NCBI RefSeq assembly: GCF_000233715.2
Contig: NC_021184.1
Coordinates: forward strand, 2,814,001 to 2,878,000
Origin: Desulfoscipio gibsoniae DSM 7213
GTDB taxonomy: Bacteria > Bacillota > Desulfotomaculia > Desulfotomaculales > Desulfallaceae
Direction: 5' to 3'
DNA: 64,000 nucleotides
This document shows positions 1 to 64,000 of the stretch, one piece after another. A program made the translations under genes and the position numbers. The notes below the pieces were generated by a model, which worked only from the letters and a program-made list of their open reading frames with translations, made no database searches and was not told the origin of the DNA. Numbering within the stretch: position 1 is the first letter of the stretch; the number at the start of each line of letters is the position of its first letter.

Positions 1-311
1 TCCTTAATCTTATTAAATGACTCCTTATATTGAGCCCGCGCGGTTTCAATTTGCGTGTAGGCGCTTTGTCTGGCAGCCGGGTCATCGTTTAGCAGTATCT
101 CCCGCATGCCAAGATTAACAGTGGATATACTGTGCAGCATATCATTGGCCAGCATGATACGGGCATTGTTAACGTTTACAATACGCTCCAGTTTGTCCTC
201 GATACTTTTCATTTGTGACAAGCCATTATTCACCATAATCACCATAAGCAGCAGAATTATACCAAACCCAAGCCCCAGCCGCACTCCGATGTTTAAATTA
301 GTCAACTTCAT
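1..311 (-). CDS. Methyl-accepting chemotaxis protein, N-terminal part (cut by window edge)
   Basis: The minus strand reads in frame from an ATG at 311 to the window edge, giving about 103 residues. It starts MKLTNLNIGVRLGLGFGI, a typical short cytoplasmic lead followed by a hydrophobic membrane segment (about residues 9-28), then a charged helical stretch as in the four-helix-bundle ligand domain of chemotaxis receptors. In this family the sensing domain faces outside and signals through a cytoplasmic domain to CheA; that part lies outside the window. A GAGGGGG ribosome site sits about nine bases upstream. The N-terminal signature supports the receptor call; the ligand is unknown. Confidence 0.8.
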   Translation of the reverse strand, partial: MKLTNLNIGVRLGLGFGIILLLMVIMVNNGLSQMKSIEDKLERIVNVNNARIMLANDMLHSISTVNLGMREILLNDDPAARQSAYTQIETARAQYKESFNKIK

Positions 312-449
312 TTACGCAGCCCCCTCAGCATCATTATTTTGTTTGGAGGTAATAGTATTATCTGTTAATGTTTTGCCTGTCCGACTGGTGAACACTTCCA
401 GGGGAATAATCGGTTTGCCAGTGTCAGGCAATAAAACATCCATCTTCAT
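312..449 (-). CDS. Small ORF abutting the chemotaxis receptor
   Basis: A 45-codon minus-strand frame begins MKMDVLLPDTGKPIIPLEVF and its TAA stop directly touches the ATG of the receptor gene, as expected for translational coupling. No good ribosome site is seen upstream and an in-frame stop lies 12 bases before the ATG. I do not recognise the product. It may be a genuine small protein, the tail of a decayed gene, or chance. Confidence 0.25.
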   Translation of the reverse strand: MKMDVLLPDTGKPIIPLEVFTSRTGKTLTDNTITSKQNNDAEGAA

Positions 450-932
450 TTTATATACTTTCTACGGGTCAATTCCTGTTATTTTGATTACTTAATCAAC
501 CGGCAGAGCCACTTGTCCAAAATGCAGGTATGTATTACTAATAACATCCACTTATAATTGTATTAGATTATGTGTCACTACATTTGTCAATAGTAAAATA
601 TAAAAAATATCGAACGAGGAAATAGAATGCTTAAAATTTGGTCTGGCGGGCAAGAATGTACATCATTTTGTACTATGTCAAAAAAATCTAATGGTTTTAA
701 AGAATACACAGTTATAACTGCATAAATAATAAGGTAAATATCATTAAAAGTATAATCCAAAAAGACTATATTAAATTGACCCCGAATAAAATCAGTTGAA
801 CTAATGAGAATATATATAAAGCAAAATACCTAAAACGCGGGTCTATCTTTAATAACCTTTCATTACTTTCAATTATTGAGGTAGCTATCATATTTAGCTA
901 TACTTAGTGGTTCATTTGTTGGAGGAGATTTC
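450..932. other. AT-rich gene-free stretch
   Basis: About 480 bases of AT-rich sequence between the divergent receptor and ATPase genes. It must hold the promoters of both directions. I see no convincing hairpin, repeat or further reading frame. Confidence 0.5.
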
Positions 933-1487
933 GTGAAAATAGGACTTTGCGGTGCCCAAGGTACAGGCAAAACAACTCTGTCAAAAGCTTTGGCAACAGA
1001 ACTGGGGCTACCGCTTATCGAAGAGCAGGCGCGGGTGGCAGCAAAGTATTTCGGTATAACCAGACCTTCACGTGATATTAAAGATAGGCCGGAATTAGGT
1101 TTAGCGTTTGAGGTTCATTGTCTCATTCTTCAATTGCAGTCTGAGGATCGGTATAAACAGGGGTTTGTGAGTGACCGGACTGTTATAGATATCGCGGTTT
1201 ACTGGAGTAAGTGGCTTGCCCACACAACACCTGCAGCCATAAATCGGTTTATCTATGAGTTATGCAAGCGCCGAGCTAAAAAATACGACATGGTGCTGTA
1301 TGTGTCTCCGGAAATACCCTTGGAGAATGACGAGTTTCGGAATGCAAATCCGGAATATCAGAAAGAATTGGACTTTTGGGTACGTGCTATGCTGAAGGTA
1401 TGTAAGCCGCCGGTAATATTTAAAGTAACAGGAACATTGGAAGAACGGATGAATCAAATCCTTTCGCTGCTAAAGGGTAACCGATAA
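933..1487 (+). CDS. AAA-type ATPase/kinase, NadR-like
   Basis: 184 residues starting at a GTG with a GGAGGAG ribosome site eight bases upstream (921-927). The P-loop GAQGTGKTT lies at residues 8-16, followed by a pattern (EEQARVAA near residue 30, SDRTVID near 81-87) like the nucleoside/nucleotide kinase part of NadR and other small AAA_28 ATPases. Such proteins usually phosphorylate a small metabolite; the substrate cannot be read here. It stands alone, with no same-strand neighbour close enough for an operon. The fold call is firm, the function open. Confidence 0.75.
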   Translation: MKIGLCGAQGTGKTTLSKALATELGLPLIEEQARVAAKYFGITRPSRDIKDRPELGLAFEVHCLILQLQSEDRYKQGFVSDRTVIDIAVYWSKWLAHTTPAAINRFIYELCKRRAKKYDMVLYVSPEIPLENDEFRNANPEYQKELDFWVRAMLKVCKPPVIFKVTGTLEERMNQILSLLKGNR

Positions 1488-1622
1488 AATCCTATTAAAT
1501 CAAACTAATTAAAATGGCAATTTTTGGAGAAGGCTATGAAATACTGCAAAAAATTAGCATACCCTAAAAAAATAGGGCTTATCATAATAACGTCTTAACA
1601 CATCTAAATTCTTTTCCAAGGC

Positions 1623-1690
1623 TCATTTCAGGCTAACTTTACCTATGTGCATCATGCACCTAATGTAGTTGCAGATATAATAGCATTTTT
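1623..1690 (-). promoter_or_regulatory. PadR-locus element copy 1 (operator-like palindrome)
   Basis: Read on the minus strand this 68-bp stretch matches the element at 14637-14704 at roughly 57 of 68 positions with one single-base gap. Its core is the palindrome GTGCATCATGCAC at 1647-1659, within TATGTGCAT-C-ATGCACCTA. PadR-family repressors bind such dyads and often control themselves, and both copies lie just upstream of a padR gene. The orientation relative to the padR gene is opposite in the two copies. No other feature is seen in the gap 1488-1801. Confidence 0.55.
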
Positions 1691-1801
1691 CCTTAACAAT
1701 ACAATATTTAATTACCGGCTCACTTACTTTAATTATTGCCAAATTGTTAAGCCTGTGATAACATTCTATATAGGCAATATGCATATATGGGGGTTTTAAC
1801 T

Positions 1802-2209
1802 TTGTGCCAGGATCTTGGTAACCAGCATAAAGGCAGCTGCCGCTGCGCAGGTATGCAAATGGGGCGGTTTATGCAGACATGCCTGCTATTACTGCTGCAC
1901 CGCCAGACCAACCACGGTTATGAACTAATGCAACAGCTGGAGGAGTTTGGCTTCGCTAGTAGTGAAATTGACCCCGGAACCATCTACCGTCATCTGCGCA
2001 AATTGGAAGAAGAAGGGCAAGTGCGTTCGCGGTGGGAAACGGAGCAGGGCGGCCCGGCCAAAAGGCTGTATGAAATCACCGCCGAAGGGGAGGAAATTCT
2101 GCATGCCTGGGCGGTCACCATCAATTTTAACCGGCAGCGTCTGGAAAAATTCTTGGAACAGTATCAAAGCCAGTTCCAGGAACCAATGAACAGGAAAGGC
2201 GCGCCCTAA
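1802..2209 (+). CDS. PadR-family transcriptional regulator
   Basis: About 135 residues. The winged-helix pattern is clear: HGYELMQQLEEFG, then DPGTIYRHLRKLEEEGQV, then RLYEITAEGEE, and a C-terminal dimerisation helix. I prefer the TTG at 1802 because GGGGG lies seven bases upstream; an in-frame ATG at 1787 has no ribosome site. The N-terminal arm carries three cysteines (positions 2, 13 and 15, the last two as SCRC), which could bind metal or sense redox (inference). The next gene encodes a Cys/His-rich protein, which fits a metal-related role. The shared operator element upstream suggests autoregulation and a link to the second padR at 14977. Confidence 0.85.
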   Translation: MCQDLGNQHKGSCRCAGMQMGRFMQTCLLLLLHRQTNHGYELMQQLEEFGFASSEIDPGTIYRHLRKLEEEGQVRSRWETEQGGPAKRLYEITAEGEEILHAWAVTINFNRQRLEKFLEQYQSQFQEPMNRKGAP

Positions 2210-2233
2210 AATCAGTTCCCCGGCGCGCGCTTT
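2198..2233 (+). terminator. GC-rich hairpin at the padR stop codon
   Basis: Arms GCGCGCC (2199-2205) and GGCGCGC (2222-2228) are followed by a short T run. The hairpin overlaps the padR stop codon. It may terminate or attenuate transcription into the next gene. Confidence 0.4.
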
Positions 2234-2322
2234 TAAAAATATGCTACCCTTGCTCTTGCCCTAAACATGGCCAGCATGCACTTTCCTATTAAATTAAAAT
2301 AATTTGAAAGGAGAATGGAAAC

Positions 2323-2628
2323 ATGTGTCATGGGCATCAACGTCAATATAGCCATTGTCATGGAGGCCCGCAGCCAATTAACGCCTGTTACCAAGTCCCG
2401 CACCGGCACATGAACCAATGCCACGGGGGCTCACAGCATCAACCGGTCCAGCGTGAAGGCTGCTGCTGCAGCTCCAACGGGTTTAAACGCCGGTTTTTCG
2501 GTAAAGAGGAACAAACAGCCAAGCTGGAAAAATACCTGAAGGATTTAAAACTGGAAACCAAGGCAGTGGAGGAAAAATCAAGGAGCTTAAAGGAGGGGCT
2601 TAAGCCTCTCCTTTTCCCAGTTAATTAA
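2323..2628 (+). CDS. Cys/His-rich small protein, putative metal binder
   Basis: 101 residues from an ATG with AAAGGAG about ten bases upstream. Residues 1-50 are packed with His and Cys (MCHGH, HCHGG, HRHMNQCHGG, EGCCC), the kind of sequence that binds soft metals. Residues 65-95 are a charged coiled coil (KLEKYLKDLKLETKAVEEK), as seen in small DUF5320-like proteins found next to metal or redox genes. No signal peptide is seen. It follows a padR gene and precedes permease genes. The last codons overlap a strong hairpin (2589-2615), so the true C-terminus may be read through the terminator. The family assignment is tentative. Confidence 0.6.
   Translation: MCHGHQRQYSHCHGGPQPINACYQVPHRHMNQCHGGSQHQPVQREGCCCSSNGFKRRFFGKEEQTAKLEKYLKDLKLETKAVEEKSRSLKEGLKPLLFPVN
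2589..2616 (+). terminator. Rho-independent terminator
   Basis: Arms AAGGAGGGGCTT and AAGCCTCTCCTTTT form a hairpin with almost no loop, ending in TTTTCCC. It lies inside the last codons of the Cys/His-rich gene. Confidence 0.5.
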
Positions 2629-2733
2629 TCAATCTTTTGAAATATATGGTAGAAATTAAAGTTAATACGGAAAATAAGTAAATTTACCGAGGATAAAACG
2701 TCATTATAATGAATGAAATCAGGTTACCGAACG

Positions 2734-3093
2734 CTAAATGTGGTACAGCACTAACAGGACCAGCAATCCCACCAACCAGCAATGGGTGCGTTTAAATGGT
2801 TTTTGCCGAAACGCAGACAATGCCAACATAGATATGGCCAATAGTACCATCCAGGCAAATATCCCGCTAATAATCTCATTCTGAAAATTCAACCGGGCTC
2901 CCCACCCTCGTCTTCCGTTTAAAGCCCCAAAGCCATGCAGGGTTAATACAGCCAGGCAGGCCAGGGCCAGGTGGTGGTGATAGCGAGCCCCCAAAGTCAA
3001 CCCTTTTCGCCAAAGTTTTAGACGGCGCAATAAAAAAGGCATCAAAGTGCTTACTAGCAAGGTAAAACCAAGCCAGCCCAGAAATTCTATCAT
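2734..3093 (-). CDS. Four-helix membrane protein, ferric-reductase/cytochrome-b-like
   Basis: 119 residues from the ATG at 3093, which has GGAGG eight bases upstream; a GTG at 3141 is too close to its own GGAGG to be likely. Four hydrophobic segments are visible (about 3-22, 37-55, 71-94 and 101-118). Histidines lie in the second segment (HHHLALACLAVLTLHG) and at the very end (LYHI), a spacing suggestive of b-type haem ligation as in ferric-reductase-like or cytochrome b561-like domains. It is alone on the minus strand between plus-strand genes. The membrane topology is firm; haem binding is inference. Confidence 0.55.
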   Translation of the reverse strand: MIEFLGWLGFTLLVSTLMPFLLRRLKLWRKGLTLGARYHHHLALACLAVLTLHGFGALNGRRGWGARLNFQNEIISGIFAWMVLLAISMLALSAFRQKPFKRTHCWLVGLLVLLVLYHI

Positions 3094-3333
3094 GTATGTT
3101 CCTCCGAGCTCCTGGATAACAACTTCTAAGATAAGGGACACACCTCCTACGGAGGAATGTCCCCAACGAATGGGTTAAAACCCCACCTGAATTAAGAGTT
3201 GTTTATTAACCAGACAATTATTTAACAAAACATTATTCGAATTTGTTAACAAAAATTCCTTCTTACCCCAGTGGAAAAGAACTTTACCACAACACCATGA
3301 TTAACGCATTTTTATTGAAATGGGGTTACCGAC

Positions 3334-3810
3334 ATGTTTAATGCCGTACTTTTTATTCTGGCGGCGGTGGCTTTAATTGTTTCCTGGCGCAAAGACCGGG
3401 AAAAAACCGGCAAAGCCCTGCAAATCGCCAAAAAGCAACTTTTGAATCTATTACCCAGCATGCTGGGGATTATCGGACTCATCGGCTTGATGCTGGCCCT
3501 GGTGCCCCGGGAGGTTATCGCCGGCTTTTTAGGCAACGACAGCCCGCTGGGCATCTTTATAATTTCTATTATCGGCTCTATTACTTTAATTCCGGCGTTT
3601 ATCGGCTTTCCCCTGGGCGCCTCATTAATTGATGCGGGGGCCAGCGTAACGGCGGTGGCCTGTTTTTTAACTACCGTGCTGATGGTGGGCGTGGTTACAG
3701 CGCCAATGGAAATAGAGCTTTTCGGCAAGCGGTTTACCATTTGGCGTAACCTATTGGGCCTGGTAATGGCGCTGGTAATAGGCATCATCATGGGGGTGGT
3801 ATTGCAATGA
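3334..3810 (+). CDS. Permease half, UPF0718/DUF318-like (first gene of pair)
   Basis: 158 residues with four or five membrane segments. It contains the loop LGNDSPLG and the helix ITLIPAFIGFPLGASLIDAG, whose small-residue, Gly/Pro-rich pattern resembles the permease family that includes ArsP. It overlaps the next gene by four bases (ATGA), so the two are translated together and probably form one transporter from two half-size chains; single-chain family members are about 300 residues. The substrate is unknown. The nearby PadR and Cys/His-rich protein hint at a metal or thiol-related compound (inference). Confidence 0.65.
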   Translation: MFNAVLFILAAVALIVSWRKDREKTGKALQIAKKQLLNLLPSMLGIIGLIGLMLALVPREVIAGFLGNDSPLGIFIISIIGSITLIPAFIGFPLGASLIDAGASVTAVACFLTTVLMVGVVTAPMEIELFGKRFTIWRNLLGLVMALVIGIIMGVVLQ

Positions 3811-4337
3811 AAAACCAGTGGAAAAAGTATCTGTTATTCCTGCTCGTGGTTATTGCCGACGGCTTGCTGTGGTATTACTACCCGGACCGGGGTGTGTCGG
3901 CCATCACCAGCGCCGCGGATTACCTGATCGAGATGCTTTTATTTATCCCGCCCATTTTAGTTCTGGTGGGGCTGCTGGATGTCTGGGTGCCGCGTAAAAT
4001 CGTGGAAAAGCACGTTGGTCCCGATTCCGGAATAAGAGGTGTTGTTATCTCCATCCTGGTGGCCACGGCGGCGGCCGGGCCCCTGTACGCCGGGTTTCCT
4101 GTGGCTTACGCTTTGCTCAAAAAAGGCTGCCGAATGACCAATGCGGTTATTTTCCTGGGCACCTGGGCCACTATTAAAATACCCATGCTAATGATGGAAA
4201 TTAAATTTATGGGTCTCTCTTTCGCTTTACTTCGCCTGGCCCTGACCCTGCCCGCTATTATCTTAACGGGTTACTTGCTGGAAAAATTGCTGGCCGGGCA
4301 ACCGCAAGCCGATGTGCCCCCGGCGGAACATGTGTAA
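3807..4337 (+). CDS. Permease half, UPF0718/DUF318-like (second gene of pair)
   Basis: 176 residues from an ATG overlapping the preceding stop. Several membrane helices are visible; the segment AAAGPLYAGFPVAYALLKKG followed by IFLGTWATIKIPMLMMEIKF repeats the conserved Gly-Pro-containing core seen in the first gene, as expected for the two pseudo-symmetric halves of this permease family. The tail (QPQADVPPAEHV) is cytosolic or disordered. It converges on a region of gene remnants. The assignment to a permease is firm; the transported compound is not known. Confidence 0.65.
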   Translation: MKNQWKKYLLFLLVVIADGLLWYYYPDRGVSAITSAADYLIEMLLFIPPILVLVGLLDVWVPRKIVEKHVGPDSGIRGVVISILVATAAAGPLYAGFPVAYALLKKGCRMTNAVIFLGTWATIKIPMLMMEIKFMGLSFALLRLALTLPAIILTGYLLEKLLAGQPQADVPPAEHV

Positions 4338-4480
4338 ACCGTAATTTCTCGCATGGCCGAGGGCACACTTGCCAAATCCCTGGCTATGGCGGTCATGCGA
4401 GGGTACACATTGGCGGTTAAAATATATTTTTCGGCTACCACGTACGGCACAATGGCGCTTTCATCGGTATTAACGCCGCC
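4271..4480 (-). pseudogene. Unrecognised coding-like remnant
   Basis: The minus strand carries a coding-like stretch (VLERLGDAMGG, then VAEKYILTANVYPRMTAIAR) without a ribosome site and partly antisense to the permease tail. It is out of frame with the HD-GYP remnant just upstream, so the two are joined only by chance. I do not recognise the family. Confidence 0.3.
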
Positions 4481-4487
4481 CATAGCA

Positions 4488-4735
4488 TCACCCAGCCGCT
4501 CCAGCACTCCGATAACCAGGAAGTAGTTCCAGGAGTACATCTACATATTTACCGTCTAAATGAGAACTTTTTACCATACCGTGCATGGTATCAATAAGCT
4601 CACTTTGATCCATACCTTTTCGGTATGGTCGGTCTGCAGCCAAAGCAGCATATACATCGGCTACAGCAATGAGTCTGGCCTCCGGTGGAAGTTGATCACC
4701 TGAGGTACCTAAATAATAACCATTGCCATCTAGAA
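4488..4735 (-). pseudogene. HD-GYP phosphodiesterase domain, C-terminal remnant
   Basis: The minus strand translates to LDGNGYYLG, then LPPEARLIAVADVYAALAAD and RPYRKGMD, ending SHLDGKYVDVLLELL before a TGA at 4488. This is the last third of an HD-GYP cyclic-di-GMP phosphodiesterase, including the downstream GYP-type motif and the conserved ADVYAAL helix. The upstream catalytic HD part is missing. At the break an extra TT shifts the frame just before LDGNG (a preceding GAACGA could encode the usual Glu-Arg). The remnant cannot be functional. Confidence 0.85.
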
Positions 4736-5185
4736 TCGTTCGGGGTTATCATAATGGATGTTAATGCACTGAAATATGTAAATGATAATTTTGGCCATGA
4801 AGCAGGGGATAAATTACTTGTTAAGGCTGCGAAAACAATAAGTAATAGTGTTAGACAGACGGATTATGTTTTTAGATTTGGGGGAGACGAATTTCTCGTT
4901 TTGTTACCTGAAGTAGATCATGATGATCTGGAAGTAATTAAACTAAGAATACAGGAACAAAACCATGTCCCTTCCAAGGAACAGCCTATAAGTGTGCATT
5001 TAAGTATCGGTACTTGCTCAACCTCAGAATTCGGTAAAGCACAGGATGTACTATCCTGTGCCGACAAGAAAATGTATGAGGATAAGCGAAAGTTCTATGA
5101 AAACGAAGGGAAAAACTTACTAAGAAATGATCAGTCTGATACTATTCAAAAAGGGCATGGTTCCTGTTGTAAAAATAACCGTTAA
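4736..5185 (+). pseudogene. GGDEF diguanylate cyclase domain, N-terminally truncated
   Basis: From 4739 the plus strand reads FGVIIMDVNALKYVNDNFGH, EAGD, then FRFGGDEFLVLLPE with an intact GGDEF signature, and ends ADKKMYEDKRKFY, the normal end of the domain. The N-terminal LTGLxNR part is absent. The residues an ORF finder would put before position 4739 are only the antisense of the HD-GYP remnant. GGDEF domains make cyclic-di-GMP. Without its N-terminus, a sensor domain or a ribosome site this copy is almost certainly dead. Its end runs 44 bases into the 3' end of asrC on the other strand. Confidence 0.8.
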
Positions 5186-6131
5186 AGTCCATAAATTCAG
5201 CTAACTGTGCAGTTTTTGTCAGGTCTACGCCATTTAATACTTCATCCTTAAAAACGTTATACCCGGTTCTGTCCACGATATAGCCCACGTGCTCCTTTGG
5301 TAAACTGCGATCGATGTGCTTTTCAATGTATTTATACATGTTCCTGATTACACTGAGTACAACATCCTCATCCACCCACTGTATAAAAGTGCGTGCCAGT
5401 CGCGGGTTCTTTTTTCCAGTACGTCCCATGATTACCAGCCGGTACAAGTTTTTCCCCCTGGTCCAGGCGGCATTAGGACAGGTAAGCACGCATTCTCCGC
5501 AGCCAAGGCATTGCTTTTCATCCCTTTCCACGCGGTAATTGACCATTTTCAGTGCCCCGGAGGAACGCTTGCGGCAATTTTCCACGCAGGCCCCGCAGGA
5601 AATACACCGGTTTGGATCATAAACCGGCTCAACCATGCCCAGAATCCCTATATCCTGCATATGGGCCTTAATACAGTCATTTGGACACCCCGATGCGGCA
5701 ATCTTCACATGAAAATTGTTCGGGTAAATAGTGCGTTCAATTTTATAGGCCAGGTCTGTGGTGTCATAATTAGCATAGGGACAGACCCGGCTGCCGACAC
5801 AGGCTGAAACGTTCCTGGTCCCTGCGGCCGGATATCCTGCGTCGGTGTTTTCAATAAAAACGCCAGTTTCTTGTTCCAATCCCCTGATTATCGGCTCTAT
5901 CAGTTTATTTACTTCATCCATTTTCACCATGGATATGCCGGGTACCTCGAAACCCTGACGGGTTGTTATATGCACGGTTCCGTTACCGAATTTTTGGGCC
6001 ACTTCCTTGATGATATCTAAATATTTAACGTCAAGATGACCGCCGGGGACCCTGATTCTAAGGGCGGTTATGCCTCTGTCCCGGGTAACACGATAGGCGT
6101 TCTTGATTATTTTTTTAGTGTTAACAGTCAT
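5142..6131 (-). CDS. asrC: Anaerobic sulfite reductase subunit C
   Basis: 329 residues, the catalytic sirohaem subunit of the NADH-linked sulfite reductase AsrABC, which reduces sulfite to sulfide in the cytoplasm. The sirohaem-[4Fe-4S] ligands are visible as CVGSRVC near residue 111 and SGCPNDC near 149. Two ferredoxin clusters follow: CISCGACVENC near 177 and CLGCGECVLTCP near 209. The N-terminal half carries the sulfite-binding region (HITTRQGFEVPGI). The length matches the family. The start has a GGGAGGAA ribosome site, and asrB lies 18 bases upstream in the same operon. Confidence 0.95.
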   Translation of the reverse strand: MTVNTKKIIKNAYRVTRDRGITALRIRVPGGHLDVKYLDIIKEVAQKFGNGTVHITTRQGFEVPGISMVKMDEVNKLIEPIIRGLEQETGVFIENTDAGYPAAGTRNVSACVGSRVCPYANYDTTDLAYKIERTIYPNNFHVKIAASGCPNDCIKAHMQDIGILGMVEPVYDPNRCISCGACVENCRKRSSGALKMVNYRVERDEKQCLGCGECVLTCPNAAWTRGKNLYRLVIMGRTGKKNPRLARTFIQWVDEDVVLSVIRNMYKYIEKHIDRSLPKEHVGYIVDRTGYNVFKDEVLNGVDLTKTAQLAEFMDFNGYFYNRNHALFE

Positions 6132-6149
6132 ATCATTATTCCTCCCCGG

Positions 6150-6932
6150 TTAATCAATCAAACCTTTGGCCCGTGTATAATTAAATACGGGCCCTTCCAG
6201 GCATACGTAGGTATCGTCTATTTTACAGTGGCCGCATTTTCCAATGCCGCAGCACATTTTTCTCTCAAAGGATACGGTAATGTTTTTTTCCGGTACGCCC
6301 AGGCCGAGAAATTCTTGCACTGTGAATTTCATCATCAAAGGAGGGCCAACTACTATTACTTCCACCTCATCCGGTTTTGCCAACTGCAATGACTTAACAT
6401 ACTGTGTTATCAACCCAACATTACCATGCCAATTGTCGTCTCCCCGGTCAACTGTTAAAATTACATTGAAATCTTGCTCCCACATTTTTAATTGGTCTGG
6501 GAAAAGCACATCCGCAGGACTTTTAAACCCGGCCAATAAGGTCAAACCACCATATTCCCGGCTGCGGTTCAACATGCTTTTTACCGGTGCCAACCCCGTG
6601 CCCCCCGCGGCCACAACCACTTCCTTGCCCCGGTATTTATCCATTAAAAACCCGTTGCCATAGGGGCCCCGTACAAAGATAACATCCCCTACTTTAAGCT
6701 GGTGCAGCACATTGGTTACCTTGCCCACCCGGCGGATGGTCATTTCGAACCAACCCTCGCCAAAATCGCTCACGGATATGGGGCATTCGCCCACTTTAGG
6801 CAGGGAAACTTCTACGAACTGGCCGCTGGTTGGTTTTATTTCGCTTTCCATGATGAAGGTATAGTCGACGGCCGTTTGTGGTTTGACACTGATAATTTTG
6901 GCACTTTGCGGCAAATACGGGTTAACAGTCAA
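6150..6932 (-). CDS. asrB: Anaerobic sulfite reductase subunit B (FAD/NAD-binding)
   Basis: 260 residues of ferredoxin-NADP reductase fold. The FAD-binding barrel comes first, with RGPYGNGF near residue 90; the NAD-binding half follows with VAAGGTGLAPVKSML near 107-121 and VVGPPLMMKF near 195. The C-terminal CCGIGKCGHCK and a later Cys (YVCLEGPVF) form the [2Fe-2S] site as in dihydroorotate dehydrogenase electron-transfer subunits. AsrB takes electrons from NADH and passes them to AsrA/AsrC. It starts two bases after the asrA stop, so translation is probably coupled. Confidence 0.93.
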   Translation of the reverse strand: MTVNPYLPQSAKIISVKPQTAVDYTFIMESEIKPTSGQFVEVSLPKVGECPISVSDFGEGWFEMTIRRVGKVTNVLHQLKVGDVIFVRGPYGNGFLMDKYRGKEVVVAAGGTGLAPVKSMLNRSREYGGLTLLAGFKSPADVLFPDQLKMWEQDFNVILTVDRGDDNWHGNVGLITQYVKSLQLAKPDEVEVIVVGPPLMMKFTVQEFLGLGVPEKNITVSFERKMCCGIGKCGHCKIDDTYVCLEGPVFNYTRAKGLID

Positions 6933-6934
6933 TG

Positions 6935-7948
6935 CTATTCACCTCCTGGGGAGCTTGACTTAAGCTTATTAACGCATTTAACAATGGAGATATACTCCGG
7001 GCAGATATCATCGCACCGGCCACAGCCAACACACATATGGTAGCCGAAACGCTTATGAAAATCATAAAACTTATGCATCACCTTAAACCGCATTCGGTCA
7101 CCCTGGTTATTTCTGAAAGCATGCCCTCCGGCCATATCAGTAAACCCATCAACCATACAGGAGGCCCATACCCGGCGCCGCTCGCCGGAATTGTCATTAT
7201 CGCGATAAAAGATATCCTGCATAGTAAAGCAACTGCATGTTGGGCAGACAAAATTGCACCGGCCGCATCCGGTACAGCGCAGTGTATATTCTTGCCACAG
7301 AGGGTTGTTGAGTATGTCGTTATCAATATCCATGTTTTGCGGCAGTTGTATTGTGATATTGTTCTTTTCCACAAAACGCGGGGTTATTTCCATGCTATCA
7401 TTAAAACCATTGAAATAGGCATCAAATTCGGGGTCCTTTATCTGGCAGGCAACAAAGCCTTCGGCAGGTCTTAGCAGCAATGAATAATCATCTGTTGCGT
7501 TTGTTCCCATAGCTACGCAAAAACAGTTGTCAAAACCTGCCCCACATTCCATCAGGATGAACTTAACTTTTTCCCGCCGCTGCTGATAATAATTATCCTT
7601 ATAGGGGCCGTTGTTGATAAAAATTTCATCCAGTCGTTTGAAAGCGTTAATATCACATGGACGTACAAAGATTAATATTTTATTAGTTTGTATGGCCGGC
7701 TGTTTGAACTCCTCTTCGGTAAAGTAAAATAGTGTTTCCACCGGCTTAAAAAGAGCTTCCTTGGCTGAATAAACAGTTTTTTGATTATACACAACTTGTT
7801 CAAATTTACTGATTTCAGCATATCCCACCAGGTCTGTACCTGCATAGGGGCCTTTCCCTTTCATATTTACCGGCGCAAAAACCCGGTATACCCGGCGCAA
7901 TTCTCGCAAAATGGCATTAAAATCTTCTATCTGTATTTTATAACCCAT
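6935..7948 (-). CDS. asrA: Anaerobic sulfite reductase subunit A (ferredoxin-like)
   Basis: 337 residues from the ATG at 7948, preceded by GGGAGGCGG; an upstream in-frame GTG would only add residues belonging to an hcp remnant. The N-terminal two thirds are the AsrA-type domain (IFVRPCDINAF, ECGAGFDNCFC). The C-terminal part has two [4Fe-4S] motifs, CTGCGRCNFVCPTC near residue 238 and CVGCGRCDDICPEY near 312. It relays electrons within AsrABC. It is the first gene of the operon. Its ATG overlaps the TAA that ends the hcp remnant (TAATG), so a leader translation could feed into it. Confidence 0.93.
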   Translation of the reverse strand: MGYKIQIEDFNAILRELRRVYRVFAPVNMKGKGPYAGTDLVGYAEISKFEQVVYNQKTVYSAKEALFKPVETLFYFTEEEFKQPAIQTNKILIFVRPCDINAFKRLDEIFINNGPYKDNYYQQRREKVKFILMECGAGFDNCFCVAMGTNATDDYSLLLRPAEGFVACQIKDPEFDAYFNGFNDSMEITPRFVEKNNITIQLPQNMDIDNDILNNPLWQEYTLRCTGCGRCNFVCPTCSCFTMQDIFYRDNDNSGERRRVWASCMVDGFTDMAGGHAFRNNQGDRMRFKVMHKFYDFHKRFGYHMCVGCGRCDDICPEYISIVKCVNKLKSSSPGGE

Positions 7949-8137
7949 TAGCCCGCCTCCCTGTGCCTTGTAGTTAATGATGCCGACCATAGCCGGTAAC
8001 TGCGTAATGCTTTGGCCCCTTCATAACCACCAACCAGGAAAATATGTTTGATTTTACCGGTTTTAACGGCATCCACAACCTTATCTGCTATGGCAGCCAG
8101 TTCCCCCAGCAGTCTGTTCACACTGATAACAAAACAT
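7948..8137 (-). pseudogene. hcp: Hybrid cluster protein (hcp) remnant with internal deletion
   Basis: An ATG at 8137 with GGAGG eleven bases upstream begins MFCYQCEQTAGGTGC, the diagnostic N-terminus of hybrid cluster protein (hydroxylamine reductase), but the frame stops after 18 codons (8081). In the +1 frame the DNA goes straight on as ELAAIADKVVDAVKTGKI, then KHIFLVGGYEGAKALRSY, a piece that lies hundreds of residues later in real Hcp. This frame ends in a TAA overlapping the asrA ATG. So a large internal deletion joined the first 15 codons to a late segment. The original ribosome site and probably the promoter now serve the asr operon (inference). Confidence 0.85.
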
Positions 8138-8213
8138 ATTTCTTGTTCCTCCTTTTATGTATGTTTACACTATATATTTGTTAGATATAATTTACCTTAT
8201 ATGTTAGCTGTTA

Positions 8214-8235
8214 AATATGAGATAGCTCACATATT
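8214..8235. promoter_or_regulatory. CRP/FNR-type palindrome upstream of hcp remnant/asr
   Basis: A 22-bp imperfect dyad of the form AATATG-n-GA....TC-n-CATATT contains TGAGA-N4-TCACA, the spacing used by FNR-class regulators. It lies about 80 bases before the hcp start. Regulators of this class control hcp and sulfite/nitrogen-oxide genes in anaerobes. Binding here is inference. Confidence 0.4.
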
Positions 8236-8283
8236 GTTTAGCGATTTGTCACAGATTACTTTAATCACATTAGATAACCTCTT

Positions 8284-8490
8284 TTATACGGCCACAAAAG
8301 CGATGGCACCTCCGGGCGGGCACAGTGTAATAATCCCTCGACGGTATATTTTTACGAAGTATTGTAATGCCCCAGTGATTACTCTTGTCGTTAAAGATCG
8401 TTCAAAGACTGGTGTTAGATGCGCTATTTCTCGGACGCACGGACTGACCCCATTTAGGACATTCCGGTAGGCCGGTGGGGCCCAACTCAT
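8284..8490. other. Unexplained block open in both strands
   Basis: Between 8284 and 8490 both strands stay open. The minus frame reads about 68 residues (…VREIAHLTPVFERSLTTRVI…, ending CPPGGAIAFVAV); the plus frame also stays open through most of it. Base composition is richer in G and C than the AT-rich flanks. Neither product is recognised and neither has a good ribosome site. It may be a remnant, a structured RNA or an inserted element; 8491-8928 holds nothing else I can support. Confidence 0.25.
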
Positions 8491-8928
8491 CTTTCAGGCA
8501 CCATCATTTAATTCAAGCCAAAAACTTTAAATGTTAATTTGCTAAAAATTATGATATTTTTAACATTATATATTACCGTTCGGCATTTATATTAAGCAAT
8601 ACAAGCACCTTTTGTTTCCATTACTAAAACCAAACAATATAATTACAGTATCATATAGTAAGGAAACATCATAAAGAGCATTATTGATGAGTTGTTTGAA
8701 ATGTTTAAGCACAGATTACATAATTACACCAAAAACGTTCCCTTTTTGAATGTAGCCAAGTATTTTTGGCGCTGTCGCTGGAAAGAGGGAAAAAATGTCT
8801 CACATTGTGGGCGGCGACGTTTTATAACCTCCTTCCAGTTAAAATACTTCATAACAACAGCAGTGGAAAGAGAATATGGGTTTACTGTATTTTTATCTTT
8901 AGAAAAATATACAAAGGGGGAATTGTTT

Positions 8929-9519
8929 ATGACTGAAAAACTCGAACATTTTGCAGGTTTTTTGCCATATGTACAACAAATGATGGGTGTTGAGTGCACA
9001 TTTGGCATTTCAGATCGAGAAAAATATATTGCCTATTTGCCTGGCAAAGAATTAGTACTCCCGTTAAAGGTTGGCGATCCAATTAAAGCCGGCTCCATGG
9101 CGGACAAGGTTATAACTGGAGGTCTACAAGCATCTAATCTTGTTGGAAAGGAAGTTTTTGGTATCCCTTATATGGGTATAGGGATACCAATAAAAGATGA
9201 CAATGGTAAGGTAATCGGTTCGCTAGTAGGGGGAATGCCTGTTACTGTTGAAGAAGATGTTAACCTTTTGATCGCAAGAATGACCGATGATTTGAAAGCT
9301 TTTCAATCCTTAATAATTAATATTGTTGCTACTATTCAAGAATATGCTGAAACTGTCAATAATCTATGTAATAGTGCAGAATTGCTCAAATCAAAAATGA
9401 ATGCTGTTAATCCAATCTTTGAAGTAATTAAAGACGTCCATCTAGAGAGCAGGGTCTTGGTGTTAATGTTGTTGCGGAAGAAAATAGAAGACATGCTACC
9501 AAGTCAAAAGTATCGTTAA
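8929..9519 (+). pseudogene. Chemotaxis-type sensor protein, frameshifted and truncated
   Basis: An ATG with AAAGGGGG eight bases upstream starts MTEKLEHFAGFLPYVQQMMG, followed by LPLKVGDPIKAG and GKEVFGIPYMGIGIP. This is the cytosolic sensing part of a small methyl-accepting-type protein common in Peptococcaceae. After KMNAVNPIFEVIKDV the frame breaks. The expected signalling helix is largely missing, and the +1 frame at about 9460-9510 still reads GVNVVAEENRRHATKSK, matching the family's GFNVVAEEIRRLATKSK. So one deletion and a frameshift have destroyed the kinase-control tip. A shortened 196-residue sensor-only product is possible but would not signal. Confidence 0.75.
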
Positions 9520-9523
9520 GCTA

Positions 9524-9690
9524 AAAACACGTCAGCACTGCCGGAAAGGCTGGATATAGAGCGACTGCCATGCTTAGTCACCGGAATACCTGCAGCGGCA
9601 GCCACCAGGGCTAATGCGGTGGATATCTTTGAAGGTGCTCAATCCTCCGCCTGTACCGCAAGTATCCATGAGCTCGTCACTAACCCTTGG
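9524..9690 (-). pseudogene. trpD: Anthranilate phosphoribosyltransferase (trpD) remnant
   Basis: The minus strand reads [15 protein letters not shown], then after a one-base insertion [20 protein letters not shown] and [12 protein letters not shown]. These are the consecutive phosphoribosyl-pyrophosphate and anthranilate binding motifs of TrpD (DTCGTGGD, ISTA, KHGNRS, SGSAD). Both ends of the gene are gone and the frame is broken, so it is a dead fragment. No other trp gene is in the window. Confidence 0.8.
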
Positions 9691-9694
9691 AGAA

Positions 9695-9835
9695 TTACTC
9701 CTTCAATTATCACACATAGCCCGGACAATAAGAAGATTCATATCCTCATAACAACCATCAATATAGCAGTTATTAATAAACCTCCCCTTGTACTCATAAC
9801 CAAGCCAAGACAGGTCATGCTTCCCGTTATTATCT
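9695..9835 (-). pseudogene. Unrecognised coding-like remnant
   Basis: A minus-strand frame of about 46 codons (FLDNNGKHDLSWLGYEYKG …, DGCYEDMNLLIVRAMCDN) has coding-like composition but neither a start with ribosome site nor full length. It abuts the trpD fragment. The family is not recognised. Confidence 0.3.
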
Positions 9836-9898
9836 AAAAAATAAGTTTAATGTTCCCGGCATTGCATAGTAAAAAAACCGGAACCTGCGTATAGGAGA

Positions 9899-9934
9899 AA
9901 TAAGCCGCACCTTTTGGAGTTGCGGCTTATTTTG
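9899..9934. terminator. Rho-independent terminator
   Basis: Arms AATAAGCCGCA (9899-9909) and TGCGGCTTATT (9921-9931) with TTT following. It lies just 3' of the small minus-strand gene that ends at 9941 and could work both ways. Confidence 0.65.
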
Positions 9935-9940
9935 GTTTAA

Positions 9941-10117
9941 TTAGCTCGGATCCACCTCATCGTAGGAAAGAGTTGTCACGCGGGTGTAGTCGCCCTTGGC
10001 TTTGTCCTTTTTGCCGGCATCTTTCTCAAGAAAATTGTCGTCCCCGGCTGCCACTGTCGGTTCTTGGTGACCCTTAATGCCCGTGGCATCTTTTCCCCGT
10101 ATATTTGTCCTGTCCAT
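9941..10117 (-). CDS. Small acidic hydrophilic protein (58 aa), unknown
   Basis: The minus-strand ATG at 10117 (AAGGTGG upstream) opens 58 codons, starting MDRTNIRGKDATG and ending LSYDEVDPS. It is rich in Asp, Lys and Gly with no membrane segment or cysteine, and looks intrinsically disordered. It has its own terminator downstream and stands alone beside the germination operon. Such small hydrophilic proteins are common in spore formers, but I do not recognise a family. Confidence 0.55.
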   Translation of the reverse strand: MDRTNIRGKDATGIKGHQEPTVAAGDDNFLEKDAGKKDKAKGDYTRVTTLSYDEVDPS

Positions 10118-10594
10118 AGTACCACCTTTTTGTAGTTTTCTTTATTATGCACCATTACCTGGCCTTTTATGGTGCGGATGTGCATTTACAAATCAAACAA
10201 TCTCAGCCTTGTAAAATTAACGCTCATTAGGTTTCCCGTCGACTCTTTAGTTAATATTTCATGCGGCGCCAATGCTAAATGTTAGTATGTAGCAGAAATG
10301 GAAGTTGAATATTTTAGTTATTCTTGGCATATCACCATAAAAATTTGGAACACCTTATTTATGTAATATTCTTGACCGCGGGGGAAACTATTTATTGTAA
10401 GCGGTGTGAAAATGAGTGTTTCAAAAGTTTTTGGATACATTTTTTGAATAGACACCTATTTTCCTGAAAAATTTACTTCACAAAAAAACTGTTGCTTGAT
10501 ACTTAATAATGCTCAATGCTTACATACTAAAATCTTGAACTTATTTTTCAAGGTGAAATTTAAATAAATAAGCCAAAAAAAAGGTGAGGTTGCT
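10118..10594. other. Intergenic region before the ger operon
   Basis: About 480 AT-rich bases between divergent genes. A weak forespore-type match, TGAATA at 10306-10311 with CATATCA 16 bases later (10328-10334), resembles a sigma-G promoter but only partly fits. No other gene is seen. Confidence 0.35.
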
Positions 10595-12151
10595 ATGAAA
10601 AAATCACAAGCGCTAAAAAATTCATTTTCTTTGGTTTTAAATTTAAAAGAAAACTTAGCCATGATCCTGGCGATAACAGGCACCCCACCTGATTTGAACA
10701 TTAGAACCATAAAATCTAACCTTGGATTAAAAGGCCCGGAGGCAGCACTGTTGTTTATGACTAGCCTGGTTGATACAGAGCAACTGGGGGTTTTTGTTAT
10801 TAATCCCCTAGTCAAGGCTTTTCAGGAAAGGAATTTATCAGGTAACAACGGGGAAGAGTTGCTTAAAAACCTGGGTCATAGCATTATTACATCACCAACG
10901 GTTAAAGAGGAGAAATCAATTAATAATATCGTAAAGATGCTTCTCCAGGGTGATTCGATATTGCTTTTGGATAATTGCGATACTGCGCTGGTAATGGAAT
11001 TGAGGGCCGTTGAGGCAAGGAATGTTGAAGAGCCAACGCTTGAGACGGTAATCCGCGGTCCCAAAGAGGGTTTTACCGAACGCCTGCAAACCAGCGTTGC
11101 GTTACTAAGAAGGAAAATTACGCATCCCGGGTTATGCCTAGAGGAAATGAGCATAGGCAGGTTCTCCCAGACACGGGTGATGGTGGTGTATATTAAAGAA
11201 ATTGCAGATCGGGGCCTGGTAGATGAAGTAAAAAAAAGGATGTCCCGCATAGACATTGACGGCATTATGGATTCCGGCTACATAGAGCAATTAATCGAGG
11301 ATGCTCCCTATTCCATATTCCCTACCATAGGCAATACCGAAAAGCCCGACGTAGTTGCAGCAAGGCTTTTGGAAGGGCGGGTCGCTGTATTGGTGGACGG
11401 CTCTCCGGTTGCCCTTACCATGCCCCGTACATTTTTTGAAGCCATACAAACACCTGAAGACTACTATTCAAGGTCCTACAACTACAGTTTAGTAAGAATC
11501 ATCAGACTTATATTTCTAATCAGTTCTCTCGCTTTGCCTGGTTTATATGTAGCTGCCGTCAATCACCACCCCGAGATGATTCCCAGAACATTGGTCATTA
11601 CCATCTCCGCAGCCCGTGAGGGGGTTCCTTTTCCGCTTTTATTGGAAGTACTGCTATTTGGTTTAATCTTTGAAGGTTTGCGGGAGGCAGGAGTTCGCCT
11701 TCCTCGTCCCGTAGGCCAGGCTGTTACCATTGTGGGAGCGTTGATCATTGGCACGGCTGCGGTTGACGCCGGCTTAGTCAGTTCAAGCACCGTAATTGTA
11801 ACTGCTTTTATAGGCATTGCCGGGTTTATTACCCCCGGTCTGTATGAAATTTTTATCATTACACGCCTTTTACTGCTTTTTTTGGCAGGCTTTCTCGGCT
11901 TTTTGGGAGTGACTCTGGGTTTGCTGATTTTATTTACACACATGTGTTCGTTACGATCATTTGGAACACCTTACATATCGCCTGTCTCTCCCTTGAATGT
12001 AAAAGAACTGAAGGATGTCTATATACGTGCCCCCCTCTGGATGCTTAATACCAGGCCGCAATTCATAACTACTGATAACCGCATGCGGATGAGTAAGGAC
12101 CAGATACCGTTACCCCCGGACCGGGATTTTAAAGACAAAGACAATAAGTGA
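10595..12151 (+). CDS. Spore germination receptor A subunit (GerA family)
   Basis: 518 residues from an ATG with AAGGTGAGG upstream. The soluble N-terminal domain (about 1-290) has the GerA pattern GDSILLLDNCDTAL and REPK-like GPKEGFTERLQTS. A membrane bundle follows (about 310-460), including PGLYVAAVNHHPEMIP and PFPLLLEVLLFGLIFEGLREAG, both family hallmarks; the tail is charged and cytosolic. With GerB and GerC it forms a nutrient receptor in the inner spore membrane. The three genes are packed head to tail, and expression is expected in the forespore. The nutrient recognised cannot be told from sequence. Confidence 0.92.
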   Translation: MKKSQALKNSFSLVLNLKENLAMILAITGTPPDLNIRTIKSNLGLKGPEAALLFMTSLVDTEQLGVFVINPLVKAFQERNLSGNNGEELLKNLGHSIITSPTVKEEKSINNIVKMLLQGDSILLLDNCDTALVMELRAVEARNVEEPTLETVIRGPKEGFTERLQTSVALLRRKITHPGLCLEEMSIGRFSQTRVMVVYIKEIADRGLVDEVKKRMSRIDIDGIMDSGYIEQLIEDAPYSIFPTIGNTEKPDVVAARLLEGRVAVLVDGSPVALTMPRTFFEAIQTPEDYYSRSYNYSLVRIIRLIFLISSLALPGLYVAAVNHHPEMIPRTLVITISAAREGVPFPLLLEVLLFGLIFEGLREAGVRLPRPVGQAVTIVGALIIGTAAVDAGLVSSSTVIVTAFIGIAGFITPGLYEIFIITRLLLLFLAGFLGFLGVTLGLLILFTHMCSLRSFGTPYISPVSPLNVKELKDVYIRAPLWMLNTRPQFITTDNRMRMSKDQIPLPPDRDFKDKDNK

Positions 12152-12163
12152 GGCGAATAGCCA

Positions 12164-13255
12164 ATGTTGGAAGGCGGAAAAATTTCTGGACGACAGGCTG
12201 TTTACCTGATCGTAGTTACAATCTTTCCCACAACAATTCTTTTTTTGCCATATCTTGTTTATGCCGAGGCCCGTCAGGATGCCTGGCTGTCTATTCTCCT
12301 AATTACGGTTTTTGGCGTAATGATTGGGGACATAATCGGACGTTTAGGGCGAAGGTTTCCCGAACAGACCATCATTGAATTTAGCCGTACTCTTTTAGGC
12401 CCGGTTACAGGATTTTTAGTGGGTTTGCTTTTTGCCGCAACCTTTATTTATATCAACTCCATAATCGTCCGCCAATTCGGGGAGTTATTGATTACCAACT
12501 TTATCCCGGAGACTCCTGTGGCAGTAACCTTATGTGCCATTGTTCTTACGACTGTATATATTGTAAGGCACGGGTTGGAGGTTCTGAGCCGGGTAAATGA
12601 TATGATTCTGCCATTATTATTTATTATGATATTTATAATCCTAGGGCTGGTGGTACCGTTTATAAAGACAGAAAATTTAATGCCCGTTTTGGAAAATGGC
12701 ATCGTTCCAGTGATACGGGGCGCTGTCCCGGCAGGGGTGTTTTTTACCGAAACATTCATCATGCTTATGCTTGTTCCATATCTATCCAAACCTGCGGAAG
12801 CCCGGCGTATAATTACTCGGAGCATTGTAACGGTGGGATTTATGCAGCTTATTATGGTTCTTGCCGCCATAACCTGTTTTGGCGCCCAAACAGCCTATAT
12901 ACTATTTCCAGCACTTGAAATGGCGCGCACCATACGCCTGGAATTTTTCTTGACCAATGTTGATCCTGTAATCCTACTAGTTTGGATTCTGGGCGGAACC
13001 ATGAAAATTTCTATATTCCTTTACTGCTCCACCCTGGCCATCGCCCAATTGCTGAGGTTGCGGGAATACGGGTGGGCGGCAGTGGTTACCGGTATTATAA
13101 CAATAATTATAGCCATAGTTCCGTATGAAGATTCATTTTCACTGGCCGACCATATTCGAAACGTTGGTCCACTGCTCATTCTCCCTATTCAGGCGGGTAT
13201 ACCTTTATTACTTCTTGTTATTGCTGTTATTACTGGGAAAGGAACGCAAAAATAA
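12164..13255 (+). CDS. Spore germination receptor B subunit (GerB family permease)
   Basis: 363 residues with about ten membrane helices, of the amino-acid/polyamine/organocation transporter fold. The start MLEGGKISGRQAVYLIV contains the usual GerB lead (I-S-x-x-Q), and ARQDAWLSILL follows in the first loop. It begins 12 bases after the A-subunit stop and its TAA overlaps the ATG of the C subunit, so the three are translationally linked. In the receptor, GerB is the probable ligand-binding channel in the inner spore membrane. Confidence 0.9.
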   Translation: MLEGGKISGRQAVYLIVVTIFPTTILFLPYLVYAEARQDAWLSILLITVFGVMIGDIIGRLGRRFPEQTIIEFSRTLLGPVTGFLVGLLFAATFIYINSIIVRQFGELLITNFIPETPVAVTLCAIVLTTVYIVRHGLEVLSRVNDMILPLLFIMIFIILGLVVPFIKTENLMPVLENGIVPVIRGAVPAGVFFTETFIMLMLVPYLSKPAEARRIITRSIVTVGFMQLIMVLAAITCFGAQTAYILFPALEMARTIRLEFFLTNVDPVILLVWILGGTMKISIFLYCSTLAIAQLLRLREYGWAAVVTGIITIIIAIVPYEDSFSLADHIRNVGPLLILPIQAGIPLLLLVIAVITGKGTQK

Positions 13256-14427
13256 TGACAATAAATCTGCTTCTACCGTTATTGACCCTGCTGTTATTGG
13301 TTTGTCCCATTGCAGGGTGCTGGAGCAACTATGAACTGGAGGACCGGGCCCTGGTCTCAGGAGTGGGAATTGATCTTGGCCAAAATGGTCACCTGCTGGT
13401 GACAACTCAAATTATCATCCCCATGTTTACCCATACCAGGGGTGGTGCAACAGGCGGTGCTGTTAAGGAGCCGGCGGTGGAGGTTTTTTCCGCCGAGGCA
13501 AGAACTGTAGCTGAAGCCGTGAACAAGATTTCCAAACTCTGCGGACGCGAGTTGTTTTTCCCCCATCTTGATATTTTAATTGTTGGTGAAGAATTGGCCC
13601 GGGCCGGAGTTGAACCGGTTGTGGACTGGGTTAACAGGGACCGTGAATTGCGTTTACAAACATGGTTTGCCGTGGTGAACGGAACAGCGGCCGAAGCACT
13701 TAAGGTTAAGAAGGTAGGCCTGGAAAGTATCACGATTGCTTATGTCAGCCGCATCCTGGAAGCAAGTATGCGGGAGAACACCCGGGCGTTACCGGTGCGT
13801 TTCTTAGACTATTTTGCATCCTTAACAGAAAACGTGGATCCGGTTGTCTCCAGGATAGAAATCAGTGAAACGGGCGGGGATAAAATGGTATTTGCCTCGG
13901 GTGGCTCTGTTTTCAGGGATTTTCATCTGGTAGGCTGGCTTACGGAAACTGAGACCAGGGGATACTTATGGATTACAGACCAGTTTCGGAGGGGAATTAT
14001 TTCAGTACCACTACCAGGTAACGGTTATATATCCGTCGAGTTAAGGGGAAATAAAGTTAAGCGAAAGGTGGAGTTTCGGGGTGGGAATCCTGTGATGGTA
14101 GTTGATATAGCGGTAAAAACCAATCTTGATCAAGTGGATGACCCTCTATTGACACTGGAAAACCCGGAAGACCTGGATGCCTTGGAAGTTCCGGTTGAGG
14201 AAAAAATTGCCATGGAGGTTCAGGCAAGCGTAGAAAAGGCCAGGGTATTGGAAGCGGACATTTTTGGGTTCGGTCAGCTAATCAGGCGGCAGTACCCAAA
14301 ACAATGGGCGGATATTAAAGATGACTGGGACTTGATTTTCCCTACTGTGCCGGTTGAAACAGAGGTAAAGGTCACCATGAGGAGAACTGAACAAATTAGC
14401 TCACCGGCCCGACCCGGGAGTTATTAA
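13255..14427 (+). CDS. Spore germination receptor C subunit (GerC lipoprotein)
   Basis: 390 residues. A signal sequence ends in the lipobox PIAGC (Cys at about residue 22), so the protein is a lipoprotein outside the inner spore membrane. Domain features typical of GerC follow: NYELEDRALVSGVGID, then SAEARTVAEAVNKI, and a C-terminal domain with IRRQYPKQWADIKDDWDLIF. The start overlaps the GerB stop by one base (TAATG). It completes a standard A-B-C receptor operon. Confidence 0.92.
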   Translation: MTINLLLPLLTLLLLVCPIAGCWSNYELEDRALVSGVGIDLGQNGHLLVTTQIIIPMFTHTRGGATGGAVKEPAVEVFSAEARTVAEAVNKISKLCGRELFFPHLDILIVGEELARAGVEPVVDWVNRDRELRLQTWFAVVNGTAAEALKVKKVGLESITIAYVSRILEASMRENTRALPVRFLDYFASLTENVDPVVSRIEISETGGDKMVFASGGSVFRDFHLVGWLTETETRGYLWITDQFRRGIISVPLPGNGYISVELRGNKVKRKVEFRGGNPVMVVDIAVKTNLDQVDDPLLTLENPEDLDALEVPVEEKIAMEVQASVEKARVLEADIFGFGQLIRRQYPKQWADIKDDWDLIFPTVPVETEVKVTMRRTEQISSPARPGSY

Positions 14428-14565
14428 GCAGTCAGGCGTTTAATGCTGTTGCGGCCTTCACTTATCAATGAGTAAAACTTTTCCGCCACTTCCCATGCCC
14501 TTTGGGGACGACATCTTCCAGTATGGTCACCGGGAGATGCATTTAGCTCTCGCGAGCATTCTTTA
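14424..14565 (-). pseudogene. Unrecognised coding-like remnant
   Basis: A minus-strand frame reads CSRELNASPGDHTGRC, RPQRAWEVAEKFYSLISEG and RNSIKRLTA before TAA, about 46 codons without a start or ribosome site. It appears to be the end of a lost gene downstream of gerC. The family is not recognised. Confidence 0.3.
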
Positions 14566-14636
14566 TTTTTCTTTTGGATTTAATTTAATTAATTAAATTC
14601 AGTTGGCCGCTAATTAAATATTGTATTACTCAGGTT

Positions 14637-14704
14637 AAAATGCTATTATATCTTAAACAATATTAGGTGCATAATGCACATAGGTATAAATTAACCTGAA
14701 ATGC
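14637..14704 (+). promoter_or_regulatory. PadR-locus element copy 2 (operator-like palindrome)
   Basis: Nearly identical to the reverse complement of 1623-1690. The core GTGCATAATGCAC lies at 14667-14679 inside TAGGTGCAT-A-ATGCACATA. A nine-base inverted repeat TCAGGTTAA (14630-14638)/TTAACCTGA (14691-14699) brackets this copy. A TATTATAT tract near its left end could be a -10 box. It sits 34 bases before the first gene of the padR-wtpA-like-tauE run. Confidence 0.6.
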
Positions 14705-14737
14705 CTATAAAATTTATTGGCCTTTGGAGGAATAGCA

Positions 14738-14923
14738 ATGGAAAAGATGATTACCCAGCTTAATCAAAAACGTTCCGCTGTTAATTTACCCAACATCAAG
14801 AATATTCTTGACTGTAAACCCGGACTCCGGCTAAGCAGTTTTAATCTAACGCCCGGGCGGATAATAGTTATTTTTAATCCTGACTGTATTGATGCGGATA
14901 TGATATTTGAAACCGTACTCTAA
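14738..14923 (+). CDS. Small protein (61 aa) heading the PadR operon
   Basis: 61 residues from an ATG with GGAGG seven bases upstream (14726-14730). It starts MEKMITQLNQKRSAVNLPNI and ends NPDCIDADMIFETVL, with two cysteines and no membrane segment. It is the first gene after the PadR element and is followed by padR 53 bases on. I do not recognise the family; the context suggests a small sensor, effector or chaperone for the anion-handling operon (inference). Confidence 0.6.
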   Translation: MEKMITQLNQKRSAVNLPNIKNILDCKPGLRLSSFNLTPGRIIVIFNPDCIDADMIFETVL

Positions 14924-14976
14924 AAAGGCTATGATATTGACTATTTTTACAAAGTTGCTTGAACGGGGAGGTAAAA

Positions 14977-15360
14977 ATGGCCGCGGAAAAAACTGAAAAT
15001 GGTGCGAGTGTTTCTCTGGACAGAATGATCCAGCCTATGTTGCTTTTGCTTATTTTAAAAAAGCCGACCCACGGTTATGAACTTATCCAAAGCTTTAACG
15101 CTTTGCACGAAGGTGAAATTGTAGAACCGGGCACTATTTACCGGAACCTCCGGCGCATGGAAAAGGACGAATTTGTTGTATCGAGCTGGGAAGCTGCCGA
15201 GTCGGGGCCGGCCCGGAGGAAATATACCATTACCGGTAAGGGGTTGAAAGCTTTGCAAGAAGCGGTGCTAAAACTGGAACAACAGAAGAGACAAATTGAG
15301 GATTATTTGTCAGAATATAACAATTTGGTGACAAAGGGAGGGTACTCTGATGAAAACTGA
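14977..15360 (+). CDS. PadR-family transcriptional regulator (second copy)
   Basis: 127 residues from the ATG at 14977 with GGGGAGG five bases upstream. The winged helix shows as HGYELIQSFNALH, EPGTIYRNLRRMEKDEFV and RKYTITGKGLKAL, ending in a coiled dimerisation helix. It closely parallels the PadR at 1802 but lacks the Cys-rich arm. The gene overlaps the next one by 11 bases, so repressor and WtpA-like protein are co-translated. Autoregulation through the palindrome at 14667-14679 is likely (inference). The second gene copy and the shared element point to cross-talk between the two loci. Confidence 0.85.
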   Translation: MAAEKTENGASVSLDRMIQPMLLLLILKKPTHGYELIQSFNALHEGEIVEPGTIYRNLRRMEKDEFVVSSWEAAESGPARRKYTITGKGLKALQEAVLKLEQQKRQIEDYLSEYNNLVTKGGYSDEN

Positions 15361-16171
15361 CCCTAACGCGCTAAAAATACTGCATGCCGGCGCGCTGAGA
15401 AAGCCCATCAAAGAGTGCATCCATATCCTTTGGGAAAGATACCCCGATCTAAAGGTGGAACTGGATTACGCCGGTTCCCGGGCCTGCGCCAAAGCAGTGG
15501 CGGAAGGCAAAATTGTGGATGTAATTGCACTGGCGGATTACCAGGTGTTTAACGATTTTTTGATACCCCGGTTTGTTGACATGTCCTTTGTTTTTGCCAC
15601 CGATCAAATGGTGTTGGCCTTTGATGAATTTTCTACAGGCAGCAACCAAATCAACGGCCAAAACTGGATGGATGTACTGCTGGGCAATCCAACCATAAAG
15701 TACGCGCGTTCCGATCACCGTCTTGACCCTTGCGGTTACCGCACTTTAATACTGTGGCAGTTGGCAGAAGAATATTACCGTAGGCCTGGTTTATATCAAT
15801 TATTGGAAAATGGTTGGAGTAATTTGTATCCTAAATCCCTCGATCTGGCCGTGGCTCTGATGGAGGGTAAAATTGACTATGGTTTTGAGTACCTTTCCGT
15901 GGCCAAACAAATGGATTTTCTATATATACAGTTTCCGCCCGAGATTAATCTTAGCGACCCCCGTTTTGCAGATCATTACGCCCGGGCCAAAGTATCCATT
16001 GAGGGTAATTACCCCGGCCTGGAAACAGTAATCACGGGTGCTCCCATTGAATTCTCCGTGGCTATACCCAAAAACTCCAATCAAAAGGAATTGGCTCAAG
16101 AGTTTATTGATATTCTTACAGGGCCACGAGGAGAAGAAATATTGGAAACAAATGGGTTAATTCCATGTTAA
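15350..16171 (+). CDS. WtpA/ModA-like oxyanion-binding protein without signal peptide
   Basis: 273 residues of periplasmic-binding-protein fold, closest in pattern to the tungstate/molybdate protein WtpA: KILHAGALRKPIKE at 9-22, the YAGSRACAKAVAEGK loop, DVIALADYQVF, and DHRLDPCGYRTLILWQLAE near 123-141, where the DPCGYR stretch is a WtpA hallmark. Real WtpA/ModA proteins are secreted lipoproteins; this one starts MKTDPNALKILHAG with no signal sequence and is fixed by an 11-base overlap with padR. So it is predicted to be cytosolic and may act as an anion sensor or buffer rather than a transporter part. No permease or ATPase gene is adjacent. Confidence 0.75.
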   Translation: MKTDPNALKILHAGALRKPIKECIHILWERYPDLKVELDYAGSRACAKAVAEGKIVDVIALADYQVFNDFLIPRFVDMSFVFATDQMVLAFDEFSTGSNQINGQNWMDVLLGNPTIKYARSDHRLDPCGYRTLILWQLAEEYYRRPGLYQLLENGWSNLYPKSLDLAVALMEGKIDYGFEYLSVAKQMDFLYIQFPPEINLSDPRFADHYARAKVSIEGNYPGLETVITGAPIEFSVAIPKNSNQKELAQEFIDILTGPRGEEILETNGLIPC

Positions 16172-16230
16172 CAGGGTTTCACCGGCAAATTTAACACCAA
16201 ACGAAGGAAGATATTATTTCCATAGAATAA

Positions 16231-16250
16231 AAAATGGCAGCTGCCATTTT
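16231..16250. promoter_or_regulatory. Perfect 20-bp palindrome before the TauE/SafE gene
   Basis: AAAATGGCAG followed directly by its complement CTGCCATTTT, with no loop. A hairpin without a loop is less likely than a protein-binding dyad. It lies 31 bases before the TTG start of the exporter gene. It could also act as a weak terminator for the preceding gene. Confidence 0.45.
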
Positions 16251-16280
16251 GTTAAAATTAATAGAAAGAGGTGCATATAA

Positions 16281-17249
16281 TTGTTTTTCCCCGTTTCCGG
16301 TGTGGAAATTAATCCGCTGATCCCCCCGCTGGTGGCTTTTATTGTCTCGTCAATAACCGCCTCCGCCGGAGTGTCCGGCGCATTTTTACTGTTGCCTTTT
16401 CAGGTAAGTGTGCTGCATTACACCAGCCCTTCGGTCAGCCCAACCAATTTGATTTATAATATAGTGGCTATTCCAGGTGGTTTATACAGGTTTATTAAAG
16501 AGGGGCGAATGGCCTGGCCGCTGACCTGGGTAGTATCTATCGGTACTTTACCGGGAGTTTTCTTGGGTTCATGGGTGAGGATAGAGTATCTGCCCGATCC
16601 CCGTTCGTTTAAATTATTCATGGGCGGCGTATTGCTGTATCTGGGAATCAAAATAATCACCGAGTTTACCGGCGGCTCTAAAAAACAAAAGGCGCAAAAT
16701 AAAGCGCTAGAGCAAAAGTTTAAAGAACGGGTAGCTAAGATTAAGGCAGAAAGCAACCAAAAAATAGCAGCCGGGCTGCCGGCTGACGCTGTGGTGAAAA
16801 CCAAAAGCTTTTCTATGACTAAGATTGAATATGAATTCTGGGGAGAGACTTACTCTTTCAGCACCGTGACCATTTTCACGCTGGCACTGGCGGTGGGATT
16901 AATCGGTGGCATCTACGGTATTGGCGGTGGCGCTATCATTGCTCCATTTTGTGTTTCTATTCTGGGTCTGCCCGTTTACACCGTAGCCGGGGCGGCTCTG
17001 GCAGGGACGTTCCTTACCTCCATAGCGGGAGTGATATTTTACTCCATTTTAGCAATGACCGCCGTGGGCGCGTCCGCCAATGTGGCACCCGACTGGGCGC
17101 TGGGTGCGCTGTTCGGGGTCGGCGGCCTGCTCGGGACATACTGCGGCGCGTATATTCAAAAATATTTAAAAGAGAACATTGTCAAGGTAATCATGGCAGC
17201 CTTAATTTTGTTCCTCGCACTGCAGTACATTGTTCAGTTCTTCCTTTAA
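16281..17249 (+). CDS. TauE/SafE-family anion permease
   Basis: 322 residues from a TTG with AAAGAGGTG eight bases upstream. Eight or so membrane helices lie in two repeats, each with the family's Gly-rich core (FIVSSITASAGVSGAFLLLP in the first, LIGGIYGIGGGAIIAPF in the second), separated by a charged cytosolic loop of about 60 residues rich in Lys and Gln (130-185). The family exports sulfite, sulfoacetate or related C1/C2 sulfonates and other anions. The upstream WtpA-like and PadR genes make an oxyanion substrate plausible. In a sulfite-reducing cell sulfite export is attractive but unproven. Confidence 0.85.
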   Translation: MFFPVSGVEINPLIPPLVAFIVSSITASAGVSGAFLLLPFQVSVLHYTSPSVSPTNLIYNIVAIPGGLYRFIKEGRMAWPLTWVVSIGTLPGVFLGSWVRIEYLPDPRSFKLFMGGVLLYLGIKIITEFTGGSKKQKAQNKALEQKFKERVAKIKAESNQKIAAGLPADAVVKTKSFSMTKIEYEFWGETYSFSTVTIFTLALAVGLIGGIYGIGGGAIIAPFCVSILGLPVYTVAGAALAGTFLTSIAGVIFYSILAMTAVGASANVAPDWALGALFGVGGLLGTYCGAYIQKYLKENIVKVIMAALILFLALQYIVQFFL

Positions 17250-17254
17250 AGATG

Positions 17255-17312
17255 CCAGCATGTATAGATGCCTGCATGCTGGTTGGACGTATTTATGGTA
17301 ATAATTTTTTTT
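17255..17312 (+). terminator. Possible terminator after the permease gene
   Basis: Arms CCAGCATG (17255-17262) and CATGCTGG (17275-17282); a run of T occurs about 20 bases later, farther than usual. Confidence 0.35.
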
Positions 17313-17422
17313 TAATCGTCATAAAAAAAAGATAACCTCCTAAATTTATATATTAATCCTCTATAAGCCTTTCGATTATCTGCGGTTAAACAATTATAAG
17401 ATTAAGATTATGACAACTAATG

Positions 17423-17453
17423 GAATAATCTCCATCTAAGATGGAGATTATTC
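17423..17453. repeat. 31-bp near-perfect inverted repeat
   Basis: Two exact 15-base arms (GAATAATCTCCATCT and its complement) around a single A. It lies between the convergent permease and ftsY genes but lacks a T run on either side, so it is either a weak bidirectional terminator or a protein-binding dyad. Confidence 0.5.
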
Positions 17454-17510
17454 TACGCCCAATTATTCAATCGCTAGAAAATAATTGATGCTCTAGTTCT
17501 TTCATTAAAA

Positions 17511-18452
17511 TTAACCTACCTGCTCCACAGCTTTGTTTTCCCTTTCGAACAGTGCATCGGCAAATTCCCGGGCATCAAAGGGACGCAAATCGTCTATGCC
17601 CTCGCCGACACCAATCATCTTGATAGGTATATCCAAACCCTGTTTAATGGCAATTACCACACCGCCCTTAGCAGTGCCGTCCAATTTGGTCAGGGCTACC
17701 CCGGTCACCCCCACGGCCTCTTTAAAAAGGCTGGCCTGGCTGATGGCATTTTGCCCTGTGGTGGCATCCAGCACCAGCAGCACCTCATGAGGGGCATTCG
17801 GCATTTCCCGGCCCAGCACCCGGTGCACCTTCTTCAATTCCTCCATCAGGTTACTTTTGGTGTGCAGCCGGCCCGCAGTATCTACGATAAGCACATCAAT
17901 TTTCCTGGCCCGGGCAGCCTGCAGCGAATCAAAGGCTACCGCGGCGGGATCGGAGCCCTCGGAGTGCTTAATTACAGCCACCCCCACCCGGTTGCCCCAT
18001 ATTTCCAGCTGGTCTATGGCTGCCGCCCGGAAGGTATCCGCAGCGCTAAGCAATACACTTTTACCGTTTTCCTTGTAATAGTGAGCCAATTTGCCTATGG
18101 TAGTGGTCTTGCCCACGCCGTTGACACCCACCACCATAATTACCGCCGGCTGTTCGCCATCTATATTTAATGATGTTGTTTCCTCGCCTAAAATTCCCTG
18201 GATAAGCTCCTTTAATACAGCCCGTAATTCCTCCGGTTCACCAATCCGGCGTTTTTTAACTTCGCCGCGTAGATTTTCCACCAGCTCCAGCGCTGCATCA
18301 ATACCTACGTCAGCCTGGATCAGTGCTTCTTCCAGCTCTTCGTATAATTCTTCATCGATTACCTTGCGACCAGTGACTATAGAATCAATTTTTTCGACAA
18401 AATTTTTTCTAGTTTTACTCAGGCTATCCTTTAACTTATTAAAAAAACCCAT
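17511..18452 (-). CDS. ftsY: Signal recognition particle receptor FtsY
   Basis: 313 residues from the ATG at 18452 (GGGAGG upstream). The N domain (about 1-95) is a charged helical bundle; the GTPase G domain follows with GVNGVGKTTTIGK at 109-121, then DTFRAAA, DTAGRLHTKSNLMEEL, the specificity motif TKLDGTAKGG and the closing GVGEGIDDLRPF. FtsY docks ribosome-SRP complexes at the membrane. It lacks the long acidic A domain of enterobacteria, as usual in Firmicutes. It follows rnc in the same direction, the common acpP-fabF-rnc-ftsY order. Confidence 0.97.
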   Translation of the reverse strand: MGFFNKLKDSLSKTRKNFVEKIDSIVTGRKVIDEELYEELEEALIQADVGIDAALELVENLRGEVKKRRIGEPEELRAVLKELIQGILGEETTSLNIDGEQPAVIMVVGVNGVGKTTTIGKLAHYYKENGKSVLLSAADTFRAAAIDQLEIWGNRVGVAVIKHSEGSDPAAVAFDSLQAARARKIDVLIVDTAGRLHTKSNLMEELKKVHRVLGREMPNAPHEVLLVLDATTGQNAISQASLFKEAVGVTGVALTKLDGTAKGGVVIAIKQGLDIPIKMIGVGEGIDDLRPFDAREFADALFERENKAVEQVG

Positions 18453-18515
18453 AATATATAAACCTCCCGGTTTAATCGCTATGCGCACTGCTCTGCAATA
18501 AGCGCAAAAACCGCG

Positions 18516-19256
18516 CTATGCATTACTTATTAGGCTATTGCTTTTCATTGCGTTATTTCGCTTGTGCTTCTCCAGCGCCATTTTAGCCGCTTGCTGTTCC
18601 GCTTCCTTTTTAGTCCGGCCACGCCCCCAGCCCAGTCTTTTATCCCGGTATTCCACAGCCGCCGTAAATATTTTATCATGATCGGGGCCTTCTTCATCAA
18701 TAATAAAATAGTGGATGGGATCGGCGCTTTTACGCTGCAATATTTCCTGCAAATCAGTCTTATAATCCCGTACTGTTTGACCTGACTTTACCTCTTCAAT
18801 AATATCGGCCAACTGCTGCAGCACCACCCGGCGGGCCTCTTCCAACCCCGCATCCAGGTAAACAGAACCCAGCAAAGCTTCAAAGGCATCAGCCAGCAAC
18901 GAAGGTCTTTCCCGCCCGCCGGAGCGCTCTTCACCCCGCCCCATGAACAGATAACGGCCCAATTCCAGGCGGCGGGCCACCGTGGCCAGAGAAGGCTCGC
19001 ATACCGTTAGGGCACGCATTTTGGTAAGTTCGCCTTCTGTCTTGTGGGGGAAGCTGCGGTAATAATAGTCACTGATAATCAACTCAAGGACAGCATCACC
19101 CAAGAATTCCAATCTTTCATTGTTATGCTCTTCCCGGCCACGGTTTTCATATGTAAAGGAGCTGTGCACAAGCGCCAGGCGCAGCAGTTCCGGGTTGCGC
19201 CAAACGAAGTGCACTTTTTTCTGCAAATCATCAATTATATTGGCTAACTGCTCCAT
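18516..19256 (-). CDS. rnc: Ribonuclease III
   Basis: 246 residues. The RNase III signature NERLEFLGDAVLELI lies near 46-60 with the catalytic acidic residues, and a second acidic site ADAFEALLGSVYLDAG is near 128. The double-stranded RNA binding domain follows (about 163-232: DYKTDLQEILQRK ... GRTKKEAEQQAAKMAL). It processes rRNA precursors and structured mRNAs. It starts one base after the fabF stop, so the two are translated together. Confidence 0.97.
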   Translation of the reverse strand: MEQLANIIDDLQKKVHFVWRNPELLRLALVHSSFTYENRGREEHNNERLEFLGDAVLELIISDYYYRSFPHKTEGELTKMRALTVCEPSLATVARRLELGRYLFMGRGEERSGGRERPSLLADAFEALLGSVYLDAGLEEARRVVLQQLADIIEEVKSGQTVRDYKTDLQEILQRKSADPIHYFIIDEEGPDHDKIFTAAVEYRDKRLGWGRGRTKKEAEQQAAKMALEKHKRNNAMKSNSLISNA

Positions 19257-19257
19257 G

Positions 19258-20511
19258 TTAAATATTCCTTTCCGCAGTAAACCTTTCTATAACCAGTGTG
19301 GCGTTATGCCCACCAAAACCAAAGGAATTGGTTAATGTTACTGCTACATCGGCCCGGCGGGCATTATTGGGCACGTAGTCCAGATCACATTCCGGATCAG
19401 GGTTGGTCAAGTTAATGGTTGGAGGAATCAATCCCTTTTTGATAACCAGCGCACATACCACCGCTTCCAGACCACCGGCAGCCCCCAGCAAGTGCCCGGT
19501 CATGGACTTGGTTGAACTGATTATCAGTTGCCCGGCATGTTCGCCAAAAACTTCTTTGATGGCCAGGGTTTCCAACTTATCCCCCAGCAATGTGGAGGTG
19601 CCATGGGCGTTAATATAATCCACTTGATCAGGTTTAATGCCGGCATCCTCCAGGGCCATGCGCATGGACAGCACTGCGCCCGCGCCCTCGGGATCAGGAG
19701 CAGTGATATGATAAGCATCGCAGGAAGCGCCATACCCCGTGATCTCAGCCAGTATATCGGCACCCCGGGCCAAAGCATGCTCCATTTCCTCTAAAACCAA
19801 TATTACCGCACCTTCGGCAATTACAAAGCCATTACGGCCTATATCAAAGGGACGACTGGCCCCGGCAGGGTCATCATTACGGGTGGAAAGGGCTTTCATG
19901 GAACAAAAACCTGCTACGGCCAGCGGTGTAATGGGTGCCTCGGTGCCCCCACTAAGCATTATATCAGCCTGCCCGCGCTGGATCACTTTAAAAGCATCCC
20001 CGAGGGCGTTGGCACTGGAAGCGCAGGCGCTGGTGGTGGTAACGTTACAGCCGCGCAGCCCGTAATTAATGGCCACCCGACCGGAAGCCATGTTGGAGAT
20101 CATCATAGGTATAAATAGCGGACTCACCCGGCCCGGACCGCGGTCCATCAGCACCCGGTGTTGTTCCTCCAAAGTTTCGATACCGCCCACACCGGAACCC
20201 AAAATAACCCCTGCACGGGCGCGGTTGATTCTATTCATATCCAGCCCGGCGTTTTCTACGGCCATGGTAGTCGCCGCCACGGCAAAGTGGGTAAAGCGAT
20301 CCATCCGGCGGGCCTCTTTGCGGTCAATAAAGTCCGTGGGGTTAAAATTTTTCACTTCAGCCGCAATTTTACTGCTATATCCTGTTGTGTCAAACCGGGT
20401 AATTGGTCCTACACCGCTAATACCGCCGGTAAGATTACCCCAGAAATCATCCAGGTTATTTCCCACCGGGGTAACCGCCCCGATACCGGTAATTACTACT
20501 CTTTTAAACAA
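19258..20511 (-). CDS. fabF: 3-oxoacyl-ACP synthase II (KAS II)
   Basis: 417 residues from a TTG with GGGAGG upstream. The thiolase-fold Cys-His-His triad is visible: SACASSANAL with Cys163, NAHGTSTLLGD near 306 and GHLLGAAGG near 343. It elongates acyl-ACP with malonyl-ACP in type II fatty acid synthesis. It is separated from acpP by a strong hairpin (20566-20598), so its level may be lower than that of the upstream fab genes or be reset by its own promoter. Confidence 0.97.
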   Translation of the reverse strand: MFKRVVITGIGAVTPVGNNLDDFWGNLTGGISGVGPITRFDTTGYSSKIAAEVKNFNPTDFIDRKEARRMDRFTHFAVAATTMAVENAGLDMNRINRARAGVILGSGVGGIETLEEQHRVLMDRGPGRVSPLFIPMMISNMASGRVAINYGLRGCNVTTTSACASSANALGDAFKVIQRGQADIMLSGGTEAPITPLAVAGFCSMKALSTRNDDPAGASRPFDIGRNGFVIAEGAVILVLEEMEHALARGADILAEITGYGASCDAYHITAPDPEGAGAVLSMRMALEDAGIKPDQVDYINAHGTSTLLGDKLETLAIKEVFGEHAGQLIISSTKSMTGHLLGAAGGLEAVVCALVIKKGLIPPTINLTNPDPECDLDYVPNNARRADVAVTLTNSFGFGGHNATLVIERFTAERNI

Positions 20512-20565
20512 TACAAAACCTCCCGGAGGTCAAAATTAAAATGATTAGATATATTATATGATTCA

Positions 20566-20598
20566 AAAAAGCCCACCGGTGAACCGGCGGGGCTTTTT
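20566..20598 (-). terminator. Terminator/attenuator between acpP and fabF
   Basis: Arms AAAAAGCCCACCGGT and ACCGGCGGGGCTTTTT with a two-base loop and one mismatch; on the minus strand it ends in a run of T. It directly follows the acpP stop and could partly end the fapR-acpP transcript. Confidence 0.75.
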
Positions 20599-20603
20599 AC
20601 TTT

Positions 20604-20837
20604 TTATTGATGATCCTTGATGTATTGCACAGCTTCTCCCACTTTGCGGATCTTTTCTGCATCTTCATCGGGAATCTGCAGCTCGAATGTTTCTTCTAAA
20701 GCCATGACCAGTTCCACAATATCCAAAGAGTCCGCCCCCAGGTCATCCACAAATGAAGCTTCAAGCTTTACATCTTCAGGTTCTACACCCAGTTGTTCAA
20801 TTATTATTTCCTTTACCTTTTCAAATATGTCCGCCAC
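20604..20837 (-). CDS. acpP: Acyl carrier protein
   Basis: 77 residues from a GTG with GAGGGGGTG upstream. The acidic four-helix protein carries the phosphopantetheine site [10 protein letters not shown] with Ser37. It holds growing fatty acyl chains for FabH, FabF, FabG and FabK, all encoded alongside. Length and motif match the family exactly. A hairpin follows the stop codon. Confidence 0.97.
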
Positions 20838-20888
20838 AATTTCACCCCCTCTCGAGACACGAATAAGGTAAACAATTAAAAACTTATT

Positions 20889-21632
20889 TTACAAAATCAT
20901 GCCACCATCCACCACAATAACCTGCCCGGTTATATAAGCAGCTCCATCCCCTGCCAAAAAGGCTACCGCGGCGGCTACATCTTCCGGAGAACCCAGTCGC
21001 CCCATGGGGACGCTGCTTAAAAGCTGGGCCTTATTATCCTCCGTCAGGCCGGCGGTCATATCCGTGTCAATATATCCAGGAGCCACGGAATTAACCGTAA
21101 TATTGCGGGAACCAATCTCCCTGGCCAGGGATTTGGTAAAACCAATCAAGCCCGCCTTGGCCGCAGCGTAATTGCTCTGCCCGGGGTTGCCGGTCAGTGC
21201 CACCACCGAGCTAATATTGATTATGCGACCCCAGCGTGCTTTTAGCATGGGGCGCAATATCGCCTTGGCACAATGGTAGGCTCCCTTTAAATTGGTATTG
21301 ATCACCGCATCCCAATCCTGCTCCTGCAAGCGGGGCAATAGATTGTCACGGGTAATACCAGCGTTATTGACCAGTATATCAATGCGCCCAAATTTTTGCA
21401 GCACCTGCTGCATCATGGCATTGACCTGTTCATGATCGGCCACATCAGCCTGGATTACCAGCGCTTCAACACCAAGCTCACGTACCAGAGCGGCAGTTTC
21501 TTCAGCCGCGCCGGCATTACCGGCGTAATTCACCACCACATTGGCACCCCGCCCGGCCAAAGCCACAGCCGCAGCACGTCCAATGCCCCTGGAGGATCCG
21601 GTAACCACGGCTACTTTTCCGCCAAGCTCCAT
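20889..21632 (-). CDS. fabG: 3-oxoacyl-ACP reductase
   Basis: 247 residues of short-chain dehydrogenase fold. The NADPH-binding motif TGSSRGIGRA is at 11-20, NNAG at 89-92, and the catalytic Ser142, Tyr155 and Lys159 (INISS, YAAAKAG) are all present. It reduces 3-oxoacyl-ACP in the first reductive step of elongation. Its ATG directly follows the fabD stop (TAAATG), with GGAGGCGG inside the end of fabD as ribosome site. Confidence 0.97.
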   Translation of the reverse strand: MELGGKVAVVTGSSRGIGRAAAVALAGRGANVVVNYAGNAGAAEETAALVRELGVEALVIQADVADHEQVNAMMQQVLQKFGRIDILVNNAGITRDNLLPRLQEQDWDAVINTNLKGAYHCAKAILRPMLKARWGRIINISSVVALTGNPGQSNYAAAKAGLIGFTKSLAREIGSRNITVNSVAPGYIDTDMTAGLTEDNKAQLLSSVPMGRLGSPEDVAAAVAFLAGDGAAYITGQVIVVDGGMIL

Positions 21633-22571
21633 TTATACCGCCTCCTTCAGCCGGGCAATAATTTGTTCCGGTTCTCCCTCACCGTTGAAATTAATAAATT
21701 GGCTCTGCTTATTTATCTTTTTCAGTAAACCGGTAAGTACCTGCCCCGGCCCCACTTCCACAAACATATTATATCCATCGGCTATGAGCCGGCGTATGCT
21801 TTGTTCCCACATTACCGGACCGGATACCTGCCGGATCAGTGCATCTCGCACCTGCTGCGCAGTGGTAACATAATCAGCGTTAATGTTAGCCACCACCGGT
21901 ATCGCCGGATCCGTGATCTCCACCCGGGCAAGTTCAGCCACCAACCTTTCACCGGCAGGTGTCATCATACTGCTGTGGAAAGGAGCACTGACCTGCAATA
22001 ATATACAGCGACGTGCGCCCATGCTTTTGAATATTTCCTGCGCTTTTTTCAGCGCCTGGTTTTCACCGGCAACAACCACCTGCCCAGGGCAGTTGAAATT
22101 GGCCGCCTCCACTGTACCGGCTTGGGCAGCCAGGCGACAGCCTTCCTCTACTTGCTCGGGTGTAAGTCCCAGCACAGCCATCATGCCACCATGGCCCAGG
22201 GGAACCGCCTCCTGCATAAACTGCCCGCGCATCCGCACAAGCCGCACCGCATCGCCGAAATCTATGGCTCCCGCCGCTACCAGTGCGGAATATTCGCCCA
22301 AGCTGTGCCCTGCAGCTGCCGCTGGCCGGATACCTGCCTTTTTAATAAGCTCATGCATAGCTATACTAGCGGTTAAAATAGCAGGCTGCGCATTAATAGT
22401 TTTTTGCAATTCATCCGCCGGACCCTCAAAAATCAATTCAGTCAGGGCAAAACCCAATGCACGGTCGGCTGTTTCAAATATTTCCCGCACAAAGTCATAT
22501 TTATCAAATAAAGATTTGCCCATACCTACATATTGCGATCCCTGACCTGGAAAAATATATGCCAGCAACAT
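21633..22571 (-). CDS. fabD: Malonyl-CoA:ACP transacylase
   Basis: 312 residues from the ATG at 22571 (GGTGGTGA upstream). The sequence opens FPGQGSQYVGMGKSL; the active-site GHSLGEYSAL has Ser90, with the partner His in SAPFHSSMM near 200 and the substrate Arg in VRMRGQFMQ. It loads malonyl groups onto ACP. The ATG overlaps the fabK stop (TAATG). Confidence 0.97.
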   Translation of the reverse strand: MLLAYIFPGQGSQYVGMGKSLFDKYDFVREIFETADRALGFALTELIFEGPADELQKTINAQPAILTASIAMHELIKKAGIRPAAAAGHSLGEYSALVAAGAIDFGDAVRLVRMRGQFMQEAVPLGHGGMMAVLGLTPEQVEEGCRLAAQAGTVEAANFNCPGQVVVAGENQALKKAQEIFKSMGARRCILLQVSAPFHSSMMTPAGERLVAELARVEITDPAIPVVANINADYVTTAQQVRDALIRQVSGPVMWEQSIRRLIADGYNMFVEVGPGQVLTGLLKKINKQSQFINFNGEGEPEQIIARLKEAV

Positions 22572-23515
22572 TAATTCACCACCTTGCTGCAAATATTACG
22601 AATAATATTTTCTGCATCGTTTAGTACATTATTAATAATATCCCTGGTCGGCTCCACCTGCCGCACCATGGCAGCGACCTGCCCGGCCATAACCGAACCC
22701 ATATCTGTATCGCCATCCACCATGGCCTGTTTTAGACGCCCAGCACCCAGCTTTTCAAATTCCTCAGCAGGGGCACAGCACTCTTCAAGCTCGATAAACT
22801 TTTTAGCCAGCTTGTTTTTCAACACCCTGACAGGGTGGCCGGTGGGCCGTCCTGTGACAATGGTATCCCGGTCCCGGGCCTTAATAACCACTTCCTTGAC
22901 CCGTTCATGGACAGTGCACTCCCGGGCACAAATAAAGCGGGTACCCATTTGCACGCCCTCAGCCCCCAACATTAAAGCCGCGGCCATTCCCCGGCCATCG
23001 CAAATACCTCCGGCCGCAATCACTGGTACATCCACGGCATCCACAACCTGGGGCACCAGGGCCATGGTAGTCAGTTCCCCCACATGCCCGCCGGATTCCA
23101 TCCCCTCGGCAATTAATGCATCAACGCCAGAACGAGCAAGCCTTTTAGCCAGGGCTACCGCGGATACCACGGGGACTACTTTGATTCCGGCATTGTGTAA
23201 TAAATTTAAGTATTTGCCCGGATTACCCGCTCCGGTGGTAATCACCGCAACCCTTTCCTCAACCAATAGCTGGATAATTTCTTCGGCGTGGGGTGAAAGC
23301 AGCATTACATTAACCCCGAAAGGCTTACCAGTTAGCTCCTTAACCTTATGCACTTGATCCCGCACCCACTGGGGCGGAGCCTGGCCTGATCCAATAATAC
23401 CCAGCCCGCCGGCCTCGCTTACTGCGGCAACCAGCTCGGCGCTGGAAACCCAGGCCATACCTCCCTGCAGAACAGGATATTCTATGCCCAGTAAATCGCA
23501 TATGCGTGTTCTAAT
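22571..23515 (-). CDS. fabK: Enoyl-ACP reductase II (FMN-dependent)
   Basis: About 314 residues of the 2-nitropropane dioxygenase-like TIM barrel. Visible are QGGMAWVSSAELVAAVSEAG, GVNVMLLSP, VITTGAGNPGKY, EGMESGGHVG (phosphate/FMN loop) and AAGGICDGRGMAAALMLGA. FabK carries out the last reduction of elongation and is naturally triclosan-resistant; no fabI is in the window. The expected N-terminus (IRTRICDLLGIEYPVL) has no ATG, GTG or TTG: between the in-frame TAG at 23530 and the internal ATG at 23458 the best start is ATT at 23513-23515, seven bases after GGAGGGG. Starting at 23458 would delete the first beta strand. Confidence 0.93.
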   Translation of the reverse strand: MRTRICDLLGIEYPVLQGGMAWVSSAELVAAVSEAGGLGIIGSGQAPPQWVRDQVHKVKELTGKPFGVNVMLLSPHAEEIIQLLVEERVAVITTGAGNPGKYLNLLHNAGIKVVPVVSAVALAKRLARSGVDALIAEGMESGGHVGELTTMALVPQVVDAVDVPVIAAGGICDGRGMAAALMLGAEGVQMGTRFICARECTVHERVKEVVIKARDRDTIVTGRPTGHPVRVLKNKLAKKFIELEECCAPAEEFEKLGAGRLKQAMVDGDTDMGSVMAGQVAAMVRQVEPTRDIINNVLNDAENIIRNICSKVVN

Positions 23516-23527
23516 GCCTTTCCCCTC

Positions 23528-24541
23528 CTACCCCTGCTTTTTATAATCATACCACTTGATCAGCAGGCCGGCCCAGGTAAGCCCGGCACCAAAACCAACC
23601 ATGATCACATTATCCCCATCTTTTATTTTACCGCTTTTTAATGATTCGTCCAGAGCCAGCGGAACGGACGCCGTGGAAGTATTACCATAACGATCCACGT
23701 TAACGGATACCCGGTCCATGGGCAGTTTCATTTTTTTGGCGGCGTGTTCTATAATACGAATATTGGCCTGGTGGGGTACTAAAAAATCCACATCGGCACT
23801 AGTCAGCCCAGCCCGGCGCAGCACCTCGGCAGCACCGTCCTCCATGGCCCGCACCGCAAATTTAAATACTTCCCGGCCGTTCATGTGCAAATAGTGCAAA
23901 TCCTGCGCCAAAGTTTCGGCACTGGCCGGGCTGCGGGAACCCCCTGCAGGCTGGCTAAGCAAATGACCGCCACCACCATCAGAACCCAGCACAGTGGATA
24001 ATATACCCCGGTCGTCCGGCACCCGCCGCAGCACCACGGCGCCGGCACCGTCACCAAAAAGTACGCAAGTATTGCGATCCGCCCAGTTGATCACCCGCGA
24101 CATTGATTCGGCACCAACTACCAAAACGGTATCATAAGTACCTGCGGAGACAAACTGCGCTCCCACGACGACAGCATATATAAAACCTGTACAGCCCGCC
24201 AGCAAATCAAAAGCCCCGGCCCGGGATGCGCCCAACCTGTCCTGCAGCAGGCAGGCCGTTGCGGGAAAAAGCATATCCGGGGTATTAGTAGCCGTTATGA
24301 TAAGATCTATTTCCTCCGGGTGTATACCGGCATCATCCAGCGCCCTTTGAGAAGCAGCCAGGGCCTGATCTGAGGTAGCCTCACCCTCGGCCACCACCCG
24401 CCTTTCACGAATACCCGTTCGAGAGTAAATCCATTCATCACTTGTATCCAATGTTTGCTGTAAATCCATATTTGTTAATATCCGCTCCGGTGCATAGGTA
24501 CCTATACCCACAATACCCGCGCGAATTTTTTCAATTGCCAT
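23528..24541 (-). CDS. fabH: 3-oxoacyl-ACP synthase III
   Basis: 337 residues from the ATG at 24541 (AAGGTGGG upstream). The active-site Cys117 lies in LLAGCTGFIYA, the His in VPHQANIRI near 256 and the Asn in YGNTSTASVPLAL near 286. FabH begins fatty acid synthesis by condensing acetyl- or branched acyl-CoA with malonyl-ACP. It overlaps the plsX end by 11 bases and its stop TAG is part of the fabK ribosome site. Confidence 0.97.
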   Translation of the reverse strand: MAIEKIRAGIVGIGTYAPERILTNMDLQQTLDTSDEWIYSRTGIRERRVVAEGEATSDQALAASQRALDDAGIHPEEIDLIITATNTPDMLFPATACLLQDRLGASRAGAFDLLAGCTGFIYAVVVGAQFVSAGTYDTVLVVGAESMSRVINWADRNTCVLFGDGAGAVVLRRVPDDRGILSTVLGSDGGGGHLLSQPAGGSRSPASAETLAQDLHYLHMNGREVFKFAVRAMEDGAAEVLRRAGLTSADVDFLVPHQANIRIIEHAAKKMKLPMDRVSVNVDRYGNTSTASVPLALDESLKSGKIKDGDNVIMVGFGAGLTWAGLLIKWYDYKKQG

Positions 24542-25550
24542 CGGCAAAACCCACCTTGTGCACAGTATTGTTAAGGCTGTCGCTAATAGCGCTTATCAGC
24601 CCGTTTTCAACTGATTCCCGGGCCCGATATATGGCGTTTTTAATAGCCAGCGATTTGGAACTGCCATGGCAGACAATTGCTACCCCGTTAATACCCAGCA
24701 GTGGTGCACCACCGTACTCGGAATAATTTATTTTTTTGCCCAATGACTTTAAAGCAGGTAGAGTCAATGCGGCACCAGCTTTAGCCAGAATACTCTGCCG
24801 CATAGCTTGACCAATCATGCTCATCAATACATCAGCCAATCCCTCACCTGTTTTTAAAACTACATTGCCCACAAATCCATCGCAAACCACCACATCAACG
24901 GTGCCCTTAAAGATATCTCGGCCTTCCACATTGCCATAAAAATGCACGGGAGCTTCCTGTAACAAGGGATAAGTTTCCTGAGTCAGCTCATTACCTTTGG
25001 TACTTTCCTCGCCCACGTTTAAAAGACCAACCCTTGGGTTCTCAATGCCTAAAATTCTATGGGCATAAAGCGAACCCATAATTGCAAATTGTACCAGATG
25101 TCTGGGTTTGCAATCCACATTAGCGCCCACGTCCAGCAATATGGTAACGCCCCGTTCCGTGGGCAATACTCCGGCAACAGCCGGCCGGGCAATACCGGGT
25201 ATACGCCCCAGGCGCAGTAGTGCAGCGGCCATGGTGGCACCCGTGCTACCAGCGGAAACAAAGGCGCTGGCGTAACCATCCCTAACCAGTTCGGCGGCCA
25301 TCACCAGCGAGGAGTTTTTTTTTCGCCTCACGGCTACCACCGGTGCCTCATCCATGGTAATTACCTCATCGGCATGCACAATTTCCAAACCGGCACAGGT
25401 TTTACCTAACTGATTCAATTCATTTTCTAAATTTTTGCGGTCGCCTACCATAATGATTTGTTGCCCGGTTTCACGACATGCCTCCCAGGCACCCCGCACA
25501 ATTTCTCGGGGCGCGTAATCGCCACCCATGGCATCAATGGCTATTTTCAA
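24531..25550 (-). CDS. plsX: Phosphate acyltransferase PlsX
   Basis: 339 residues from a TTG at 25550 with GGAGG eight bases upstream; the protein then starts at the family's KIAIDAMGGDYAP. Other conserved parts are ADEVITMDEAPVVAVR, SAGSTGATMAAAL, LLDVGANVDCKP and VVCDGFVGNVVLKTGEG. PlsX turns acyl-ACP into acyl-phosphate for phospholipid synthesis. It overlaps fapR by 17 bases, the classic fapR-plsX arrangement. Confidence 0.96.
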   Translation of the reverse strand: MKIAIDAMGGDYAPREIVRGAWEACRETGQQIIMVGDRKNLENELNQLGKTCAGLEIVHADEVITMDEAPVVAVRRKKNSSLVMAAELVRDGYASAFVSAGSTGATMAAALLRLGRIPGIARPAVAGVLPTERGVTILLDVGANVDCKPRHLVQFAIMGSLYAHRILGIENPRVGLLNVGEESTKGNELTQETYPLLQEAPVHFYGNVEGRDIFKGTVDVVVCDGFVGNVVLKTGEGLADVLMSMIGQAMRQSILAKAGAALTLPALKSLGKKINYSEYGGAPLLGINGVAIVCHGSSKSLAIKNAIYRARESVENGLISAISDSLNNTVHKVGFADGN

Positions 25551-26127
25551 GCCGGTTAACCTCCTCGGAAAGATCAAACACCAAAAACTTTCCTTGAAAT
25601 ACTAATTCATCCTTAACATGGGAATTAACCCTTACCATATATTTATTGCCTTTTTTTCGCGTGATAACCGCCCGGGCTACTACTTTTTCGCCCCGGAAAA
25701 CCGGCCTTTTAAAACTAACTTTAGACGTGCCGGTGAGCGCCACCTCAGTATCTATAAGAGCCAGGGCCAGTGAATTGGCCTGGGCAAAGAGATATTGGCC
25801 ATCCAGCACTCTGGTCTTGCGCAGGGTCATTTCCTCACCAACCGTAAGTATAGATAATCCCTGCAGCCCGATTTCCAGATCGACCAGTTCGCCTACCACT
25901 TCGTGTTCCTCAATGGCTCTCAGGTTTTGGTATGCCCCCCGGGCCGCTTTTTTGACACGCTCCCTCATCTCGGGGATATCCAACTCTGCCCTGTCCAGCC
26001 TTACGGTTTGAATACTTACCCCCAGCAGCTGCGCCAAATCATCGTCGGTCAGGAAAGGGTTGTCATTCAGGTACCTTATTAATAACCCATGCCTTTCAGA
26101 TTTTATGACACTGTTTTTGCCCATCAT
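25534..26127 (-). CDS. fapR: Transcription factor FapR (fatty acid and phospholipid regulator)
   Basis: About 197 residues. An N-terminal helix-turn-helix (FLTDDDLAQLLGVSIQTVRLD) leads into a hot-dog-fold ligand domain (GLSILTVGEEM, FAQANSLALALID, KVSFKRPVFRGEKVVA). FapR represses fatty acid and phospholipid genes and is released by malonyl-CoA. I take the start at one of two adjacent ATGs (26124-26127) behind AAGGTG; a GTG at 26163 would lie inside the operator. Its own operator at 26153-26177 implies autoregulation of the whole cluster. Confidence 0.95.
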   Translation of the reverse strand: MMGKNSVIKSERHGLLIRYLNDNPFLTDDDLAQLLGVSIQTVRLDRAELDIPEMRERVKKAARGAYQNLRAIEEHEVVGELVDLEIGLQGLSILTVGEEMTLRKTRVLDGQYLFAQANSLALALIDTEVALTGTSKVSFKRPVFRGEKVVARAVITRKKGNKYMVRVNSHVKDELVFQGKFLVFDLSEEVNRLENSH

Positions 26128-26152
26128 CAACACCTTGAAAATAAATCCCGAC

Positions 26153-26177
26153 ATATTTAGCACCAGGTACTAAATAT
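26153..26177. promoter_or_regulatory. FapR operator
   Basis: A 25-bp dyad with halves ATATTTAGCACC and GGTACTAAATAT around a central A, matching the known FapR box (TTAGTACC-type half-sites). It covers the expected transcription start of the promoter at 26179-26207, so FapR bound here would block the fapR-plsX-fab operon. Confidence 0.9.
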
Positions 26178-26178
26178 G

Positions 26179-26207
26179 AGTATATCCCAACTGGGAAAAA
26201 AAAGCAA
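26179..26207 (-). promoter_or_regulatory. Sigma-A promoter of the fapR-fab operon
   Basis: On the minus strand TTGCTT (26207-26202), a 17-base spacer and TATACT (26184-26179). Placement right upstream of the FapR box fits a repressed promoter. Confidence 0.65.
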
Positions 26208-26217
26208 CTAATAATAT

Positions 26218-26250
26218 ATAAAAAAATAAGCCCATATTAGAGCTTATTTT
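26218..26250 (-). terminator. Terminator after rpmF
   Basis: Arms AAATAAGC (26224-26231) and GCTTATTT (26242-26249); on the minus strand a T run follows. It separates yceD-rpmF from the FapR-controlled operon. Confidence 0.7.
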
Positions 26251-26263
26251 TGTTATTTCTACC

Positions 26264-26440
26264 TTATTTAGCCGCCACCGCTTCCCTTCCTTTGTAATAA
26301 CCACAGTCGGGGCAAACCCGGTGCGGTGCTACCAACTCATGGCATTGCGGGCATTTTGTCAGCTCGGGGGCTTCAATTTTCCAATGTGCCCTGCGCTGCC
26401 GCTTTCTTTGCTTGGAACTTCTCCTCTTTGGTACACCCAT
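26264..26440 (-). CDS. rpmF: 50S ribosomal protein L32
   Basis: 58 residues, starting MGVPKRRSSKQRKRQRRAHW. Four cysteines as CPQC and CPDC form the zinc ribbon of the C+ form of L32. It has a GGGGGTGG ribosome site. It follows yceD, and the pair yceD-rpmF next to plsX/fab genes is widely conserved. A terminator follows. Confidence 0.96.
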   Translation of the reverse strand: MGVPKRRSSKQRKRQRRAHWKIEAPELTKCPQCHELVAPHRVCPDCGYYKGREAVAAK

Positions 26441-26465
26441 GCTTCATCCACCCCCTTTTATATCA

Positions 26466-26978
26466 TTACTTCAATAATTCTTTTAATTTAGCCAGGCGCG
26501 GGTCTACATCTTCCTGAACACAGTTGCACTGTTTTATGTTCAGGTCCACACCACATACAGGGCATAAACCTCGGCACTGTTTTTGGCATATAAACCGCAT
26601 AGGTAAATTCATTAAGACCGTACCTAAAACCTCCGGAGTGATGTCTATAGAGTCACCCGAATAAGGTATCCACTCTTCATTTTTACCACTGTGTGCAGGC
26701 AGGTTTTTTTCATAATAAGTTTCACTAAATAATGGACTTAAATTTAAAACAAAATCTTGTAGGCAGCGATCACATGGCACTGTCAGTGCAACCTGTACTT
26801 GCCCTTCTACATTTATGGCGCTATTGCCTACGTTGGTCAGCACAAGATCAAAATTTGCCGGTTCTAAAAACATAAATTCATTATCTTCCACCTGCAATGC
26901 AGGTAATTCCCCTGCAAAAACAACTCTCCGGCGCTCACCATTAACTTTTTTAAGTTGTTCAACATCCAAAAAGGGCAT
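26466..26978 (-). CDS. yceD: YceD/DUF177 family protein
   Basis: 170 residues from the ATG at 26978 (GGAGGGG upstream). The family is linked with large-subunit rRNA accumulation and sits before rpmF in most bacteria. Seen here are the VPCDRCLQDF motif in the middle and a C-terminal Cys cluster FICQKQCRGLCPVCG ending in QCNC, typical of the Firmicute form. It is the first gene of the rpmF transcript and diverges from ylbJ. Confidence 0.9.
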   Translation of the reverse strand: MPFLDVEQLKKVNGERRRVVFAGELPALQVEDNEFMFLEPANFDLVLTNVGNSAINVEGQVQVALTVPCDRCLQDFVLNLSPLFSETYYEKNLPAHSGKNEEWIPYSGDSIDITPEVLGTVLMNLPMRFICQKQCRGLCPVCGVDLNIKQCNCVQEDVDPRLAKLKELLK

Positions 26979-27212
26979 AACCACCCCTCCATAGTTCAAC
27001 AGGTAAAATTATATAAAATATAGCAGCTATTTGTCAAGGAAAAACAATAGCGGCACAAGGAAGCATCACTTTGATATATTTTTCCCCACTGATAAAATAA
27101 TTTGCCCGGTGGTGAATTCAAATCCGTTCAAACCCGTTATATTTTTCTAATCTCCATAATAGTAAATAATTATTCGATATATCATAAAACGGTAACCATA
27201 GGAGTGATCTCC

Positions 27213-28454
27213 GTGCTAATCCACCATAAAATACCCATTAACAAGGATGACCTGTCCGGCCTTTTATGGACGGCCCTGGCGATTTGCTTTGTACTTGCCA
27301 TGGTCACCCAACCCAGGATAACTTTTCAGGGTGCCACAATGGGTCTAAAGACATGGTGGGAAATTGTTTTTCCATCATTATTGCCATTTTTTATATTTTC
27401 GGAAATTTTAATGAAACTGGGACTGGTGCGATTTATCGGCGTGCTGTTGGAACCTGTGATGCGCCCGCTTTTTAATGTACCGGGGGCCGGGGGTTTTGTG
27501 ATGGTGATCGGCTTCACTTCCGGATTTCCCATCGGCAGCATGGTCACGGCCCAATTGCGCAGGCAGGGACTGTGTACCAGGCTGGAGGCCGAACGGTTGA
27601 TGTGCTTTACAAACAACTCATCCCCCTTGTTCATGCTGACCGCCGTGGCAGTGGGCATGTTCGGCAAGCCTGAACTGGGGGTGGTTATTGCCGGGTCGCA
27701 TTACCTGGCCAATATTATACTGGGTCTGGGGCTGCGTTTTTACGGGCATAGCGAGCAAATTTTAAAGCCCGCAACGAGTACCCGGTCCTGGTCGGTACGC
27801 AGCGCTTTTAGAGCCCTGCTGCAGCACCAGCGACAGGAGAAACTGCCCCTGGGCAAACTGTTGGGTGAAGCGGTTACATCCTCGATCACCAAACTTATTA
27901 ACATCGGCGGGTTCATCATTTTATTTGCCGTCATCATTCGTTTATTAAACGAAGCCGGCATTATCGGCCAAATTGCTGCAGCCATGGGTATTTTATTAGT
28001 TCCCCTGGGTTTTGCGCCGGATATTTTAACCGCTCTGGCCAGCGGTTTTTTTGAAATGACCATTGGCACTAAAATAGCCTCCGAAGCGGCAGCAACCGAA
28101 TTGCAGCAGTTGATAGCCGTGGGCATGATCCTGGGCTGGAGCGGCCTTTCTATACATGCCCAGGTGGCTAGCATGATTGCCCATACCGACCTTCGCATGA
28201 GGCTTTTTTTCGCTACCCGCGTAACTCATGCTCTATTGGCAGCCTGTCTTACCTGGCTAATTTATAAGCCTGTAAGCATGGGAAGCCCTTCGGCTTTGCC
28301 GGTGGCAGCCCCCCTTTCCGCCTGTTCATACCCGGTACTAATAGTGACGGCTTACTCAATACTCGCCATGGTAGCCACACTGATTCTGTTAATATTACTG
28401 GCTGTTATTTTCCGTTTCTTTTTCGTAATATTTTCGCAAGTAAAAAAGATGTGA
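27213..28454 (+). CDS. ylbJ: Sporulation integral membrane protein YlbJ
   Basis: 413 residues from a GTG at 27213 with GGAG eight bases upstream; in-frame codons further up have no ribosome site. About eight to ten membrane helices of the nucleoside-recognition (Gate) fold are visible. Motifs include WWEIVFPSLLPFFIFSEI, GFTSGFPIGS, FTNNSSPLFML and GASxx-like FEMTIGTKIA. In Bacillus YlbJ is needed for spore cortex formation and is made in the mother cell. It is a single-gene unit divergent from yceD. Confidence 0.9.
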   Translation: MLIHHKIPINKDDLSGLLWTALAICFVLAMVTQPRITFQGATMGLKTWWEIVFPSLLPFFIFSEILMKLGLVRFIGVLLEPVMRPLFNVPGAGGFVMVIGFTSGFPIGSMVTAQLRRQGLCTRLEAERLMCFTNNSSPLFMLTAVAVGMFGKPELGVVIAGSHYLANIILGLGLRFYGHSEQILKPATSTRSWSVRSAFRALLQHQRQEKLPLGKLLGEAVTSSITKLINIGGFIILFAVIIRLLNEAGIIGQIAAAMGILLVPLGFAPDILTALASGFFEMTIGTKIASEAAATELQQLIAVGMILGWSGLSIHAQVASMIAHTDLRMRLFFATRVTHALLAACLTWLIYKPVSMGSPSALPVAAPLSACSYPVLIVTAYSILAMVATLILLILLAVIFRFFFVIFSQVKKM

Positions 28455-28554
28455 AGCTCAGTATCACAGGCGGGGATTCGTGATTTATATGGAGTGTATA
28501 AAGCATGACCTTCCAAGAACACATTTAGCAGTCAAAGTGATCTAAGGCAGTTGT

Positions 28555-29091
28555 TTAGCGTTTACTAAATACCTTAAACTTTTTTTCCTCGTTTTCTTGC
28601 ATGGGAAGCGTTAGCTTAATACTAAAATAGCCAAATACTGGTCCAAGGGCAAAGGCCACAGAGGCATAGATTAATGCCATTAGTATATCTTGTTCGAGAG
28701 TGCCAGTTTGGCGATAAAACCCACCATAGTAAGTGGCGAAAACACAAGAGTAGCTGTTGAACGCCGATAAACCACAGCTAGTCAATGGTATTCTCAATAC
28801 ACACATCAATAAAAATACAGTAATGATAACAGCTATCATCATGGCCAGCATAGCGGACATAAGTTGTGCGAAAATACTAATTAGCCAAATACATATAGCT
28901 GCCAATACGGCTCCCGGTATTGCAGCGGGATAGACTTGTTTAAACACATTTATATTTGCACCAAGCGCATAATACCAAGCCCAGCCAATAAACAACGCCC
29001 ATATAGGCAATCCCAATTGCGGGGCGGCAAATAAACATGATATAGACGCCAATATGGGAACTACGATTTCAAGAGGAATTAAAGCTTTCAA
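28555..29091 (-). CDS. DUF1097 membrane protein
   Basis: 178 residues with five or six membrane helices and a short charged tail. The pattern (LPIWALFIGWAWYYALGAN in the first third, FNSYSCVFATYYGGF later) fits the DUF1097 family, whose role is unknown. AGGGGGT precedes the ATG. It follows hyuA in the same direction after about 140 bases, so it may be the permease of the hydantoinase-type operon (inference). Confidence 0.7.
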   Translation of the reverse strand: MKALIPLEIVVPILASISCLFAAPQLGLPIWALFIGWAWYYALGANINVFKQVYPAAIPGAVLAAICIWLISIFAQLMSAMLAMMIAVIITVFLLMCVLRIPLTSCGLSAFNSYSCVFATYYGGFYRQTGTLEQDILMALIYASVAFALGPVFGYFSIKLTLPMQENEEKKFKVFSKR

Positions 29092-29234
29092 ATGAGATAC
29101 CCCCTGTTTGCTTTAAAATTTTTATTTAAAATTCAATTATTAAATATCCTCCAATGTAAACGATAGCCACTCCCACGAGAAAATAGTAAGAGCGGCTACC
29201 GCTTAATAGCATATTTTATCGCAATAATATGGTA

Positions 29235-31334
29235 CTAACTTATAAAATAATTATTTAACTTGGTTACTAATAATTCATACCCCGGATATATGATAATGGT
29301 GGTAGTGGGTTCTACAATAATGGCCGGTCCCTCTATTTTATTGCCATAGCGAAGCTCCTGACCTAAATAAACATTGGTATCCACCATGCCCCCCAAATCC
29401 CTAAAATAGGCCTTTTTGGTGCCCTTTAAAGCATCCCGGGCCGGTCTTTCCCTTTGCTTGGTATTTTCTTTAAGTTCAGCCACAACGGTTCTTTTACCTA
29501 TTGCTTTGACCCGCCAAAAAATGCATTCCACATAGGCTTCCGGCTCTTTCACCGCAAATACCATCTCATGCTCTTCGTGGAATTTTTCCACCAGTTTATT
29601 GATTCCTTCCTGATCCAACTCGCCATATTCATTAAAAACATCACTATCCAGCGCCACCGGGATTTCCCAAACTTGATAGGGGTATCTGCCCTCTACATAA
29701 AACTCCAACACCCTTTTTCCTTCGAGTATATTATTTCTATCAAAAAATTCTATGGCTTCCGCATATAACGATTTTATAACCTCATTGACACCCTGGAAGT
29801 CGAAATCCCTGGTCTCGGTGTAAAAACTTTTGCTAAATTCCGAAACCACATCTGAAAAAATGCCACCTACAGCACTTAATGCTCCGGCTGTTTTAGGTAT
29901 AAGGATTTTTTTCATGTTCAATCCTTCCGCCAAGGGAATGGCATGTACCCCACAGGCACCGCCGCCTGCCACAGCAACAAACTCCCGGGGATCTATTCCT
30001 TGCTGGATAGTAATCTCCTTAATGGCGGTAATCATATTGGCATTAACTGTACTCCAAACCGTAAAGGCGGCTTCGTTCAAATCAAGCCCCAAAGGCTTGG
30101 CAATATATTCGTAAATTGCCTTCTCCGCCAATTCAGGATTTAAGCACATTCTGCCGGCATTAAAATAGTCTGCTTCCATATAGCCGAGAACTACGTTGGC
30201 ATCGGTTACCGTTGGATAGATACCCCCTTTATCGTAGCAAGCAGGACCCGGAGCTGACCCGGCACTATGGGGGCCCACCCTGATCATACCACCGGGATCG
30301 ACCCAGGCTATACTCCCTCCACCGGAACCAATACTATTTACATCAATTCTGGAGATTCCCGGCACCTCGTCACCAATTTTAGTTTCCCTGGACACGGAAA
30401 TAACCCCTTCTATAATACAACTGACATCGAAGCTGGTGCCTCCCATATCAAATACAACAATATTTTCCTCCGCCAGATCGGACTCTACATATGTTTTACC
30501 CGTTACCGGGGCCATAGCCGGACCGGAATCAATAGCGTATAGGGGTCGGTAAACCAGCTCATCCGCAGTAACTATACCGCCGCTGGAGTTTAGCATACCC
30601 ACCTCGCCCTGTAATCCGAGTTTTTTAAACTTCTGATTTATTTCCATGGTATACTTGGAAATAAGGGGACTTAAAGAAGCGTCCATAGCTGCTGATACCC
30701 ATCTTCTATACTCCCTAATGCAGGGGTTGACCACGGAGCTGCGCACAATATTTACTTCCGGCCATTCTTCTAAAATAATATCCCTGATCCTATCTTCATG
30801 GATAGGATTTACCACGGACCAAAGCAGGCAAATAGCTATGGCCTGAACATTCCATTTTTTAAACTGCTCAATGACCTGCCTGACTTCATTTTCATCCAAA
30901 GGAATATCTATCTTTCCCTCGGAATTGATTCTTTCCGTAACCGGTAGTATTCGATATCTGGGTATATAGGGCTCGGGGTAATCCAGTTGAAAATCAAAGG
31001 GATTTTTGATAGGCCCATCCCTAAATAACAGTACATCCCTGAATCCTTTTGTACAAATCATACCCACCTTGGCAACTTTGCGCTCCAGCACAGCATTAGT
31101 AGCAATGGTGGACCCGTGGGTCAGTGAGCCATCGTTAAAGGGGCTGCATGAATGCAGAAATTCTTCCAGTGTCTCGTTATAATACTCTGCAGCCACATTT
31201 AGCACATCAATCATTCCGTCGAGATAGTTATCGTGCGTAGTAAGTGATTTAAATACATTAATATCGCCGTTTTCATCCAGTATTGATGCATCGGTAAATG
31301 TTCCGCCGATATCTATACAAACATATTTAGCCAT
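29235..31334 (-). CDS. hyuA: Hydantoinase/oxoprolinase A subunit
   Basis: 699 residues of the N-methylhydantoinase A / 5-oxoprolinase / acetone carboxylase beta family. The ATP-binding actin-like fold shows in CIDIGGTFTDASIL at 5-18, GSTIATNAVLERK near 75-87, VVFDMGGTSFDVSCI near 291-305 and VAGGGACGVHAIPLA. The family uses ATP to phosphorylate a carbonyl or amide and pairs with a B subunit. The gene directly follows hyuB (TAAATG). The substrate is not readable: a cyclic amide, or a ketone for carboxylation, are both possible. Confidence 0.9.
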   Translation of the reverse strand: MAKYVCIDIGGTFTDASILDENGDINVFKSLTTHDNYLDGMIDVLNVAAEYYNETLEEFLHSCSPFNDGSLTHGSTIATNAVLERKVAKVGMICTKGFRDVLLFRDGPIKNPFDFQLDYPEPYIPRYRILPVTERINSEGKIDIPLDENEVRQVIEQFKKWNVQAIAICLLWSVVNPIHEDRIRDIILEEWPEVNIVRSSVVNPCIREYRRWVSAAMDASLSPLISKYTMEINQKFKKLGLQGEVGMLNSSGGIVTADELVYRPLYAIDSGPAMAPVTGKTYVESDLAEENIVVFDMGGTSFDVSCIIEGVISVSRETKIGDEVPGISRIDVNSIGSGGGSIAWVDPGGMIRVGPHSAGSAPGPACYDKGGIYPTVTDANVVLGYMEADYFNAGRMCLNPELAEKAIYEYIAKPLGLDLNEAAFTVWSTVNANMITAIKEITIQQGIDPREFVAVAGGGACGVHAIPLAEGLNMKKILIPKTAGALSAVGGIFSDVVSEFSKSFYTETRDFDFQGVNEVIKSLYAEAIEFFDRNNILEGKRVLEFYVEGRYPYQVWEIPVALDSDVFNEYGELDQEGINKLVEKFHEEHEMVFAVKEPEAYVECIFWRVKAIGKRTVVAELKENTKQRERPARDALKGTKKAYFRDLGGMVDTNVYLGQELRYGNKIEGPAIIVEPTTTIIIYPGYELLVTKLNNYFIS

Positions 31335-33137
31335 TTACTTGCCTACCTCCCTCTTTTTAGCCTTTAAATCTTTTCTCAGCTGATCTGTAGCTTTGTAATC
31401 CACAGCGTACAATTCGGGCGTCGTATCCAAAACCACACCATAAACATCCCGGGCCTTTTCCACAGTAATCCAGCCCTCCCTGGCCCGGTGCCTTACCAAT
31501 TCCGGATCTCGATCCAGCGGGTCCCCGTAACCGCCACCGCTGGAGCTTTCGGAAACAATGGCTTCACCAAACTTAATTTCCGGTTCAGCGAAGGGGGGCA
31601 AATCTATTCTTGAACTTTCCCCTTCCGCCAGGTTGTATTTCCAAGCCGCTGCTTTATAACCATTCAGACCGCCACTGGCCCCTTTGGGCAAGTTTTCCGT
31701 ACCGTCGCAGGAGTACGCACTTATCATGGGATGGCACTTTGGTGCCAGCACAAATTTACAGGCCGGTGCAGCATCCCACTGACCGGCACCCCCGGAGTCC
31801 GGTATTATTTCCTCTTCAATCACCTTAACCGGGTATCTTTGTTCCATGATCTCCGTTGAAGTCCAGTACAACGCTCCACCTGTACAAGGAAATTGATAGG
31901 TTACCCAGCCATCATGTCCATTTACGCCGGGACCGCCGGTCATGCCGCAAAAAAGCTGGTTTACATAGGGCTCTTCATTACGTCTCCAATCCAAACCTGA
32001 AATAACAGCCACTGCCGGGCACATAACGGCCCCACCTTCGGCCATACCCCTTTGCTCAAAGGCCTGGTTTAAAAGCGCCTGTACCCCGGATATTAACCTG
32101 TCGGCTACGTTAGTGGTGGCCACGGACGAAGAATAGGGATGCTTGGCCCTGCCAATAGCCCCTTCCTTCATGAGTACCCGGATATGTTTCATAGCCCCTT
32201 CATTGTGCGGGATATCAGGTGAAAGCCGGTTTAAAACGCCCGTACGGGCACTGGCCAAAGTGGTGGCTTCACATAGATTGAGCCCGCACACAAGTGGATC
32301 ATCATTATCCCTTAGATCGATGGTAATATTGCCTTCATCCGGGTCGATGGTACATTTGATATGAATGCCCACACCCTGAGGCAGAAGTCCAGGGATAGGA
32401 TCGTGTTTGATATCATACTCCCAGGTCCCTTTAGGCAACCGGCGAATTTCTTCCACCATTCTTTTTTCGCCATATTCCTGGTAGGCATCACAGAATACTT
32501 TGATCAGATCATTACCGTATTCTTCGCAAAGTTGCATCAACTTACGCTCACCAATTCTAGCTGAACCCACCCCGGCCAGATAATCTCCGTACCACTGGTC
32601 GGGAACCCGGATCCTCATCTTGGCGATTTTTATGATATCATGTACATCTTTATAGTCCCTTTGCACCTTAATGCAGGGCCAATCTATAGCACCTTCCTCG
32701 TATAAATCCCTGGCTGAACCATGGTAGGTACTGGGAATACTATTGCCGCAATCGGCCTGGTGCCCTTTAGCCGCAGTAAAAAACATGATTTCCCCGTTAT
32801 TTAAAACAGGCGCAATATAGGTATAATCAGCATGGTGTGTATTGCCGTAATAAGGGGAATTATTTAAAAATAAATCGCCCTGCTGAATACCCTCGGGATG
32901 ATTAAAGCAAGGTTTTACCGTTAACCCCATATTGGCAACGTGTACGGGAATACACGGGGGCAACGAAATAACTTCTCCGTTTCGATCACAGATAGCGGTT
33001 GACAAATCCCTGCAGATACTCATTAATAAAGACCGGGCCGATCTAATCATAGTATTAGTCATTTCTATACCTATGGAATGAAGTCGGCTAGATAATACAG
33101 CCATTAAATAAGGTTCTACTATAGGCTTACTACTCAC
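31335..33137 (-). CDS. hyuB: Hydantoinase/oxoprolinase B subunit
   Basis: 600 residues from a GTG with AAAGGAGG upstream. Conserved parts include MTNTMIRSARSLLMS, GDLFLNNSPYYGNTHHADYT (metal/substrate loop), AKGHQADCGNS, and the C-terminal SSSGGGYGDPLDRDPE. It is the partner of HyuA; together they form a heteromeric ATP-dependent hydrolase or carboxylase. It is the first gene of the hyuB-hyuA-(DUF1097) operon and lies behind a sigma-54-type promoter at 33291-33306. Confidence 0.9.
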   Translation of the reverse strand: MSSKPIVEPYLMAVLSSRLHSIGIEMTNTMIRSARSLLMSICRDLSTAICDRNGEVISLPPCIPVHVANMGLTVKPCFNHPEGIQQGDLFLNNSPYYGNTHHADYTYIAPVLNNGEIMFFTAAKGHQADCGNSIPSTYHGSARDLYEEGAIDWPCIKVQRDYKDVHDIIKIAKMRIRVPDQWYGDYLAGVGSARIGERKLMQLCEEYGNDLIKVFCDAYQEYGEKRMVEEIRRLPKGTWEYDIKHDPIPGLLPQGVGIHIKCTIDPDEGNITIDLRDNDDPLVCGLNLCEATTLASARTGVLNRLSPDIPHNEGAMKHIRVLMKEGAIGRAKHPYSSSVATTNVADRLISGVQALLNQAFEQRGMAEGGAVMCPAVAVISGLDWRRNEEPYVNQLFCGMTGGPGVNGHDGWVTYQFPCTGGALYWTSTEIMEQRYPVKVIEEEIIPDSGGAGQWDAAPACKFVLAPKCHPMISAYSCDGTENLPKGASGGLNGYKAAAWKYNLAEGESSRIDLPPFAEPEIKFGEAIVSESSSGGGYGDPLDRDPELVRHRAREGWITVEKARDVYGVVLDTTPELYAVDYKATDQLRKDLKAKKREVGK

Positions 33138-33290
33138 TTTACATCCTCCTTTGGAATGTTCTCAATTAACCTAATATTCAGTAAAATAAGCAACTACTTT
33201 ATTACTCTAAAACCGGTAAAAACCTTAAAAACTCATTAACCACCTCCCATTTTTAATCGGATTTGCTTTGATTGCTTTGCTGATATATAA

Positions 33291-33306
33291 GTGCAAAAAC
33301 TGTACC
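33291..33306 (-). promoter_or_regulatory. Sigma-54 (-24/-12) promoter of hyuBA
   Basis: On the minus strand AAGGTACAGTTTTTGCAC has GG at 33306-33305, exactly ten bases, then GC at 33294-33293, with TTTTTGCA matching the TTGCW -12 box. It lies about 155 bases before the hyuB start and just after a terminator. A sigma-54 activator is encoded at 37871-39394. Confidence 0.65.
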
Positions 33307-33376
33307 TTTAATAAATTAGTGTAAGGCTAATCGACTTAGAGCATCCCAATGGTAATAATTCTGCGTAAATTACGTT

Positions 33377-33414
33377 TTATAAAAAATAAAATCTGACCGG
33401 CTTATTGGTCAGAT
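33377..33414 (-). terminator. Rho-independent terminator of the upstream hyu transcript
   Basis: Arms ATCTGACC (33391-33398) and GGTCAGAT (33407-33414); on the minus strand the hairpin is followed by TTTATTTTTT. It ends the activator/fusion-gene transcript before the hyuBA promoter. Confidence 0.75.
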
Positions 33415-33673
33415 AATTCATAATTGACTTAATTTTTACCCAAGCATCATAAACAAGCCAGCCATTAATATTACAGCGAAAATTGCTTTTTGGACAAAGC
33501 TTTCAACACCTGGCACCCGCTAAACAGGACCGGCTATTTGGGTAGCGTACTCTATTGCGCTTAGGTGGCGGCAAATCTATCTTAACAGTTCGATTAACTA
33601 TACTATTCGCTGTAGTATTAAGTCATTTTTGACTTATTAACCCATACTTGCATCATTGTTTTTATCATTATAA
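33415..33673. other. Gap downstream of the HyuAB fusion gene
   Basis: On the minus strand a short frame near 33440-33512 reads VPGVESFVQKAIFAV then ILMAGLFMMLG before a stop. This looks like the last helix of a membrane protein and may be a remnant. Nothing else is supported. Confidence 0.3.
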
Positions 33674-36600
33674 TTATAACTTTAGCTTTAAAATACAGTG
33701 TTTGCCCAGCCACCGATTGATTGCTTCCGGACTCCAAAATGACATAACCTCATCGTTAAATAAAATACATTGCTTTTGCTTAAATCTATACCTGCATCTT
33801 ACTTCACAAAAGCTCTTGGATAAATGAGCCAGATCGCCCATTAACAAATCGATTTTCCTTTTGGTTTCATTTTTATACGCATTATCCTCATTCCAAACCC
33901 GCCTCCCCAGCCGGGCTGCCAGTTGACATTGGCTAACAATAATATCCGTAACCGCCCCGTCACCGCAAAATATTGTCATTTCTTTCCTGTGCCGGGCTGT
34001 GGCATCGTCATCAATACTTAATACCCCACCGACCTTAACAAACACCACCCCGTATTCATCCCGGGCTTGGGTCGTAGAAATTAAGCCGTCCTCTACATCC
34101 TCTAAAACCTTTTCCGGCTTACGTTTTACGGGGTCTCCATAACCACCGCCGCCTGAATTGATGATATAAAAGGTATCCCCTTTAAATAGAGTGATTTTGG
34201 AAAACTTCGAAGGAGATTTAACATAAAAAGTAGCGGCAAAGCTTTCTTCCTTGTCAAAGTTATATCTTTTTACCAGAAAAGCATTAGCCTGGGCCGGCAG
34301 GCCCCCGAAAAGACCATAAGGCTTGAACCGGTGGCGCTCCCCCAGGGCGTTTACTTCCATTTGATCAGATAAAACGGTCAACACCCTTTTGGTACCAAAC
34401 CCTCCCCGGAACTCCCCCGCCCCGGCCGAACCTTCATTCAGAGCCACTTGCTCATATCTTAGCGGGTAATTGCTCTCAATTATCTCCGCCGATATGTTTC
34501 TGCAATTGCCGATGGGGTTAAAGGTAGCATTCCAACCATCCTGGCAATTACTTGCACCCCAGCCACCCTCATTAAAAAAATAAAACACAAAAGGCTGCTG
34601 GCGTATATTATCATAGCCACCACCCGTAAAATTATTACATGTACCGTAGGAGGCTGCCCTTACCCGCCGGGGCAAAACCCGAGCGAAAGCACCGATAACC
34701 ACATCAATGATTCTTATATTAGTATCTGTATTACCGCCAAATGTAGCTGCAGGACGGGTGGGGTTGACTATAGAACCCCGGGGGGCAATTATTTTAACAG
34801 GCCTAAAGCAGCCACGGTTAAATGGAATCCTAGGGTTAGTTACTTGCATCAAAGCGTTAAAACAGGACCCTGCCGTCACCCCATAAACTGCATTAACCGG
34901 TCCCAGAGCCTGGGGACTGGAACCTGTAAAATCCATCACCAAATCGCTGCCGTTTATTTTAATGGTGACCTTAATGCTGTAAGGCCGATGGCAAACGCCA
35001 TCATCATCTATAAAATCTTCAAAGCTATACGTACCGTCGGGAATAGCCGCTATTTCTTTACGCAGCCACTGTTCGGAGCGGTTTTTGAGCTGCTGCATGG
35101 ATTGTTTCACGGCCACCAGACCATATTTATCTATTAACTGTAAAATCCTTCGTTCCGCTGTTAAAACCGAATGCAATTGGGCCCGCATATCTCCCACTTG
35201 TACCCACGGCAACCGAACATTTGAAAAAAGAGTTTCGACAAAATCTGTATTTTCAATACCCTCTTTAAACCACCTTACGGGTGGAACACAAATGCCCTCC
35301 TGGTAAATATCGGTAGCATCGCCGGGAAAGCCACCGGCCGCTTTACCCCCCACATCCAGGTGGTGAGCCCTGTTGGCCGCCATGGCCACCAGCTCGCCAT
35401 AATAAAAAATGGGCTTAATGACGGTAAAATCCGTGATATGGGTACCTCCCCTAAAAGGATCATTTAATATCACTACATCACCCGGCTTTAAACTATCCAG
35501 ACCAAGCTCCATAACAGCCCATTCCGGCGCTAAAGCCATGGCGGCCAGATGAACCGGGCAGTAATTGGCAACCGCTACCAGTTCAGCTGTAGAATCGAAA
35601 ATACCACAAGCAAAGTCCATACCATCAACAAAAATTGGTGAATATGCCGTTCGGACCATAGCAGTACCCATTTCCCTGCAGATAGATAAAAATTCGCTAC
35701 CCATAACATCTAAAACAACGGGTTTAATGTATGCGTAACGCTCCAGCTGTTTAATTTTAGCAGTTAATCCATCTGCATGCTCCATTTCTTGTAATTGACT
35801 CTTCCCGATCAATATATTGCCATGGACATCAATCCTGAATTTAAAATCGGGTGGCACCACTACTGTTGTCTCAGGCTCCTCAATGATGGCAGGTCCGGCA
35901 ACCTCGATACCCACACCTAGAAGTTTTCGTTCGTATACCGGTATGGTCATAAAAGCGAAGGAACTGCGAAAATACACTTCCCGATAGCCCTTAATCGCCT
36001 TTTTATAGTCAGTATCATTCAAGCCCTTCCACGACGGGGTATCGTCTAATTGGGGGATAATCATTTTAAGCCTTACATTTACCAATTCCACCGGTTCATC
36101 GGGCCTGTCGAATCCATAGCGACGTTCATGTTCAAGATGGAATTCCCGTATGGCATCGGCTATGGACTGCCGGGTTATTCCATTGTTAAAGTCCAGCAAA
36201 ACTGTTATTTCAAAAATTTCACCCGTATATCTTAAATCAATAAAGATATTGATCGAATAGCTTTTAACCTTTTTCCCGGCTATAGTATTCAAAGCCTGAT
36301 TTTTTAACCGGCCCACCAGGTTATTAAAGACATCCTGATCTATTTTTTCCACAGCAACATAATAAGACTGCACAAAATCATGTACGATATCCGCATAGAT
36401 ACCGCCCATAGCGGAAAAAACACCGGCATGACAGGGAATGATCACTTCTGAAATGCCCAATTCTTCGGCCAACTCCGCAGCATAGAGTGCACCAGCTCCG
36501 CCGTATGATACCAGTTTAAAATCACGGGGATCATAACCACATCCTATGGTTGCCTCCCTTACAAGCTGGGCCATGTTGGACAAAGAAATCTGATCAATGT

Positions 36601-37837
36601 AGCTTGCTGCATCTTCTTCGCTCTTTTGCAGGAACCTCCCCAGCTTTTTACGCATAGCTTTTTGAGCAAGCCCGGCGTGCAAGGGCTTTTCCCCGCCCAA
36701 AAAATTTTGGGAACCGATTCTGCCAAGTATAACATTGGCATCTGTGATGGTGGGAACCTCCCCGCCCTGGTTATAACATGCGGGCCCCGGGAAAGCCCCC
36801 ACGCTTTCCGGCCCCACTCGAATGCCTCCTCCCTGATCAATGGCTGCGATGGACCCTCCCCCGGAACCGATGGACTTTATATCAAACATTAACCCCCGGA
36901 TGGGAATATCCCACTTGATATCCCTTTCCATAGCATATAGCGGTTGGTAATCGCGTATTAATCCGACATCCGTTGTGGTTCCACCCATATCAAAGGTAAT
37001 TAAATTTGGAGCTTTAATTTCTTTACCCAAATTTAATGAAGCAACCACACCACCGACGGAACCGGAGGCAAAGTTATCCATTGGTTTCATTAAAACATGG
37101 GCAAAGTCATCTATACCGCCATTGGATTTTAACAGTTTAAGGGGCGCCACTACACCAAAGCTTTTCAAACGAATCCGCAAATCATTAATATATGTTGTCA
37201 TAACCGGTTTTAGAATAGCACTGATGACAGTGGTACTTGTACGCTCATATTCCCTAATTTCAGGTAACACTTCCGAAGATAACGTGGTTAACGCACCGGG
37301 ATGAACCTGTTGGATGATGGTTTTAAGCCTTTGTTCATGAACAGGATTAAGAAAAGAAAATAACAAGCTCACGGCATATGATATAACTCCCTTGCCTTTA
37401 AGGTACTGTACTTGTTTAACCACGCTTTGTTCATCCAGTGGCGTAATTACTTTGCCGCGCCAGTCAATTCTTTCTTTTACCCCTACACAAAGCCTACGCG
37501 GAAGCAAGCTTTTAGGTCTATTCCAGGACAGATCAATCATTTTTTCCCGCCAAACCCTGCGTATCTCCAATATATCGCTGAATCCCCGGGTACATATCAA
37601 GCCAACCCCCCCGGCACCGCCATTAATTAGCATGTTTAAATCCATCGTTGACCCATGTATTACTTCGGTAATCTGGCACGGCTCAATAGCCAGTTTAATG
37701 ATACCATTGATCACTCCGGCGGCGGGGTCCCCGGATATTGTTGCGGTTTTAACGCTGGTTATATCACCGGTAGCAGTATTTACAGCTACTAAATCGGTAA
37801 AAGTACCCCCCACGTCTATTCCAACCCGATAGCCCAA
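33674..37837 (-). CDS. Fused HyuA-HyuB (5-oxoprolinase-like) protein
   Basis: About 1387 residues from a TTG at 37837 behind GGGGGGAG; an ATG five codons earlier has no ribosome site. Residues about 1-690 are a HyuA domain (RVGIDVGGTFTDLVAVN; DMGGTTTDVGLIRD near 285). About 700-1260 are a HyuB domain (SICREMGTAMVRTAYSPI, GDVVILNDPFRGGTHITDFT, GGGGYGDPVKRKPE). This is the 5-oxoprolinase layout, but about 95 extra residues with several Cys (FCEVRCRYRFKQKQC) follow and are not part of the usual protein. It directly follows the sigma-54 activator. The substrate is unknown; the gene pair suggests an inducible catabolic or carboxylating pathway. Confidence 0.85.
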   Translation of the reverse strand: MGYRVGIDVGGTFTDLVAVNTATGDITSVKTATISGDPAAGVINGIIKLAIEPCQITEVIHGSTMDLNMLINGGAGGVGLICTRGFSDILEIRRVWREKMIDLSWNRPKSLLPRRLCVGVKERIDWRGKVITPLDEQSVVKQVQYLKGKGVISYAVSLLFSFLNPVHEQRLKTIIQQVHPGALTTLSSEVLPEIREYERTSTTVISAILKPVMTTYINDLRIRLKSFGVVAPLKLLKSNGGIDDFAHVLMKPMDNFASGSVGGVVASLNLGKEIKAPNLITFDMGGTTTDVGLIRDYQPLYAMERDIKWDIPIRGLMFDIKSIGSGGGSIAAIDQGGGIRVGPESVGAFPGPACYNQGGEVPTITDANVILGRIGSQNFLGGEKPLHAGLAQKAMRKKLGRFLQKSEEDAASYIDQISLSNMAQLVREATIGCGYDPRDFKLVSYGGAGALYAAELAEELGISEVIIPCHAGVFSAMGGIYADIVHDFVQSYYVAVEKIDQDVFNNLVGRLKNQALNTIAGKKVKSYSINIFIDLRYTGEIFEITVLLDFNNGITRQSIADAIREFHLEHERRYGFDRPDEPVELVNVRLKMIIPQLDDTPSWKGLNDTDYKKAIKGYREVYFRSSFAFMTIPVYERKLLGVGIEVAGPAIIEEPETTVVVPPDFKFRIDVHGNILIGKSQLQEMEHADGLTAKIKQLERYAYIKPVVLDVMGSEFLSICREMGTAMVRTAYSPIFVDGMDFACGIFDSTAELVAVANYCPVHLAAMALAPEWAVMELGLDSLKPGDVVILNDPFRGGTHITDFTVIKPIFYYGELVAMAANRAHHLDVGGKAAGGFPGDATDIYQEGICVPPVRWFKEGIENTDFVETLFSNVRLPWVQVGDMRAQLHSVLTAERRILQLIDKYGLVAVKQSMQQLKNRSEQWLRKEIAAIPDGTYSFEDFIDDDGVCHRPYSIKVTIKINGSDLVMDFTGSSPQALGPVNAVYGVTAGSCFNALMQVTNPRIPFNRGCFRPVKIIAPRGSIVNPTRPAATFGGNTDTNIRIIDVVIGAFARVLPRRVRAASYGTCNNFTGGGYDNIRQQPFVFYFFNEGGWGASNCQDGWNATFNPIGNCRNISAEIIESNYPLRYEQVALNEGSAGAGEFRGGFGTKRVLTVLSDQMEVNALGERHRFKPYGLFGGLPAQANAFLVKRYNFDKEESFAATFYVKSPSKFSKITLFKGDTFYIINSGGGGYGDPVKRKPEKVLEDVEDGLISTTQARDEYGVVFVKVGGVLSIDDDATARHRKEMTIFCGDGAVTDIIVSQCQLAARLGRRVWNEDNAYKNETKRKIDLLMGDLAHLSKSFCEVRCRYRFKQKQCILFNDEVMSFWSPEAINRWLGKHCILKLKL

Positions 37838-37870
37838 AATTGCTCCCCCCATTAATGTATTAATTTTTAG

Positions 37871-39394
37871 CTAGCTGATATCGTAACCATATTTTTTTGC
37901 TTTTCTGGCCATGGTGGATTGACTGACACCCAGCACTTTGGCGGCCTTGTAGGTACTCCCATACATATTTAGCGCCTTGATGACCAGCTGCTTTTCCAAT
38001 CCTTTCACTGCCTCTTTGAGCGGAACCAGATCCTCACCCTCCGCAGCCATTATTTCTGTCTTATGATCTGCAAAAAATGATGCGGGTAAATGTCCCGGCC
38101 TTATGACATGATCGTTTGTTGTTAAAATCAACCTTTCTACCAAATTAGCCAATTCCCGCACATTGCCGGGCCAGTCTTGGTTTTTTAATAGATCCAGGGT
38201 TTCATCGGAAAAAAGTTTAATTATCTGATATTTAGCGTTAAATGTCCGGAGGAAATGGTTAACCAACTGGGAAATATCCTCTTTTCTTTCCCTTAAAGGT
38301 GGGACATTGATGGCTATTACATTTAACCGATAAAATAAATCACTTCTAAATTTGCCTATCTTCACCATTTGCATAATATCCTGATTAGTGGCAGCAATAA
38401 TCCTAACATCCACCTTAATATTTTTTGTGCCCCCAACACGCATAAACTGGCACTCTTGCAACACCCTTAAAAATTTAACTTGGAAATCCAGCGGCAACTC
38501 CGCCACCTCATCTAAGAAAAGAGTGCCACAGTGGGCTAACTCAAAAAGTCCGGGTTTCCCTTCCCTTTTAGCTCCCGTAAAAGCACCACTTTCATAACCA
38601 AAAAGCTCCGAACTAATTAGATCTTGCGAAAAAGCACCACAATTAACCCCTATAAATTTCCCTTTATCATAACGCTTACTAGCTCTATGTATGTATCTGG
38701 CAATAGCTTCCTTGCCAACCCCCGATTCACCTAAAATGAGCACCGAAGCATCGTATTGGGCTACTTTATAGCATAAATCCAGCAAGGTAAGCATTTTCCC
38801 GCTCTTTGCTACAATATTGCAGTCTTCCAAGAGTTGTAGCTGTTTGAGGATTGCGTTTTCTTGGAAATCGTTACATGCATACCCACCCGAAAAGCCAACG
38901 GTCCCCAATTCAGTCTTTGCGGAAAATTCAGCCAATAGTGACCATGGACCAAAGATATATAAATTCCCCACCCACTTATTTCTATGATGTATTTTTCTTC
39001 TTTTAATGTAGATGGCCAAACCATTGTGCTCACATAATTCCTCAGACAATTGATTACCGACCGAGATGATTTTTAATATTGAATAATCAAAAAATAATTC
39101 ATATATATTACAGCCCACAACATTACTATTTAGGTTTAAAAAATTATCTGCAAAGGCATTACACACAGTGATAATATTATTACGATCAACAGCTATGATA
39201 CCTACATCCAAGTTATCTATAATTTCCTGGGACCAAAAAACACTGGAACTAACGACCTGGTTTTTTTCCAATGAACCTTCCGAAAAACCTTCACAAGGAA
39301 ACTTAATATTATTTACAATCTTTACTTCCTCCCTTCGGCGATTAAAACCCGATTTCCAACATAAAGCAATTACATATGTTGCAATAGCACACAT
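37871..39394 (-). CDS. Sigma-54-dependent transcriptional activator (PAS-AAA-Fis)
   Basis: 507 residues as given. A PAS-like sensor lies near 50-165 (IIDNLDVGIIAVDRNNIITV). The AAA+ domain (about 195-435) has Walker A GESGVGKEAI, the sigma-54 contact loop ESGAFTGAKREG, Walker B GTLFLDEVAELP and arginine-finger region FRSDLFYRLNV. A Fis-type helix-turn-helix ends the protein (STYKAAKVLGVSQSTMARK). It should sense a small molecule and open sigma-54 promoters of the hyu genes. The start is uncertain: the ATG at 39394 has a weak site, while GGGAGG lies eight bases before an ATT about 70 bases further in. Confidence 0.92.
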   Translation of the reverse strand: MCAIATYVIALCWKSGFNRRREEVKIVNNIKFPCEGFSEGSLEKNQVVSSSVFWSQEIIDNLDVGIIAVDRNNIITVCNAFADNFLNLNSNVVGCNIYELFFDYSILKIISVGNQLSEELCEHNGLAIYIKRRKIHHRNKWVGNLYIFGPWSLLAEFSAKTELGTVGFSGGYACNDFQENAILKQLQLLEDCNIVAKSGKMLTLLDLCYKVAQYDASVLILGESGVGKEAIARYIHRASKRYDKGKFIGVNCGAFSQDLISSELFGYESGAFTGAKREGKPGLFELAHCGTLFLDEVAELPLDFQVKFLRVLQECQFMRVGGTKNIKVDVRIIAATNQDIMQMVKIGKFRSDLFYRLNVIAINVPPLRERKEDISQLVNHFLRTFNAKYQIIKLFSDETLDLLKNQDWPGNVRELANLVERLILTTNDHVIRPGHLPASFFADHKTEIMAAEGEDLVPLKEAVKGLEKQLVIKALNMYGSTYKAAKVLGVSQSTMARKAKKYGYDIS

Positions 39395-39501
39395 CCGGGC
39401 CTGCTACCTGCTGTCCCTTTTAATTAACATATTTTATACTCCAGCCGCAAGGTTGGTATTAATCAAAGTTTTTCAGTGCTGGACACTAAATAAATAATGA
39501 T

Positions 39502-39531
39502 GCCGAACCCTTTTTAAAAAAATGGTTCGGC
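39502..39531 (-). terminator. Terminator after the rsmD-coaD unit
   Basis: Arms GCCGAACC and GGTTCGGC around an A/T-rich loop, located between the minus-strand unit ending at 39567 and the sigma-54 regulator gene. Confidence 0.6.
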
Positions 39532-39566
39532 TAACGTTTAGTGTATAATTTTATACAACAAGTTAA

Positions 39567-40019
39567 TTAGTTGTCTTTATTACCTTTTAATTCAGATCTA
39601 TTTTCTTGTACTTGTCCCAAAATAGCATTTAATTGTTCTTCCAGCCCGGCCAGCACTTCATCAGCATAATCCATGGCTCCGTGCTTAATTTGCCTGGCTA
39701 CTTCTTCACTGCGCAAACGTATATCATCGCTGATTTCCTGGGCCTTACGGGTAATTTCCGAATCAACAGCCTTTTTTTCCAGTTGCTTTTCGGCATCCTC
39801 AATAATGCGCACAGCCTCACGCCTGGAATCAGTAATTACTTTGTCTCTCTCCTGCAGCACCCATTTTGCCTGACGCAGTTCTTCCGGCAATGATGCCCTG
39901 ATACGATCTAAATAATCAAGTAATCTGTCTTCATCTACTAAAACCCGCTTGGTCATAGGAACTTTGGGGCTGTTTTCTATTAGCTCTTCCATTTCATTGA
40001 TAACATTAAACAACTCCAC
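39567..40019 (-). CDS. Coiled-coil protein linked to coaD, unknown function
   Basis: 150 residues from a GTG at 40019, eight bases after GGAGG; the frame could also begin at a GTG within the ribosome site. The protein is mostly charged helix (EELRQAKWVLQERDKVITD, SRREAVRIIEDAEKQLEKK) and resembles the stalk of ATP synthase b-type subunits without a membrane anchor. In Firmicutes such a gene commonly follows coaD. It is probably co-transcribed with coaD and rsmD. No function is claimed. Confidence 0.65.
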   Translation of the reverse strand: MELFNVINEMEELIENSPKVPMTKRVLVDEDRLLDYLDRIRASLPEELRQAKWVLQERDKVITDSRREAVRIIEDAEKQLEKKAVDSEITRKAQEISDDIRLRSEEVARQIKHGAMDYADEVLAGLEEQLNAILGQVQENRSELKGNKDN

Positions 40020-40039
40020 AACAGGCACCTCCCCATCCG

Positions 40040-40516
40040 TTATTTGAATTTGCTCTGCAACCGTTCCTGGATCACCGGCGGCACCAAATCTTTAACACAG
40101 CCGCCAAATGATACCACTTCCTTAACAGCACTGGAGCTTATAAAGGAAAATTCGGCCCTGGTCATAAGAAAAACAGTTTCTACTGATGTTTGCAATTTTT
40201 TATTTATCAAAGCCATCATAAATTCATTTTCGAAGTCAGATATAGCCCTTAAGCCTCTTATAATAACATGGGCTTCTTTTTCCTTTGCAAAATTAACTGT
40301 CAAACCGTTAAACGTATCAACCAATACATTATAAAATGGCTGGGTTACTATTTTGAGCATGTCCAACCGCTCTTCAACAGTAAAAAGCGGTTTTTTACCC
40401 GGATTTAAGGATACCGCTACAATTAATCTATCATACATAATCGATGCTCTTTCAATAATGTCCAGGTGTCCATTGGTTACTGGGTCAAAGCTGCCCGGGT
40501 AAACTGCTATTCGCAA
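40040..40516 (-). CDS. coaD: Phosphopantetheine adenylyltransferase
   Basis: 158 residues from a TTG with GGAGGAGG eight bases upstream. The nucleotidyltransferase motif YPGSFDPVTNGHLDIIERA lies at 6-24 and the closing FISSSAVKEV near 128. It makes dephospho-CoA from phosphopantetheine and ATP in CoA synthesis. It follows rsmD by about 50 bases, the widespread rsmD-coaD pairing. Confidence 0.97.
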   Translation of the reverse strand: MRIAVYPGSFDPVTNGHLDIIERASIMYDRLIVAVSLNPGKKPLFTVEERLDMLKIVTQPFYNVLVDTFNGLTVNFAKEKEAHVIIRGLRAISDFENEFMMALINKKLQTSVETVFLMTRAEFSFISSSAVKEVVSFGGCVKDLVPPVIQERLQSKFK

Positions 40517-40565
40517 AAGTTATCCTCCTCCGCATAAGGTTTGTTTAAACCTTCCCTACTTTGAA

Positions 40566-41141
40566 CTAAGCTTTGGTGGGGTGGTTTTCTACAGCAAATT
40601 GATAAAAGACTAAAGCTGTGTCACCGTATTTTACCCGACGCCACAACTGGTATTTGCCTGCTTGGTCTGGCATGTCCTCATCCGCCCCAATTTCTAAAAC
40701 AATAACACCATTTAATCGCAAAATAGGGTATTTATTTAAAATATTCAACACGCCCACCGCCAGTCCCTGCCGGTACGGCGGATCAGCAAAAACAATATCA
40801 AAGGTAAGCTGTTTGCGCATGGCTATATCAATGGCTGCCTGTACATCGCCCAGGATAACCTCGGCATCCCCGCCAAGCCCTGTAATGGCCAGGTTATCCT
40901 GTAAAATACGCATCACCCTGGAGTCTTTTTCAACAAATAAAACCTTTGCAGCCCCGCGGCTTAGTGCCTCTATGCCAACTCCACCGGTTCCGGCATATAG
41001 ATCCGCAAAGTAACTGTCAGGCAATCGACTACCAATGATATTGAACAAAGATTCTTTAACCCTGTCCGCCGTAGGCCTAACAGGAAGTTTACCGGGGGAT
41101 TTGAGTTTCCTTTTTTTGGCCGTTCCGGCAATTACCCGCAA
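40566..41141 (-). CDS. rsmD: 16S rRNA (guanine966-N2)-methyltransferase
   Basis: 191 residues from a TTG (AAAGG about ten bases upstream). Visible are the N-terminal MRVIAGTAKKRKLKSP, the conserved RPTADRVKESLFNIIG, the S-adenosylmethionine site FADLYAGTGGVGIEALSRG near 45-63, and the catalytic DPPYRQG near 119. It methylates G966 of 16S rRNA. It is the first gene of the rsmD-coaD unit and diverges from gpr. Confidence 0.95.
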   Translation of the reverse strand: MRVIAGTAKKRKLKSPGKLPVRPTADRVKESLFNIIGSRLPDSYFADLYAGTGGVGIEALSRGAAKVLFVEKDSRVMRILQDNLAITGLGGDAEVILGDVQAAIDIAMRKQLTFDIVFADPPYRQGLAVGVLNILNKYPILRLNGVIVLEIGADEDMPDQAGKYQLWRRVKYGDTALVFYQFAVENHPTKA

Positions 41142-41342
41142 TACAATCGTACCTTTCGATCTAATCCTTTTTAATTATATCACAAAATAGCTTTAGCATA
41201 TAATATTGCCTCCGGCATGCCAAAAAAACTGCATATAATTACTGAAAAGGGTAAATATATTTTCAGTGATTATAAATCAAAAAAGGGTATACAATTGTAA
41301 TACTAATATAGTACCGGGATAAGGTGGGTGGATGAATAAATA

Positions 41343-42293
41343 ATGGATAGTAAATTTTTAAAATCAATGAATATATCGCTGGATCTGGCCCTTGAGGCTA
41401 GAGAGGTTATCCGTGGCGAAACGGGACAGGAAATTCCCGGAGTGCGGGTGGACAAAGAAACTTATGATCACGCCTCGGTAACTACGGTACATATCGAAGA
41501 TCATAACGCCCAGGTAATTATGGGTAAGCCGGTGGGTAAATATATTACCATTGAAGCACCGGTGATCAGGGAAAATAACCAACAAGCGCACCGGGAGGTA
41601 ACCCAGGTTCTTGCCGAGCAATTAAAAAAGCTGTTTGACTTACCGATGGAATTAAATATATTAGTGGTTGGGCTTGGTAATTGGAATGCCACGCCGGATG
41701 CACTGGGCCCCAGGGTGGTGGATCAGTGTCTCGTGACCAGGCATTTATATAATTACGCACCACATGAACTACAGGGTGGGATGCGTCCGGTAAGTGCCAT
41801 GGCACCAGGAGTGCTGGGTATTACAGGTATTGAAACCGCCGAAATAGTCCGCGGTGTGGTGGAAAAAACACGTCCCTCGTTAATTATTGCCATTGACTCC
41901 CTGGCGGCCCGCAGTGCAGAACGAATCGCCACCACCATTCAACTGGCTGATACTGGCATTAACCCGGGTTCAGGCATCGGAAATAAGCGATCCGGTATTA
42001 ATCAAGAAACCATGGGGATCAAAGTTTTAGCAATAGGAGTGCCCACCGTTACCCATGCTGCGATAATAGCTCAAGATGCCATCGAGAAATATACTCAAAG
42101 TATTGGAGGTCAACCCGGAGATGCCAGCATGGCTATTAAAAAAGTGTTGGAGCCCTTCGGCGGCAATCTTACCGTTACACCCAAGGAAATTGATACTTTA
42201 ATTGAGGATACCGCCCAGATCATTGCTGGTGGTATTAATATGGCCATGCACCCCGGCATCGGTCCGGACGATTACGCGTATTACTTACACTAA
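41343..42293 (+). CDS. gpr: Spore protease Gpr (germination protease)
   Basis: 316 residues from an ATG with AAGGTGGGTGG upstream. Family A25 features include GVRVDKETYDHASVTTVHIE, VVGLGNWNATPDALGP, SAMAPGVLGITGIET, and DSLAARSAERIATTIQLADT with the catalytic Asp. The first residues are the propeptide removed during sporulation. Gpr degrades SASPs when spores germinate; one SASP gene lies just downstream on the other strand. Confidence 0.96.
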   Translation: MDSKFLKSMNISLDLALEAREVIRGETGQEIPGVRVDKETYDHASVTTVHIEDHNAQVIMGKPVGKYITIEAPVIRENNQQAHREVTQVLAEQLKKLFDLPMELNILVVGLGNWNATPDALGPRVVDQCLVTRHLYNYAPHELQGGMRPVSAMAPGVLGITGIETAEIVRGVVEKTRPSLIIAIDSLAARSAERIATTIQLADTGINPGSGIGNKRSGINQETMGIKVLAIGVPTVTHAAIIAQDAIEKYTQSIGGQPGDASMAIKKVLEPFGGNLTVTPKEIDTLIEDTAQIIAGGINMAMHPGIGPDDYAYYLH

Positions 42294-42331
42294 CGCTTAG
42301 GCACAAAACAAGCGGCGTACCGCTTGTTGGC

Positions 42332-42394
42332 AAAGCCCTCTGCCAGGTGACCATACCAAAACTGAACTTTGACCAGCCACCTGACAGAGGCTTT
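42332..42394. terminator. Bidirectional terminator between gpr and the SASP gene
   Basis: Long imperfect arms AAAGCCCTCTGCCAGGTG and CACCTGACAGAGGCTTT flank a 28-base loop and end in A/T runs. A smaller hairpin (AAGCGG/CCGCTT, 42310-42327) lies just before it. Confidence 0.6.
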
Positions 42395-42419
42395 ATTTAA
42401 ATCTGTCATACATTAACCA

Positions 42420-42677
42420 TTAGGGAGTAGGGTTCTGGTTAGTAACCTGTGGGGTAGCGGGCTGCTGCCCCTGGGCCAGGCTCTGTTCATAAGCGGCAAT
42501 CATTTTCTTAACCATATTACCGCCGATAGCCCCGTTTACCCGGGAAGGAAGATCACCCATGTAACCGCCCTGGGGAACCTGCACGCCCAGTTCACCCGCA
42601 GTTTCCCATTTAAATTGTTCCATGGCTTGGGAAGCTTGCGGTATTAACTTTCTGTTGGTTCTTTGACCTTGTGCCAT
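42420..42677 (-). CDS. Alpha/beta-type small acid-soluble spore protein
   Basis: 85 residues from the ATG at 42677, behind AAAGGAGGTGA. The DNA-binding SASP pattern is seen as LIPQASQAMEQFKWETAGEL (Gpr cleavage region, with a Thr-Ala variant) and GGYMGDLPSRVNGAIGGNMV, then KKMIAAYEQSLA. A Pro/Gln-rich tail extends the family length slightly. These proteins coat spore DNA and are cut by Gpr, encoded next door. A forespore sigma-G promoter lies upstream. Confidence 0.93.
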   Translation of the reverse strand: MAQGQRTNRKLIPQASQAMEQFKWETAGELGVQVPQGGYMGDLPSRVNGAIGGNMVKKMIAAYEQSLAQGQQPATPQVTNQNPTP

Positions 42678-42709
42678 TTTTCTGTCACCTCCTTTGCTGT
42701 TGATGAGAC

Positions 42710-42738
42710 TAGTATGTGATTTATCAAAATAATTATGA
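42710..42738 (-). promoter_or_regulatory. Sigma-G promoter of the SASP gene
   Basis: On the minus strand TCATA (42738-42734), a 17-base spacer and CATACTA (42716-42710), an exact match to the forespore -10 consensus. It lies about 33 bases before the SASP start. Confidence 0.6.
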
Positions 42739-42881
42739 GCGGTACATTTTGCACGGATTGGTTTAGAACAATAGTTATTAAATATTTCAATAATATATTT
42801 ATCATTAAACGAAGGTTGATCAATTGGCAAAGCTTATTATTTAACAACTACTTTTTAAAATCATATAATCACACCACATTT

Positions 42882-42912
42882 AAAAACTGCCATCAACCTG
42901 ATGGCAGTTTTT
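42882..42912 (-). terminator. Terminator of recG
   Basis: Perfect 14-base arms AAAAACTGCCATCA and TGATGGCAGTTTTT with a three-base loop, beginning at the last base of the recG stop codon; on the minus strand it ends in TTTTT. Confidence 0.9.
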
Positions 42913-44999
42913 CAGCCTATATGATAAAAGTTGCTATTCTCTTTGTTATAGCGTTCCAGGGTAAGCCTCAGCAAGTGATACTCCCCTGCCCTTAATTCAG
43001 GATCTTTACTGATTAATGCCATCGCCCAGCGGCGGGCCGACCTGAGTAAATCACGGTCTCTTATTATATTCGCTAACCTGAATTCGGGCATACCGGATTG
43101 TCTAACACCTGCCATATCGCCCGGCCCCCGAATCTGCAGATCTTTTTCCGCCAGATAAAACCCGTCCTGGCTGGCCTTCATAGCCTTGATACGCTCCGCC
43201 GCCTCACGGGAGCGCAGCCGGGCCGATAATATACAGTGGGCCTGGCCGCCACCCCGACCCACTCGTCCTCTCAACTGGTGCAGCTGAGCCAAACCAAACC
43301 GGTCGGCATCAACAATTACCATCACACTGGCATTGGGCACATCAACCCCTACTTCAATTACGGTGGTACTGACCAGCACATCCACTTGCCCGGCCCGGAA
43401 TTGCTGCATCACCAGCTCCTTTTCGGATCTTTTCATACGCCCGTGCAGCAAAGCCACCCGGCACCCGCGCAGTTCACCTTCAACCAACTGTTGGTACAAA
43501 TCCACCGCAGCCTGCAGATCCAGTTTCTCTGATTCCTCCACCAGCGGACAGACCACATAAGCCTGGCGGCCTTCGGCGACCTGCCGGGCTACAAATATGA
43601 ACACCCGGGGCAACTCTCCGGGGGCAACATAATAAGTGCGCACGGGTTGTCGGCCAGGGGGGAGGGCGTCAATTACAGAGATATCCAAATCGCCGTAAAC
43701 CGTCATGGACAAGGTGCGCGGTATGGGGGTGGCGGTCATAATCAATAAATCCGGATATACACCTTTTTCTTGCAGACTAGCCCGCTGCCTTACCCCAAAG
43801 CGATGCTGCTCGTCAATTATCACCACCGCCAGCTTTTTAAATTCAACATCCCCTTGCAACAATGCCTGGGTACCCACAATAATGGATATTTTTCCTGTGG
43901 CTATTTGCTCCAGCAGTGCCCGTCGCTCCTTTACCGGCATGCCACCGCTTAACAGAGCCACTTGCACACCCAGCGGAGACAGGGAACGGTTCAACGACAG
44001 GTAATGCTGTTCAGCCAGCACCTCGGTGGGTGCCATAAGCGCCCCCTGCAAACCGTTCTCCACCGCCCGCAGCAACGTCAATACCGCCACAACTGTTTTA
44101 CCCGAACCCACATCGCCCTGTAACAACCTGTTCATGGGATATGGGCTATCCATATCAGTCATAATTTCATCCACTACCCGGCTCTGGGCAGCGGTAAGCG
44201 AAAAACCCAGGCCGGCGATATATTTATTAATAAGTTCGCTGATCACCCCATAGCTGTGTTTCTTTTTCACCCGCATTATATTACGACGCAGCAAGGCCAA
44301 TTGCAGCTGGAATAAAAACAGTTCTTCAAAAATAAAACGCCGCCTGGCTTGTTCAGCCAGAGCACGGGTATCCGGAAAATGCACCTGTTTCAGTGCCTCG
44401 GGCAGGACCATTAGACCCTCTTTATCCAGCAACCTGCGGGGCAAAAACTCCCGGTAGCTTAGATACCACTGTTCCAAAGCCGCGTGCACAAAAGTGCGCA
44501 GCATCCGCTGGCTAACTCCACTGGTAGACGGGTAAACCGGGACAATCCGCCCGGCATGTATTGAGTCGCTATCACCAGTAATTATTTCGTAATCCTGCAC
44601 CTGTATCTCATGATTACCAAAACTATTGTTTAATTTTCCACTTATGTACAAACGAGTACCGGGTTTTAATAATTTTTTGATATGAAACTGGTTAAACCAA
44701 ACTGCATAAAAAACTCCCCGGGTACATTCCATCACTGCCTTGGTTATGGTCAGTTTTTTACGAGTTTTATTTTCTTGAGAGCTTATCACCTTACCCAAGA
44801 CAGTTACTATTTCACCGGAGTGCCTATCAAAAGGAGAAATAAGCTGACTCCGGTCCATATATTCCCTGGGAAAATGATACAGCAAGTCATGCACAGTATA
44901 CAATTTTAGCCGGGCCAACTGCTCGGCCCGGCGGGGACCAATCATTTTTACGTCCTTTACCTGAGTCTCAAGGGGATTTTTGGCAGCCATGTTACTCAT
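42912..44999 (-). CDS. recG: ATP-dependent DNA helicase RecG
   Basis: 695 residues. The N-terminal wedge domain binds branched DNA (VKMIGPRRAEQLARLKLYTV, YHFPREYMDRS). Helicase motifs follow: LLQGDVGSGKTVVAVLTLL near 290-308, IIDEQHRFGVRQR, MTATPIPRTLSMTVYGDLD, then STTVIEVGVDVPNA and QLHQLRGRVGRGG. RecG remodels stalled replication forks. GGAGAG precedes the ATG. It diverges from rpmB, a very common neighbour of recG in Firmicutes. Confidence 0.97.
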   Translation of the reverse strand: MSNMAAKNPLETQVKDVKMIGPRRAEQLARLKLYTVHDLLYHFPREYMDRSQLISPFDRHSGEIVTVLGKVISSQENKTRKKLTITKAVMECTRGVFYAVWFNQFHIKKLLKPGTRLYISGKLNNSFGNHEIQVQDYEIITGDSDSIHAGRIVPVYPSTSGVSQRMLRTFVHAALEQWYLSYREFLPRRLLDKEGLMVLPEALKQVHFPDTRALAEQARRRFIFEELFLFQLQLALLRRNIMRVKKKHSYGVISELINKYIAGLGFSLTAAQSRVVDEIMTDMDSPYPMNRLLQGDVGSGKTVVAVLTLLRAVENGLQGALMAPTEVLAEQHYLSLNRSLSPLGVQVALLSGGMPVKERRALLEQIATGKISIIVGTQALLQGDVEFKKLAVVIIDEQHRFGVRQRASLQEKGVYPDLLIMTATPIPRTLSMTVYGDLDISVIDALPPGRQPVRTYYVAPGELPRVFIFVARQVAEGRQAYVVCPLVEESEKLDLQAAVDLYQQLVEGELRGCRVALLHGRMKRSEKELVMQQFRAGQVDVLVSTTVIEVGVDVPNASVMVIVDADRFGLAQLHQLRGRVGRGGGQAHCILSARLRSREAAERIKAMKASQDGFYLAEKDLQIRGPGDMAGVRQSGMPEFRLANIIRDRDLLRSARRWAMALISKDPELRAGEYHLLRLTLERYNKENSNFYHIG

Positions 45000-45058
45000 T
45001 AAATATATCTCTCCAAATCATGATTTCATCATTATTAGTATCACCGCTCAAGCTTTTC

Positions 45059-45087
45059 TTGCGCAGCTTGCCGATATCTGATATTAT
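45059..45087 (+). promoter_or_regulatory. Sigma-A promoter of rpmB
   Basis: TTGCGC (45059-45064), a 17-base spacer and TATTAT (45082-45087), 33 bases before the rpmB start. Confidence 0.5.
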
Positions 45088-45119
45088 ATATGAGTGTTGT
45101 AAAGGAGGAGGTGTTGACT

Positions 45120-45311
45120 ATGGCCAGGAAATGCGAAATTTGTGGTAAAGGTGTTGTTGTAGGCATGAAAATCAGCCACTCCCACATCCGCACCAAAAAA
45201 ACCTGGGCACCCAACCTGCAGAGGGTTAAAGCTATTGTAAATGGCACACCACGTAGAATAATGGTTTGTACCAGGTGCCTCCGCAGCGGTAAGGTACAGC
45301 GGGCCATATAA
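45120..45311 (+). CDS. rpmB: 50S ribosomal protein L28
   Basis: 63 residues from the ATG at 45120 behind AAAGGAGGAGG. The sequence begins MARKCEICGKGVVVG and has a second pair CTRCLRSGKV, so it is the zinc-binding (C+) form, as is L32 in this genome. HSHIRTKKTWAPNLQRV is the L28 core. It is a single gene with its own promoter and terminator. Confidence 0.96.
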   Translation: MARKCEICGKGVVVGMKISHSHIRTKKTWAPNLQRVKAIVNGTPRRIMVCTRCLRSGKVQRAI

Positions 45312-45342
45312 TACTACGCATAAAAACCAAGGCTAAGACAAC

Positions 45343-45365
45343 AAAACGGCGCAAGCCGTTTTTTA
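45343..45365 (+). terminator. Terminator of rpmB
   Basis: Arms AAAACGGC and GCCGTTTT around GCAA, followed by TT. Confidence 0.85.
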
Positions 45366-45404
45366 CTTTATTTGTCCACATTAAGAACTTATTAATTTTA
45401 AATT

Positions 45405-45434
45405 GTGCTGTCGGTAATAAGGTACCGACAGCAC
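45405..45434 (-). terminator. Terminator of the rib operon
   Basis: Perfect 12-base arms GTGCTGTCGGTA and TACCGACAGCAC with a six-base loop, just beyond the stop codon of the last gene of the minus-strand operon. Confidence 0.8.
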
Positions 45435-45440
45435 TAGTGT

Positions 45441-46481
45441 TTATATAATTCTTTGCAGCCGTGGCGCATCGGTTAGCCCGGGGATGCGGCCCCGCTTGGC
45501 CACTGGCTGACCATTAATTTCTTTAATATCCATGGTCATATCAATGGCCGCGGCCCCCGATATATAACTTCCCACTCCAAAGGCATCTGCACCGGCGGTG
45601 ATCAATATGGTTATGCGCTCGGGGGTAATGCCGCCGGACACAAATATTTTCACTTGTGGATACCCGGCTTGCCTCAGGCGGGCTTTCACTTCCCGCACCA
45701 AACCTGGAGTAACACCACCGCGCTCGCTGGCAGTGTCCAGCCTGATACCCTGCAATTTATCTCCCAGGGCCTCCGTTAACCGGAGTGACTCCTCCACTTC
45801 ATCCTTGAATGTATCCACAAGTATAATTACCGGCGCTTCCGGGGGCATGGTTTGCTGGTAAACCCGGGCCACTTCCACCGTATCCCCCACAATCAACATT
45901 ACGGCGTGGGGCACCGTGCCCCGGGGCTCTTGCCCGGCCAGCTTGGCCCCCAGTATACAGCTGGCACCGTCAGCACCGCCGATGATGGCTGCTCTTTCCA
46001 TCACAGGTGCCACCGCCGGGTGCACGTGGCGGGCACCGAAACTAATCATCGGATAGTCACCTGCCGCCTCCCTGCACCTGCGAGCCGCGGTGGCCCAACC
46101 GCTGGAGCTGGCCAGCATGCCCAATAGAGCTGTTTCATAAATTCCAAAGTCATCATATGCGCCGGTGATACGCATAATTACTTCCTTTTCTTCAATCTCA
46201 GACCCTTCAGGCATAGCCCACACTTCCACCGGCAGTCCGGTTAGCAGGTTTTTAACTTCTTCCACACCAGCCAAAATACCCGGCCGGCCTGCAAAAACCT
46301 CAGCAGTCACGGGAGTCCGGTCCAAACCCATGTGTCTTAATAATTCCCTGGTGCGGATAAAATATATATCGGTTGTCAAACCCTGAACGATTTCATCCTG
46401 GTTGGCTGAAAACAACCGCTGGTTATAAGATACCTTGTGCGCCAAAACTTCAGCCATATTTTGCAGTGTTTGTCTTTTCAT
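45441..46481 (-). CDS. Nicotinate phosphoribosyltransferase
   Basis: 346 residues from the ATG at 46481; a GTG four codons earlier overlaps the ribH stop and is an alternative. The TIM-barrel enzyme shows LTTDIYFIRTRELLRHMG at the start, the SFGARHVHPAVAPVMERA loop near 148-165, DTFKDEVEESLRL, GIRLDTASERGG and FVSGGITPERI, as in the shorter clostridial/archaeal nicotinate phosphoribosyltransferases. It converts nicotinate and PRPP to nicotinate mononucleotide in NAD salvage. It ends the riboflavin operon, an unusual place that could put NAD salvage under the FMN riboswitch. There is no obvious promoter of its own. Confidence 0.88.
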   Translation of the reverse strand: MKRQTLQNMAEVLAHKVSYNQRLFSANQDEIVQGLTTDIYFIRTRELLRHMGLDRTPVTAEVFAGRPGILAGVEEVKNLLTGLPVEVWAMPEGSEIEEKEVIMRITGAYDDFGIYETALLGMLASSSGWATAARRCREAAGDYPMISFGARHVHPAVAPVMERAAIIGGADGASCILGAKLAGQEPRGTVPHAVMLIVGDTVEVARVYQQTMPPEAPVIILVDTFKDEVEESLRLTEALGDKLQGIRLDTASERGGVTPGLVREVKARLRQAGYPQVKIFVSGGITPERITILITAGADAFGVGSYISGAAAIDMTMDIKEINGQPVAKRGRIPGLTDAPRLQRII

Positions 46482-46489
46482 CGCCGCTG

Positions 46490-46960
46490 TCACACCTCAA
46501 GCGCCCTGCTTAAATTGGCCATTTCAATGGCAGTTACCGCAGAGTCCCAACCCTTGTTGCCCGCCTTGGTACCTGCCCGTTCAATAGCCTGCTCAATGGT
46601 ATCAGTAGTGACAACCCCAAAAATAGTTGGTATACCGGTATCAAGACCTACCTTGGCCACACCCTTGGACACCTCGGCGGCCACATAATCAAAATGCGGG
46701 GTGGCACCACGGATCACCGCACCGAGGCAAATCACCGCGTCATATTTGGCCATGTTTACCATACGGCGGGCCACCATGGGTATTTCAAAAGCCCCGGGCA
46801 CCCAGGCCACTTCCACATCTTGTTCGGCTACCCCATGGCGGTACAAAGCATCCAGAGCGCCGGTAAGCAATTTATTAGTGATGAATTCATTGAAACGTCC
46901 TACCACAATACCGAACTTTAGGCCCTGTCCCACCAGGTGTCCTTCATAAAACTTTGGCAA
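46490..46960 (-). CDS. ribH: 6,7-dimethyl-8-ribityllumazine synthase
   Basis: 156 residues from a TTG (46960; another TTG directly precedes it) behind GAGGAG. Starting there gives the family's [20 protein letters not shown]. Also seen are [41 protein letters not shown] with the catalytic His, and [17 protein letters not shown]. It joins dihydroxybutanone phosphate with the ribityl pyrimidine to form lumazine, the substrate of RibE. Confidence 0.95.
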
Positions 46961-47034
46961 CAAAGATCCTCTCCTCACGTAATAAGTTGTTGTATGCATT
47001 TTAAACATCTTTTATATTTTAGCAAGCTTTGCAA

Positions 47035-48255
47035 TTAGGAAGATTTCTTATTCACATCTTCAATCGATAACAAATGCCCAAGCTTATGCTTTTTAGTGCT
47101 TAGGTAAAATTTATTTTCCCGCCCGGGGCAGATCTCAATGGGCACCCGGCCGACCACCTGCAGGCCGTGTCCTTCCAAGCCCGCTATTTTTCTGGGGTTA
47201 TTGGTCATCAGTCTAATCTTTTGCAAACCTAAATCAGCCAGTATCTGGGCACCAATACCATAATCCCGCAAATCGGCGGGAAAACCCAATGCCTCGTTGG
47301 CTTCCACTGTATCCTTACCCTGATCTTGTAATTTATAAGCTCTGATTTTATTCAGCAGGCCTATTCCCCGGCCCTCCTGCCTCATATACAGCAGCACACC
47401 GGCACCCTCCCGCTCAATCATCTCCAATGCCCGGGCCAGCTGGTCACCGCAATCGCAGCGGGAAGATCCAAAAACATCACCGGTCAAGCATTCAGAATGT
47501 ACTCTGACCAGGGGTGCCTCCGCACCGGTTAAATCTCCTTTAACCAGGGCGATATGCTCTTTTTTATCCAGCAGGCTCTCGTAAGCCACCGCCACGAATT
47601 TGCCGTATCTGGTTGGCAAGTTGGCCGAATCCACCCGGCGAATCAGCTTCTCATGCCTACGCCGGTATTCAATTAAATCAGCAATAGTCACCAGTTTTAA
47701 ACCATGAGTTTGACAGAAATCAATTAACTCAGGGATCCTGGCCATGGTGCCATCATCTTTCATAACCTCACAGATAACCCCCGCCGGATACAAACCGGCC
47801 AACCGCATTAAATCCACCGCTGCTTCGGTATGACCGGCCCGCCGCAGCACACCGCCCTCTTTAGCCCGCAGCGGGAAAATATGCCCTGGACGCCTGAGGT
47901 CCTCCGGTTTGGTATTGGGATCAATTAACGCACGCACAGTAGCCGCCCGTTCATGGGCGGATATTCCTGTTGTGGTATCCTTATAATCTACTGATACGGT
48001 AAAGGCAGTGCCGTGCGCATCGGTATTATGAGTAACCATGGCCGGTAAATCCAACTCATCCAACCTGGCCCCGGACATGGGCACGCATATCAAGCCCCTG
48101 CCATAGGTGGCCATAAAATTAATGACCTCCGGGGTAGCCTTTTCGGCTGCCATAATAATATCCCCTTCATTTTCCCGGTCTTCATCATCAACTACCACTA
48201 ACATTTTACCTTGCCTGATATCCTCAATAGCTTCTTCAATAGTGCTAAATAACAT
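47035..48255 (-). CDS. ribBA: 3,4-dihydroxy-2-butanone-4-phosphate synthase / GTP cyclohydrolase II
   Basis: About 406 residues from the ATG at 48255, eight bases after GGAAGG; an ATG three codons earlier touches that site. The N-terminal DHBP synthase has [32 protein letters not shown] and [20 protein letters not shown]. The GTP cyclohydrolase II domain begins near 205 and has [20 protein letters not shown] (zinc cysteines) and [11 protein letters not shown]. The fused enzyme feeds both branches of riboflavin synthesis. Confidence 0.97.
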
Positions 48256-48298
48256 TTTTTTCATCCTTCCGTCGATTAATTGCAGGCAGCCACAATGC

Positions 48299-48967
48299 TT
48301 AAATAAATCCGTGTTCCGCCAACAAGTCTGCGGTTATTCCGCGCTGCACTGTTTTATCTCTTTCGTTTTCATTGCGCCCGGCAATACCCACCCAGCGTTC
48401 CACGTATTTACCAATCATATCACCTTCCAGGTTAACCCGGTCCCCCGGTTTCTTTTGCCCTAAAACAGTAGCCCGGGCAGTGTGTGGTATTAAAGACACC
48501 GTAAATGAATCATCATTATGGTCCACCACCGTCAGGCTGGTTCCGTCCACGGCCACTGAACCTTTGCTGATAATATAGCGCATTACCACAGGTGGTGCAG
48601 CAATAGTAATCAATGTAGCAATATCATGTTTTTCCATTCTGCTTATTGTCCCTACGCCATCAATATGACCGCTAACCAGGTGCCCACCCAACCGGTCCCC
48701 GAGTCGCAGCGCCCTTTCCAGGTTAACCCGGTCACCGGGCTGCAGCGCACCCAGGTTGGTTTTAGCCAGCGTTTCGGCCATTACATCGGCGGTAAACGCT
48801 CCCACATCATATGAGGTCACCGTAAGACATACCCCATTAACGGCAATACTGTCGCCTATCTGTACACTATCCATAATATGCCCGGCCTTGATCTTCAGCC
48901 GGGCTGAATCCGCACCCCGGCGCAGCGAAATCAGGCGACCCTTTTCTTCTACTAATCCAGTAAACAT
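48299..48967 (-). CDS. ribE: Riboflavin synthase (alpha subunit)
   Basis: 222 residues from the ATG at 48967. The first lumazine-binding repeat begins [18 protein letters not shown] and contains [16 protein letters not shown]; the second begins near 98 ([17 protein letters not shown]) and has [13 protein letters not shown]. The duplicated barrel is the mark of this enzyme, which converts two lumazines to riboflavin. It follows ribD in the same operon after only a base or so. Confidence 0.96.
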
Positions 48968-48968
48968 T

Positions 48969-50081
48969 TCAATCACTCCGTTTAACTGCGTAACCTTCTA
49001 CACAAATATCTTCCCCATAACGATGCAACTTAATATCTTTTATTGGCAGCGCATCCTGCAAAGCGGTTATACCCGGGTCGCCTACCGGACCTGGTGCACT
49101 TTCACCTCCGATTAACTTGGGAGCTATAAACCAGTTAACTTTATCCACCAAATTACATGTAATAAACGAACCGTTGACCCGGGCACCCCCTTCCACCAGT
49201 ACACCGGTAATCTCACGCCGCCCCAGTTCATGCAGTAAGACCCCCAGATCAATACCGCCTTCGCCACCGGTCACTTCCAGTACCCGGGCACCGGCTTCCC
49301 TTAGCAGCCGCACCCTCTCGGGCGGTGCTCCGGGCGTGGTAACAATAATTGTGGGGGCTTCCGACGACTGGGTGATCACCCGGGCCGTTTCCGGTGTCCT
49401 CGCCTTGGAATCAAGTATTATCCTGACCGGATCTTTACCGCCACCCTCCGGTAACCTGGTAGTAAGGGATGGGTCATCAGCCAGCACTGTACCCACACCC
49501 ACTAAAATAGCATCATACCTATCCCGCAGCCTGTGAACAAATTCCCTGGCCGCATTACCGGTAATCCACTGGGACTCCCCTTTAGCAGTGGCTATTTTAC
49601 CGTCCAGGCTCATGGCGGTTTTCATAACCACGTAAGGCAAACGGGTGGTGATATACTTAATGAACACTTCGTTTAGTCGACGGGCATCTTCCTCAAGCAC
49701 GCCACAGTCTACATGCACGCCGGCTTCTGTTAACTTTTGGATACCCTTACCTGCCACCAGCGGGTTGGGATCGGTCATGGCCAGCACCACCCGTCCGATC
49801 TGTGCTTTAATAATCGCATCGGTGCATGGTCCGGTGCGGCCGTGGTGACAGCAGGGCTCCAGTGTAACATATAAAACAGCTCCCCCGGCAAGGTCACCCG
49901 CTTCCCTCAATGCATGCACCTCAGCATGCGGAGTACCTGCACGGGCATGATAACCTCTACCTACCACATGGCCATCTTTAACCACCACGGCACCTACCAT
50001 GGGATTGGGGGTAGTGCGTCCCATAGCCCTGGCCGCCAGCTCCAAAGCCATCTGCATATAATGTTGATCTCCGGCGTTCAA
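48969..50081 (-). CDS. ribD: Bifunctional pyrimidine deaminase/reductase
   Basis: 370 residues from a TTG with AAGGTGA six bases upstream. The deaminase domain has the zinc site HAEVHAL (His52, Glu54) and PCCHHGRTGPC (Cys77, Cys86). The reductase domain starts near 145 and has TRLPYVVMKTAMSLDGKIAT, WITGNAAREFVHRLRD, VGVGTVLADDPSLTTR and VEGGARVNGSF. It carries out two successive steps of riboflavin synthesis. It is the first gene after the FMN riboswitch. Confidence 0.97.
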   Translation of the reverse strand: MNAGDQHYMQMALELAARAMGRTTPNPMVGAVVVKDGHVVGRGYHARAGTPHAEVHALREAGDLAGGAVLYVTLEPCCHHGRTGPCTDAIIKAQIGRVVLAMTDPNPLVAGKGIQKLTEAGVHVDCGVLEEDARRLNEVFIKYITTRLPYVVMKTAMSLDGKIATAKGESQWITGNAAREFVHRLRDRYDAILVGVGTVLADDPSLTTRLPEGGGKDPVRIILDSKARTPETARVITQSSEAPTIIVTTPGAPPERVRLLREAGARVLEVTGGEGGIDLGVLLHELGRREITGVLVEGGARVNGSFITCNLVDKVNWFIAPKLIGGESAPGPVGDPGITALQDALPIKDIKLHRYGEDICVEGYAVKRSD

Positions 50082-50171
50082 TTATTCACCTTCTTTATCT
50101 GTAAAATGCAACATATCAGCTTACCACAACTATGATTGCCATGTTCCCGACGCATCACCTAGTGCGCAAAA

Positions 50172-50204
50172 CCAAAAACCCTGAAGAAATGTAATTCTTC
50201 AGGG
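50172..50204 (-). terminator. Riboswitch-controlled terminator
   Basis: Arms CCCTGAAGAA (50179-50188) and TTCTTCAGGG (50195-50204); on the minus strand TTTTTGGTTTT follows. It lies between the FMN aptamer and ribD. The CCCTGAAG sequence also occurs at the aptamer's closing helix (50383-50390), so an alternative pairing is plausible. Confidence 0.8.
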
Positions 50205-50271
50205 CAATAAACAAAAACAACAAGCACACTTTGTCCTTTAAAAGGCAAAATGAAGCCGCTGCACATTAAAC

Positions 50272-50393
50272 AACCTTCTCCCATCCAGACTTTACTGTCG
50301 GCTCCGGAATTACACCGGATCAGCCCTTAAGGGCTCGCGGGCTTAGAATATGACCTTACCGCCGGTACGGAATTTCACCAGTCCCTGAAGGTT
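50272..50393 (-). ncRNA. FMN riboswitch (RFN element)
   Basis: Read on the minus strand, the conserved RFN parts are present: closing helix AACCTTC/GAAGGTT (50272-50278, 50387-50393), the CAGGGACTGGTGAAATTCCG block, ACCGGCGGT, the CCCGCGAGCCC stem, and GATCCGGTGTAATTCCGGAG with CCGACAGT near the 3' end. FMN binding ends transcription of the rib operon in this class. A terminator hairpin follows 68 bases on. Confidence 0.95.
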
Positions 50394-50410
50394 AATATTA
50401 TTTTACGTTA

Positions 50411-50440
50411 ATTATATTGACATGCATTATGCATGTCAAT
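50411..50440 (-). promoter_or_regulatory. Consensus sigma-A promoter with embedded palindromic operator
   Basis: On the minus strand TTGACA (50439-50434), exactly 17 bases, then TATAAT (50416-50411): a full-consensus promoter. The spacer and -35 box form a perfect 25-bp dyad (50416-50440), arms ATTGACATGCAT and its complement around one base. A protein bound here would block the polymerase, giving the rib operon a control besides the FMN switch. The core ATGCATTATGCAT resembles the GTGCATNATGCAC core of the PadR elements. Confidence 0.75.
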
Positions 50441-50862
50441 ATTCATAATTAATTAATACAAATATCGCAAATTTTTATACTTTATAAATTCGTTCGGAAT
50501 AAGCTCCCGCCTCTGCAGTCGGAGGAGGCTTCACAATTTGATAATCATTATAAACTAGACAGTTAATAAACTTTTATGTTAAAATAAGTCGTATTGCGAC
50601 AACTTCTATTAACTGATCGATTTGCTGCCATACTACTTATCATTATTTGGATGCCTCGCATTAAGGCACTATGTGTCATATGACTACTGCGAAGAGTTTT
50701 GAACCCCACAATTAATATATTGTCGCACCGCAGGTACAATAGTTCCAACACGAAATGACAATTCTTTTATAAATCCTTCCGACCGTTTTTCCGAACACAG
50801 TTGTTCGTACATTATTGATATTTATTAGTATGATTAAATTTATATTTATTATGAAAGGCTGA
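50441..50862. other. Intergenic region between rib and opu operons
   Basis: About 420 AT-rich bases between divergent operons. It should hold the opu promoter, but no strong -35/-10 pair or clear BusR-type repeat could be assigned by eye. No gene is seen. Confidence 0.4.
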
Positions 50863-52071
50863 ATGCTGATGGCTAAAGTTATAGTTGAAGACCTGGTTAA
50901 AATTTTCGGCGACCATCCAGACCGCGCATTAAAAATGTTACAAGAAGGGAAAAGCAAAGAGGAAATACTGGAGGCCACCAACAACACAGTTGGTGTCTAT
51001 AACGTATCATTTCAGGTTGAGGCAGGGGAAACCTTTGTATTAATGGGCCTGTCAGGCAGCGGCAAATCCACTTTGTTGCGCTGTATCAACCGTCTTATTG
51101 AACCAACCAGCGGCAAGGTGCTCATTGACGGCGAGGAATTAACGGGTGTTGATGAAAATCAGCTCAGGGAAATACGGCGCCAAAAACTGGGCATGGTATT
51201 CCAGCGTTTTGCACTGTTCCCTCACCGCACCGTGGTGGATAATGTGGCCTTTGGACTGGAGATTCAAGGATTAAGCAAGGAAGAACGCCTGGCTAAGGCC
51301 AGCCAGGTATTGGAGGTAGTGGGATTAAAAGAATGGGAAAACAGCATGCCCGATCAGCTCAGCGGGGGCATGCAGCAAAGAGTGGGACTGGCCCGGGCGC
51401 TGGCCAGCGATCCCGATATTTTATTAATGGACGAGGCCTTCAGCGCCCTGGACCCACTGATTAGAAAAGGTATGCAGGATGAATTGCTCTCCTTGCAAGC
51501 AACATTGAATAAAACAATTATCTTTGTCACCCACGATTTGGACGAGGCGCTGAAAATTGGTGACCGCATTGCGCTGATGAAAAATGGAGCCATTATTCAA
51601 ATAGGTACCCCGGAAGAAATCCTTACCAGCCCGGCCAATGACTATGTGGAAAAGTTTGTCGAAGATGTGGACATGTCTAAAGTACTCACAGCCGAAGGGG
51701 TCATGAAAAAGCCCGATACAGTTATTACCTCTAAAGACGGACCCCGCACCGCCATGCGCAGAATGCGGGAAAACGGTATTTCCAGCATATTCATCGTCGG
51801 CAAGGATAGGCGTCTGGTCGGGCTGGTGATGGCGGATGATGCCCTAAGGGCGGCTGAGGCGCATAAAGAAACCTTGGATGATATTATCCTTAGAGATACT
51901 CCCCGGGTATCACCCGACACCCCGCTGACGGAATTAATTCCACTGGTGGCTGAAGCAAGGTATCCCATCGCAGTGGTTGATGAACAAAACTACCTGCGGG
52001 GTATTATTGTACGAGGTTCCGTGCTGTCCGGTATGATCCGAAAGGGGGAAAACGGAACCGATGCTGCCTAA
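50863..52071 (+). CDS. opuAA: Glycine betaine ABC transporter, ATPase with CBS domains
   Basis: 402 residues from an ATG six bases after GAAAGG. It has Walker [12 protein letters not shown] near 64-74, signature [15 protein letters not shown] near 166, Walker [14 protein letters not shown], and a C-terminal pair of CBS domains (about 280-395) as in OpuAA/ProV. The N-terminal [20 protein letters not shown] is typical of this branch. It powers uptake of glycine betaine or proline betaine. CBS domains sense ionic strength or bind cyclic-di-AMP in relatives. It overlaps opuAB by 11 bases. Confidence 0.95.
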
Positions 52072-52891
52072 AATATATATCGGGGAATGGGTTGACGCAC
52101 TGGTGGTCTGGGCCACCGATAACCTTACGCCGCTGTTTGACGCCATTGTGGTGGTCATACAATTTATTGTGGGTAACTTGACTTGGGCGTTAACCACACC
52201 TCCTCCCTGGGTAATCATTCTTTTATCTATACCTCTGGTATGGTATCTGACCAACTGGAAAACCGCCGTAGGCACGTCCCTTGGCTTGTTGCTGATATAT
52301 GATTTAAGAATTTGGGAACCCTCCATGAATACCCTGTCCATGGTGATTGCCGCCACCATTGTGGCGCTACTCATAGGCATACCGCTGGGCATTTTAACAG
52401 CCCGCAGTAATACCGCACATAAAATTATTATGCCGTTGCTGGATTTCATGCAAACCATGCCTCCGTTTGTTTATCTGATCCCTGCGGTGCTGTTTTTTGG
52501 CACAGGTGCGGTACCGGGTCTGATTGCTACGGTGGTGTTCGCCATGCCACCAGCCATCCGGCTGACCGGTTTAGGCATTCGGCAGGTACCAGTAGAGCTG
52601 GTAGAAGCTGCGGAAGCATTCGGTTCCACCGAATATCAAAAATTAGTCAAGGTACAGCTGCCCGTAGCCATGCCCACCATCATGGCAGGAATTAACCAGT
52701 GTATTATGCTGGCCCTTTCCATGGTTGTTATTGCTGCCATGATCGGGGCTGGCGGCCTGGGTTCAGAGGTTTTGCGGGGTATTCAGCGTTTGAATATTCC
52801 CGTAGGTTTTGAAGGTGGTCTGGCTATTGTGATTATTGCCATCATATTAGACAGAATTACCCAGGGTTTTGGCAAGAGGGGTAACCAGTAA
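52061..52891 (+). CDS. opuAB: Glycine betaine ABC transporter, permease
   Basis: 276 residues with about seven membrane helices. The binding-protein-dependent permease loop reads EAAEAFGSTEYQKLVKVQLP near 184-203, the EAA motif that contacts the ATPase. The opening GEWVDALVVWATDNLTPLFD is usual for OpuAB/ProW. It overlaps the ATPase gene by 11 bases and precedes the binding-protein gene by 77 bases. Confidence 0.95.
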   Translation: MLPKIYIGEWVDALVVWATDNLTPLFDAIVVVIQFIVGNLTWALTTPPPWVIILLSIPLVWYLTNWKTAVGTSLGLLLIYDLRIWEPSMNTLSMVIAATIVALLIGIPLGILTARSNTAHKIIMPLLDFMQTMPPFVYLIPAVLFFGTGAVPGLIATVVFAMPPAIRLTGLGIRQVPVELVEAAEAFGSTEYQKLVKVQLPVAMPTIMAGINQCIMLALSMVVIAAMIGAGGLGSEVLRGIQRLNIPVGFEGGLAIVIIAIILDRITQGFGKRGNQ

Positions 52892-52968
52892 TCAACAAAA
52901 AGATCTATAAGATAACAGCTGCATGTTTGTTCATAAAAAAGTATTAATTAAAAGGGGGAGATATAAAA

Positions 52969-53856
52969 ATGCGCAAGGTATTCAAAGTATTGCCATTGGC
53001 AGCGGTGCTGGTATTGCTGACTGCCGTGTTGTTCGGCTGTGGTGGCGGAGACGGAGGCGGCGATGTACAGGGTAAAATCGTCGGTATTGAGCCCGGAGCC
53101 GGGATTATGAGCGCCACGGAAGCAGCCATAGAGGAGTATGGGCTGGACTATCAGCTGCAGGACAGCAGCAGTGCGGCCATGGCAGCATCCTTGAAAAAAG
53201 CAATTGATAATGAAGAATGGATAGTGGTAACCGGATGGACACCGCACTGGAAGTTTGCCCAGTGGGACCTTAAATATTTGGACGACCCTAAGGAAGTTTA
53301 CGGCGGTGAAGAACACATCGCCACCATCGCACGCACTGGTTTAGCCAGTGATAATCCGGAAGTCCATGAAATGCTGGACAAGTTTTATTGGGCACCCGCA
53401 GACATGGAAGCTGTTATGCTGGATATCCAGGACGGCATGACCCCCGATGAAGCTGCCGACAAGTGGATTCAGGATAACCAGGACAGAGTTAACGAGTGGC
53501 TCCCTGCCCAAGAGGCCGCCGAAAAAGGTAAAGTAACCCTGGGCTACGTTGAATGGGATTCCGAAATTGCCAGCACCCACGTGGTAAAGAATGTTTTAGA
53601 GGACATGGGCTATGAAGTTGAGGCAATTGCCGTGGATGCCGGTATTATGTGGACAGGTATTGGCAACGGCGATTTTGACGCCATTGTTTCAGCCTGGCTG
53701 CCCGGAACTCATGGTGATTATTATGATAAAGTTAAAGATAATGTGGATAACCTGGGGGCCAACCTGGAAGGTGCTAAAATAGGCCTGGTGGTACCGACCT
53801 ACGTGACCATAGATTCCATAGAGGAACTTAACGATGCAAAGGACAAATTCCAATAA
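52969..53856 (+). CDS. opuAC: Glycine betaine-binding lipoprotein
   Basis: 295 residues from an ATG behind AAAGGGGGAG. A signal peptide ends in the lipobox LFGC (Cys24), then a Gly-rich linker. The OpuAC/ProX fold shows GIEPGAGIMSATEAAIEEYG, WIVVTGWTPHWKFAQWDLKY with the Trp residues that cage betaine, and DFDAIVSAWLPGTHGDYYDK. It catches betaine outside the membrane for OpuAB. A terminator follows directly. Confidence 0.96.
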   Translation: MRKVFKVLPLAAVLVLLTAVLFGCGGGDGGGDVQGKIVGIEPGAGIMSATEAAIEEYGLDYQLQDSSSAAMAASLKKAIDNEEWIVVTGWTPHWKFAQWDLKYLDDPKEVYGGEEHIATIARTGLASDNPEVHEMLDKFYWAPADMEAVMLDIQDGMTPDEAADKWIQDNQDRVNEWLPAQEAAEKGKVTLGYVEWDSEIASTHVVKNVLEDMGYEVEAIAVDAGIMWTGIGNGDFDAIVSAWLPGTHGDYYDKVKDNVDNLGANLEGAKIGLVVPTYVTIDSIEELNDAKDKFQ

Positions 53857-53867
53857 ACAGCAGTTTA

Positions 53868-53894
53868 AAGGCGGCCCATGGGCCGCCTTATTTT
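53868..53894 (+). terminator. Terminator of the opu operon
   Basis: Arms AAGGCGGCCC and GGGCCGCCTT with a two-base loop, followed by ATTTTTG. Confidence 0.9.
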
Positions 53895-54009
53895 TGCTAA
53901 AACTCAGGTATATTAAAATATACGCTGTACTTTTTAGTCCTGCTTGCTCATTGCGGAAAAGCACCAATATATTGCAAGGCGTAAGACGCAAGTATCCTAA
54001 GTAGTGCGC

Positions 54010-54714
54010 CTAAGATATTTCGGGCTTACTCAGGCTGCCCCTGTATTTGTGCAAATCTGAAATTATGCCATTTATTCGATCAATAGTAGCTTTACTTTTC
54101 CAATATCCCTGTACATCGGTGCACCGGTTTAAACAGCCATATAAAACACTCAGGCGCAAATGAAGTCGCCTTGGCAACAGGGCCACGTCACCGCCCAGCT
54201 TATGCCAGGCTTCTGTAAAAAAAATCGTCTCCCCGGTATGCTTATGACGGTTTTCATACTGCTCACCTTTACCCGCCACCAGGTCATTGATAATGGAACG
54301 ATTTTTTTTGAGCTCCTCCAGCAGCTCATCAATGACAAACAACCTTTTTTCAGTAACCTCCTGCACCCTGATCACCTGGTAATACCACACCGTAACAATT
54401 ACACCGAACAATGTTAACAATCCGCCCAGCGCGGCCTCATTGAATCCCCTGGCGAATTCCGGCGTATTAACGTGCTCACCCAGTGTATCAAACAAACTGG
54501 GAAGAGCATTGGAAAGCCACTCCCAATTAGCCATAATCACGATCAATTCCCTGTTTAAAGACAGGATAACCCATATGATAACGGGGCTAAATATCATAAG
54601 CAGGCATATCAAAAGCTTTTTTATGAATCTAAGTATTTTACGCAGCAAGCGATTGGCCATTGTCATAATAATTTTCTTAAAATGCTGTGCTTTTGATAAA
54701 TTACATTCGTTCAT
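54010..54714 (-). CDS. Two-helix membrane protein, unknown
   Basis: 234 residues from an ATG behind GAGGTGA. A basic N-terminus leads to membrane helix one (LLICLLMIFSPVIIWVILSL, about 34-53); helix two is LGGLLTLFGVIVTVWYYQVI (about 95-114). A cytosolic helical part follows (VTEKRLFVIDELLEELKKNR) and a domain with several aromatic and His residues. I do not recognise the family. It stands alone between the opu operon and acs; a link to osmotic stress is only a guess. Confidence 0.55.
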   Translation of the reverse strand: MNECNLSKAQHFKKIIMTMANRLLRKILRFIKKLLICLLMIFSPVIIWVILSLNRELIVIMANWEWLSNALPSLFDTLGEHVNTPEFARGFNEAALGGLLTLFGVIVTVWYYQVIRVQEVTEKRLFVIDELLEELKKNRSIINDLVAGKGEQYENRHKHTGETIFFTEAWHKLGGDVALLPRRLHLRLSVLYGCLNRCTDVQGYWKSKATIDRINGIISDLHKYRGSLSKPEIS

Positions 54715-54865
54715 TCAGTCACCTCAAAAACTTTTAAAAAAAGTGATACATACAGGCCAACACTTTTTCGCATAAAAAAGCCACCGTATATAACCGGCGG
54801 CGTTCTTATATTATCCACATTCACTTTTTTTTATCCCTGTATTACGCATCATACATCCCGATCAA

Positions 54866-54889
54866 GAGCCGCCCTAAAAACGGCGGCTC
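54866..54889. terminator. Hairpin downstream of acs
   Basis: Arms GAGCCGCC and GGCGGCTC around CTAAAAAC, between the acs stop and the preceding gene; no strong T run. Confidence 0.5.
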
Positions 54890-54944
54890 TTCACCAACAG
54901 GTTCCCACTAACTCGTTAGTCAGACAGTAAATATTTTTATTTGC

Positions 54945-56891
54945 TTAACCTTTCATTTTTGATATAGCATCCTTGATTTCCGTAATGGAGGCCTCTTCTT
55001 CGATTGTGGATAAATCACCCAGTTCTTTACCAATCCAGAGGGTCTTCATTACCCGTCGCATAATCTTACCGCTTCGGGTTTTGGGCAGTGTACCAACGAA
55101 CTGGATATCCCGCATCACCACAATGGCTCCCATGGTGTTGCGCACGTGGGCAATCAGTTCCTTCCTCATTTCCTCGGTAGGTTCATAGCCCTGTTTGAGC
55201 ACTACAAAGGCACAGGCCACCTCACCCCTCAAATCGTCGGGCACCCCGGATACACCAGCCTCAACCACTGCCGGGTGGGATATAAGAGCACTCTCCACCT
55301 CCACTGTGCCGATACGGTGCGCAGCTATTTTTATGACTTCATCAGAACGACCGGCAAAGAATATATATCCGTCTTCATCCATATAAGCAGCATCACCGCA
55401 AAGGTATTTGCCCATGGTAACGGGCAAGCGTTCCCAATAGTTCAATTTATATCCTTCCGTATCTCCCCATAACGTAGAAACCAACCCCGGGAAGGGCTTG
55501 TTAATCACCACAATCCCCTTTTCTCCTGGCGGCAAGGGTTTGCCGTCTTTTTCATCAACCACCTCTGCCACCACGCCGGGTACCGGTATATGGGCCGATC
55601 CCGGTTTAATGGGTACTATGCCAAGACCGTAGGGGTTAGCAAAAATGGGACCGGATGTTTCGGTCTGCCACATGTGATCCATTACCGGAATCCTATTCTC
55701 AAATACCTGTTCCTGCAACCAGGACCAGGCCGGAGGATTTAATGTTTCACCGGCACAGAATATTCTTTCAATGGAACTTAAATCATGCTTACGAGGCTCA
55801 TCTATACCCAGGCGCATCAATCCCCGCACACCGGTCGGTGACAACCACATCGCAGTAGCTTTGTTGCGGGAAGCCACTGCCCACCACATATCCTTGTTGG
55901 GATAATCCGGAGTCCCCTCATATAGCACGGTGGTGCACCCCGTCAGCAGCGGGCCGTATACGTTGTAACTATGTCCCACAATCCACCCGATATCAGATGT
56001 GCAAAGCCAAACATCACTTTCTTTAAGACCATAAATCCACTTACCCATACTATAAACATAAATTTGGTAACCACCATGCTTCTGCACTGTCACCTTGGGT
56101 TTGGCGGTGGTGCCGGATGTAGGCAACAGGAAGAGCGGGTCATTAGCATCCATAATCTCACAAACATCGCTTTGTCCTTCCCCACAGGCCAGGAATTCAT
56201 CCCAATACATATCCCGCCCGGCCGTCATGGGATATTCCATCTCGGTGCTTCTTTTCAGCACAACCACAGTTTTAATTAAATCAGGCGGGCACTTAGCAAT
56301 ACCCTCATCAACAATGGGTTTTAACGGCACAGGCTTACCCCGGCGAGAACCCTCATCCTGAGCAAGTATATAGTTGGCACCCGAGATTTGCAAACGGTCA
56401 GCTACAGCATTAGATGAAAAGCCGGCAAAAATAACCACGTGTATGGCGCCAACCCGGGCACAAGCCAACATAGAGGCAACTGATTCAACCCCGGTGGGCA
56501 TATAAATAGCGACACGGTCACCCTTTTTAACACCTATGCCGCGCAGCGCCTTTGTATATTGTTTAACCAAATCAAACAGCTGAGCGTAAGTAACGGCTTT
56601 GACTTCACCAGTCTCCCCGGACTCAGCCACAATAGCCGCCCTTCCGGACCGCCCCTTTTCGATATTATAATCCAGACAATTATAGCTAATATTCGTTTGT
56701 CCACCTATAAACCATTGAAAGGTGGGGTAATCCCAATTAAAAACTTTATCCCATTTTTTAAACCACTTAATTTCACTCATGGCTTGCTCGGCTGCATGTC
56801 CCCAAAATCCCTCGGTGTCTTCAGCCGCCCAATCAATAAAGTTTTGCACGTTTGGCGGTATTAACCCGGTGCCTACTTTTTTTCTTTCCAT
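54945..56891 (-). CDS. acsA: Acetyl-CoA synthetase (AMP-forming)
   Basis: 648 residues, the usual length. Adenylate-forming motifs include LLPTSGTTAKPKV near 261 (core P-loop, with Ala where Gly is usual), MWQTETSG near 415, YLCGDAAYMDEDGYIFFAGR near 510 and PKTRSGKIMRR near 610, where the Lys is the regulatory acetylation site. It activates acetate (possibly propionate) to its CoA thioester with ATP. The substrate-pocket Trp region MDHMWQTET supports a small acid. It is a single gene with no acetylation-system gene nearby. Confidence 0.92.
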   Translation of the reverse strand: MERKKVGTGLIPPNVQNFIDWAAEDTEGFWGHAAEQAMSEIKWFKKWDKVFNWDYPTFQWFIGGQTNISYNCLDYNIEKGRSGRAAIVAESGETGEVKAVTYAQLFDLVKQYTKALRGIGVKKGDRVAIYMPTGVESVASMLACARVGAIHVVIFAGFSSNAVADRLQISGANYILAQDEGSRRGKPVPLKPIVDEGIAKCPPDLIKTVVVLKRSTEMEYPMTAGRDMYWDEFLACGEGQSDVCEIMDANDPLFLLPTSGTTAKPKVTVQKHGGYQIYVYSMGKWIYGLKESDVWLCTSDIGWIVGHSYNVYGPLLTGCTTVLYEGTPDYPNKDMWWAVASRNKATAMWLSPTGVRGLMRLGIDEPRKHDLSSIERIFCAGETLNPPAWSWLQEQVFENRIPVMDHMWQTETSGPIFANPYGLGIVPIKPGSAHIPVPGVVAEVVDEKDGKPLPPGEKGIVVINKPFPGLVSTLWGDTEGYKLNYWERLPVTMGKYLCGDAAYMDEDGYIFFAGRSDEVIKIAAHRIGTVEVESALISHPAVVEAGVSGVPDDLRGEVACAFVVLKQGYEPTEEMRKELIAHVRNTMGAIVVMRDIQFVGTLPKTRSGKIMRRVMKTLWIGKELGDLSTIEEEASITEIKDAISKMKG

Positions 56892-57092
56892 CGCTTAACA
56901 TTCCTCCCTTTAATATTCATTTAGTTAATTTATAATCTTTCTTAGTATTTATTTATATATAAACTTCACATTTATAATGTTTGAATTTTCTTAATTTAAT
57001 TTATATTTATTTTATTATATTATTGCTGCATCATAAATGGTTTAGCGCTGGAATGCTAAAATTCATCTCCCAATGGTTGTTGAAGTTACTAA

Positions 57093-57130
57093 AAAGAACT
57101 CCCTTCGGTTGAACAAAGGGAGTTCTTTTT
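57093..57130. terminator. Strong bidirectional terminator
   Basis: Arms AAAGAACTCCCTT (57093-57105) and AAGGGAGTTCTTT (57116-57128) with a ten-base loop and a T run on the plus side; A-rich on the other, so T-rich when read as minus. It lies just 3' of the 40-residue minus-strand gene. Confidence 0.75.
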
Positions 57131-57135
57131 TCATC

Positions 57136-57258
57136 TTATTGTTTTATACTGTCTTGCTCTTCCTCCGCTGTCAATTGCGGATCATCCAATTCCCTGCGAT
57201 CGGCATCGGCTGATTTGTTATAATCCCGGGTTCTCTTTTCGAGGTCTTTAAACCCCAT
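57136..57258 (-). CDS. Small acidic protein (40 aa), unknown
   Basis: 40 codons from an ATG behind AAGGGGG, beginning MGFKDLEKRTRDYNKSADAD and ending LTAEEEQDSIKQ. It is hydrophilic, without cysteine or membrane segment. A good ribosome site and its own terminator argue that it is real. Similar tiny charged proteins occur in spore formers, but no family is recognised. Confidence 0.55.
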   Translation of the reverse strand: MGFKDLEKRTRDYNKSADADRRELDDPQLTAEEEQDSIKQ

Positions 57259-57337
57259 TTTTACATACCCCCTTGGTTATTTGGGGATAGTATTTACCAA
57301 AATAATATATTTTATACATCATTTACCAAGTGCAATG

Positions 57338-58015
57338 TCAAAGGTTTTGATATAAATTTTTTTCTTCGATACTTTCCGGCGGCAATTCTTCACCAGTAAC
57401 CATTTGATAAACCATTCTGGCTGAGTCATGGGTACCCACCATTAGCAGTACGTCGCCAGCCTGCAGGGTGGTTTTAGCTTCCGGGGAAAGCATTTCATGA
57501 CCGTTACGATAAATGGACAAGATTGTAGCCCCGGTACGCGCTCTAAAATCAGCTTCAGCCATAGATTTACCAAGCAAGGGCGAATTATGGGGCACCGTCA
57601 CTTCCTCCAGCTTTTGAAGCCGCCCGGCCATCTTAAATGTGTAATCCAAAAGCTGGTTGGTCAGATGATCTATTTCTGTGTTCAGCTTTTCCCTTTCCCT
57701 TAATAGCTCTGTCAATCGCTCCTGAATATCTAATAAAACCTTTTTTTGATTATAATCTGCCAGGTATTCACGGGCAGAGACATCTGATTTTACGACCACG
57801 CCCACTCCGGGCATTACATCAACGATACCCCTTTCCTGAAGTAAAGTTAAAGCCCGCCTAATGGTCTCCGGTGATACATTATATTTACCAGCCAGTGTTG
57901 ACCGGCCAAAAATCTTCTGGCCTATACGGTATTCCCCCCGTACAATACGGGTAGCTATGTCCACCGCAATGGTAATATACCTGGCCAGGTGGACGTGTGA
58001 TCGATGTTCCTGCAT
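57338..58015 (-). CDS. GntR-RCK_C regulator, BusR-like
   Basis: 225 residues. The N-terminal winged helix of GntR type (about 10-75) shows RIVRGEYRIGQKIFGRSTLA, GKYNVSPETIRRALTLLQER and GIVDVMPGVGVVV. A coiled coil follows (about 92-135), then an RCK_C/TrkA-C domain (about 138-210: PHNSPLLGKSMAEADFR, GATILSIYRNG, LQAGDVLLMVGT). This three-part layout is that of BusR, the cyclic-di-AMP-dependent repressor of betaine uptake in lactic bacteria and streptococci. An OpuA operon lies 3.5 kb away, so it is a good candidate regulator of it (inference). Another possibility is control of potassium transport. Confidence 0.85.
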   Translation of the reverse strand: MQEHRSHVHLARYITIAVDIATRIVRGEYRIGQKIFGRSTLAGKYNVSPETIRRALTLLQERGIVDVMPGVGVVVKSDVSAREYLADYNQKKVLLDIQERLTELLREREKLNTEIDHLTNQLLDYTFKMAGRLQKLEEVTVPHNSPLLGKSMAEADFRARTGATILSIYRNGHEMLSPEAKTTLQAGDVLLMVGTHDSARMVYQMVTGEELPPESIEEKNLYQNL

Positions 58016-58193
58016 CGGATATTTACCCCTTCTTTTTTTATTATCATGTACAAATAGAATTATTTAATTCGTATCAGCCAATTAATATGAATTAAATAAT
58101 ACCACAAGAAAATCACTTATTGGGTTACTGCTCAGATATTATCTTTTCCCATACGACCATCTAACTTTCAACTTTCAACACCCGGTACCAGCT

Positions 58194-58862
58194 TTAGTAC
58201 CCCATACCGCAGCAGGACGCTTGCCTGAGTGCCCGTACCGCTGCTGACGGGTCGGCGGCACCAAAAACCGCAGACCCGGCTACCAGCACATTAGCACCGG
58301 CTTTAACAACACCACAGGCTGTTTCCTTATTTATTCCACCGTCCACTTCCAGCAAGACATCTGGTTTTTGTTCCTTTAAAAATTGGCTGATCTGTTTAAT
58401 TTTAGGCAGCATTTGCTGTATAAACTTCTGGCCGCCAAAACCCGGGTTTACTGTCATCACCAGTATCAAATCTAAAAGAGGCAAAACATAGTCCAAACTG
58501 CCGGGCGGCGTAGCCGGGTTAAAAGCCAGACCAGCCTTTTTGCCCGTTTGTTTAATCATTTGCAATGTACGGTGCAAATGTGAACAAGTTTCGATATGCA
58601 CAGTAATTATATCGGCACCGGCAGCAGCAAATTCGTTAATATACCGGTCGGGATTTTCAATCATTAGATGCACATCGAAAACCATATTCGACACCAGCCG
58701 CAATGCCCTGACTACCAGGGGACCAATAGTGATGTTGGGCACAAAATGCCCATCCATTACATCGATATGTAAAAGATCGGCACCGACTTCTTCCACAGCC
58801 CGCACCTGATCACCAAGAATGGCAAAATCAGCAGACAAAATTGAAGGAGCAATTTTAACCAA
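58194..58862 (-). CDS. rpe: Ribulose-phosphate 3-epimerase
   Basis: 222 residues from a TTG behind AAAGGAG. TIM-barrel motifs are KIAPSILSADFAILGDQV, LLHIDVMDGHFVPNITIGP (metal-binding His and Asp), MTVNPGFGGQKFI and EVDGGINKETA. It interconverts ribulose- and xylulose-5-phosphate in the pentose phosphate pathway. It begins one base after the rsgA stop, at the end of the kinase/cell-wall cluster. Confidence 0.96.
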   Translation of the reverse strand: MVKIAPSILSADFAILGDQVRAVEEVGADLLHIDVMDGHFVPNITIGPLVVRALRLVSNMVFDVHLMIENPDRYINEFAAAGADIITVHIETCSHLHRTLQMIKQTGKKAGLAFNPATPPGSLDYVLPLLDLILVMTVNPGFGGQKFIQQMLPKIKQISQFLKEQKPDVLLEVDGGINKETACGVVKAGANVLVAGSAVFGAADPSAAVRALRQASCCGMGY

Positions 58863-58863
58863 A

Positions 58864-59733
58864 CTAATATCTCCTTTCCGCTTCCATAACTTCCGTTAAA
58901 AAGTCCAGGTAATGCCGGTAACGCAGTGCCGAAATACGCCCCCGATCCACGGCATCTTTTACAGCACAGCCCGGTTCCCGGTGGTGCAAGCAGCCCACAA
59001 ACTTACACTGCCCTTCATATACAGCAAACTCAATAAAATAACCCGCCAACTCCTCCCGAAGCATGGGGGGCAAATGCATACTCGAAAAACCCGGAGTGTC
59101 GGCAACCAGACCACCGCCCGCCAGGGGGATCAATTCCACGTGCCTGGTGGTATGCTTGCCCCGTTTCAACTTAGTGCTAATATCCCCTGTTTTCAGTACC
59201 AAACCGGGCTGCAAAGCATTTAGCAAGCTGGACTTACCCACCCCTGAGGGTCCGGCAAATACAGTAATCCGATCTGTTAGAACCTCCCGCAGTTCGTCTA
59301 TATGTGAACCCGTCTTGGCGCTGACCCAGAACACGGCATACCCGGTTTTTTTGTATTGCTTTACAATATCCGGCTCTGTATCACCAACCAGGTCATTTTT
59401 ATTAAAGCAAATCAACGGTGTTATACGTGACGCCAGGGACTGCACCAAAAATCGATCTAATAGCGATGGATTGGGTTCCGGATTGTTGATGGCAAATATA
59501 ATAACGGACTGTTCCACATTGGCCACTGGTGGCCTAACCAGTTCTGTGCTGCGGGGGAGTATATCCTCTACAACACCATCTGTATCATTAATCTGTTTTA
59601 TGCGCACCCGATCACCCACCAGCACCTGGCCCCGCTGCCGGCGAATTTTCCCCCGGATGGCGCAATTTAAAACCTGGTCACCCACCCGCACGAAATAAAA
59701 ACCACCATAGGCCTTTATTATCACTCCATCCAT
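58864..59733 (-). CDS. rsgA: Ribosome small-subunit GTPase RsgA
   Basis: 289 residues. An OB domain comes first (GDRVRIKQINDTDGVVEDIL). The GTPase is circularly permuted: ICFNKNDLV (G4) precedes FAGPSGVGKSSLLNAL (G1, near 158-173), and VADTPGFSSM (G3) comes last. A zinc knuckle CKFVGCLHHREPGC follows. RsgA helps mature the 30S subunit. It sits between prkC and rpe, the conserved Firmicute order. AGGAGGGCC precedes the ATG. Confidence 0.96.
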   Translation of the reverse strand: MDGVIIKAYGGFYFVRVGDQVLNCAIRGKIRRQRGQVLVGDRVRIKQINDTDGVVEDILPRSTELVRPPVANVEQSVIIFAINNPEPNPSLLDRFLVQSLASRITPLICFNKNDLVGDTEPDIVKQYKKTGYAVFWVSAKTGSHIDELREVLTDRITVFAGPSGVGKSSLLNALQPGLVLKTGDISTKLKRGKHTTRHVELIPLAGGGLVADTPGFSSMHLPPMLREELAGYFIEFAVYEGQCKFVGCLHHREPGCAVKDAVDRGRISALRYRHYLDFLTEVMEAERRY

Positions 59734-59743
59734 AAAGGCCCTC

Positions 59744-61615
59744 CTATTTTAATTTTTCATCCCATATTAAGTCTTTATCGATATATACCTCTACCACCCC
59801 ACTACCCACATAAGTTATACTTTTTTCTATTCGGTCGCCGCCTATATGGGAACCAGCGTATTGGACATTGCGACCCTGTATATCTTCCACCACTATCTCC
59901 ACCAGGTGTTCGTCTCCATCATTGGGTATTTCATCCGATATTTTAACAATAGACTCCCTATCCAGGGGCCCGGGACCATTATTCACTACCACACTAACCA
60001 ACGTACCCTCTTCCACCTCTTTGTCCGGTGCAGGAGTCTGATCAATGATTTGTCCCGGTAAAAATCCTGATGCAAATTCTTTTTTAATATCTTCTTCATT
60101 TAGCACTAAATTTATATTTGCCAAAATCGACCGGGCTTCATCCAGAGTATACCGCTTTAAATCAGGTACTTGTTGTTTTTTGGGTTCCGGACCCTTGCTA
60201 ATGGTAACCTTCACCTCTGTACCTTTGGGTACCTGCTCACCAGAGACAGGGGATTGTGACACTATTTTTCCCTTTTCTACTTCAGCATGAAATATTTCAT
60301 CGTCGGAACGGGCGAGTTTTAACCCGACCGCATCTAATTTATACTGAGCCTCATAATCTGTTAACTTATACAGACTGGGCACTTCTCGCAATTCCGGTCC
60401 CTTACTGACCGTTAGGATTATTTCCCGTGGCGGTTTTACTTCCGGATCATCAGGTCCAATGCTCTGTTCTATAACTGTCCCCTTCTCTTCTTCGCTGTAC
60501 TCCTCAGTGATCTTAGGCTGCAAGCCTAGCGCTACCAGCTCTTTCTGGGCCTGTTCCTGAGTCTCGCCAATGACACTGGGCACTTTAAACGGTTCAACGT
60601 TCAAAAAATTGTATAAACCGTATAAACCTCCGGCCATTAGCCCCACCAGCAGCACAAGTACCGCACCCCAAACCCATCTCTGCCTACTCAAGTTTCCAAC
60701 TTTATTAACAATATTAACAGCTTTAGTTTTTTTAGCCGCCCCGGACGCCGCCCTGGCCACCAGTTCATCAGTTGGAATAACCACCGTGGCCTGCCCGGTG
60801 TCTTCAAGGGCCACTTCCAAATAGCGGGCCAGCTCCGCAGCGCTCTTAAACCGGTCTTCAGGTTTCTTTTCCATAGCCCGCATAACCACCGCAGCCAATT
60901 CTGCAGGTACGCTATCATTAACTTCATCAACAGGCTGTGGAGTTTCCTGAATATGTTTTAATGCTACGGCAATGGGACTGTCTCCGCTATAGGGCTGTTT
61001 ACCGGTCAACATTTCATACAGTAAAATACCCACAGCATAAATGTCTGATTTGGCGGTGGCGGTCTCACCCCGGGCCTGTTCAGGACTCAAATAATGTACC
61101 GAACCCATAATGGTGTCAGTGCGGGTAATGGTGCCCGAAGTGGCTTCCATAGCAATGCCGAAATCAGTCAGCTTTGCTCTCCCGTCGTCTGTTACCAGTA
61201 TATTATGCGGTTTAACATCCCGGTGCACAATATGGTTTTCATGGGCATGTTCCAGCGCTTCACAAATCTGCACGGCGAAACGCACGGCATGCTCAGGCGC
61301 AAGCTGTCCGTTTTTACGGATGATGGCCTTGAGGTTATCCCCTTGGATATATTCCATCACCAGGTAGTGAATACCATCTTCCTGGCCTACATCATGAATG
61401 TTGACAATGTTGGGATGGGATAATCTGGCCACGGCCTGGGCTTCACGCCTGAATCGCTTGATAAAATCTTCGTCCGAGGTGAACTCGGGGCGTAAAACCT
61501 TAATGGTCACAAAACGGTTCAGAAAAGTGTCCCGGCCTTTATATACAATGGCCATGCCGCCGCCACCAAGTTTCTCCAGTATCTCATACCTGTTTCCCAG
61601 CATTTTGCCGATCAT
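59744..61615 (-). CDS. prkC: PASTA-domain serine/threonine kinase
   Basis: 623 residues from the ATG at 61615 (GAGGAG upstream). The Hanks-type kinase domain (about 1-270) has LGGGGMAIVYKGRD, HIVHRDVKPHNIL and LTDFGIAM. A membrane helix lies near 335-355, then three PASTA repeats outside (about 360-560), each starting V-P-S/D-L-like and ending in a KGPE/NGPG turn. It binds muropeptides and signals growth, division and spore germination. It follows a PBP gene; the phosphatase gene that often pairs with it would lie beyond the window. Confidence 0.95.
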   Translation of the reverse strand: MIGKMLGNRYEILEKLGGGGMAIVYKGRDTFLNRFVTIKVLRPEFTSDEDFIKRFRREAQAVARLSHPNIVNIHDVGQEDGIHYLVMEYIQGDNLKAIIRKNGQLAPEHAVRFAVQICEALEHAHENHIVHRDVKPHNILVTDDGRAKLTDFGIAMEATSGTITRTDTIMGSVHYLSPEQARGETATAKSDIYAVGILLYEMLTGKQPYSGDSPIAVALKHIQETPQPVDEVNDSVPAELAAVVMRAMEKKPEDRFKSAAELARYLEVALEDTGQATVVIPTDELVARAASGAAKKTKAVNIVNKVGNLSRQRWVWGAVLVLLVGLMAGGLYGLYNFLNVEPFKVPSVIGETQEQAQKELVALGLQPKITEEYSEEEKGTVIEQSIGPDDPEVKPPREIILTVSKGPELREVPSLYKLTDYEAQYKLDAVGLKLARSDDEIFHAEVEKGKIVSQSPVSGEQVPKGTEVKVTISKGPEPKKQQVPDLKRYTLDEARSILANINLVLNEEDIKKEFASGFLPGQIIDQTPAPDKEVEEGTLVSVVVNNGPGPLDRESIVKISDEIPNDGDEHLVEIVVEDIQGRNVQYAGSHIGGDRIEKSITYVGSGVVEVYIDKDLIWDEKLK

Positions 61616-61662
61616 ATTTATTCTCCTCAAAAATCATCTGGCGATTTGCGCGCAATTAAATA

Positions 61663-63039
61663 TCAGTCCAATGCATGCCTGATAACCTCCCGGGCCAGCG
61701 GGGCTGCCACAGCCCCCCCGGAACCGGCGTTCTCCAACAGCACCGCCACAGCCACCCGGGGCTCCTCTGCCGGAGCAAAACCAACAAACCAGGCATGGCT
61801 CCTGCCATGCGGGTTTTCTGCCGAACCTGTTTTGCCGGCCACCGTAATATCCGGCAGTGCAGCCGCCTTCCCGGTGCCTTGTTTTACCACATCAATCATA
61901 AATTCGCTTAAAGCATTGGCCACTACCGGATCCATGGCCTTGAGCCATTGTTCCGGCTGTTTGTGGCTCGGAACTTTATTTACATCAGTATAGCCCGATA
62001 CTAAATACGGTTTCATAATAACCCCGTCATTAGCTACGGCAGCTGCCAGTAAAGCAGCCTGCAGTGGGCTGATCAGTATTTCGCCCTGCCCGATGGCGCT
62101 GGATGCCAGGTTCGGCCCGTCCATTTTATCGGCCTGGGTAATATTTCCGCTGTATATCGGTAAGGGAAATTCAAACTCTTTACCTATTCCAAACGCCTGG
62201 GCCTCCCGGGTGAATTGCTGTGTGCCCAGAGCCAGACCGTAACGCGCAAAAGCTACATTGCAGGATTGCGCAAAGGCTTTTTTAAAATCCACGCTTCCGT
62301 GCACAGCATTGTCATGAAGCGTAAAGCCGCTTATCTCCAACTGCCCCGTACAGTTTATTGTATCCCCGGCAAGTTCGGGCAAATTAGTCAATAGAGCTGC
62401 AGCGGTAACAATTTTAAAGACTGAACCGGGGGGATAGGCGCCTTGTACAGCACGGTTCAACATGGGCGAGTCCGGGTGGTTCATATAATCCGCTACCTGC
62501 GAGGGTTCATAGTTAGGGTAACTGGCCATGGCCAGCACCTCCCCCGTGGCTGGATTTAATACTACCACGGCCCCTTTTTTACCCGCGAGCAAACCGGTAA
62601 CATATTGCTGCAGCTCGGCATCGATAGTAAGGGTAACATCATTGCCAATACCGGGGTGCCCCAATATACGGTTGCGCAGGTTATTCAACTCATTACCGCC
62701 CTCAAGACCCAATAAAATATTCGCCATGGATTTTTCAATACCGGCAGTCCCGTATTTATTAGAATTATAGCCAACAATATGTGCGGCCGCACTACCCAGC
62801 GGGTATTCCCTGGCATATCCGCCTTCCACCGGAACACTGCGGGCCAGTACCGTGCCTTGCCTATCTACGATATCCCCCCGCTTAATTTGATTTTCCCGAA
62901 CAGCAATACGCGGGTCGGCCGGCGCGGTACCACTGCTAGCCACATGTTTAATATAAAACGGAATCAAGGCCAGGTAAATACAGATTACCGCCAGTCCCGC
63001 AAGTATTAAATATGCCAGCCTGCGTACATTATCTTTCAT
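61663..63039 (-). CDS. Penicillin-binding protein, class B transpeptidase-like
   Basis: 458 residues, short for the class. One membrane helix lies near 10-30; the transpeptidase domain has SxxK as GSVFKIVTA (Ser206, Lys209), SxN as SCN near 262 and KTG as AGKTGSAE near 404. The N-terminal part (GDIVDRQGTVLAR, GIEKSMANILLG) is the small dimerisation domain of FtsI/PbpA. It cross-links peptidoglycan with the FtsW/RodA-type polymerase encoded just upstream; the two overlap by four bases. Confidence 0.93.
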   Translation of the reverse strand: MKDNVRRLAYLILAGLAVICIYLALIPFYIKHVASSGTAPADPRIAVRENQIKRGDIVDRQGTVLARSVPVEGGYAREYPLGSAAAHIVGYNSNKYGTAGIEKSMANILLGLEGGNELNNLRNRILGHPGIGNDVTLTIDAELQQYVTGLLAGKKGAVVVLNPATGEVLAMASYPNYEPSQVADYMNHPDSPMLNRAVQGAYPPGSVFKIVTAAALLTNLPELAGDTINCTGQLEISGFTLHDNAVHGSVDFKKAFAQSCNVAFARYGLALGTQQFTREAQAFGIGKEFEFPLPIYSGNITQADKMDGPNLASSAIGQGEILISPLQAALLAAAVANDGVIMKPYLVSGYTDVNKVPSHKQPEQWLKAMDPVVANALSEFMIDVVKQGTGKAAALPDITVAGKTGSAENPHGRSHAWFVGFAPAEEPRVAVAVLLENAGSGGAVAAPLAREVIRHALD

Positions 63040-64000
63040 AGCTTATTGGCCTCACCGGATATATTAAGCAGCATCCCGGCCAAAATAAAATTGGCCACCA
63101 TTGAACTACCCCCGTAACTAATAAATGGTAAAGTGATACCCGTCATGGGCAATAATTTAGTCACCCCGGCAATTATAATGAATACCTGTAAACCCAAAAT
63201 GGCAGTAAAGCCGGCGGCCATCAACCCGGCATACTCATCTCGCGCCACCAGGGCGATTTTAAAACCGCGGTAAACCAGCAGCATAAACAAAATCATAACG
63301 CCAATGCCACCAAGCAAACCGGTTTCTTCACAAATAGCGGCAAAAATAAAATCAGTGTGTACCGCCGGAATGAACCCGGGAAATCCGGCCCCCAATCCGG
63401 CACCCCAAATACCTCCGTCGTTAATAGCATATAGCGACTGAATGATTTGGTAGCCCGAGCTCTGCGCCGTAGACCAGGGGTTCAGCCAAATAGCCACCCG
63501 GGTATGAACATGACTTACCACCATATAAGCGGCGACCGCCCCGGCAAGAAACATTAACGTACCAAGTAAAATATAGAGCCAACGGGCTGTGGCCATATAT
63601 ACCATAGCTAAAAAGGTGCCAAAATAAATAAGTGCAGTGCCCAGGTCCTTTTGAAATACCAGCACCATCAGTGCCGTCAACCACATTCCTAAAAGTGGCC
63701 CCCATTGCTGAACACCGGGTAAAAAATAAACCCGCTGTTCGCCCGCCTGCAACAGCATGCGGCTTTCCATTAAATAACTGCCCAAAAAAAACACCAACAG
63801 CAGTTTAACAAATTCAGATGGTTGAAAGTGAAACAATCCCAGGTCCAGCCAGCTTTTCGCCCCGCCCAATTCAATACCGAAAAATATAGGCAGCAACAGT
63901 GCTAAAATACCGGCCAGGGCCACCAGGTATTTATAGTCGGCCAAATCGCGATATCGGCGCAGAAAGGTAGTGGTCAAAAACAGCGTTACCAGACCTATAA
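63036..64000 (-). CDS. FtsW/RodA/SpoVE-family glycosyltransferase (N-terminus outside window)
   Basis: At least 320 residues are in frame to the window edge, so the start is missing. About eight of ten membrane helices are visible. Hallmarks are GIELGGAKSWLDLGLFHFQPSEFVK (split by the helix), QKDLGTALIYFGTF, AICEETGLLGG and GITLPFISYGGSSM near the end. SEDS proteins of this type polymerise lipid II into glycan strands. It is paired with the downstream PBP, suggesting a division or elongation pair; which of FtsW, RodA or SpoVE it is cannot be told. Confidence 0.93.
   Translation of the reverse strand, partial: IGLVTLFLTTTFLRRYRDLADYKYLVALAGILALLLPIFFGIELGGAKSWLDLGLFHFQPSEFVKLLLVFFLGSYLMESRMLLQAGEQRVYFLPGVQQWGPLLGMWLTALMVLVFQKDLGTALIYFGTFLAMVYMATARWLYILLGTLMFLAGAVAAYMVVSHVHTRVAIWLNPWSTAQSSGYQIIQSLYAINDGGIWGAGLGAGFPGFIPAVHTDFIFAAICEETGLLGGIGVMILFMLLVYRGFKIALVARDEYAGLMAAGFTAILGLQVFIIIAGVTKLLPMTGITLPFISYGGSSMVANFILAGMLLNISGEANKL

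Follow-up and report, generated by a model that had tools for sequence, protein, structure and literature searches.

The asrABC operon

The 64-kb window analysed here (the whole stretch of DNA under study) is part of the single 4,855,529-bp contig of Desulfoscipio gibsoniae, a species also known as Desulfotomaculum gibsoniae, Desulfoscipio being the present name of the genus. The three subunits of the anaerobic sulfite reductase AsrABC are encoded in order on its minus strand, and each scored above the curated NCBIfam cut-off: asrA at 6935-7948 (TIGR02910, 478 bits against a cut-off of 323), asrB at 6150-6932 (TIGR02911, 362 bits against 289) and asrC, sulfite reductase subunit C, at 5142-6131 (TIGR02912, 461 bits against 324). 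The asrA start agrees with the starts in relatives, and a ribosome site of its own, GGGAGG, was read from the sequence at 7961-7956.

An hcp relic directly upstream of asrA

Minus-strand positions 8137-7996, directly upstream of asrA, hold a relic of hcp in which the first 15 codons of the gene are fused to about 33 late codons. An intact short hcp of 427 aa is located elsewhere in the genome (G000:C1:2236825-2238108), and comparison with it delimited a start segment at 8093-8137 (MFCYQCEQTAGGTGC, with its ATG at 8137) and a late segment at 7996-8094, which corresponds approximately to residues 260-292 and lies one frame off. The former hcp ribosome-binding site, AGGAGG, was read at 8148-8153. 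When a 322-nt stretch was searched against the DNA of its own genome, the promoter and start piece matched the intact hcp at 72% (E 1.5e-12) and the late segment at 75% (E 6.4e-11); tblastn with the intact Hcp protein recovered residues 1-22 at 77% (E 3e-4) and residues 260-292 at 85% (E 7e-12). Because two separate pieces match the intact gene significantly, the likeness is beyond chance.

The first junction leads from codon 15 to codon 261 with one extra base, an internal loss of about 734 nt relative to the intact hcp that is accompanied by a shift of frame. This two-piece match bears out the first-pass annotation of the window, which had described the hcp start and a late segment as fused by a deletion. 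Near 7996, at a second junction, hcp similarity stops and the remainder of the gene is gone, so that codons 16-259 (approximately) and 293-427 are missing. The 47 nt between this junction and asrA (7949-7995) are without recognised hcp similarity and are perhaps the old asrA leader. The intact gene resembles the relic in its box (TGTGAGCTATATCATA), in AAGGTAAATTATAT and in its start; it differs in being complete and in not adjoining asr, whereas the relic is frame-shifted and about 380 codons short. With similarity present in order and frame 0 ending after 18 codons, the full protein cannot be encoded, and the stretch was classed as an hcp pseudogene of the short type.

Because the relic is frame-shifted, translation from the hcp start could yield no more than a peptide of 18 codons (MFCYQCEQTAGGTGCHSR and a stop, 8137-8081, frame 0). 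This peptide had been anticipated in the first pass, and the ATG at 8137, the AGGAGG and the frame 0 stop ending at 8081 are all in place. The +1 frame reads late hcp (IADKVVDAVKTGKIKHIFLVGGYEGAKALRSYR) and stays open until a TAA at 7950-7948, which overlaps the asrA ATG (7948-7946) as had been stated earlier. A GTG-started frame of 57 codons over the late hcp segment (8121-7951) was considered and dropped because no ribosome site precedes it. A second genome with the relic was not found among the related genomes searched.

The retained promoter

Upstream of the relic start, a CRP/FNR-type operator (TGTGAGCTATCTCATA) is located on the minus strand at 8216-8231. It is a TGTGA-N6-TCAY palindrome, a pattern in which the first base was allowed to be T or C, and it is also present in related hcp loci. 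A -10-like hexamer, TAAATT, follows at 8194-8189, 32 bp from the operator (centre to centre). Class II CRP/FNR activator sites lie about 31-32 bp upstream of the -10, centre to centre; in this sequence both the palindrome and the 32-bp spacing are present. A second TGTGA half-site is present at 8249-8253 (minus strand), and in several related hcp loci similar half-sites were seen by eye ahead of the box. Four of the six bases of the hexamer match, and the same hexamer precedes the intact hcp, within a sequence, AAGGTAAATTATAT, that is identical in the two places. Box, spacing and AAGGTAAATTATAT have thus been kept between relic and intact gene, and their surroundings have diverged. The range originally annotated (7948-8137) leaves out both promoter and operator (8253-8189).

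A consensus scan of the minus strand returned one promoter-like site, 8214-8187, which overlaps the box and -10 region, and none between 8187 and asrA. For this reason asrABC probably uses the relic promoter, and the retained hcp promoter is, judged from the sequence, the most likely promoter of asrABC. The earlier proposal that asr inherited these hcp elements is supported as regards their retention: start, ribosome site and promoter, with its CRP/FNR-type box, are all still present. An independent asr promoter inside the relic, which would have spoken against that proposal, was looked for and rejected, since the same scan gives none on the minus strand. A Rex site was rejected as well: the Rex consensus has an A after TGTGA and a T before TCACA, and the box has neither; no paper joining hcp, asrABC and Rex was found in a literature search of partial coverage. 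The case for the box is its position and conservation, not rarity, as the genome has the pattern at 14 places (about half as many in the control) and the window has it twice, where 16 of 100 window shuffles reach two matches.

The box before hcp and asrA in relatives

In 23/26 related hcp loci the box lies no more than 250 bp from the start, against a mean of 0.04 and a maximum of 1 in 500 first-order random sequence sets. These 26 loci were counted out of 29, with L159, L160 and L161 left out because the script did not find their start; an earlier count on 19 chosen loci gave 17/19. The loci without a box are L144 (for which 64 nt of upstream sequence were available), L154 and L158. Boxes are located at -172 to -199 in L151, L152 and L156 and at -78 to -111 in the others.

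A close asrA is present in 22 of the 113 genomes of the order, this genome included. Among the 21 other loci, the box precedes asrA in eight (control mean 0.05, maximum 1) and is absent from 13; the upstream sequence was short in G073 (523 nt) and in G014 (1744 nt). Further contigs (L054-L132) gave 41/79 (mononucleotide shuffles, mean 0.20, maximum 4), and 39/73, mainly clostridial, after removing six contigs shared with the order loci; several of these are strains or species of close kinship. Across 17 hcp, 8 order asr and 39 other asr loci, the best -10 match peaks 32 bp from the box (centre to centre). No paper on a shared asrA box or on an upstream CRP/FNR gene was found in a literature search of partial coverage. 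The closest asrA, that of Desulfotruncus arcticus (77%), lacks both a box in the 250 bp before it and an hcp in the 6.5 kb examined upstream, and no close asrA was found in six other genomes of the genus.

Gene neighbourhoods of hcp and asr

An hcp gene adjoins asrABC in 5/21 order loci, upstream in G056 and G039 and downstream of asrC in G038, G087 and G080. An hcp end within 500 nt upstream of asrA was found in 3/79 contigs (L064, L077 and L090, of which two come from a single MAG). The neighbour test covered 91 asr loci (12 of the order and 79 contigs), with hcp anywhere in the examined DNA in 12, and the conclusions on hcp are drawn from the 427-aa query alone. The hcp-asrABC tandems (G056, G039, L064, L077 and L090) are like the window in having hcp on the same strand as asrA and at most 500 nt ahead of it; they differ from it in that their hcp, judged by the matched length, is intact or almost intact and that in G056 a second box precedes asrA. 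Relatives with hcp beside asr under separate promoters had been named in the first pass as evidence against its reading, and this is partly the case: in G056 hcp and asrA adjoin, each with a box of its own; in G039, where the genes likewise adjoin, a box was found only before hcp.

A genome of the same family, G008, has an intact hcp (88%) with a box. Some 190 nt beyond this hcp lies a fragment of asrA that is about 75 codons long and contains a stop. Gene order and the box before hcp are as in the window; the decayed partner there is asrA. This broken asrA (L168 3848-3621, G008:C124) is a mirror image of the window, and neither asrB nor asrC was found on its 8.2-kb contig.

A trio of genes for a PadR regulator, a solute-binding protein and a TauE/SafE exporter (Pfam) is located at 14959-17249, 6.8 kb from the relic, and is perhaps a sulfite or oxyanion unit. 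In D. arcticus the trio (81, 89 and 95% identity) lies 4 kb from hcp, and in both genomes it points away from hcp. G056 has a PadR gene paired with one for a solute-binding protein (45% and 52%) ahead of hcp-asrABC, on the same strand. The PadR of 1787-2209 has counterparts adjoining hcp in 6/6 genomes of another genus, in 4/6 of which a permease like that of 3807-4337 is also near hcp. From this synteny with hcp in relatives, the relic is probably in an old hcp neighbourhood. The window segment 1787-4337 as a whole comprises PadR, a small protein rich in Cys and His, and two half-length permeases, a set that recurs beside hcp in that other genus; the half-length permeases belong to the ArsP_1 family, one of them just under the cut-off.

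Probable decay of hcp in place and its alternatives

We consider it likely that hcp decayed in place before asrABC and that its surviving promoter drives asrABC, with the kind of control kept. A short (427-residue) hcp would have stood before asrABC and lost about 734 nt from its interior, and another deletion would have joined what was left of hcp to the asrA leader; both steps can be read from the junctions. The hcp promoter would have survived as the most likely asrABC promoter, at which a CRP/FNR activator may bind TGTGAGCTATCTCATA at about -41.5, as the observed geometry suggests, and bring RNA polymerase to the -10 (8194-8189). The old hcp site may start the 18-residue peptide, and asrA would be started from its own ribosome site. 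The collapse most likely left asrABC under its customary kind of control, since the same box stands before asrA in relatives and hcp is an old neighbour. That hcp probably collapsed in place is argued by the asrA box elsewhere, by the hcp-asrABC tandems and by the reverse decay in G008. The first-pass annotation had suggested that the deletion shifted sulfite reductase to nitrogen-oxide/redox control, which is not supported, given the box, spacing peak and hcp neighbours of asrA in relatives; as far as these sequences tell, asr carries such control, at times with hcp as neighbour, without any deletion.

The main doubt comes from D. arcticus, whose asrA, the nearest, is without box or adjoining hcp, and from the genus, which is otherwise without a close asrA. 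On these grounds asrABC may have come by transfer, a recent insertion behind hcp being possible, and room may be left for a capture, in which asrABC was once under a different promoter and control until the deletion brought it under the hcp promoter and shifted it to nitrogen-oxide control. We regard such a capture as unlikely, given that the same box and spacing are found before asrA in many relatives, that hcp-asrABC tandems occur in relatives and that hcp stands before a broken asrA in the family.

It is still less probable that the relic is inert, that is, that a promoter missed by the scan (one for another sigma factor or with a weak consensus) drives asrABC and that the hcp promoter is a fossil. 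The four-of-six -10, the number of promoter-like sites in the scan (4 against 3.1 in shuffles, which is no excess) and a box that is not improbable in the window would all allow it; against it, box, spacing and AAGGTAAATTATAT were kept amid divergence, and the intact hcp shows the same imperfect hexamer.

An RNA element in the leader was rejected, as its folding is ordinary, no better than that of shuffles (z -0.90), and no Rfam match was obtained in 5000-9500. With the relic found in one genome, these results do not mark the leader as an attenuator or leader peptide, and it is very improbable that the 18-codon frame, intact as it is together with its ribosome site and with Cys at 3 of 18 codons, is a working leader peptide tying asrABC to cysteine supply or ribosome pausing.

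Decay in place could be extended, tentatively and with considerable reserve, to a wider picture in which hcp and asrABC form one interchangeable module for N-oxides and sulfite or nitrite, shared by Clostridia and Desulfotomaculum-like bacteria under one class II box. D. gibsoniae would then have dropped hcp and kept the promoter and the 18-codon, Cys-containing leader as the sole, working control of asrABC, and G008 would have dropped asr.

Possible regulator and signal

A CRP/FNR regulator and an NO or nitrite signal may act on asrABC. Judged by its RET helix, the best regulator candidate is G000:C1:1460113-1460790, for which the best NCBIfam match is CRP, below the cut-off. Among 16 genomes of the family, this hcp type is present in 12 and the candidate regulator in 13, with agreement in 15/16 (not corrected for kinship). 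No CRP/FNR gene was found near asr or hcp in 12 order asr loci (both strands) and 19 hcp loci. Of the further contigs, 49/79 have a same-strand CRP/FNR gene whose end lies no more than 2 kb before asrA, and 48 of these 49 show the R-E/Q helix pattern; this test used plus-strand asrA loci only, and the both-strand test covered order loci other than L221-L229. The R-E/Q helix residues were linked to G3 and A6 of the site by Rodionov et al. (PMC1274295).

The HcpR regulon described for Desulfovibrio by the same authors has a CRP-like motif, wTGTGAnnnnnnTCACAw (PMC1274295, PMC545781). It is like the present case in motif type, in having hcp as target and in the activation predicted for sites that overlap the -35 or lie upstream of it; it differs in that it was described for Desulfovibrio (PMC1274295, PMC545781), the regulator here being a candidate that is not identified as HcpR. 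The term asr does not occur in the searched portions of these two texts. A literature search of partial coverage for a link between asr and HcpR gave one relevant paper, on Acididesulfobacillus acetoxydans, in which nitrate raises asrABC 29-fold and hcp 30-fold (PMC10949509). AsrABC and Hcp thus rise together under nitrate in that bacterium; unlike in the window, their genes lie apart (DEACI_4025-4027 and DEACI_0275), and the portion of the text searched contains no promoter analysis (PMC10949509).

A pseudogene that persists as promoter or leader of downstream genes is a known outcome of operon decay. Less known, and testable, is a CRP/FNR class II box common to asrABC and hcp across much of Clostridia and relatives, and this wider box is a better lead than the relic itself. 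If it holds, AsrABC would be part of the nitrite/NO response in these bacteria, which would bear on those that perform nitrite ammonification without a recognised nitrite reductase. Such a role would fit the nitrate induction and the suspected nitrite reductase role described for A. acetoxydans (PMC10949509).

Origin of the relic and other hcp copies

The site of the intact hcp shares its surroundings with G001. The relic is identical to its own genome's intact hcp at 107/140 nt and to the hcp of G010 at 112/140 nt, and a tree of these 140 positions places it beside the hcp of G002 and G005 with weak support (68-73). A recent duplication of the present intact hcp was considered as a possible source of the relic, but the identity of only 107/140 and the closer G010 do not favour it. 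A common origin with the G008 locus is not supported by this tree, in which the relic does not group with the G008 hcp; the tandem of G008 may have arisen independently.

Eight stretches of this genome match the hcp Pfam family, which thus has several members here besides the intact gene. One of them, G000:C1:4792455-4792586 (L052 6560-6456), where the match spans 45 positions, is a second hcp relic of the same type, which covers residues 325-359 at 89%, stands alone and adjoins a gene whose product, named by eye, is flavodiiron-like.
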